A stretch of 23,853 nt of DNA from positions 1 through 23,853 of the IMG/VR virus record IMGVR_UViG_3300022602_000427; one strand, given 5' to 3'. The notes beneath the pieces are model-generated. The model saw only the letters and a program-made list of their open reading frames with translations, searched no databases and was not told the origin of the DNA. Below, piece by piece: positions 1-23,853 of the stretch. The translations under genes were made by a program, and so were the position numbers. How positions within the stretch are numbered: the first letter of the stretch is position 1; each line of letters opens with the position of its first letter. The DNA is from a virus.

Positions 1-45
1 TCAGCAGAAGAAATACAAAAAGTAATTGGAGGTGAACCAAGATGA
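1..45 (+). CDS. 3' end of an upstream gene (partial)
   Basis: Frame 1 is open from the window edge and ends at TGA 43-45, giving a 14-residue C-terminal tail. The stop overlaps the next start (ATGA), so the two genes are probably translationally coupled. The product cannot be identified from this fragment. Its position before the lysis block suggests a late gene, but that is inference. Confidence 0.55.
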   Translation, partial: SAEEIQKVIGGEPR

Positions 46-251
46 CCGCAATACAAGATTTAGCTATTCAGGCTCAAGGATATCAGCAATTATATAATGA
101 AGGACAATTGACAGCTGAGGAATACAAAGAATTAGTCAACGATATGAATATTGTTGCAAGAATAAGTGCCAATGCAGATCAGTTGGCTCAAAACGATGAA
201 TATCATGCTATTTTGATGGGAGCGATACAATTAGCGCAAACACTAGTATGA
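42..251 (+). CDS. small conserved phage protein, unknown function
   Basis: Sixty-nine residues, mostly helical, Gln/Ala-rich, without Cys, Trp or a membrane segment. It starts at an ATGA overlap with the preceding gene and has a very strong Shine-Dalgarno (GGAGGTGA at 28-35), so the start is secure. It lies 7 nt before the endolysin gene and is likely in the same late transcript. Proteins of this size and composition are common next to lysis genes in T4-like aquatic phages. No function is known to me. Confidence 0.8.
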   Translation: MTAIQDLAIQAQGYQQLYNEGQLTAEEYKELVNDMNIVARISANADQLAQNDEYHAILMGAIQLAQTLV

Positions 252-258
252 GGATAAA

Positions 259-882
259 ATGCAACTCACAAAAGACCAGCTGAAACAAATTATACCAAAA
301 AATCCTTATTTGGATCATTGGTACCAAGTATTATCTAAATTACTACCTGACTACGAGATTAACACACCAGCAAGAATTGCAGGATTCTTAGCACAATGTG
401 TACACGAATCTAATGGGTTCACATCACTCAAAGAAAATCTGAATTATAGACCAGAATCTTTGACTAAAATATTTCGTAAGTATTTTCCGACCATTGAATT
501 AGCCAATGAATATTGTGCTAAACCAAACAAACAAGAAGCAATCGCCAATAAGGTTTATGCTAATCGTATGGGTAACGGTGATGAAGCATCTGGTGATGGT
601 TACAAATATTGTGGCCGTGGTGCCATTCAAATTACTGGCAAAGAGAACTATACTTGGTTCGCTTCTAGTATTGAAATTACTCCCGAAGAAGCATCAGAAT
701 ATATGCAAACTTTTGAAGGTGCATTACAATCTGCTTGTTGGTTTTGGGAAACAAACAACCTAAATGCAATTGCTGATGCAGGTGATATTGTTAAGATGAC
801 TAAAGTTATTAATGGCGGTGATATTGGTTTGGCTGATAGGACAGAAAAATTTAACCACATTAAACAAATTTTAGGATCTTAA
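259..882 (+). CDS. GH19 chitinase-like endolysin
   Basis: A 207-residue glycoside hydrolase family 19 protein; phage members cleave the peptidoglycan glycan backbone at lysis. The motif CVHESNGFTSLKEN (47-60) contains the likely general acid Glu50 and a second acidic residue, Glu59. GRGAIQITGKENY (119-131) and INGGDIGLADR (184-194) are the other family blocks. There is no signal peptide, so export would need a holin, and two candidates follow. Start ATG at 259 has an AGGA ribosome-binding site just upstream. The stop overlaps the next start (TAATG). Length suits a single catalytic domain without a cell-wall-binding domain. Confidence 0.92.
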   Translation: MQLTKDQLKQIIPKNPYLDHWYQVLSKLLPDYEINTPARIAGFLAQCVHESNGFTSLKENLNYRPESLTKIFRKYFPTIELANEYCAKPNKQEAIANKVYANRMGNGDEASGDGYKYCGRGAIQITGKENYTWFASSIEITPEEASEYMQTFEGALQSACWFWETNNLNAIADAGDIVKMTKVINGGDIGLADRTEKFNHIKQILGS

Positions 883-1169
883 TGCACGACCAAAAACTAT
901 TTGCTTGGGCAGCAGTATTACTCCTTTTGCCTTTGACGTTAGCCTTTTTCGGCCACGACCAGTTTCGTTATCCATGCCAAGACCCCAAAAACTGGGATTC
1001 CCTCGACTGTAAACCACCTATATGCGATGTTACAAGAACTTGTCCAGAACACATATTCAAAGGCCAAAGAGATCCTCGTTTGGGTCCGCCAGCGCCTGAA
1101 CCTACTTCAGCGCAAAATCAAACTGTTCTTCCTTCATGTAAACCAAACGGAGCAAGCTGTGGAAAATAA
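882..1169 (+). CDS. Cys-rich membrane-anchored periplasmic protein of the lysis block
   Basis: Ninety-five residues. A hydrophobic segment at residues 7-23 (signal anchor or uncleaved signal peptide) is followed by a Pro-rich domain with six Cys (32, 43, 48, 54, 86, 93), suggesting a disulfide-bonded periplasmic domain. It overlaps the endolysin stop by one base and overlaps the holin-like gene downstream. Position and topology suggest a spanin-like or other envelope accessory role. There is no lipobox, so it is not a clear Rz1 analogue. The function is inferred only. Confidence 0.75.
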   Translation: MHDQKLFAWAAVLLLLPLTLAFFGHDQFRYPCQDPKNWDSLDCKPPICDVTRTCPEHIFKGQRDPRLGPPAPEPTSAQNQTVLPSCKPNGASCGK

Positions 1170-1638
1170 TCAACCATTCATGTACTCAGAAGACCAGCTC
1201 ATGGCTCGTCTTAAATTCTTCATTGGTATTTGTTTAGCACTTACATTAACAGGTATTGTTTTTGTTGTGTTATATTCAATTATCTTTATTACTCAGCCAT
1301 TAAATGCTATTAGTCCTATTGACCAAAAGTTTTTTGAAATGATTATTCCAATTGCCACATTTTTAACTGGTACATTATCAGGTATTATGTTGGCGGGTAA
1401 CGACAAAGACTTAAAGGCACAGGCAATAAATGCAGCTACAAGACCAGTATCCGTTTCACCGGCACCAGTTACACCAGCACCAACTACACCAACTTATGTG
1501 CCTCCAGCACCTACAGTATCTCCAACAATATCAAAGCCAATCGTGCCAGTTATTGTACCAACAACAGTACAAGCCGATCCAGTTGTTGGATATGGTGGTA
1601 AACTAGCGCCTGTACAAGCACCACAACCGGAGATTTAA
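1159..1638 (+). CDS. holin-like two-helix membrane protein
   Basis: The reading frame is open from ATG 1027, but that start has no ribosome-binding site and would lie 143 nt inside the previous gene. I prefer GTG 1159, which has GGAG at 1149-1152 with a 6-nt spacer and gives 159 residues. ATG 1180 (152 residues) is the alternative. Two hydrophobic helices are encoded at about 1210-1290 and 1330-1400, followed by a long Pro/Thr/Val/Ala-rich tail that would be disordered. Two helices next to a leaderless endolysin fit a holin or pore-former. No family is recognised with certainty, and the start is the weakest part of the call. Confidence 0.7.
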   Translation: MENNQPFMYSEDQLMARLKFFIGICLALTLTGIVFVVLYSIIFITQPLNAISPIDQKFFEMIIPIATFLTGTLSGIMLAGNDKDLKAQAINAATRPVSVSPAPVTPAPTTPTYVPPAPTVSPTISKPIVPVIVPTTVQADPVVGYGGKLAPVQAPQPEI

Positions 1639-1642
1639 ATAT

Positions 1643-1825
1643 ATGAAAAAAATTATTTTAGCTTTTGTATTAACACTTGTTTCTATTAGTTTAGTTCATG
1701 CCGAGTCTAAAACTAAGAGAGTTTGTAATACAACAAAAGATGCCAAAGGCAAAGAGAAAGAAGTTTGTAAGCAAATAAAAATCCATAAAAAACTTGATGG
1801 CGAGAAATTGCCTGAAAAGAAATAA
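1643..1825 (+). CDS. small secreted Lys-rich protein
   Basis: Sixty residues with a clear Sec signal peptide: Lys-Lys, a hydrophobic core and a likely cleavage after LVHA at residue 20. The mature 40 residues are strongly basic (KGKEKE, KIHKK) and contain two Cys (28 and 42) that could pair in the periplasm. GGAG at 1629-1632 lies 10 nt before the ATG. It is probably a late lysis-block accessory protein. The function is unknown. Confidence 0.72.
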   Translation: MKKIILAFVLTLVSISLVHAESKTKRVCNTTKDAKGKEKEVCKQIKIHKKLDGEKLPEKK

Positions 1826-1867
1826 AGCTGTCATAATTTTTGCTTAGTAAAAGGGAAGTGTCAAGAA

Positions 1868-2284
1868 ATGCCTATTGATGACGATATAAAAGTAGACGTT
1901 GGGGTTTTAAAATCCCAAGTCGCCACCCTTACCTTACTTTGCGGAAAAATGGATACAATCATAGACAAATTGGTGGATCAACATGACCGCCATATAGCGA
2001 AGGTTTACGTTGATATGGAAGCTAGAAGACGGGAAACCGACAGCGATGTTAAAGAAATTCACGACCGTATTGATACGGTATTGGATAAAATGCAAGCATC
2101 AGAATTACGTATTATGGATGAAATAAAATCATTAAGGGTTTTTATTCAAAACCACCAAGTACAAGAAAAGAAACAGTTGGATATAATCCTACAATGGAAG
2201 TGGATGATTACCGGTGGCGTTATTGTCCTATCATGGTTGCTTTCACACATAAATTTTGATATAATAGATAGAATTATTCGTTAA
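1868..2284 (+). CDS. coiled-coil protein with C-terminal membrane anchor
   Basis: A 138-residue protein with a long charged helix rich in heptad-like Ile/Leu/Val spacing (about 8-108), then one hydrophobic segment at about 110-126 and a short amphipathic tail. This tail-anchored topology is frequent in lysis-region accessory proteins such as XhlA-like holin partners, but no family assignment is possible. The ribosome-binding site is GGGAAG upstream of ATG 1868. The next promoter's -10 element lies within its last codons. Confidence 0.75.
   Translation: MPIDDDIKVDVGVLKSQVATLTLLCGKMDTIIDKLVDQHDRHIAKVYVDMEARRRETDSDVKEIHDRIDTVLDKMQASELRIMDEIKSLRVFIQNHQVQEKKQLDIILQWKWMITGGVIVLSWLLSHINFDIIDRIIR
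2237..2265 (+). promoter_or_regulatory. sigma70-type promoter upstream of primase
   Basis: TTGCTT at 2237-2242, a 17-nt spacer, then TATAAT at 2260-2265 with an extended -10 TGA and the downstream nGAT seen at other promoters in this window. It is inside the 3' end of the preceding gene and would start RNA about 30 nt before the primase ATG. Confidence 0.6.
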
Positions 2285-2301
2285 TCTACTATTTTTTTAT
2301 T

Positions 2302-3324
2302 ATGAGCGTTTTTATTGATAGAGCCTTTTTGCTTAGGGCATCCTCTAAGCTTCACCTATTCACACAAAAGAAAGAAGACCTGTATAACTTCAGGTGTCCT
2401 CTTTGTGGCGATTCACAAAAAAATAAAACCAAAACTCGTGGGTACATATACAAAAAGAAGAACAATTACTTCTTTATGTGTCACAATTGTTCTGCGTCCA
2501 TTTCTTTCTATAATTTCTTAGAGAGAGTAGAGCCTAGTCTATTGAAAGAATATACACTAGAGAGATACAAACACGATCCAGCGAAAAACATTAGTAATAC
2601 TAAACCAGATTTTTCAGCGTTCAAAACAGAAACACCGACATTTAAAAAATCACTCGGAATCCCTTCAATTGCTTCCTTACCACGAGGACATTTTGCAAGA
2701 GATTATGTTGAACATAGAAAAATCCCGGACGGAGCTTTTGATTCTTTATACTATGCAGAAGACTTCAAAGCCTTTGTAGACGGTCTTGGCTTTAATCAAC
2801 TTGGCCAAGAACGTTTGATTGATGGTGATAAAAGATTAGTGATACCATTCTACGATAAAGATAAAAACCTAATTGCGTTTCAAGGTCGTGCTCTTGGTGA
2901 ATCTAAATTGAGATATATCACCATGAAACTTGACATAGATAATCACAAGGTGTTTGGACTTGATAGGATTGACATGGAACAACCAATCTATGTGACGGAA
3001 GGTCCTATTGACTCTTTATTCATTAAAAATGCTGTGGCTACTGCTGATTCTAATCTCACATCCATTACCAAGATATTACCAAAAGAAAATGTGGTATTAA
3101 TCTATGATAATGAACCTAGAAACAAAGAAATTGTAAAACAAATGGGAAAGGCGATAGAAGAACATTACAAGGTAGTAATTTGGCCAGAAATGATGGAGTG
3201 TAAAGACATTAATGACATGGTTTTAGATGGGTTTTCACCAGACGAAATTGAAGATATTATAACTAACCACACATATCAAAATTTAATGGCGAAATTACAA
3301 TTTACTAATTGGAAAAAGACTTAA
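2302..3324 (+). CDS. DNA primase, T4 gp61-like
   Basis: A 340-residue primase that makes RNA primers for lagging-strand synthesis, normally in a complex with a gp41-type helicase (not in this window). A zinc-binding module has CPLC (Cys32, Cys35) and CHNC (Cys60, Cys63). A TOPRIM fold follows: VTEGPIDSLF (231-240) with catalytic Glu233, YDNEPRNKE (268-276) with the metal-binding acid, and KDIND (301-305). Length matches T4 gp61 (342 aa). The start codon follows a weak ribosome-binding site, and a sigma70-type promoter lies just upstream. The next gene is thyX, so it opens the replication and nucleotide block. Confidence 0.9.
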   Translation: MSVFIDRAFLLRASSKLHLFTQKKEDLYNFRCPLCGDSQKNKTKTRGYIYKKKNNYFFMCHNCSASISFYNFLERVEPSLLKEYTLERYKHDPAKNISNTKPDFSAFKTETPTFKKSLGIPSIASLPRGHFARDYVEHRKIPDGAFDSLYYAEDFKAFVDGLGFNQLGQERLIDGDKRLVIPFYDKDKNLIAFQGRALGESKLRYITMKLDIDNHKVFGLDRIDMEQPIYVTEGPIDSLFIKNAVATADSNLTSITKILPKENVVLIYDNEPRNKEIVKQMGKAIEEHYKVVIWPEMMECKDINDMVLDGFSPDEIEDIITNHTYQNLMAKLQFTNWKKT

Positions 3325-3337
3325 AAGAGACTATATA

Positions 3338-3985
3338 ATGGAAGTGAAATTAATATCATACACACAAGGTGCCGATGGGAAGAACTTGTTAGAACAAGTA
3401 GCTTATGCGGCTAGAGTATCAAACCCAGCAAATCAAAATAATGATGCAACATCTGAAAAACTGGTTAGATATCTTATCAAAAATCAACACTGGTCTCCAT
3501 TGGAGATGGCCAGTATCTGTTTAGAAATTAATACAACTAGGGACATAGCAAGACAAATCTTGAGACACAGATCATTCTCTTTTCAAGAGTTTAGTCAACG
3601 GTATGCCGACGCTTCTCAATTAGGATTTGAACTAAAAGAATCAAGATTACAAGACACAAAGAATAGACAAAATAGTATTGAAACGGATAATCTAGCATTA
3701 CAAACATGGTGGGAAAATTACCAAAACAAGGTATTAGATGTAGCTAAAGATGCTTACCAGTTTGCATTAGATAAAGGAATAGCAAAAGAACAAGCGAGGG
3801 CTGTATTGCCAGAAGGCATGACAAAGAGTAGAATGTATATGCACGGAACGCTTCGTTCCTGGTTACACTACATACAGATCCGAAGCGATAAATCGACACA
3901 AAAAGAACATAGAGAGGTAGCGATAGAATGTGCTAGAGTAATAGAACCGATATTTCCAATGATTAGCGAATTTATAACACAATAA
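3338..3985 (+). CDS. thyX: FAD-dependent thymidylate synthase
   Basis: A 215-residue ThyX. It methylates dUMP to dTMP using methylenetetrahydrofolate, NADPH and FAD. The signature RHRxxSxxxxSxR is intact at residues 76-88, and the C-terminal substrate block (MTKSRMYMHGTLRSWLHYIQ, then QKEHRE) is present. It is unrelated to the ThyA-type enzyme of T4. It sits between primase and nrdA in a likely operon making deoxynucleotides for phage replication. Length is normal for the family and no inactivating change is visible. Confidence 0.95.
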   Translation: MEVKLISYTQGADGKNLLEQVAYAARVSNPANQNNDATSEKLVRYLIKNQHWSPLEMASICLEINTTRDIARQILRHRSFSFQEFSQRYADASQLGFELKESRLQDTKNRQNSIETDNLALQTWWENYQNKVLDVAKDAYQFALDKGIAKEQARAVLPEGMTKSRMYMHGTLRSWLHYIQIRSDKSTQKEHREVAIECARVIEPIFPMISEFITQ

Positions 3986-4001
3986 CAAGAAGGTAGAGCA
4001 T

Positions 4002-5789
4002 ATGACAGAGTATCTAGGCATTAAGATAGATTTGGATAGGGATAAACTGTTTGACGAATTGGGGGTTAAGAGACTTAAAGAATCTTACATGAGAGAAGAT
4101 GAAGAATCACCACAACACAGATTTGCATACGTATCAAAGACATTTGGAAGTAATAAAGAACATGCTCAGAGACTCTACGATTACTCTAGTAAACATTGGC
4201 TCTCGTATTCTACACCGATACTATCTTTCGGTAGATCTAAGCGTGGTCTTCCCATATCATGTTTTTTAAATTATATTGAAGATACTGCGGAGGGTTTAGT
4301 TGAAAACTTATCAGAAACTAATTGGTTATCTATGTTGGGCGGTGGTGTCGGTATCGGTTTTGGTATTCGCTCTGCCGATGATAAGTCTACTGGTGTTATG
4401 CCACATCTTAAAATGTATGATGCTAGTTCTTTGGCTTATCGGCAAGGTCGTACTCGCCGTGGTAGTTATGCTGCCTATCTTGATATTAGCCATCCCGATA
4501 TTACTTCTTTTATAGAATTAAGAAAATCAACAGGTGATCCTAATTCAAGATGTTTGAATCTTCATCACGGTATTAATATACCAGATTCTTTCATGGAAAT
4601 TATTGAAAGATGTATGTTAGATCCAAATGCTAGTGATGAATGGCAATTGAAAGATCCACATAGCGGAGAAGTGAGAGAAGTGGTATCGGCTAGACACTTG
4701 TGGCAACAAATTTTAGAATTACGTATGCACACAGGTGAACCATACATTCATTATATTGATACGAGTAACAGAATGTTACCAAAACACTTAAAAGATTTAG
4801 GACTTAAAGTACATCAATCAAATTTGTGCTCTGAAATTATTTTGCCAACTAATGAACAGCGAACAGCCGTATGTTGTTTATCTTCTTTGAACTTGGAGAC
4901 TTATGATGAATGGAAGAATAATAAACATTTTCTACGGGACGTTGCGGAGATGTTGGATAACGTACTTCAATACTTTATTGATAATGCTCCTGATACTATC
5001 GCTAGAGCTAAATTCTCTGCTACTAGAGAGCGTAGCATTGGTGTGGGTGCTCTCGGCTTTCATGCTTATTTACAGAAGTTGGGTATCCCTTTTGAGGGTG
5101 TAATGGCGAAAGTCACTAATAACCAAATCTTTAAACATATTAAGAAAGGTTTAGATCATGCAAATCTGGAATTGGGTAAAGAGAGAGGTGAGGCCCCTGA
5201 CGCTAGTGGCACTGGTAAACGCTTCAGTCATACTATGGCTGTTGCTCCAAATGCTTCTTCGTCTATCATTATGGGAAATACTTCTCCTAGCATCGAACCT
5301 TTTCGTGCTAATGCTTATCGTCAGGATACGTTATCTGGCTCATTTTTGAACAAAAACAAATGGTTAGATAAAATCGTTAGAGAAAAAGCAAAAGACGAAA
5401 ATGATTATAATGATACTTGGTCCAGTATTATTGCTAATGATGGTTCTGTACAACACTTAGACATGTTATCTGATTTGGAAAAAGATATATTCAAAACATC
5501 TATGGAAATTGACCAGCGATGGGTAATTGATTTAGCTGCTGATAGACAAGAGTTTATCGATCAAGCACAATCACTTAATTTATTCTTTAGACCAGATGCA
5601 CATATAAAGTACATTCATGCTATTCATTTTATGGCATGGAAAAAAGGACTAAAGACATTATACTATTGCCGTTCTGAGAAGATTGGTAAGGCTGATAAAG
5701 TATCTAAGAAGATTCAGAGAGAGATTATCAAAGAATTGGATATGACACAAATTGCTCAAGGTAACGATTGTATTGCTTGTGAAGGTTAA
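4002..5789 (+). CDS. nrdA: ribonucleotide reductase class I, alpha subunit
   Basis: A 595-residue catalytic subunit that reduces ribonucleotides to deoxyribonucleotides with NrdB. Active-site residues are visible: Cys87 (ISCFLN) and Cys291 (AVCCLS) as the redox pair, NLCSE at 274-278 with Asn274, Cys276 (thiyl radical) and Glu278, and a C-terminal CIAC pair (Cys590, Cys593) for re-reduction by thioredoxin or glutaredoxin. It is shorter than T4 NrdA (754) and lacks an N-terminal ATP cone, so the usual dATP shut-off is probably absent. AAGAAGG precedes ATG 4002. Some internal stretches use pyrimidine-ending codons more than the rest. Confidence 0.95.
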   Translation: MTEYLGIKIDLDRDKLFDELGVKRLKESYMREDEESPQHRFAYVSKTFGSNKEHAQRLYDYSSKHWLSYSTPILSFGRSKRGLPISCFLNYIEDTAEGLVENLSETNWLSMLGGGVGIGFGIRSADDKSTGVMPHLKMYDASSLAYRQGRTRRGSYAAYLDISHPDITSFIELRKSTGDPNSRCLNLHHGINIPDSFMEIIERCMLDPNASDEWQLKDPHSGEVREVVSARHLWQQILELRMHTGEPYIHYIDTSNRMLPKHLKDLGLKVHQSNLCSEIILPTNEQRTAVCCLSSLNLETYDEWKNNKHFLRDVAEMLDNVLQYFIDNAPDTIARAKFSATRERSIGVGALGFHAYLQKLGIPFEGVMAKVTNNQIFKHIKKGLDHANLELGKERGEAPDASGTGKRFSHTMAVAPNASSSIIMGNTSPSIEPFRANAYRQDTLSGSFLNKNKWLDKIVREKAKDENDYNDTWSSIIANDGSVQHLDMLSDLEKDIFKTSMEIDQRWVIDLAADRQEFIDQAQSLNLFFRPDAHIKYIHAIHFMAWKKGLKTLYYCRSEKIGKADKVSKKIQREIIKELDMTQIAQGNDCIACEG

Positions 5790-5792
5790 AAA

Positions 5793-6404
5793 ATGTTTAA
5801 AGAAATATTGGCTACATTAAAAGAACAGAGATGGGATGACCATAGATATTATCACCACAGTAGGATCAACCAGTCATTACATTTTGTATCAGCAATTAGT
5901 TTTATGATTGCTTATATCTTTTTGTTTATTGATCCGGTTGTTTCAGCTTATGTGGCATGGTTAGTTGCTATGACAACCAGACAATGTGGCCACTTTTTCT
6001 TTGAACCTAAAGATTATGACACATATAATCAAGCAACACAAGAATACAAAGAAGAAATTAAGATTGGTTATAATCTAAACCGCAAGAGAGTGCTAATGGC
6101 TTGTTTTGTGGCTATACCGATTTTAGCATACTTTGATTTGGCATTTATGAATTACTTGGTACCACACCAAGATACCGAAACATATTTAAATAGAGTTGGT
6201 ATTGGTTGGTTATGGTTAGGAGTTGCCGCAGTAACCTTTCGTATGATACAATTGACAATTAAACAAAGCTTTAAAACGGCATATGTCTGGTGTATTAAAA
6301 TATTAACAGATCCATTCCACGATTTTCTAATTTACAGGAAAGCTCCTTTATATTTGATGAGAGGTCAATTAATTGATCCTGATTTGAGACAAGACTACGA
6401 ATAA
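5793..6404 (+). CDS. Mpo1/DUF962-like multi-pass membrane protein
   Basis: A 203-residue protein with about four hydrophobic segments (29-47, 49-65, 99-116, 136-154). Residues 19-30 give H-x3-N-x3-H (His22, Asn26, His30) after two Tyr, and CGHFFFE (65-71) follows the second helix. This arrangement resembles the DUF962/Mpo1 family, whose yeast member is an Fe(II)-dependent dioxygenase in 2-hydroxy fatty acid alpha-oxidation. The assignment rests on motif recall, not a search. It begins 3 nt after nrdA and is 1 nt from the next gene, so it is inside the nrd operon. Its role in phage infection is unknown; lipid modification is one possibility. Confidence 0.6.
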   Translation: MFKEILATLKEQRWDDHRYYHHSRINQSLHFVSAISFMIAYIFLFIDPVVSAYVAWLVAMTTRQCGHFFFEPKDYDTYNQATQEYKEEIKIGYNLNRKRVLMACFVAIPILAYFDLAFMNYLVPHQDTETYLNRVGIGWLWLGVAAVTFRMIQLTIKQSFKTAYVWCIKILTDPFHDFLIYRKAPLYLMRGQLIDPDLRQDYE

Positions 6405-6405
6405 A

Positions 6406-7053
6406 ATGAAACCCACAATTGCTATGTTTATTAATGATCCGAAATGTTCAGTTCAATCTGGTAATGGATTATTGAAGGCACTGGATAGAAAATACCATTT
6501 CAAACTATTTTCAAAGAATGAAATGGAAGACGGGTTCTTTGATAACGTAGACATGGTGGCTTTTCCTGGTGGATTTGGTGATTCAGATTCTTTTGATAAT
6601 TCATTAAAACAAAATGGTGAGTATGTTAGAGATTTTGTTTCTAATGGCGGCAAGTATCTTGGTATTTGTATGGGTGCCTTTTGGGCTGGTAGTTACTACT
6701 TTGATATTTTAAAAGATGTGGATGCGGTTCAATATATAACTCAGCCTGGTACTTGTACTAGAAGACCTCATGCAAAGAATATGCCGACTGTATGGTATGA
6801 TGGTCATCACCAAAATATGTTCTTTTATGATGGACCAACTTTTGTTGGCGAAGGTAAATACGAGACTCATGCTAAGTATGCCAATACAGGTATGCCAATG
6901 GCTATTGTTCAAAACAATATTGGTCTAATTGGTTGTCATCCTGAGAGTGAAGAATTCTGGTATGATGGTTATAGTTGGATGAAGGGTAAATATCATGGTG
7001 GTTTACAACATGAGATATTATTAGATTTTGTGAATGAATTGATGGAGAGATGA
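6406..7053 (+). CDS. class I glutamine amidotransferase-like protein (BPL_N-like)
   Basis: A 215-residue flavodoxin-like protein with a class I amidotransferase-type site: nucleophile elbow GICMGAFWAG (Cys88), then GCHPESEEFW with His178 and Glu180 as likely triad partners. FPGGFGDSDSF (53-63) fits the oxyanion loop. The overall pattern resembles the N-terminal BPL_N domain of eukaryotic biotin-protein ligases rather than CTP synthase. No synthetase domain is fused, so an amidase or hydrolase activity on an unknown substrate is likely. It lies between nrdA and nrdB, one nucleotide after the DUF962-like gene. The fold call is fairly sure; the function is not. Confidence 0.7.
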   Translation: MKPTIAMFINDPKCSVQSGNGLLKALDRKYHFKLFSKNEMEDGFFDNVDMVAFPGGFGDSDSFDNSLKQNGEYVRDFVSNGGKYLGICMGAFWAGSYYFDILKDVDAVQYITQPGTCTRRPHAKNMPTVWYDGHHQNMFFYDGPTFVGEGKYETHAKYANTGMPMAIVQNNIGLIGCHPESEEFWYDGYSWMKGKYHGGLQHEILLDFVNELMER

Positions 7054-7179
7054 ATGATAGTTATAGATTTATTATTTGCAGGATTTATAACTGCTATAGG
7101 ATGGTGGGGAGCAGAGCACTATGTGATAGAGCCGTATTTTCCACCAAGTCAAGAACAAACGGAGAATAAAAGAAAATGA
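7054..7179 (+). CDS. 41-residue single-pass membrane protein
   Basis: ATG 7054 follows directly on the TGA of the previous gene (GATGAATG), and its own TGA overlaps the thioredoxin ATG (ATGA). The product has one hydrophobic helix (residues 2-20, ending GWWGAEHY) and a polar tail. The GATGGAGAG stretch before the start provides a Shine-Dalgarno. Precise coupling on both sides supports a real gene. The function is unknown. Confidence 0.7.
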   Translation: MIVIDLLFAGFITAIGWWGAEHYVIEPYFPPSQEQTENKRK

Positions 7180-7421
7180 AAAGAGTATTAAGATTTTCAG
7201 CATCATGGTGTGGACCATGTAAAATGTTAGCAAAAACTTTAGAAGAAATTGAAACAAATATTCCAATTGAAGTTATTGATATTGATAACGCACAAGATAC
7301 AGCAATTGAATACGGTGTTCGTGGCGTGCCAACTCTCGTTATGCTAGATGAGAATGTAGAAGTAAAACGTTTAGTAGGTATGGTACAACAAAAAACACTA
7401 GAGGCTTGGTTAAATGATTAA
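7176..7421 (+). CDS. thioredoxin-like protein
   Basis: An 81-residue small thioredoxin with WCGPC at 11-15 and the cis-proline at GVPT (Pro52). It is shorter than host thioredoxin and has a compact glutaredoxin-like size, as in T4 NrdC. It overlaps nrdB by 8 nt and shares an operon with nrdA. The likely job is electron donor to NrdA through the latter's C-terminal CxxC. No signal peptide is present, so it acts in the cytoplasm. Confidence 0.9.
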   Translation: MKRVLRFSASWCGPCKMLAKTLEEIETNIPIEVIDIDNAQDTAIEYGVRGVPTLVMLDENVEVKRLVGMVQQKTLEAWLND

Positions 7422-8400
7422 GAAAACAAATAATAATATAACAGAAGGAAGAACTTCATTTAAACCTTTTAACTATCCATGGGCATATGAGGCCTGGTTA
7501 AAGCATGAACAATCTCATTGGTTACATACAGAAGTGCCAATGCTTGAAGATGAAAAAGATTGGAAGAAAAAACTAAATGAAACTGAAAAGAAATTTCTTA
7601 CACATATCTTTCGGTTTTTTACTCAAGGCGATATTGATGTAGCTGGCGGTTATGTTACTAATTACCTTCCCTATTTTCCTCAGCCTGAAGTAAGAATGAT
7701 GTTACTTGGCTTTGCAGCTAGAGAAGCATTACATATTGCAGCCTATTCACATTTGATCGAGACACTTGGTTTGCCAGAAACCACTTATAACGATTTTATG
7801 GAATATGCAGCAATGAGAGAAAAACATGATTATATTTTAAACATATCAGGACAAAATACAACGAAAGAAAATACAGCAACTCATATTGCTACATTCTCCG
7901 CATTTACAGAAGGTATGCAGTTGTTTAGTTCATTCATCATGTTATTAAACTTTCCAAGACATGGTAAAATGAAAGGTATGGGTCAAATCGTTACATGGTC
8001 TATTGTTGATGAAACTCAGCATTGTGAAAACATGGTTAAGTTATTCAGAACCTATATTCAAGAAAATAATGAAATATGGAATGATGATTTAAAGAGTCGC
8101 CTATATACGATAGCTGAGAATATGGTTAAATTGGAAGAAAAGTTTATTGACTTGGCTTTTGAAATGGGACCTATGGAAAATTTAACGTCTGAAGATGTGA
8201 AGAAGTATATTCGTTACATTGCTGACAGAAGATTAATATCATTAGGCCTCAAAGGCATATTCAAAGTAAAACGTAATCCTCTGCCGTGGGTTGAGGAAAT
8301 GATTAACGCACCAACTCATACTAACTTTTTCGAGAATAGAGCTACTGACTATGCAAAGGGTGCTTTATCTGGAGATTGGGGAGATGTTTGGGCACATTAA
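7414..8400 (+). CDS. nrdB: ribonucleotide reductase class I, beta subunit
   Basis: A 328-residue radical-generating subunit. By spacing to E. coli R2, all six metal ligands are present (Asp73, Glu104, His107, Glu166, Glu200, His203), and the radical tyrosine is conserved as Tyr111 (EALHIAAY, 104-111). It should therefore be a conventional tyrosyl-radical class I enzyme, not a Tyr-less or Phe-substituted variant. It overlaps the thioredoxin gene by 8 nt. Length is slightly below E. coli NrdB (376), typical of phage copies. Confidence 0.95.
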   Translation: MIKKTNNNITEGRTSFKPFNYPWAYEAWLKHEQSHWLHTEVPMLEDEKDWKKKLNETEKKFLTHIFRFFTQGDIDVAGGYVTNYLPYFPQPEVRMMLLGFAAREALHIAAYSHLIETLGLPETTYNDFMEYAAMREKHDYILNISGQNTTKENTATHIATFSAFTEGMQLFSSFIMLLNFPRHGKMKGMGQIVTWSIVDETQHCENMVKLFRTYIQENNEIWNDDLKSRLYTIAENMVKLEEKFIDLAFEMGPMENLTSEDVKKYIRYIADRRLISLGLKGIFKVKRNPLPWVEEMINAPTHTNFFENRATDYAKGALSGDWGDVWAH

Positions 8401-8409
8401 GGAACTATA

Positions 8410-8595
8410 ATGGAAAAAACAATGACAGCTGAGTGCCATAATTGTGAATCTAGTTACGATATTGTTTATGTTGAAGAATTAGTGTCAGCCGAACTGCCTG
8501 AGTTTTGTCCGTTTTGCGGAGAAACCATTGAAGAAATCACCGACTATATAGAGGATGATGAATTCAATGAGGATGCAGAAGGATGGGACTCTTAA
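8410..8595 (+). CDS. small zinc-ribbon protein
   Basis: Sixty-one residues with paired CxxC motifs (CHNC near the N-terminus, CPFC about 24 residues later) and a very acidic tail. The two pairs would bind one zinc ion. AAGGAAC before ATG 8410 is a good ribosome-binding site, and the gene overlaps the next by 13 nt. Such mini zinc ribbons can bind nucleic acid or protein. The target is unknown. Confidence 0.8.
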   Translation: MEKTMTAECHNCESSYDIVYVEELVSAELPEFCPFCGETIEEITDYIEDDEFNEDAEGWDS

Positions 8596-8999
8596 CCTGG
8601 ACTTACAATGGTAGTGACTTTACCGAGGAAATGATCGGTGATAATTATGGATTTGTGTATCTAATAACCAACATAATAACCGGCAAAAAATACATCGGAA
8701 AGAAATTCTTCTATTCTTCTAAAACAAAAGTATTAAAAGGAAAGAAGAAAAAGTTTAAGGTATCCTCGGATTGGAAAAATTACTACGGGAGTAGTGCCGA
8801 GGTGACCAAAGATGTGTTACAATTGGGCCAAGAGAACTTTATCCGAGAGATTATCTACCTTTGCAAATCAAAAGGTGAATGTGGATATCTTGAAGCTAAG
8901 GAACAGTTTATAAAAGGCGCACTTGAAAGTGACGATTATTATAATACATGGATTATGGTAAGAGTTCGCAAATCACATATTAAAGGTTTACAATGTTAG
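8583..8999 (+). CDS. GIY-YIG superfamily nuclease-like protein
   Basis: A 138-residue protein with GFVYLITNIITGKKYIGKKFF (23-43), the two-strand GIY-YIG signature, followed by a Lys-rich insert and SDWKNYYGSS. A Glu in LEAKEQF and an Asn in YYNTW near the C-terminus match the other conserved GIY-YIG positions. The usual catalytic Arg seems replaced by Lys, so activity is uncertain. Related proteins are common in T4-like phages, sometimes as DNA-degrading or homing enzymes. It is not fused to a DNA-binding domain and does not interrupt a gene, so a free-standing role is more likely than homing. Confidence 0.7.
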   Translation: MGLLTWTYNGSDFTEEMIGDNYGFVYLITNIITGKKYIGKKFFYSSKTKVLKGKKKKFKVSSDWKNYYGSSAEVTKDVLQLGQENFIREIIYLCKSKGECGYLEAKEQFIKGALESDDYYNTWIMVRVRKSHIKGLQC

Positions 9000-9337
9000 A
9001 TTTTATGAAAGAAATAGAAAACGCAGATTATATTTCTTTTTTGCCACATGAAGAAAATGAAAATGCCGTTGAAGTACTTTCTCAATATTTCAATGAAGAA
9101 ATTAAAGGCGATCCTGTTGGTGGTAGCTCTGTAGGTCCTGCATACCACGTTATTTTATTTAAGGTGGATGAAGAAGATGAAATTATCCATGAGGATTATT
9201 TTGATGCCATATTTTCTGATGTGAGAGAATATATCTCAGGATTAATACCACAAGACTGGTTTGGTTTAGTTATGAAAAAAACCACAAAATCAGGACCTTT
9301 ATTTGAAAAAATGATTGCCAATTTGAAAGAAGAATGA
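8993..9337 (+). CDS. conserved acidic hypothetical protein
   Basis: A 114-residue acidic protein, mixed alpha/beta in appearance, without Cys or membrane segments. It overlaps the GIY-YIG gene by 7 nt, so the two are probably translated together. Its last codons contain the -35 element and spacer of the promoter for the RNase H gene. I do not recognise a family. Confidence 0.75.
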   Translation: MLDFMKEIENADYISFLPHEENENAVEVLSQYFNEEIKGDPVGGSSVGPAYHVILFKVDEEDEIIHEDYFDAIFSDVREYISGLIPQDWFGLVMKKTTKSGPLFEKMIANLKEE

Positions 9338-9343
9338 TATAAT
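9315..9343 (+). promoter_or_regulatory. sigma70-type promoter for RNase H gene
   Basis: TTGCCA at 9315-9320, a 17-nt spacer, then an extended -10 TGATATAAT ending at 9343, followed by AGAT. It straddles the end of the preceding gene and lies 26 nt before ATG 9369. It matches the shared promoter pattern of this window. Confidence 0.75.
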
Positions 9344-9368
9344 AGATATTCGTTATTGAAAGATTAAA

Positions 9369-10217
9369 ATGATATTAGTTGATTTGAATCAGGTCCTGCT
9401 ATCTGGCCTAATGGCACAGATAAACAATTCTAAAGGTGTTAAGTTAGAAGAAGACTTAATACGCCATATGATCCTGAACATCATCAGGACTCACCTAAAG
9501 AACTTCCGTGATGAATACGGAGAAGTAGTACTATGTTGTGACAACCGTAAGTACTGGCGCAAGGAATGGTTTCCACATTACAAAGCAGGTCGTAAAAAAG
9601 CCAGAGATAAGTCCGATTTAGATTGGCACTTAATTTTTGATATGTTGGCTAAGTTTAAACAGGAATTAAAAGAATACTTTCCTTACAAATGTATAGATGT
9701 TGAAGGTGCTGAGGCTGATGATATCATTGGTACATTAGTACCCCGGCATTCAGCACATGAAAAGATCTTGATACTATCGAGTGATGGTGACTTTCTACAG
9801 TTACAACAATACAAAAATGTGAAGCAATATAATCCTTCATTAAAGAAGTATGTTGTTTCAGAAAATCCAATAGATGATTTAAAAGAAAAGATTATCCGTG
9901 GAGATAAAGGTGATGGCATTCCTAATGTATTATCACCAGCGGATTGTTTTGTAAATGAATTACGTCAAAAGCCAATTACTAAAAGCATACTTGAAAAGTT
10001 AATGAAGACACCGTTAGATCAATGGGAAGATGCTGAGACTTTGGTTGGTTGGTCACGTAATAAGATGCTTATCGACTTGACAATGATACCAGATGAGATA
10101 AAAGCAAAAATTATAAATACTTATGATGATATTAAACCACCATCTAGAGGAAAGATGTTTAATTACTTTGTAGAGAACAAGCTAACCAATTTAATGGAAG
10201 TGATTGAGGAATTTTAA
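9369..10217 (+). CDS. rnh: RNase H / 5'-3' flap exonuclease, T4 Rnh-like
   Basis: A 282-residue FEN-family nuclease that removes RNA primers and flaps on the lagging strand. Conserved acids are in place: Asp5 (ILVDLN), Asp58 (CCDNRKYWR), EGAEADD at 112-118, SSDGDF at 137-142, and RGDKGDGIPN at 177-186 with Asp179 and Asp182. The helical arch stretch (FPHYKAGRKKARD) is also recognisable. Length compares well with T4 RNase H (305). It has its own promoter upstream, and its stop overlaps the next ATG (TAATG). Confidence 0.92.
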   Translation: MILVDLNQVLLSGLMAQINNSKGVKLEEDLIRHMILNIIRTHLKNFRDEYGEVVLCCDNRKYWRKEWFPHYKAGRKKARDKSDLDWHLIFDMLAKFKQELKEYFPYKCIDVEGAEADDIIGTLVPRHSAHEKILILSSDGDFLQLQQYKNVKQYNPSLKKYVVSENPIDDLKEKIIRGDKGDGIPNVLSPADCFVNELRQKPITKSILEKLMKTPLDQWEDAETLVGWSRNKMLIDLTMIPDEIKAKIINTYDDIKPPSRGKMFNYFVENKLTNLMEVIEEF

Positions 10218-10642
10218 TGAAACACATATATCAAATATTTGATGAATTTGAATTAGCAAAAAATAAAAAAGAGCGAATGGACATAATTGGTAAGAATTTG
10301 AGCCCTGTCTTGGTTGAGGTCTTAAAATTAACCTTTCATCCAAATTATCAATGGATGATAGATGAAATACCAGATAACTATAAAATACCCCAAGATGTTC
10401 TACCAGGTATCACACATGATACACTTAATAATCAATTGCGTAGAATTTATATTGTTCAAAAAGGACATCCTACTGCCGAAAAATTAACTACGAAAAGAAG
10501 AAATGAATTAGTGATTCAAATGTTGGAATCATTGGAGCCTCGTGAAGCTGAAATTATAGCCGGCATTTTACGAAAAGACCAAGGCGTGAAAGGCTTAGAT
10601 TACAAATTTGTAAAAGAAGCCTTTAAAGATATGTTACCATAA
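10217..10642 (+). CDS. DUF6433-like phage protein
   Basis: A 141-residue mostly helical protein. The N-terminal IYQIFDEFELA, the central TFHPNYQW and the C-terminal EAEIIAGILRKDQGVKGLDY resemble the DUF6433 family of cyanophages and other T4-like phages as I recall it. The overlapping stop and start with rnh suggest a partner role in replication or repair. Size and position also invite comparison with clamp-loader small subunits or gp59-type loaders, but no motif supports that. The function is unknown. Confidence 0.72.
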   Translation: MKHIYQIFDEFELAKNKKERMDIIGKNLSPVLVEVLKLTFHPNYQWMIDEIPDNYKIPQDVLPGITHDTLNNQLRRIYIVQKGHPTAEKLTTKRRNELVIQMLESLEPREAEIIAGILRKDQGVKGLDYKFVKEAFKDMLP

Positions 10643-10657
10643 CGGAGGAAAAAATTC

Positions 10658-10822
10658 GTGTCTAAATTTGTAGGTAAGTTTCGTAAAGATAGGGATACTT
10701 TTGAGGACTATAATCAATCTCAAAAGAAACCAAAGAAATTCAAACAAAATAAAAATTTGAAACATTTTGAGGATGTGGAAGAAACCTTCCGCCAACCACG
10801 AAACCGAAAACCGTTGTATTAA
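10658..10822 (+). CDS. 54-residue basic protein, GTG start
   Basis: ACGGAGGAA at 10642-10650 is a near-perfect Shine-Dalgarno with a 7-nt spacer to GTG 10658, which decides the start. The product is Lys/Arg/Asn-rich, hydrophilic and likely disordered (FVGKFRKDRD ... RNRKPLY). It sits 15 nt after the DUF6433-like gene and would be co-transcribed. A nucleic-acid-binding role is possible from charge alone. Confidence 0.72.
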   Translation: MSKFVGKFRKDRDTFEDYNQSQKKPKKFKQNKNLKHFEDVEETFRQPRNRKPLY

Positions 10823-10835
10823 TACAACACTGAGC

Positions 10836-10864
10836 TTGACTTAAAGCCCATATTGTAGTATAAT
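10836..10864 (+). promoter_or_regulatory. strong sigma70-type promoter
   Basis: TTGACT at 10836-10841, a 17-nt spacer and TATAAT at 10859-10864, followed by AGAT. It is intergenic, 29 nt before ATG 10894. It is close to consensus but lacks the TGn extension seen at most other promoters here. Confidence 0.8.
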
Positions 10865-10893
10865 AGATACTTCATTGCAAAAGGAGTGTCTAA

Positions 10894-11226
10894 ATGCTAT
10901 TTTATGGTACATTGCCAAAGTCCAAGAAAAAGAAACCACCGAAAGCTGTTCGTGAGCAGTATGACCAGTGGTTGCTTAAACATTCCCCAGCAAAAACAAT
11001 TAAACCAATAAAAACCTCCGGTTGGTCGTACAATCTAAGTACACCACCTGGTCGTGAAACCGTTCGTCATCCGTCAAAGGATACTGGCCTAGGTGTGGCA
11101 ACAAAACCCGCACCTAAAGTCTACACCGGTTCCATGGTCAAAGGTATTGCAACAATGCACAAGTCCAATGCTGTGCCGGTTTTCACGGATGAGCAGACTG
11201 TGGACATTTCAAGAATGAGGAGATAA
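10894..11226 (+). CDS. conserved basic phage protein
   Basis: A 110-residue hydrophilic basic protein (PKSKKKKPPKAVREQYDQWL near the N-terminus, then Pro/Thr/Ser-rich sequence). There are no Cys residues or membrane segments. AAAAGGAG before the ATG and a near-consensus promoter upstream suggest strong early expression. Proteins opening with a similar PKAVREQYDQWL block are familiar from T4-like marine phages as hypotheticals. The function is unknown. Confidence 0.8.
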   Translation: MLFYGTLPKSKKKKPPKAVREQYDQWLLKHSPAKTIKPIKTSGWSYNLSTPPGRETVRHPSKDTGLGVATKPAPKVYTGSMVKGIATMHKSNAVPVFTDEQTVDISRMRR

Positions 11227-11227
11227 A

Positions 11228-11368
11228 ATGAGTACTAAAGTTACACTTGTTGTCAAAATACAACGACCACATTGTCGTACACCAATTAAACCTTTACAAA
11301 AGCATAAAAGTAGTGTACAATACAACCGTAAGCCAAAACATCCAAACAAAGTGAGAATATATGAGTGA
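11228..11368 (+). CDS. 46-residue basic protein
   Basis: ATG 11228 has GAGGAGATAAA just upstream, straddling the end of the previous gene. The product is rich in Lys, Arg, His and Gln, with one Cys. Its last codons overlap the next start by 8 nt. The tight packing and good ribosome-binding site support a real gene of unknown function. Confidence 0.62.
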   Translation: MSTKVTLVVKIQRPHCRTPIKPLQKHKSSVQYNRKPKHPNKVRIYE

Positions 11369-11519
11369 GTACACAAACCAACTTCAACGTAAACCAACAG
11401 AGTACCAGACCGAGTTAAATATGATTGATGATGTAACCAAGCAATGGGCTATCATGTCCTTGTATGAGAAAGACCTAGAAGCTTACCATGAGTTGAAAGA
11501 AAAGAATGACAGTCTATAA
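11361..11519 (+). CDS. 52-residue acidic helical protein
   Basis: It starts at ATG 11361 inside the end of the previous gene and ends 14 nt into the AbrB-like gene. The product is largely helical (MIDDVTKQWAIMSLYEKDLEAYHELKEK from residue 21 on), so a small dimeric helix is possible. No strong Shine-Dalgarno was found, so coupling to the upstream gene is likely. Confidence 0.6.
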   Translation: MSEYTNQLQRKPTEYQTELNMIDDVTKQWAIMSLYEKDLEAYHELKEKNDSL

Positions 11520-11682
11520 TTATGAAGATGTATTTCAGGATATTCCTGGCGATTCTGCTAATGTAATATTCAATATTCCTCCAGAGATGCTTGAAGAAAC
11601 TGGTTGGAAAGAAGGTGATACGATTAAAATTGAACTAATTGACGGTGCATTACACCTAAGGAAAAAAGATGGAACTGATTAA
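11506..11682 (+). CDS. AbrB/MazE-like small protein
   Basis: Fifty-eight residues. The core (NIPPEMLEETGWKEGDTIKI, then a strand around ELIDGALHLRKK) matches the swapped-hairpin AbrB fold used by transcription factors and antitoxins. It overlaps its neighbours on both sides, 14 nt upstream and 14 nt into the VWA protein gene. No toxin of a known type lies next to it, so a DNA-binding or scaffold role is more likely than a toxin-antitoxin pair. The fold is inferred from sequence pattern. Confidence 0.68.
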   Translation: MTVYNYEDVFQDIPGDSANVIFNIPPEMLEETGWKEGDTIKIELIDGALHLRKKDGTD

Positions 11683-13846
11683 TTCCAAATCAATACTGGC
11701 CAAGTTAATGGCAACTGAGAACCTCTCGGTAGAGCAGAGGTCAGTACCTACAGCTTTCTTTGATGTTGAAAATCGTATTTTGACGGTTCCAATATTAGAT
11801 AATAAAATTTCCAGCCAACTATATGACCTTTTTATGGGACATGAGGTTGGCCATGCTCTCTATACACCTGCTATTGAGTTAAAAGAGAATTTAATTGCTG
11901 GTGTTGACCAAACTATTATTAATGTAGTTGAAGATTCCCGTATTGAGAGAAAAATCAAGTACAGATATCCTGGTCTATCTAAATCGTTTGTCAAAGGATA
12001 TACTGAATTAGTTGAACGTGATTTTTTCGGAACTAATGGTCAAGATCTCAGCGACATGAATTTTATAGACAGAGTTAATATCCATTGCAAAGGTGGTCCG
12101 GCTCAAGGCATAAAATTTGATGAAATAGAACGTGAATTGCTAGATAAAGTTGAAAATACTCAAACCTTTGATGATGTAATCCGTGTCTCTAAAGAAATTG
12201 TCGAATATATGAAATTAGAGCAGAAAGAAAAAATTAAAAAAGGCAAGTTCAAAGTAAAAAATCGAGAAAATCCTGAAAAAGATGAAAATTCTTTTCAAAA
12301 TATGAATCTCGGCGATAAAAATGAGCAAGAAAAAGACGAATCTGAAAATTCCGGCAAATCTAAGTCTAAGGAAAGCGACAAAGACGAAGACCAGAAAGAA
12401 AATTCACAACAAAATTCTAAAAATTCTGATACTAAAGACAAAAAAAGCGACAAAGACGAAAAAAATGAGTCTACCGATGGCATTACTGAAGAAAATGACG
12501 CCAAAATTGCTCAAAATCAATTGAAATCCCATACTGATGAGGCTTTCCGTAAAAATGAGTCAAAATTATTTGATAAAAAATCAAGAGATTATGTATATGC
12601 TGATCTTCCTGACTTGGATATAAACAAAGCCATCTTTGATTACAAGGATTTTTACAAAAAATACAAAAAAGGCGGTCCTGACGGCCAATCATATCGTACA
12701 GGAAAAGAACATTTCAGTAAAATTCGTATTGAATCTGAAAAAGTAGTATCCTATCTTGTCAAAGAATTTGAATTACGCAAAAATGCCGACCAGATGAAGA
12801 AGACTTCAGTATCAAAAACTGGTGATTTGAATATGAGCAAAATATTCTCTTACCAATTCAATGAAGATATCTTCAAGAAAATCTCGGTTATGCCTGATGG
12901 TAAATCTCACGGACTTGTAATGTTCTTAGATTGGTCCGGTTCTATGGGTAATCACATAGCCAACACAATGAGACAGTTATTTAATTTGGTGTTGTTTTGT
13001 AAAAAGGTTAATATTCCTTATGAGGTATATGCTTTCACATGTGAGTCTTTACCTGAATATACCTATGAGATTACACCTAAAAATGGAAACTTGGCATTCA
13101 ACAAGTTTTCGCTGATGAATATTTTATCACATAGAATGTCGGCATCCGATTTCATGTATGCTGGCTCTGTACTGTGTGCTATCGGACTTATCGGTAGTTC
13201 TGAAGGTGAAAGATTTCCTTGGTGGACAAGTCTTTCAAGTACACCATTGAATCAGGCAATTATATCGGCTGCAAAAATAGTACCAGAATTTCAAAAGAAA
13301 AACAAATTACAAATTGTAAATACTATTTTCCTTACTGATGGTGAATCCGATTCTATTGATGGTGTATACCAAGAAGATGGAAAATATAATAAACCTCTAT
13401 ATGGTCTAGATGTATTAGTTATCAGAGATCCTAAGACTAAAAATCAAGAAACTATTAGAGATTGTCAATACGGTGCTAATGTTACAACAGGTTTGATTAA
13501 GTTATTGAAAAAATTAACCGACTGTAATATCATTGGTTTCTATGTCCTCGCTGGATCAGAGTTTAACCGTAAGATACATAGATTCTATGATTTCGGAGGA
13601 AATCAAAAGAGATATGATACATTAGCCATACAATTCAGGAAAGACAATTACTCTGTGGTGACTTCCGCAGGATTTGATGAGTACTATTTGCTCAGATCAC
13701 AAGGCATGGCTATTGATGATGATGCCGAATTTGAAGTAAAAGAAAATGCAACCACTCGTGGTATCGTTTCTGCCTTCAGTAAGTATACGGGAAATAAGTT
13801 AAATAACCGTGTCGTGTTAAACCGTTTTATCAAAATGATTGCATAA
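11669..13846 (+). CDS. CobT-like protein: HExxH metallopeptidase plus VWA domain
   Basis: A 725-residue protein in three parts. Residues 1-180 contain HEVGH (58-62) and NVVEDSRIE (85-93), a zinc-peptidase-like arrangement with Glu88 as likely third ligand. Residues about 185-285 are a highly charged Lys/Asp/Glu/Ser/Asn linker. The C-terminal half is a von Willebrand A domain with an intact MIDAS (DWSGSM at 421-426) and a TDGESDS strand-loop. CobT-type VWA proteins work with AAA+ MoxR/CobS-like ATPases. T4-like aquatic phages often carry this gene, but its function there is unproven. No AAA+ partner is visible in this window. Confidence 0.85.
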   Translation: MELINSKSILAKLMATENLSVEQRSVPTAFFDVENRILTVPILDNKISSQLYDLFMGHEVGHALYTPAIELKENLIAGVDQTIINVVEDSRIERKIKYRYPGLSKSFVKGYTELVERDFFGTNGQDLSDMNFIDRVNIHCKGGPAQGIKFDEIERELLDKVENTQTFDDVIRVSKEIVEYMKLEQKEKIKKGKFKVKNRENPEKDENSFQNMNLGDKNEQEKDESENSGKSKSKESDKDEDQKENSQQNSKNSDTKDKKSDKDEKNESTDGITEENDAKIAQNQLKSHTDEAFRKNESKLFDKKSRDYVYADLPDLDINKAIFDYKDFYKKYKKGGPDGQSYRTGKEHFSKIRIESEKVVSYLVKEFELRKNADQMKKTSVSKTGDLNMSKIFSYQFNEDIFKKISVMPDGKSHGLVMFLDWSGSMGNHIANTMRQLFNLVLFCKKVNIPYEVYAFTCESLPEYTYEITPKNGNLAFNKFSLMNILSHRMSASDFMYAGSVLCAIGLIGSSEGERFPWWTSLSSTPLNQAIISAAKIVPEFQKKNKLQIVNTIFLTDGESDSIDGVYQEDGKYNKPLYGLDVLVIRDPKTKNQETIRDCQYGANVTTGLIKLLKKLTDCNIIGFYVLAGSEFNRKIHRFYDFGGNQKRYDTLAIQFRKDNYSVVTSAGFDEYYLLRSQGMAIDDDAEFEVKENATTRGIVSAFSKYTGNKLNNRVVLNRFIKMIA

Positions 13847-13855
13847 GGAGAAATT

Positions 13856-14032
13856 ATGAGAACAGCTAAGATTGAACCTAACAAAACCAGTAACGGCTGG
13901 ATTATTACAATAGAAGAAAGTGGTAAAGTTCAAGTTACCACAATTGTAATGGGAACACATGAAGAAGCTACTTCCGTGGCTGAAAAGTTCCTTGCCGAAA
14001 ATACAGAGAAACCCCAACTATTACGAGATTGA
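13856..14032 (+). CDS. 58-residue small beta-rich protein
   Basis: AAGGAGAAATT precedes ATG 13856, a strong ribosome-binding site 9 nt after the VWA gene. The product has alternating hydrophobic strands (GWIITIEESGKVQVTTIVMG) then a helix (EEATSVAEKFLAE), resembling a small KTR-like or dsRBD-like alpha/beta unit. No family is recognised. It ends 2 nt before the MazG start. Confidence 0.7.
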   Translation: MRTAKIEPNKTSNGWIITIEESGKVQVTTIVMGTHEEATSVAEKFLAENTEKPQLLRD

Positions 14033-14034
14033 CT

Positions 14035-14310
14035 ATGAGTTTAGATAATGAAACAAAAGAGATTTTCTGTATTGCTCAGGAAGAATGTGCTGAAGTAACA
14101 CAGGCTATTTCCAAAGTCTTTCGATTTGGTATGGATTCGGTACATAACAACCGAACTAACAAAGAAAGACTAGAGGAAGAAACAGGAGACCTTTTGGCAA
14201 TGATAGACATTATGATTGAGAAATGTATAATCTCGGATACAAATGTCAACGGTGCCAGAAAGGCCAAAAGAGAGAAGTTGAAAACCTGGTCAACTATCCG
14301 TGGCCTTTAA
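14035..14310 (+). CDS. MazG-like NTP pyrophosphohydrolase
   Basis: Ninety-one residues from ATG 14035; an upstream in-frame TTG at 14029 has no advantage. It has EECAE (16-20) and EETGD (48-52), the EExxE ... ExxD metal-binding pattern of all-alpha MazG/dUTPase-like pyrophosphohydrolases. These hydrolyse (d)NTPs or ppGpp; in phages they are thought to adjust nucleotide pools or the host stringent response. The length fits a single-domain MazG. Its stop overlaps by 4 nt the stop of a convergent minus-strand gene. Confidence 0.82.
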   Translation: MSLDNETKEIFCIAQEECAEVTQAISKVFRFGMDSVHNNRTNKERLEEETGDLLAMIDIMIEKCIISDTNVNGARKAKREKLKTWSTIRGL

Positions 14311-14474
14311 GAAAAGGTACGAAACAGGTGTTTTTGATTGAATTGGCGAATCAGTCTTTCAATATCGGCTTCAGATTTAGGTTTGTGAGTTTCAATATAA
14401 ATTTCCAAGTCCGATTGATTTAGACGCTTGCCGATGTATTGAAAGAATGATATAATTGATTTGATGAGTTCCAT
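14307..14474 (-). CDS. 55-residue hypothetical protein, minus strand
   Basis: Read on the minus strand from ATG (complement of 14472-14474) to TAA. AAAAGGAC lies 5 nt upstream, a good ribosome-binding site. The product has an N-terminal hydrophobic helix (LIKSIISFFQYIG) and a charged helical tail (SEADIERLIRQFNQKH). The composition is protein-like and there is no competing plus-strand frame. It is convergent with mazG, sharing the last 4 nt. A plus-strand promoter pattern lies inside it (14428-14456). Confidence 0.65.
   Translation of the reverse strand: MELIKSIISFFQYIGKRLNQSDLEIYIETHKPKSEADIERLIRQFNQKHLFRTFS
14428..14456 (+). promoter_or_regulatory. sigma70-type promoter inside an antisense gene
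   Basis: TTGCCG at 14428-14433, a 17-nt spacer, extended -10 TGATATAAT ending 14456, then TGAT. It matches the window's promoter family and would drive the operon beginning at 14546, with a leader of about 80 nt complementary to the 5' part of the minus-strand gene. Confidence 0.6.
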
Positions 14475-14545
14475 GAATTGTCCTTTTAGTATTAACGTTA
14501 TGAGTGTTTATACTAATATATATACTACTTTCACTTTAAACTTTT

Positions 14546-14698
14546 ATGACAAACGAACAAATATTAGAGTATTATAACAAATTGGTAGAGTTCTACGGAC
14601 CAGAACTACCACATCCTGAACACCAGCCAATACAATTTCAGTACCTGATTGACCTATACAAATATCATGTGGAAAAAACAAACCAACCGAAGGAGTGA
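14546..14698 (+). CDS. 50-residue acidic protein
   Basis: ATG 14546 to TGA 14696-14698. The product is helical and rich in Tyr/Glu/Pro (ILEYYNKLVEFYGPELPHPEH). The Shine-Dalgarno is weak, but its last codons form AAGGAG, the ribosome-binding site of the next gene, which suggests an operon. The function is unknown. Confidence 0.6.
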   Translation: MTNEQILEYYNKLVEFYGPELPHPEHQPIQFQYLIDLYKYHVEKTNQPKE

Positions 14699-14700
14699 AT

Positions 14701-14925
14701 ATGGACTTAGATAATTTTGCATTGTTTTTAATTGGATCGATTTTGGTATCTCTTGGACTTATTGTCTTGGCGATGGCGGCTTTACTAATTAACCATCTCT
14801 ATGTACGATACTGGAAAACTGTCGAGTTGTTCCGTATATGGAGCTACGATATGCCTCAAGGTGAGTACCTATTCACCAGCAATACAGCACCAGTAACTAC
14901 AGACTCACCTAGAGCCAACACATGA
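14701..14925 (+). CDS. small single-pass membrane protein
   Basis: Seventy-four residues from ATG 14701; GTG 14695 is possible, but the GGAG at 14692-14695 has ideal 5-nt spacing only to 14701. One long hydrophobic helix (about residues 7-35), then a Trp/Tyr-rich amphipathic stretch and a polar Thr/Ser tail. The stop overlaps the next start (ATGA). No family is recognised; an inner-membrane early protein is likely. Confidence 0.72.
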   Translation: MDLDNFALFLIGSILVSLGLIVLAMAALLINHLYVRYWKTVELFRIWSYDMPQGEYLFTSNTAPVTTDSPRANT

Positions 14926-15092
14926 ACACTCCGACCAAAACTGATATTATAACTGAATTGAGTGATGTTCGAGATATGTTCAAGAATTCTTACCTTGCTA
15001 ACATAATCGAACGTGCCATAATAGAGATCGAGCAACTCAGGTCCGACCACGCCAATGTACAATCCGATATGTATGCAGGAGTAAGACGGTGA
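14922..15092 (+). CDS. 56-residue helical protein
   Basis: It starts in an ATGA overlap and ends in a GTGA overlap with the next gene, so it is coupled on both sides. The product is a predicted long helix (NIIERAIIEIEQLRSDHANV) without Cys or membrane segment. Its 3' end carries AGGAG, the ribosome-binding site for the GTG start downstream. The function is unknown. Confidence 0.65.
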   Translation: MNTPTKTDIITELSDVRDMFKNSYLANIIERAIIEIEQLRSDHANVQSDMYAGVRR

Positions 15093-15376
15093 TTGATGTT
15101 AAACAAGCTAGAGACGAAGCCTGGAAGTATGCCAACCAACAAGACATTGATGGTTTTCAACAACTACTAGATTTCTTTGAAGATAAATTTGCTGAACTGT
15201 TACTCTCTGGTAATGTAGAAGGAGAACCGAGTGAAGCACCGTCATACCGATATAAAGACTTTGATACGTACTGGAAGATTATTGTACCGACTCTGTGGAA
15301 TGTAAAAGAGTGGGACAACGAAACAATCAAAGCATGTGTCAAAGATGCTTTCGAAGATGCGAGAAGAAGGAAATAA
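15089..15376 (+). CDS. acidic hypothetical protein, GTG start
   Basis: A 95-residue protein starting at GTG 15089, with AGGAG 8 nt upstream. It has two helical acidic halves around SYRYKDFDTYWKIIVPTLW, with several Trp. No family is recognised. It is in the middle of the 14546-15991 operon. Confidence 0.72.
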   Translation: MIDVKQARDEAWKYANQQDIDGFQQLLDFFEDKFAELLLSGNVEGEPSEAPSYRYKDFDTYWKIIVPTLWNVKEWDNETIKACVKDAFEDARRRK

Positions 15377-15382
15377 AGTGGT

Positions 15383-15991
15383 ATGAGTGATGTTTATTTT
15401 ATAGAAGATGCTGTTTCTGTTGCTGTTAAAATCGGCAAAGCAAACAATATTTTTACACGACTTAAAGAATTACAGACTGGTAATCCTAATCCGCTTAGAG
15501 TTATTCATTATTTAAAATGTAATTCACCTAAACAAGCTTTTGAATTGGAAAAAGACTTGCATAGAAAATTTCATCACCTCAGAAAAGAAGGTGAATGGTT
15601 TCACTATGATGAAAAAGAATTTAAACAATTATTCGAAACGACATCAACATATAACGAAAGAAAAGCAAAAAGAGAACCAGTAAAATTTAGAAATTTAGAA
15701 GGTGAAGTTGATTTTTGCCTTAAAAACTTTCCCGATTGTTTTTTCTATCCATTCCATAAAGCTCAGATAACACAAAGTTATGAAATGGCAATAAACATGT
15801 CAAATCCATTTAGAACTATGGAATGGCCGACATATGGTGAACAGAGACTACTTCCTTGGTCCACAAAAACTGATAAGGTGTTTATTTGTGATAGAAAACA
15901 CAAGGAAAATATCGTAATCAACCAACACAATAAGATAAAAAAAGAAAGAGAAGAAATGATGAAGCCTTCTGATTTGTCTTCTTTTTTGTAA
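15383..15991 (+). CDS. T5orf172/MUG113-type GIY-YIG protein
   Basis: A 202-residue protein. The first 90 residues fit the T5orf172/MUG113 branch of GIY-YIG domains: VYFIED, VKIGKANNIFTRLKELQTGN (with the candidate catalytic Arg), then ELEKDLHRKF and GEWFHYD. The C-terminal half (about 95-202) is basic and unrecognised and may bind DNA or a partner. It is the last gene before a non-coding gap and a convergent minus-strand block. Possible roles are DNA processing or degradation. It is a second GIY-YIG protein, not similar enough to the one at 8583 to be a recent copy. Confidence 0.78.
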   Translation: MSDVYFIEDAVSVAVKIGKANNIFTRLKELQTGNPNPLRVIHYLKCNSPKQAFELEKDLHRKFHHLRKEGEWFHYDEKEFKQLFETTSTYNERKAKREPVKFRNLEGEVDFCLKNFPDCFFYPFHKAQITQSYEMAINMSNPFRTMEWPTYGEQRLLPWSTKTDKVFICDRKHKENIVINQHNKIKKEREEMMKPSDLSSFL

Positions 15992-16047
15992 TTTATATTA
16001 AGGGTTCCTCTGGAAGGGGCTCCAGAAAAAAATTTCGAATCCTTGGG

Positions 16048-16103
16048 AGCTGGCCAGAAAATAAAAAAGAGAAAGAAAGAGTCCGACCACCACCAGCTTT
16101 TTT
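16048..16103 (+). terminator. possible plus-strand terminator
   Basis: AGCTGG at 16048-16053 pairs with CCAGCT at 16093-16098, followed by a T run (16098-16103). The 39-nt loop is long for an intrinsic terminator, so the call is weak. The position after the last gene of the plus-strand operon fits. Confidence 0.3.
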
Positions 16104-16138
16104 CCCTATAACACTAAGTCAAGCCCCCCCCATCCAAT

Positions 16139-16175
16139 AAAAAAGACCGATGGGAGCTCTGCTCAACCACCGGTC
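16139..16175 (-). terminator. intrinsic terminator of the minus-strand block
   Basis: On the minus strand a 9-bp stem (GACCGGTGG with CCATCGGTC, one G-U pair) is topped by an inner GAGC-AGA-GCTC hairpin and followed by TTTTTT. This is a textbook rho-independent terminator, 28 nt after the last minus-strand stop. It lacks a T run in the other direction, so it acts on one strand. Confidence 0.85.
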
Positions 16176-16202
16176 AACGGGCCACAATCAGCCACGAAAA
16201 GT

Positions 16203-16274
16203 CTATCCAGCGAAAGCCACCCCAGCCAATAATAATAAACCAGCCATAGTGCCCATAACATATAATTCGAACAT
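16203..16274 (-). CDS. 23-residue hydrophobic peptide
   Basis: On the minus strand, ATG (complement of 16272-16274) to TAG. AAGGAG lies 7 nt upstream, within the last codons of the GP88-like gene, so translation is likely. After a short polar start (MFELYV), the peptide is a single Gly/Ala/Leu-rich membrane helix ending AFAG. It ends just before a strong terminator. A membrane micropeptide of unknown role. The strong ribosome-binding site and position are the evidence; length alone would not support it. Confidence 0.55.
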   Translation of the reverse strand: MFELYVMGTMAGLLLLAGVAFAG

Positions 16275-16276
16275 AT

Positions 16277-17026
16277 TTAAACTCCTTGAATAGTAAATGT
16301 TGGATATTTCACAAAACCAGTAGTATCCTTTTTAGCCTTGCCTTTGGCATATAAACCAACCACTACACCTTTTGGATCTAGAAAGCGAAGGTCGGATTCG
16401 TCGCCATTATATACTGGCAAACCCATATACGTGGCAGGCATTGGCTGTGTTTTCTTAATACCGAACACCACTGCTATATTGTAGCCTTGCTTAATGGCTT
16501 CTGCCACATCGCTGTCGTTACCGTCAGCAGCTGAAAATGTAAGCGTGTAATTGGGGATATGCTTGAATTTACGGCCTAGGATCTTGGTGTAATCATAGAA
16601 TTGGACCTCTGGAAAGGCTTCGAATATATTGGCATACGTTACACCATTACGGACACATTCGTATTTTTCCCAAGCAAGGTCACTAGTACCATTGGGGCGA
16701 TATACAGGAACCAAGCCTAACCGCTTAGACTGCTTTAAGCCTAATTCTATATCCTTAACCAATAATGCCATAAAAGTAGCACGATCCTGGAAGAATAGGT
16801 TGGTTTTGCGGATTCTCGCTTGTTGGATTACATTGGTATTCTCGCCTTTTTTAAACATACCGCCACGTCCTGCAAGGTTCAAGCAAGCCGCAATACAACC
16901 TGGAGTGGCCTTAGCGCATGTATTCTTACCAGATAAACTGGCTGGAGCTAAGTGGAGAATGTAAGTGTTGAAACCTTGAGCGATACCTTTAAGGATCTTT
17001 GGATTGCCTGTGGAGAGTAAATTCAT
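16277..17026 (-). CDS. GP88/DUF7227-like protein
   Basis: A 249-residue protein matching, as I recall it, the 'gene product 88' (GP88/DUF7227) family of phages. The N-terminal LLSTGNPKILKG, Cys37-x6-Cys44-x3-Cys48 (in CAKATPGCIAACLN), then GRGGMFKKGE are typical. Later blocks (VYRPNGTSD, VQFYDYTK, LTFSAADGND, NIAVVFG, DLRFLDPKGVVVGLYAKGK) alternate strand and loop as in a beta/alpha barrel. The family has no established activity; the three Cys could bind metal or an Fe-S cluster (inference). It is on the minus strand with its own extended -10 promoter and a terminator, away from the core genes. Confidence 0.8.
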   Translation of the reverse strand: MNLLSTGNPKILKGIAQGFNTYILHLAPASLSGKNTCAKATPGCIAACLNLAGRGGMFKKGENTNVIQQARIRKTNLFFQDRATFMALLVKDIELGLKQSKRLGLVPVYRPNGTSDLAWEKYECVRNGVTYANIFEAFPEVQFYDYTKILGRKFKHIPNYTLTFSAADGNDSDVAEAIKQGYNIAVVFGIKKTQPMPATYMGLPVYNGDESDLRFLDPKGVVVGLYAKGKAKKDTTGFVKYPTFTIQGV

Positions 17027-17051
17027 AATTTTGCTTTCTTTGTTGATTTGA

Positions 17052-17108
17052 TGGAGTAATTATACCAGATTAGGAGGAAATGGCAAGCGTTATCAATAAT
17101 ACTTGACC
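17052..17108 (-). repeat. 57-bp minus-strand promoter cassette, copy 1
   Basis: The first 18 nt (17052-17069, including the -10) and the last 28 nt (17081-17108, from the -35 outward) are identical to 17287-17304 and 17316-17343. Only the central 11 nt differ. It drives the GP88-like gene. Confidence 0.9.
17059..17086 (-). promoter_or_regulatory. promoter of the GP88-like gene
   Basis: On the minus strand: TTGCCA (complement of 17081-17086), a 16-nt spacer, and an extended -10 TGGTATAAT with the hexamer at 17059-17064. RNA would begin about 26 nt before the start codon at 17026. Confidence 0.8.
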
Positions 17109-17119
17109 AATTTACTGGA

Positions 17120-17260
17120 TTATTCCTCTGTTACCTCAATATAACGAGCAACCGTCAAAGCTTCGCCTTCCTCCAGCTGTTCCACTATACTATCAAATAT
17201 AAAACCAGGGGTGGAACCTTCAACCAATACCACCTCAATTTCCACTTTATATTTTACCAT
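17120..17260 (-). CDS. 46-residue acidic protein, minus strand
   Basis: Minus-strand ATG (complement of 17258-17260) to TAA. AAAAAGGAAATAAAATG at the start is identical over 17 nt to the starts at 17565 and 18047 on the plus strand. The product is a small alpha/beta protein with an N-terminal strand (KYKVEIEVVLVEG), a helix and a C-terminal strand (TVARYIEV). It lies between the two copies of the 57-bp promoter cassette. The function is unknown. Confidence 0.72.
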   Translation of the reverse strand: MVKYKVEIEVVLVEGSTPGFIFDSIVEQLEEGEALTVARYIEVTEE

Positions 17261-17286
17261 TTTATTTCCTTTTTGTTTTCAATTTA

Positions 17287-17343
17287 TGGAGTAATTATAC
17301 CAGAATCCCAGGATTTGGCAAGCGTTATCAATAATACTTGACC
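17287..17343 (-). repeat. 57-bp minus-strand promoter cassette, copy 2
   Basis: Same layout and length as 17052-17108: identical over the outer 18 and 28 nt, different in the central 11 nt. It drives the 46-residue gene. Its outer 12 nt (17332-17343) are also the first 12 nt of a plus-strand 32-bp repeat, so the two divergent promoters share this element. Confidence 0.9.
17294..17321 (-). promoter_or_regulatory. promoter of the 46-residue minus gene
   Basis: On the minus strand: TTGCCA (complement of 17316-17321), a 16-nt spacer, extended -10 TGGTATAAT with the hexamer at 17294-17299. Same geometry as the promoter at 17059-17086. Confidence 0.8.
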
Positions 17344-17363
17344 GGAATAGCTGAATACTTTTG
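17332..17363 (+). repeat. 32-bp direct repeat, copy 1
   Basis: Identical to 17465-17496. It starts with TAATACTTGACC and ends with GAATACTTTTG. It ends exactly 7 nt before the -35 element at 17371. Candidate UP element or regulator site. Confidence 0.9.
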
Positions 17364-17370
17364 ACGTATA

Positions 17371-17398
17371 TTGCCAAATTTTCGGATTCTGGTATAAT
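17371..17398 (+). promoter_or_regulatory. early promoter P1
   Basis: TTGCCA, a 16-nt spacer, extended -10 TGGTATAAT ending 17398, followed by GGAT. Preceded at 7 nt by the 32-bp repeat. Confidence 0.8.
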
Positions 17399-17464
17399 GG
17401 ATGTATTCGAAAGCAGGCCTGGGGTGGACGTGGAGGCTGGTCTTATATTTTATAACCTAGGAGA

Positions 17465-17496
17465 TAATACTTGACCGGAATAGCTGAATACTTTTG
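17465..17496 (+). repeat. 32-bp direct repeat, copy 2
   Basis: Perfect copy of 17332-17363, 133 nt downstream. It again ends 7 nt before a -35 element (17504). Sequence similarity continues weakly into the promoter. Confidence 0.9.
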
Positions 17497-17503
17497 TCTT
17501 ATA

Positions 17504-17531
17504 TTGACATTTTCTAGGATTTTGTTATAAT
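17504..17531 (+). promoter_or_regulatory. early promoter P2
   Basis: Consensus TTGACA, a 16-nt spacer, and extended -10 TGTTATAAT ending 17531. It lies 33 nt before the ATG at 17565. Confidence 0.78.
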
Positions 17532-17564
17532 TAAACCTTCGAAACGATACAAAAAGGAAATAAA

Positions 17565-17657
17565 ATGGAATGTACTTGCTGTAGAAAATGGCGCTGGAAT
17601 GGTTTCAATTCTTGCCCAATTGCTCGAAACCCACCGATTAATCCTAAACAAGAATAA
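17565..17657 (+). CDS. 30-residue Cys-rich miniprotein
   Basis: Strong ribosome-binding cassette AAAAAGGAAATAAAATG and promoter P2 just upstream. The product has four Cys (MECTCCRKWRW ... NSCP), two Trp and a Pro-rich tail, which could bind one zinc ion. It is the first gene of the early cluster. The short length lowers confidence, but the strong expression signals raise it. The function is unknown. Confidence 0.6.
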   Translation: MECTCCRKWRWNGFNSCPIARNPPINPKQE

Positions 17658-17670
17658 CCAAAAAATGAAT

Positions 17671-17707
17671 ACTAAAGTACTCCAGAGAAAATTGTGAGTA
17701 CTTTAGT
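17671..17707. repeat. 12-bp perfect inverted repeat
   Basis: ACTAAAGTACTC (17671-17682) and GAGTACTTTAGT (17696-17707) pair perfectly around a 13-nt loop. No T run follows, so it is not a standard terminator. It begins 14 nt after the miniprotein stop and ends 7 nt before the -35 at 17715. It may be an RNA hairpin or a two-site operator. Confidence 0.85.
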
Positions 17708-17714
17708 TCTAAGG

Positions 17715-17742
17715 TTGCCAAATCCACCAAATCTGTTAGAAT
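17715..17742 (+). promoter_or_regulatory. early promoter upstream of 17767 gene
   Basis: TTGCCA at 17715-17720, a 16-nt spacer, extended -10 TGTTAGAAT ending 17742. The inverted repeat sits immediately upstream with the same 7-nt gap seen for the 32-bp repeats. Confidence 0.65.
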
Positions 17743-17766
17743 TATTGAATTGAATAAGGAATGATT

Positions 17767-17967
17767 ATGAATAGAGAATGTATATCATATGAGGTTGCTT
17801 GCTACCATTTTGACGCCATGCTGGATGAGCACGGTCCGGTGGTTATTGACGGCATTACCTTTGACAGGTCCAGAATCCTCAGAGAATTGGATCCAACCGG
17901 GTATCGCTGTGGTGTATTAGATTACACCGATGCTACTGGATATGATATAATGGAATATGAGGTTTAA
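17767..17967 (+). CDS. 66-residue acidic hypothetical protein
   Basis: ATG 17767 is chosen over ATG 17761 because AAGGA (17756-17760) is 6 nt from the former and adjacent to the latter. The product contains three Cys and several Asp/Tyr (ISYEVACYHFD, GYRCGVLDYTD). The start sequence AAGGAATGATTATGA recurs at the 19373 gene. The 11-12-nt tandem repeats begin right after its stop. No family is recognised. Confidence 0.7.
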   Translation: MNRECISYEVACYHFDAMLDEHGPVVIDGITFDRSRILRELDPTGYRCGVLDYTDATGYDIMEYEV

Positions 17968-17970
17968 GCA

Positions 17971-18040
17971 AGGTAGAATCTAGGTATAATTCAGGTAAAA
18001 TTTCAGGTAAGATTTTAGGTAAAATTTCAGGTAAAAAGGA
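17971..18040 (+). repeat. six tandem AGGTAnAATTTC repeats
   Basis: Units start at 17971, 17982, 17993, 18005, 18017 and 18029 and are 11-12 nt long. Core AGGTA(G/T/A)AAT, with the last unit becoming the ribosome-binding site AAAAAGGA of the 18047 gene. Several units contain -10-like hexamers (TAGAAT, TATAAT, TAAAAT). A weak -35 (TTTAAG, 17963-17968) lies 16 nt before the TATAAT at 17985. Confidence 0.85.
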
Positions 18041-18046
18041 AATAAA

Positions 18047-18334
18047 ATGTCAGTTATTGAAAATTTAGGTATCAAAGGCTTGTCAACCAGTGCCAAAAGA
18101 GAATTAATCAAGGAATTAAAAGAATCCATCCGCATTGAGATGGCATTCCGTAGAGACCTTAAGATTGCCGCCAAGGTACTGAAAGCACAAAATGCTCAGT
18201 TAAGGAAAGAGGTAGCAATTAATAAAGCTAGAGCAAAATTAGAGAAGCTCTTAGCTCCAGTCGGTTCTAAAGCTCTCAAAGCAAACCGCAAACCATCTAA
18301 AGCAATAGTGGTTTCTGGTGGTGTTCAGGTATAA
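18047..18334 (+). CDS. basic helical protein
   Basis: A 95-residue Lys/Arg/Ala/Leu-rich protein, probably a long helix or coiled coil (RELIKELKESIRIEMAFRR, then KVLKAQNAQLRKEVAINKAR), with a Ser/Lys tail. It has no Cys or Trp. The strong 17-nt ribosome-binding cassette is fused to the tandem repeat upstream. A DNA-binding or scaffolding role is possible from charge. Not recognised. Confidence 0.75.
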   Translation: MSVIENLGIKGLSTSAKRELIKELKESIRIEMAFRRDLKIAAKVLKAQNAQLRKEVAINKARAKLEKLLAPVGSKALKANRKPSKAIVVSGGVQV

Positions 18335-18348
18335 TTGAGGTAAAAAAT

Positions 18349-18552
18349 ATGAGAAAAGCTGAGGTAAACTTATTAGAAGCTTATGAGGTAAGCTTGTATA
18401 ATAACGGTGCTCATTCAGAAAATACATTGGCACTTGCTTCTGAATTAGTCCGCAGAGATCTTGGAAACCAATTGGAGGATCTTTGGGTGACGTACATGGC
18501 TGAGCGTGAAAACCTCCTGGAAATTGGTTGTGAGTTTGATGAAAGGTTCTGA
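18349..18552 (+). CDS. 67-residue acidic helical protein
   Basis: ATG 18349 with GAGGT upstream, in a stretch (AGGTATAATTGAGGTAAAA) that resembles two units of the 17971 tandem repeat. The product is helical and acidic (ASELVRRDLGNQLEDLWVTYMAERENLLEI). Its TGA is followed directly by an in-frame GTG and 42 more sense codons. Not recognised. Confidence 0.72.
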   Translation: MRKAEVNLLEAYEVSLYNNGAHSENTLALASELVRRDLGNQLEDLWVTYMAERENLLEIGCEFDERF

Positions 18553-18684
18553 GTGTCGCTCGGATACAACACAGAAACTAAGTTCCAAAGCCCCTCACCT
18601 ACTAGCGACACAGCCGGCGAAGGTATTGGTATAGATATCGTTAAGGTGCAATTTTCGATATTTTATGTGGTTTTTGACAGGTAA
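18553..18684 (+). CDS. possible 43-residue gene or readthrough extension
   Basis: An in-frame continuation of the previous gene after one TGA (18550-18552). GTG 18553 could initiate using GAAAGG 6 nt upstream. The encoded sequence (GYNTETKFQSPSPTSDTAGE, then hydrophobic IDIVKVQFSIFYVVF) is protein-like. An 8-bp inverted repeat (GTGTCGCT 18553-18560, AGCGACAC 18604-18611) lies at its start. It may instead be a structured leader or 3' UTR. Confidence 0.3.
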   Translation: MSLGYNTETKFQSPSPTSDTAGEGIGIDIVKVQFSIFYVVFDR

Positions 18685-18700
18685 CGCAGAATTTTATACT
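18674..18700 (+). promoter_or_regulatory. possible promoter upstream of 18716 gene
   Basis: TTGACA at 18674-18679, a short 15-nt spacer, and TATACT at 18695-18700. RNA would begin about 10 nt before the ATG. The spacer departs from the 16-17 nt of the other promoters, so confidence is lower. Confidence 0.45.
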
Positions 18701-18715
18701 ATAAGGTAGAATATT

Positions 18716-18943
18716 ATGACAAAGAAAATGAAGTGGACTAAAGAAAATAAAAAACTGGTCAAGGCAAACCATTCGGCATACCTTTATAACTGTATGCGTG
18801 ATGATATTCAATTTGATGGTGACTCCTATATGTGTGGACTAGTTGAAGTAGTTGCCAATAGTATTATGGTACTATGTGACAAGCATCCTAATTGGGATGC
18901 TGATAGGATTAAGAGTGAAATTGGTCGATTGTACATGGAATAG
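18716..18943 (+). CDS. 75-residue hypothetical protein
   Basis: A basic N-terminus (MTKKMKWTKENKKLVKANH) is followed by a more hydrophobic helix (CGLVEVVANSIMVLCD) and an amphipathic C-terminal helix. Three Cys are spaced too widely for an obvious zinc site. AAGGTAG precedes the ATG. No family is recognised. Confidence 0.72.
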   Translation: MTKKMKWTKENKKLVKANHSAYLYNCMRDDIQFDGDSYMCGLVEVVANSIMVLCDKHPNWDADRIKSEIGRLYME

Positions 18944-18952
18944 GAGTTTATG

Positions 18953-19102
18953 ATGTATAATGAAGTATATGAAATGAAAGATGATGAAGCAGAGAATGGA
19001 ATAAGCCATTTGATGGAAAAGTATAATTGGTGTTACCAAGAGGCAATGGAATACTATTATTATGGTAAATATGATGAAAAAGACTGGGAGGATTATAAAT
19101 GA
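18953..19102 (+). CDS. 49-residue acidic Tyr-rich protein
   Basis: ATG 18953 is preferred over 18950 because the GGAG at 18943-18946 is 6 nt away. The product is very rich in Tyr, Glu and Asp (WCYQEAMEYYYYGKYDEKDW). The stop overlaps the next start (ATGA). Small acidic phage proteins of this kind can be DNA mimics or host inhibitors, but nothing here proves that. Confidence 0.65.
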   Translation: MYNEVYEMKDDEAENGISHLMEKYNWCYQEAMEYYYYGKYDEKDWEDYK

Positions 19103-19287
19103 TAGCAAAGTACCCTATTGAGGCATTGGAACAATTCCGTAAGTTGGAAGCATCACAAGGTAGATATTTTAAAATTCGGTATCGTGGACCTAGGAATACG
19201 GTGTTGGATAAGGGTCGTAGTCGTATGAATAGAGCAAGCACTTGTCTTAAGGCTAATGCGGTCTATTTTGCGGTGTATGAATACTAG
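19099..19287 (+). CDS. 62-residue basic protein
   Basis: Starts in an ATGA overlap with GGGAGG upstream. The product is Arg/Lys-rich in the middle (FKIRYRGPRNTVLDKGRSRM) between an N-terminal helix and C-terminal hydrophobic strands (NAVYFAVYEY). It is strongly basic next to a strongly acidic neighbour. Not recognised. Confidence 0.68.
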   Translation: MIAKYPIEALEQFRKLEASQGRYFKIRYRGPRNTVLDKGRSRMNRASTCLKANAVYFAVYEY

Positions 19288-19318
19288 ACCGGAACAATGG
19301 AGAACTAAAGTATTCAGG

Positions 19319-19346
19319 TTGCCAAATTCTGGTATTCTGGTATAAT
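19319..19346 (+). promoter_or_regulatory. early promoter upstream of 19373 gene
   Basis: TTGCCA at 19319-19324, a 16-nt spacer, extended -10 TGGTATAAT ending 19346, then AGAT. CTAAAGTATTC just upstream (19306-19316) is the complement-orientation form of the GAATACTTT element near other promoters. Confidence 0.82.
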
Positions 19347-19372
19347 AGATGTTTTAATAGCAAGGAATGATT

Positions 19373-19612
19373 ATGACTGAATTTGAGAAACAATGTTACG
19401 GTATGAGTGAGAGTGAGATTAAGCAACAGTACATGGAATCCATTACAGCCAAATTTTCTGGTCTTGAGATGGTAGTTGCAGGCATATTGTCAGATACACA
19501 GGAAATGTTGTCCATGGGTGCAGGACCTGGTTCTGTTGAGTATGTACGTAAGCAAATGAATATTGCCAAGTATATTTTATCTGAAATGATGAAAAGCAAG
19601 GAGACTGTATGA
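19373..19612 (+). CDS. 79-residue helical hypothetical protein
   Basis: ATG 19373 is chosen over ATG 19367 because AAGGA (19362-19366) has 6-nt spacing only to the former. The product is helical with a Met-rich core (EMVVAGILSDTQEMLSMGAG, later NIAKYILSEMMKS). The junction sequence AAGGAGACTGTATGA at its end is repeated at the end of the next gene. Not recognised. Confidence 0.72.
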   Translation: MTEFEKQCYGMSESEIKQQYMESITAKFSGLEMVVAGILSDTQEMLSMGAGPGSVEYVRKQMNIAKYILSEMMKSKETV

Positions 19613-19812
19613 GCGGATGTTATGATGTGGTAAAGAATCCAATACCAAAAACTGGATTATGGGCAGCTCCTACATTGGCCCAATTGCAGGATCAGATTGA
19701 TAATCATCCTAATGCACAGGAAAAGGCATTAATGTCCACCTTGTTTATTTTGACTATGAATGCCTGCCATGACCTGATAGAAGATAAAATTTTGAATAAG
19801 GAGACTGTATGA
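19609..19812 (+). CDS. 67-residue hypothetical protein
   Basis: Starts in the ATGA of the repeated AAGGAGACTGTATGA junction and ends in a second copy of it. The N-terminal half is Pro/Gly-containing (VVKNPIPKTGLWAAPT), the C-terminal half helical (ALMSTLFILTMNACHDLIED). The C-terminal KETV is shared with the previous gene because the junction DNA is the same. Not recognised. Confidence 0.7.
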   Translation: MSGCYDVVKNPIPKTGLWAAPTLAQLQDQIDNHPNAQEKALMSTLFILTMNACHDLIEDKILNKETV

Positions 19813-20027
19813 TTAAATTACCGTTCAAGTGTACCATATACGATACCGAACCAGTAGTAGTTACTAACCCATTCTCAGGTGCATCCTGTACATTGGTACC
19901 AGAAGCCGTGGCCGTATACGATACCATTTCAGGTGCCAATTTAACTGGTGACTATAGTATCGTGAGAAAAGGTTTGGATTGGTTCATGGAACACTTTCCT
20001 GAAGAATACATGATTTTATTAGATTAA
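19809..20027 (+). CDS. 72-residue beta-rich hypothetical protein
   Basis: Starts at the second repeated junction. The product has several short strands (FKCTIYDTEPVVVTNPFSGA, then VAVYDTISG) and an amphipathic end (GLDWFMEHFPEEYMILLD). Two Cys. Not recognised. It is third in a run of coupled genes from the promoter at 19319. Confidence 0.72.
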   Translation: MIKLPFKCTIYDTEPVVVTNPFSGASCTLVPEAVAVYDTISGANLTGDYSIVRKGLDWFMEHFPEEYMILLD

Positions 20028-20042
20028 GAGTGAACACTTACA

Positions 20043-20234
20043 ATGATTAAATTAAGAGAAACTACAAAATGGGATGTACCTGTCGCTAATGGCATTTATA
20101 TCTTTGAAAGTAAACCAACTGGTCGTACAGGTAAGGCCATTGGTTTTATAGCCAAAGGTGCCAAAGAGCCAAAGATGTTCAGCAAGCCCTTGACAATTGA
20201 TTTTAAATTTAGAACCTTTGAGGTTGTAAAATAA
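20043..20234 (+). CDS. 63-residue basic hypothetical protein
   Basis: ATG 20043, 15 nt after the previous stop, with only a weak ribosome-binding site (GAGTG). The product is basic and beta-rich (VANGIYIFESKPTGRTGKAI, then PLTIDFKFRTFEVV). Not recognised. The next promoter begins 12 nt after the stop. Confidence 0.68.
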   Translation: MIKLRETTKWDVPVANGIYIFESKPTGRTGKAIGFIAKGAKEPKMFSKPLTIDFKFRTFEVVK

Positions 20235-20245
20235 CAACACAATGC

Positions 20246-20273
20246 TTGCCATTCTGTCTGGTTCTGGTATAAT
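20246..20273 (+). promoter_or_regulatory. early promoter upstream of 20281 gene
   Basis: TTGCCA at 20246-20251, a 16-nt spacer, extended -10 TGGTATAAT ending 20273, then CGAT. The expected RNA start coincides with the ATG at 20281. Confidence 0.82.
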
Positions 20274-20280
20274 CGATTCT

Positions 20281-20412
20281 ATGAAAACAAAACACAAAAC
20301 CAAACAAAAAAAGACCCTATACCAATTGCTTTGCAAAAAGTTAGGTATCAAGCCAAAGAAACCTACATTAGGTGAGTTGCTGAGGCGTAAAATACACAGC
20401 GTAGGAGGTTAG
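20281..20412 (+). CDS. 43-residue basic protein, possibly leaderless
   Basis: ATG 20281 lies 7 nt after the -10 hexamer, so the mRNA may begin at or next to the start codon with no Shine-Dalgarno. The product is very basic (MKTKHKTKQKKTLYQLLCKK ... LLRRKIH). Its last codons form GTAGGAGG, the ribosome-binding site for the SleB-like gene. It may be a real peptide or mainly a translated leader for the hydrolase. Confidence 0.5.
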   Translation: MKTKHKTKQKKTLYQLLCKKLGIKPKKPTLGELLRRKIHSVGG

Positions 20413-20413
20413 T

Positions 20414-21061
20414 ATGAAACGTACAATTTTATTATCGTTATTAGTTGCATCTGGTTCGGTTCATGCCAATATGTGGACTGAAGATGCCAAAGGCAATGTT
20501 ATTGTTGCCCGTACACCAAAGCAGATTGCCAAGGCAGAGGCAGGTCAACTAAAGCACCTGAATCAGATATACCAACCTTTTATCATAGAAATACCAGATA
20601 CGCCAGCAAAACCGAAAGTTGTTAGTAAAAAACCTGGCGAACTAGAAGTTGACAATAAAGGCAAGAGAGTTGCCGGTCAAACCGATAAAGATGTGAATTG
20701 CCTTGCCTATTCTATTTTTAGAGAAGCCGGCACATTAGATGAAAATGCTCAGCTGGCAGTCGGTCAGGTCCATATCAACCGATTAAAAGAAGGTTCCTGG
20801 GGCGATAGAATGTGCCAAGTAGTGTACTCTAAGTCACAATTCTCCTGGACCATGGAGAAGTATGTGGCATGGTCGGATAGTCAAAAGGCCAAGTATATAA
20901 AAGAAGCCAAGGCATTAATGAATGGTCTAAGAGTTAAAAAATTAGATTCTGAAGATATCCTGCACTACCATGCCACTTATGTAGATCCTAAGTGGGCCAA
21001 GCAAGGTAAGGTCGTAGCACAGGCAGGTGCACATTTATTTTATAAAAATGTACCATTCTAA
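20414..21061 (+). CDS. secreted SleB-like cell wall hydrolase
   Basis: A 215-residue protein with a Sec signal peptide (residues 1-18, ending SVHA), a linker, and a SleB/hydrolase_2 domain from about residue 95: CLAYSIFREAG with the likely catalytic Glu104, AVGQVHINRL (115-124), CQVVYSKSQFSW (134-145). SleB-type enzymes are peptidoglycan lytic transglycosylases or amidases. Unlike the endolysin at 259 it carries its own export signal and lies among early genes. It could act from the periplasm, for example in wall remodelling or in lysis from within. The ribosome-binding site GGAGG is strong. Confidence 0.85.
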   Translation: MKRTILLSLLVASGSVHANMWTEDAKGNVIVARTPKQIAKAEAGQLKHLNQIYQPFIIEIPDTPAKPKVVSKKPGELEVDNKGKRVAGQTDKDVNCLAYSIFREAGTLDENAQLAVGQVHINRLKEGSWGDRMCQVVYSKSQFSWTMEKYVAWSDSQKAKYIKEAKALMNGLRVKKLDSEDILHYHATYVDPKWAKQGKVVAQAGAHLFYKNVPF

Positions 21062-21064
21062 GGC

Positions 21065-21093
21065 TTGCCAAATTAATTTGTGTGTGTTAAAAT
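21065..21093 (+). promoter_or_regulatory. early promoter upstream of 21128 gene
   Basis: TTGCCA at 21065-21070, a 17-nt spacer and an extended -10 TGTTAAAAT ending 21093. It lies right after the SleB-like gene. The -10 hexamer TAAAAT is weaker than at the other sites. Confidence 0.6.
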
Positions 21094-21127
21094 CACGGTG
21101 TCGGTTCATAATGATAAGGATTAAAAA

Positions 21128-21253
21128 ATGATAGTTAACATGATATTAGCTGGTGTCTTAGCTGTACTAGCGTATTTGGATTATAAAGAAGGTAATATGA
21201 AGCATTTTTATATTAATTGTGTGTTGTTCTTATTAGCAGTAATTCTAATCTAA
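21128..21253 (+). CDS. 41-residue two-helix membrane protein
   Basis: ATG 21128 with AAGG upstream. Two hydrophobic segments (IVNMILAGVLAVLAYL and FYINCVLFLLAVILI) flank a short charged loop (DYKEGNMKH). This is a hairpin topology like a small holin or membrane regulator. It directly follows the secreted hydrolase gene, but with its own promoter. The function is unknown. Confidence 0.68.
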   Translation: MIVNMILAGVLAVLAYLDYKEGNMKHFYINCVLFLLAVILI

Positions 21254-21263
21254 GGAGTACATT

Positions 21264-21440
21264 ATGGGTAAAATGAAAGATTTGGCTTTGAGTGTTGAAG
21301 ATATGATTAATAATGGGTATGATTTTGAGGATATATCTGTAATCCTTGGTGTACCACTTGATACGGTCAAAAATATATTTGTAGATATTGATACTCAACT
21401 AGAATTATCATATGATTCTCCTGAAAGGTGGCTACAATGA
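21264..21440 (+). CDS. 58-residue acidic protein
   Basis: AAGGAG lies 6 nt before ATG 21264. The product could form a small helix-turn-helix-like unit (VEDMINNGYDFEDISVILGV PLDTVKNIF), suggestive of DNA binding but acidic overall. Its stop overlaps the next start (ATGA). Confidence 0.68.
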   Translation: MGKMKDLALSVEDMINNGYDFEDISVILGVPLDTVKNIFVDIDTQLELSYDSPERWLQ

Positions 21441-21604
21441 GTAGAATAGAATGGGATTGCCAACTGTGGACATATGTGTTATACTACAAAGGCCAAAAAG
21501 TTGTTTTAAATGTGGATAGTATTGATTCAGCTGAACAAAAAGTAAAATTTATTATTTTAAAAATTGATAGAGAAGAAAATGAAAAAATTGACCAAGCAGT
21601 TTGA
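21437..21604 (+). CDS. 55-residue hypothetical protein
   Basis: Starts in an ATGA overlap and ends 26 nt into the next gene. The product is mixed strand and helix (CQLWTYVLYYKGQKVVLNV then a charged helix). The overlap and coupling support translation. Not recognised. Confidence 0.65.
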   Translation: MSRIEWDCQLWTYVLYYKGQKVVLNVDSIDSAEQKVKFIILKIDREENEKIDQAV

Positions 21605-21905
21605 TGAAGGTATCCATGTAGCCGTGTTGGTATCACCTGGTTTTGGTGCAGGTTGGTCTACATGGGCATCTGGTGACGCTGATGAGTTGTTATTTGATGC
21701 TGATATTGCTCAGGCAGTATTAGACGGTATGGATTCTGGTGATCTTGAATTATTGGCCAAAGGTAAATACCCAAAAGAATTCCTTGGTGCTCTCGATGAC
21801 CTAGAAGTCCGATGGATAAAACAAGGCACAGAGTTTATTGTGGAAGAATATGACGGTTCCGAAAACATCCGTTACAAAGATAGTATTATATGGAGTGTAG
21901 CATGA
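21579..21905 (+). CDS. conserved phage protein (GFGAGWSTW type)
   Basis: A 108-residue protein from ATG 21579, with AGAGAAG as ribosome-binding site; the frame is open further upstream but without an ATG. FDEGIHVAVLVSPGFGAGWS, TWASGDADELLFDADIAQAV and GTEFIVEEYDGSENIRYKD are hallmarks of a small protein that recurs in many phages and prophages without known function. It overlaps its neighbours at both ends. Confidence 0.82.
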   Translation: MKKLTKQFDEGIHVAVLVSPGFGAGWSTWASGDADELLFDADIAQAVLDGMDSGDLELLAKGKYPKEFLGALDDLEVRWIKQGTEFIVEEYDGSENIRYKDSIIWSVA

Positions 21906-22135
21906 CATTGAGTTTAGATAGTTTTGAAGATCATATAGAAGAATTTGCGGTATCATATGCTGGAGAATTTTACAGAGATGGTAAGGTACCAACTGATTCT
22001 AGTATGTGGTGTGGTGTAGTTGCAAGACATTTTGGTCGTGATGAAGAAGAAGCATTGTTATTGTATGCCACCTTATTTCCATATGCATACAAATACATTG
22101 GTGAGATTGAAAATATCAAAAGGAATGCAATATGA
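21902..22135 (+). CDS. 77-residue acidic hypothetical protein
   Basis: ATG 21902 overlaps the previous stop (ATGA) and has GGAG 6 nt upstream, better than the in-frame ATG 21890. The product is acidic and helical with a hydrophobic centre (EEEALLLYATLFPYAYKYIG). Coupled to the next gene by ATGA. Not recognised. Confidence 0.72.
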   Translation: MTLSLDSFEDHIEEFAVSYAGEFYRDGKVPTDSSMWCGVVARHFGRDEEEALLLYATLFPYAYKYIGEIENIKRNAI

Positions 22136-22380
22136 GCGTACAATGGGAACTAATGTGTGCCACACTACGAGCAGTCGGTAAAGAACAACCACCTGGTACT
22201 GGTGAGATGATTGCTAATACACTGGTTATAATGACAATTGGTAAAATTGTTGATTCTAGGCGATTTGAGAAGTTGACCGAACGATTAGAACGTGAAGCAA
22301 CACCTGCCAAGGCCTTGTTAGCCGATCAAATGTCAGCTAGACAAGCAGAAAACTATGCTATGATGGGTATGAGAAAGTGA
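22132..22380 (+). CDS. 82-residue hypothetical protein
   Basis: Starts at an ATGA overlap with AAAAGGA upstream. The product is helical (EMIANTLVIMTIGKIVDSRR, then a charged helix). It is coupled to the next gene through GTGA. Not recognised. Confidence 0.72.
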   Translation: MSVQWELMCATLRAVGKEQPPGTGEMIANTLVIMTIGKIVDSRRFEKLTERLEREATPAKALLADQMSARQAENYAMMGMRK

Positions 22381-22580
22381 GTTATAAAAATACAGGTGTA
22401 GTTTGTTTTATAACTGTACCTGATGAAACTAGAGAAGAAGGTTTCAGGCTTATTGATCTAGGCAATTACTTTACGAATGAACAAGGAGAAAAGTTTTTGT
22501 TAACATCTTATGAAAACGCTATGAAATATTGTCGAAAAGTTGATGTACCAATACTAATTCGAACAAGGGGACAAGAATGA
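22377..22580 (+). CDS. 67-residue hypothetical protein, GTG start
   Basis: GTG 22377 overlaps the previous stop (GTGA). The product is alpha/beta (GVVCFITVPDETREEGFRLI, then YFTNEQGEKFLLTSYENAMK) and ends IRTRGQE, encoded by the first copy of a 41-bp direct repeat. Not recognised. Confidence 0.7.
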   Translation: MSYKNTGVVCFITVPDETREEGFRLIDLGNYFTNEQGEKFLLTSYENAMKYCRKVDVPILIRTRGQE

Positions 22581-22597
22581 CTAAAGAAGAAATAATT
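22557..22597 (+). repeat. 41-bp gene-junction repeat, copy 1
   Basis: Identical to 22766-22806. It spans the C-terminal codons (IRTRGQE) of one gene, a GGGGACAAGAATG start region and the first codons (MTKEEII) of the next. A shorter 25-nt part (22570-22594) recurs at 23347-23371. Confidence 0.9.
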
Positions 22598-22789
22598 AAG
22601 ATGGCTAGACAGGCGGGACTACCAGAAGCAATCATTGAAATGACACCAATTGCGTTTGAACGCTTTGCCAAACTGGTAGCAGAAAAAGAACGTGAGGAAA
22701 TTGAAAAGCGAGTAATGGAGTTGGATGAAACAATGGCAACACGGGTTTATGTAATCAATAAAGCTATTCGAACAAGGGGACAAGAATGA
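22577..22789 (+). CDS. MTKEEII-type early protein A
   Basis: Seventy residues. The N-terminus MTKEEIIKMARQAGLPEA, followed by FERFAKLVAEKEREEIEK, is a module found at the start or end of many small phage proteins. It starts in an ATGA overlap with GGGGACA upstream and ends in the second copy of the 41-bp repeat, so its C-terminus repeats that of the previous gene. The function is unknown. Confidence 0.78.
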   Translation: MTKEEIIKMARQAGLPEAIIEMTPIAFERFAKLVAEKEREEIEKRVMELDETMATRVYVINKAIRTRGQE

Positions 22790-22806
22790 CTAAAGAAGAA
22801 ATAATT
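22766..22806 (+). repeat. 41-bp gene-junction repeat, copy 2
   Basis: Perfect copy of 22557-22597, 209 nt downstream. It links two consecutive MTKEEII-type genes and suggests duplication of a gene or junction by recombination. Confidence 0.9.
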
Positions 22807-22986
22807 GAAATGGCAATTAAATGTGGTTGGGATGAGCATCATGCTAAATACGATACAAGATTTGAACCATTTGCCAAATTAGCATTTGAAAAAGGCAGAC
22901 AACAAGGCATGAAACAAGAGCATGCATTGTGGGAATTGTCCGCCTCGTCTCAAGAGATTGAGCAAGGGGACAATAATAATGTTTAA
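22786..22986 (+). CDS. MTKEEII-type early protein B
   Basis: Sixty-six residues, N-terminus MTKEEIIEMAIKCGWDEHHA, then FEPFAKLAFEKGRQQGMKQE. It is paralogous to protein A over the first 50 residues. It overlaps the next start by 8 nt. The C-terminal part is unrelated to A. Confidence 0.76.
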   Translation: MTKEEIIEMAIKCGWDEHHAKYDTRFEPFAKLAFEKGRQQGMKQEHALWELSASSQEIEQGDNNNV

Positions 22987-23179
22987 GTTTGGTTGCGGAG
23001 ACTGTGGAGAATTTTGGTACATAGGCAATCCAAGAACTTGCAAATGCCCTCATAAAGAACCAATTAAAGAATGGGTAGGTTTGACAGATGAGGATGAAAT
23101 TGATTGGGAAGAAGGTGGTAATTTAAAAGATTTGATTAAAGCAATAGAATCTAAATTAAAGGAAAAGAATGACCGATAA
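22979..23179 (+). CDS. small zinc-ribbon protein
   Basis: Sixty-six residues from ATG 22979, with AAGGGGA 8 nt upstream; an in-frame ATG at 22922 lies inside the previous gene and has no site. CGDC near the N-terminus and CKC around residue 21-23 give a compact zinc-binding knuckle, followed by an acidic helical tail. Likely protein- or nucleic-acid-binding. Not recognised. Confidence 0.74.
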   Translation: MFKFGCGDCGEFWYIGNPRTCKCPHKEPIKEWVGLTDEDEIDWEEGGNLKDLIKAIESKLKEKNDR

Positions 23180-23348
23180 AGAAATCATAATAGAATCAGT
23201 TAGGATTCTTAAAGAAGCTAGAAGGGCTATTGTAAAAATTCAAGTCGAGCGAGAAAGAGGCATGGGTTATTTCCATGCTGAGGTTGATTGGTTGGTAAAT
23301 GAAAAAGATAATATTGACAAATTAATAAAGCAATCAGAGCTAGGGTGA
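23169..23348 (+). CDS. 59-residue helical protein
   Basis: AAGGAAAAG just upstream of ATG 23169. The product is a charged helix (IIIESVRILKEARRAIVKIQ, then VDWLVNEKDNIDKLIKQ), likely a coiled coil. It starts MTDKEIIIES, weakly like the MTKEEII proteins. It overlaps the previous gene by 11 nt. Not recognised. Confidence 0.7.
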   Translation: MTDKEIIIESVRILKEARRAIVKIQVERERGMGYFHAEVDWLVNEKDNIDKLIKQSELG

Positions 23349-23371
23349 CAAGAATGACTAAAGAAGAAATA
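23347..23371 (+). repeat. 25-bp start-region repeat, copy 3
   Basis: Identical to 22570-22594 and 22779-22803. It contains GACAAGAATG and the codons for MTKEEI. Confidence 0.85.
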
Positions 23372-23548
23372 CTTGAGATGGCTGGTGGGACACGTTTTGT
23401 TATACTTGAAAATCCTAAACCAGTTGGTTACTGGTGTTTGTATAATGGCTATCCAAAGGTTCAATTTATGATGTATCAAAAGCCAACAGATGAACAAATT
23501 AAAAACACAACGGCTCTATTGGGTTGGATTTGGAAAGATGCGGAATGA
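23354..23548 (+). CDS. MTKEEII-type early protein C
   Basis: Sixty-four residues from ATG 23354; GTG 23345 is possible, but the repeated start context favours the ATG. It starts MTKEEILEMAGGTRFVIL, then diverges fully from A and B (PVGYWCLYNGYPKVQFMMYQ). Only the start region and first codons are shared, so this looks like a start-cassette fused to a different body. The stop overlaps the next start. Confidence 0.74.
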   Translation: MTKEEILEMAGGTRFVILENPKPVGYWCLYNGYPKVQFMMYQKPTDEQIKNTTALLGWIWKDAE

Positions 23549-23724
23549 AATATCGAACTGGTATGATACTTGAGTCCATTACAAGTTCAGTTAAAATCAA
23601 ACTCACTTCTCAACACAATGGAAACGGACATTGGAATTCCGTTAAAGTAAATGAAGGATCATCCAACAAGAACCACAGAGTACATGAGGGTACTTTGAAT
23701 AAATTTTATAGGATTAGCAAATGA
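23545..23724 (+). CDS. 59-residue basic hypothetical protein
   Basis: ATG 23545 in an ATGA overlap; the open frame extends upstream without a better start. The product is basic and polar (SVKIKLTSQHNGNGHWNSVK, then HRVHEGTLNKFYRI), with beta-strand character. Coupled to the next gene by ATGA. Not recognised. Confidence 0.68.
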   Translation: MKYRTGMILESITSSVKIKLTSQHNGNGHWNSVKVNEGSSNKNHRVHEGTLNKFYRISK

Positions 23725-23853
23725 ACGAACGAATTGGGCAACTTGCTGAACAGGCTGAAAAATATGCTGATGAAAACTTTAGGGGTGAACCTACTTGGTC
23801 TGAAGCATTTGAGTCAAAGTTCGCCGAGTTGATTGTTCGAGAATGTGGTGAAG
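23721..23853 (+). CDS. phage early protein, N-terminal part (truncated by window)
   Basis: ATG 23721 overlaps the previous stop; the frame stays open to the window end (44 residues). MNERIGQLAEQAEKYADENF and KFAELIVREC are typical of a small protein module that recurs widely in phage early regions. The C-terminus is outside the window. The function is unknown. Confidence 0.72.
   Translation, partial: MNERIGQLAEQAEKYADENFRGEPTWSEAFESKFAELIVRECGE

Follow-up and report, generated by a model that had tools for sequence, protein, structure and literature searches.

This locus raises the question of why two neighboring promoters of a virus should each carry the same block of DNA upstream, and what might read that block. 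The window, by which we mean the whole 23,853-base stretch of virus record IMGVR_UViG_3300022602_000427 that was analyzed, was described in an earlier note as holding a perfect 32-bp repeat placed 7 nt before two tandem promoters and apparently kept there by selection. The identity is real, but the repeat had been started one base late: sequence comparison within the window gives exact identity over 33 nt between 17331-17363 and 17464-17496. The 7-nt gap was correctly read, with both copies ending at that distance from a -35 (TTGCCA at 17371; TTGACA at 17504). The elements of the locus are as follows, alpha and beta being our names for two types of half-site.

17331..17363, plus strand: repeat copy 1 (33 nt), exact repeat
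17464..17496, plus strand: repeat copy 2 (33 nt), exact repeat
17333..17343, plus strand: alpha half-site AATACTTGACC of copy 1, an IscR type-1-like half (by consensus and position)
17466..17476, plus strand: alpha half-site AATACTTGACC of copy 2, an IscR type-1-like half (by consensus and position)
17352..17367, plus strand: degenerate beta-type right half of copy 1, TGAATACTTTTGACGT (by position and consensus)
17485..17500, plus strand: degenerate beta-type right half of copy 2, TGAATACTTTTGTCTT (by position and consensus)
17371..17398, plus strand: promoter P3, TTGCCA-N16-TATAAT, extended -10
17504..17531, plus strand: promoter P4, TTGACA-N16-TATAAT, extended -10
17294..17321, minus strand: promoter P2, divergent from P3 and sharing copy 1
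17059..17086, minus strand: promoter P1 of the GP88-family gene 16277-17026
17099..17123, minus strand: the window's best IscR type-1-like 25-mer (4 mismatches), upstream of P1
17668..17710, plus strand: 43-bp beta-beta inverted repeat upstream of promoter 17715-17742
19280..19314, plus strand: 35-bp alpha-beta element, a relative of the block, upstream of promoter 19319-19346
17400..17445, plus strand: conserved leader with which the P3 transcript begins (by conservation across phage contigs)

The 33-nt repeat is the core of a longer duplication of 68 nt (17331-17398 and 17464-17531, 87% identical) that includes both promoters. Between the two units, identity is 33/33 in the block, 21/28 in the promoters, and 7/30 in the 30 nt on either outer side. 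Since the same tandem pair in the closest relatives, L085 and L083, has upstream blocks that have diverged (30 and 17 of 41 nt identical, respectively), the exact 33-nt identity probably stems from a recent duplication or conversion and is a poor sign of selection. Selection would be seen instead in the alpha half and its position, and in this sense part of the earlier claim stands: the block, taken apart from the core promoter, behaves as a control element that is conserved and keeps a fixed position relative to the -35. The first 12 nt of the block, TAATACTTGACC, recur exactly at 17097-17108, as previously noted; an exact search finds three occurrences in the window, this being the third, and no others. 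No further copy of the block's second half is present in the window at up to three mismatches (0 expected in shuffles). A further, diverged copy of the block, missed in the earlier note, lies upstream of the promoter at 19319.

Six promoters of the same style are clustered in the window, at 17086(-), 17321(-), 17371(+), 17504(+), 17715(+), and 19319(+), sharing TTGCCA or TTGACA, a 16-bp spacer, and a TG before TATAAT or TAGAAT; P3 and P4 both combine the 16-bp spacer with an extended -10 TG and TATAAT. The -35s of 17321(-) and 17371(+) are 49 bp apart, a gap that copy 1 occupies; in L085, the counterpart distance is 40 bp. With a single element between divergent -35s, one factor could act both ways, which supports, as a possibility, the earlier suggestion that both directions are under common control.

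The exact 25-nt block had no match in viral contigs, and related loci were gathered via the GP88-family protein, the 95-aa protein, and the leader; all were viral contigs, many of them large. What is conserved among them is a positional module, in which the half-site AATACTTGACC stands 24-26 nt before the -35 and faces a second half-site, and a family of large T4-type phages from freshwater carries this element at fixed distances before dozens of its promoters. With alpha sites counted at up to one mismatch and promoters called from -35 and -10 alone, 102/145 alpha sites in the related phages' loci lie 10-80 nt upstream of a promoter, compared with 9.3% of positions; since the phages counted are related to one another, the statistical significance of this contrast should not be read at face value. 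In complete-size genomes, exact alpha sites are mostly confined to one region of ~1-10 kb. The element is thus anchored to promoters and mostly to one region per phage genome, and it is not the randomly dispersed repeat that the earlier note had named as a contrary outcome.

The spacing of the halves follows a strict grammar. Among 853 non-redundant promoters, the alpha-left half (a 13-mer) ends 24-26 nt before the -35 in 43/46 cases, the alpha-right half ends 1-3 or 9-11 nt before it in 33/41, and the beta-right half ends 3-4 nt before it. Paired halves have outer lengths of 27 (9 cases), 35-36 (24), and 43-44 (21), with no others. The 27-bp alpha-alpha core reads AATASTYGACC-N5-GGTCRASTATT, with GACC nearly invariant (94-100% per base). 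The -35 of element-bearing promoters also leans towards the non-consensus TTGCCA (92:29, against 137:263 in other promoters). Because the gaps to the -35 and the outer lengths are fixed and the elements are anchored to promoters, we take these positions to be characteristic of an operator that is read jointly with RNA polymerase. Other promoters are preceded by a second dyad, GTTGT-N6-ACAAC (10813-10828 and 20223-20238 in the window). It occurs at 151 sites in the related loci (spacing of 6 in 147/151; 3' end commonly 7 or 14-17 nt short of the -35; ~12 expected) and may belong to a second regulon, whose promoters have TTGACA.

The 27-bp phage core matches the IscR type 1 site, for which the published consensus is ATASYYGACTRWWWYAGTCRRSTAT (PMC3899308). 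A blind pattern search with the alpha-alpha core against 399 bacterial genomes, of the order of a Comamonadaceae metagenome-assembled genome (MAG), returned 59 sites (reversed control, 23). When all 59 were read with their flanks, 14 were found 0-150 bp upstream of an IscR homologue and five more at ~850 bp; the chance expectation for matches so placed before iscR is far below one. One IscR among these homologues has the C-x5-C-x5-C-x2-H cluster ligands. In the other direction, the type 1 consensus at up to four mismatches is found at 22 phage promoters, versus one in shuffles. E. coli iscR has ATAGTTGACCAATTTACTCGGGAAT, and an alpha-like half, ATAGTTGACC, lies within the iscR sites of E. coli and P. 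aeruginosa. Like the type 1 sites of bacterial isc operons, then, the phage elements are 25-27-bp inverted repeats with ATASYYGAC half-sites, and the phage core, used blindly, picks out bacterial iscR promoters. They differ in standing clear of the -35 on its upstream side, in often being half alpha and half beta, and in having GACC/GGTC next to the center, against GACT/AGTC in the E. coli consensus. The IscR consensus does not account for the beta half, which has no host counterpart so far. Within the window, the best site (17099-17123) has 4 mismatches to the consensus and both repeat copies have 6, all but one of these in or towards the right half. As their left half is consensus and their right half poor, predicted IscR binding at copies 1 and 2 is less certain than at 17099-17123.

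No Rrf2/IscR protein was found in 15 phage records, several of them fragments in which the gene could be missed, while it is present in four bacterial genomes, which makes the host's own IscR the most likely binder. We hold with moderate confidence that host IscR binds these sites as upstream operators of phage promoters, most likely in an activating role, and that it couples the gene cluster to iron-sulfur (Fe-S) state. Each copy would be the upstream operator of a phage sigma70-type promoter, in which the consensus IscR type-1 half-site AATACTTGACC and a variant second one are set a constant distance away from the -35. The host's iron-sulfur regulator IscR would bind this operator wholly upstream of the -35, with the center of the core ~16 or 24 nt before it, which places the center near -50 or -58 relative to the predicted start. 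Once bound, it would most likely aid the host RNA polymerase, in both directions at divergent promoters, and the phage gene cluster, presumably transcribed early, would be coupled to the Fe-S state of the host.

The direction of the effect is suggested by where the site lies. At 8 of 13 host iscR promoters examined, the best predicted -35 starts with a TTGA that belongs to the site, a placement in which IscR would block the -35 and repress. The phage site lies wholly upstream of the -35, at two discrete distances ~8 bp apart, which suggests activation; this position, together with the weaker -35 TTGCCA, is why we favor an IscR that aids RNA polymerase. Counting against the IscR reading as a whole are that type 1 sites are known mostly as repressing, that the beta half falls outside the IscR consensus, and that GACC/GGTC replaces GACT/AGTC. 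Type 1 sites are classically repressor sites (PMC3899308), and host IscR might bind the phage sites and repress, or the sites might be decoys, multiplied by phage replication, that soak up IscR and so release the host isc operon from repression in infection. We consider this unlikely: in contrast to the majority of the host iscR sites inspected, the phage sites are clear of the -35 and -10, and they keep to two set positions with respect to the -35, a precision that decoys would not require.

Alternatively, the element may be the operator of a phage-encoded DNA-binding protein, an activator or a repressor that shuts off early genes, and resemble an IscR site by coincidence. The concentration of sites in mostly one region of phage genomes, the lack so far of a host counterpart for the beta half, and the many proteins of this phage group without assignment (most of them) would all fit such a protein. 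We nevertheless find this quite unlikely: the same core stands at bacterial iscR promoters, RHH_1 and HTH_3 searches for binder candidates in the phage group gave no match, and no candidate is common to all site-bearing phages. ORF 11506-11682 encodes a 58-aa MazE/AbrB-like protein with no visible toxin partner that only some relatives have; as a binder it was rejected, being absent from 5/9 records, including complete-size genomes with alpha sites. The 95-aa protein (18047-18334) was likewise rejected, since it is absent from the site-bearing genomes G003 and G006. A MotA search, run without a positive control, was empty. The small early proteins proposed earlier as binders are therefore not supported, and neither is the alpha-CTD of host RNA polymerase; host IscR, the strongest candidate, was absent from the earlier proposals. 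A plain UP element of a strong T4-type early promoter, duplicated along with its promoter and bound by no specific factor, is very unlikely. In its favor, the duplication takes in the promoters, T4 early promoters combine UP, -35, TGn, and -10 with more upstream consensus (PMC2988021), and GAGAACTTTTTTCTTATA directly precedes the -35 in some relatives. Against it, UP elements are not inverted repeats of fixed length, do not keep G and C almost constant at set positions, and do not coincide in sequence with iscR operators. A short A/T stretch (TATA) stands before the -35 here, and the conserved part contains GACC.

Among the closest known systems, T4 early promoters share a strong -35, TGn, TATAAT, and conserved upstream sequence, and they too belong to phages with a T4-type capsid protein. 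Their upstream consensus has been described as UP elements plus unexplained bits (PMC2988021), whereas the upstream sequence here is a specific inverted repeat of fixed length. In T4 middle promoters a MotA box replaces the -35, which is present at every promoter here, and mycobacteriophage-type stoperators are repressor sites scattered genome-wide outside promoters, unlike these promoter-anchored sites, which in each genome are mostly confined to a single region. An analogous case of a host regulator acting on T4-type phage genes is already known, PhoB in cyanophages, where such genes are under the host PhoBR system (PMC10976474). Both cases involve sites for a host stress regulator in T4-type phages; here, the regulator would be IscR, which senses Fe-S, and the element is composite and stands at many promoters of one cluster. 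In the literature searched, which was partially covered, we found neither a link between IscR and phage promoters nor IscR sites in a fixed grammar. More tentatively, a group of T4-type freshwater phages may have placed one gene cluster under host IscR by means of fixed-length composite operators; a site that serves repression in the host would thereby have been converted to activation from upstream. If true, this would tie infection by widespread uncultured freshwater T4-type phages to the iron-sulfur and oxidative state of the host. The element also offers a definite starting point in the search for regulation in T4 relatives without recognizable middle promoters. Middle promoters have been reported missing in Methylophilales phage Melnitz (PMC9004378).

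The window fragment ends short of the capsid gene, and its membership in the T4 superfamily rests on complete-size relatives of 166-177 kb, in which the T4-type capsid protein Gp23 was found in 6/6 (E ~1e-145). The host is likely betaproteobacterial, because the nearest isolate by capsid protein is Melnitz (66%) and the nearest by ThyX is Limnohabitans phage DC31. Alpha, beta, and the leader were found neither in the 96 of 141.5 kb of Melnitz nor in the 48 of 76 kb of DC31 that were searched. The promoters of Melnitz (L136, L137) carry a different common motif, GCCTTGACATTTGTTATGAAAACATGTATACT, together with an inverted repeat within the spacer. Contig L123 of a Bacteroidetes MAG resembles a phage of this group, and all IscR-like palindromes of that 2.2-Mb assembly are located on it; for these two reasons, L123 is probably a mis-binned phage.

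The transcripts of P3 and its counterparts begin with a conserved leader of 46 nt, YATTCGAAAGCARNNCTGGGRTGSACRC...CTG, directly after the -10. It is kept in at least 15 phage contigs (L012, L083, L085, L087, L090, L100, L105-L108, L111, L112, L114-L116, L118, and L123, the last with two copies) and is the same across divergent phages, whichever gene comes next. In bacterial genomes, it was found in one phage contig within a MAG, the other two matches being chance ones in coding DNA. A structured RNA was considered and rejected, as the leader matches no Rfam family and has no stable common fold; a weak miRNA match in the Rfam search is the inverted promoter pair. The leader may act in cis on RNA polymerase, or it may be a small RNA. 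Further downstream, at 17970-18040, a short tandem array with a 12-nt step repeats ribosome-site-like AGGTAAAATTTC units before the 95-aa ORF. On the minus strand, the start of the P2 transcript (17259-17306, TATAAT...CATAAATTGA...AAAAAGGA) is 88% identical over ~50 nt to a T5 promoter region present in many T5-like phages (E 4e-6).
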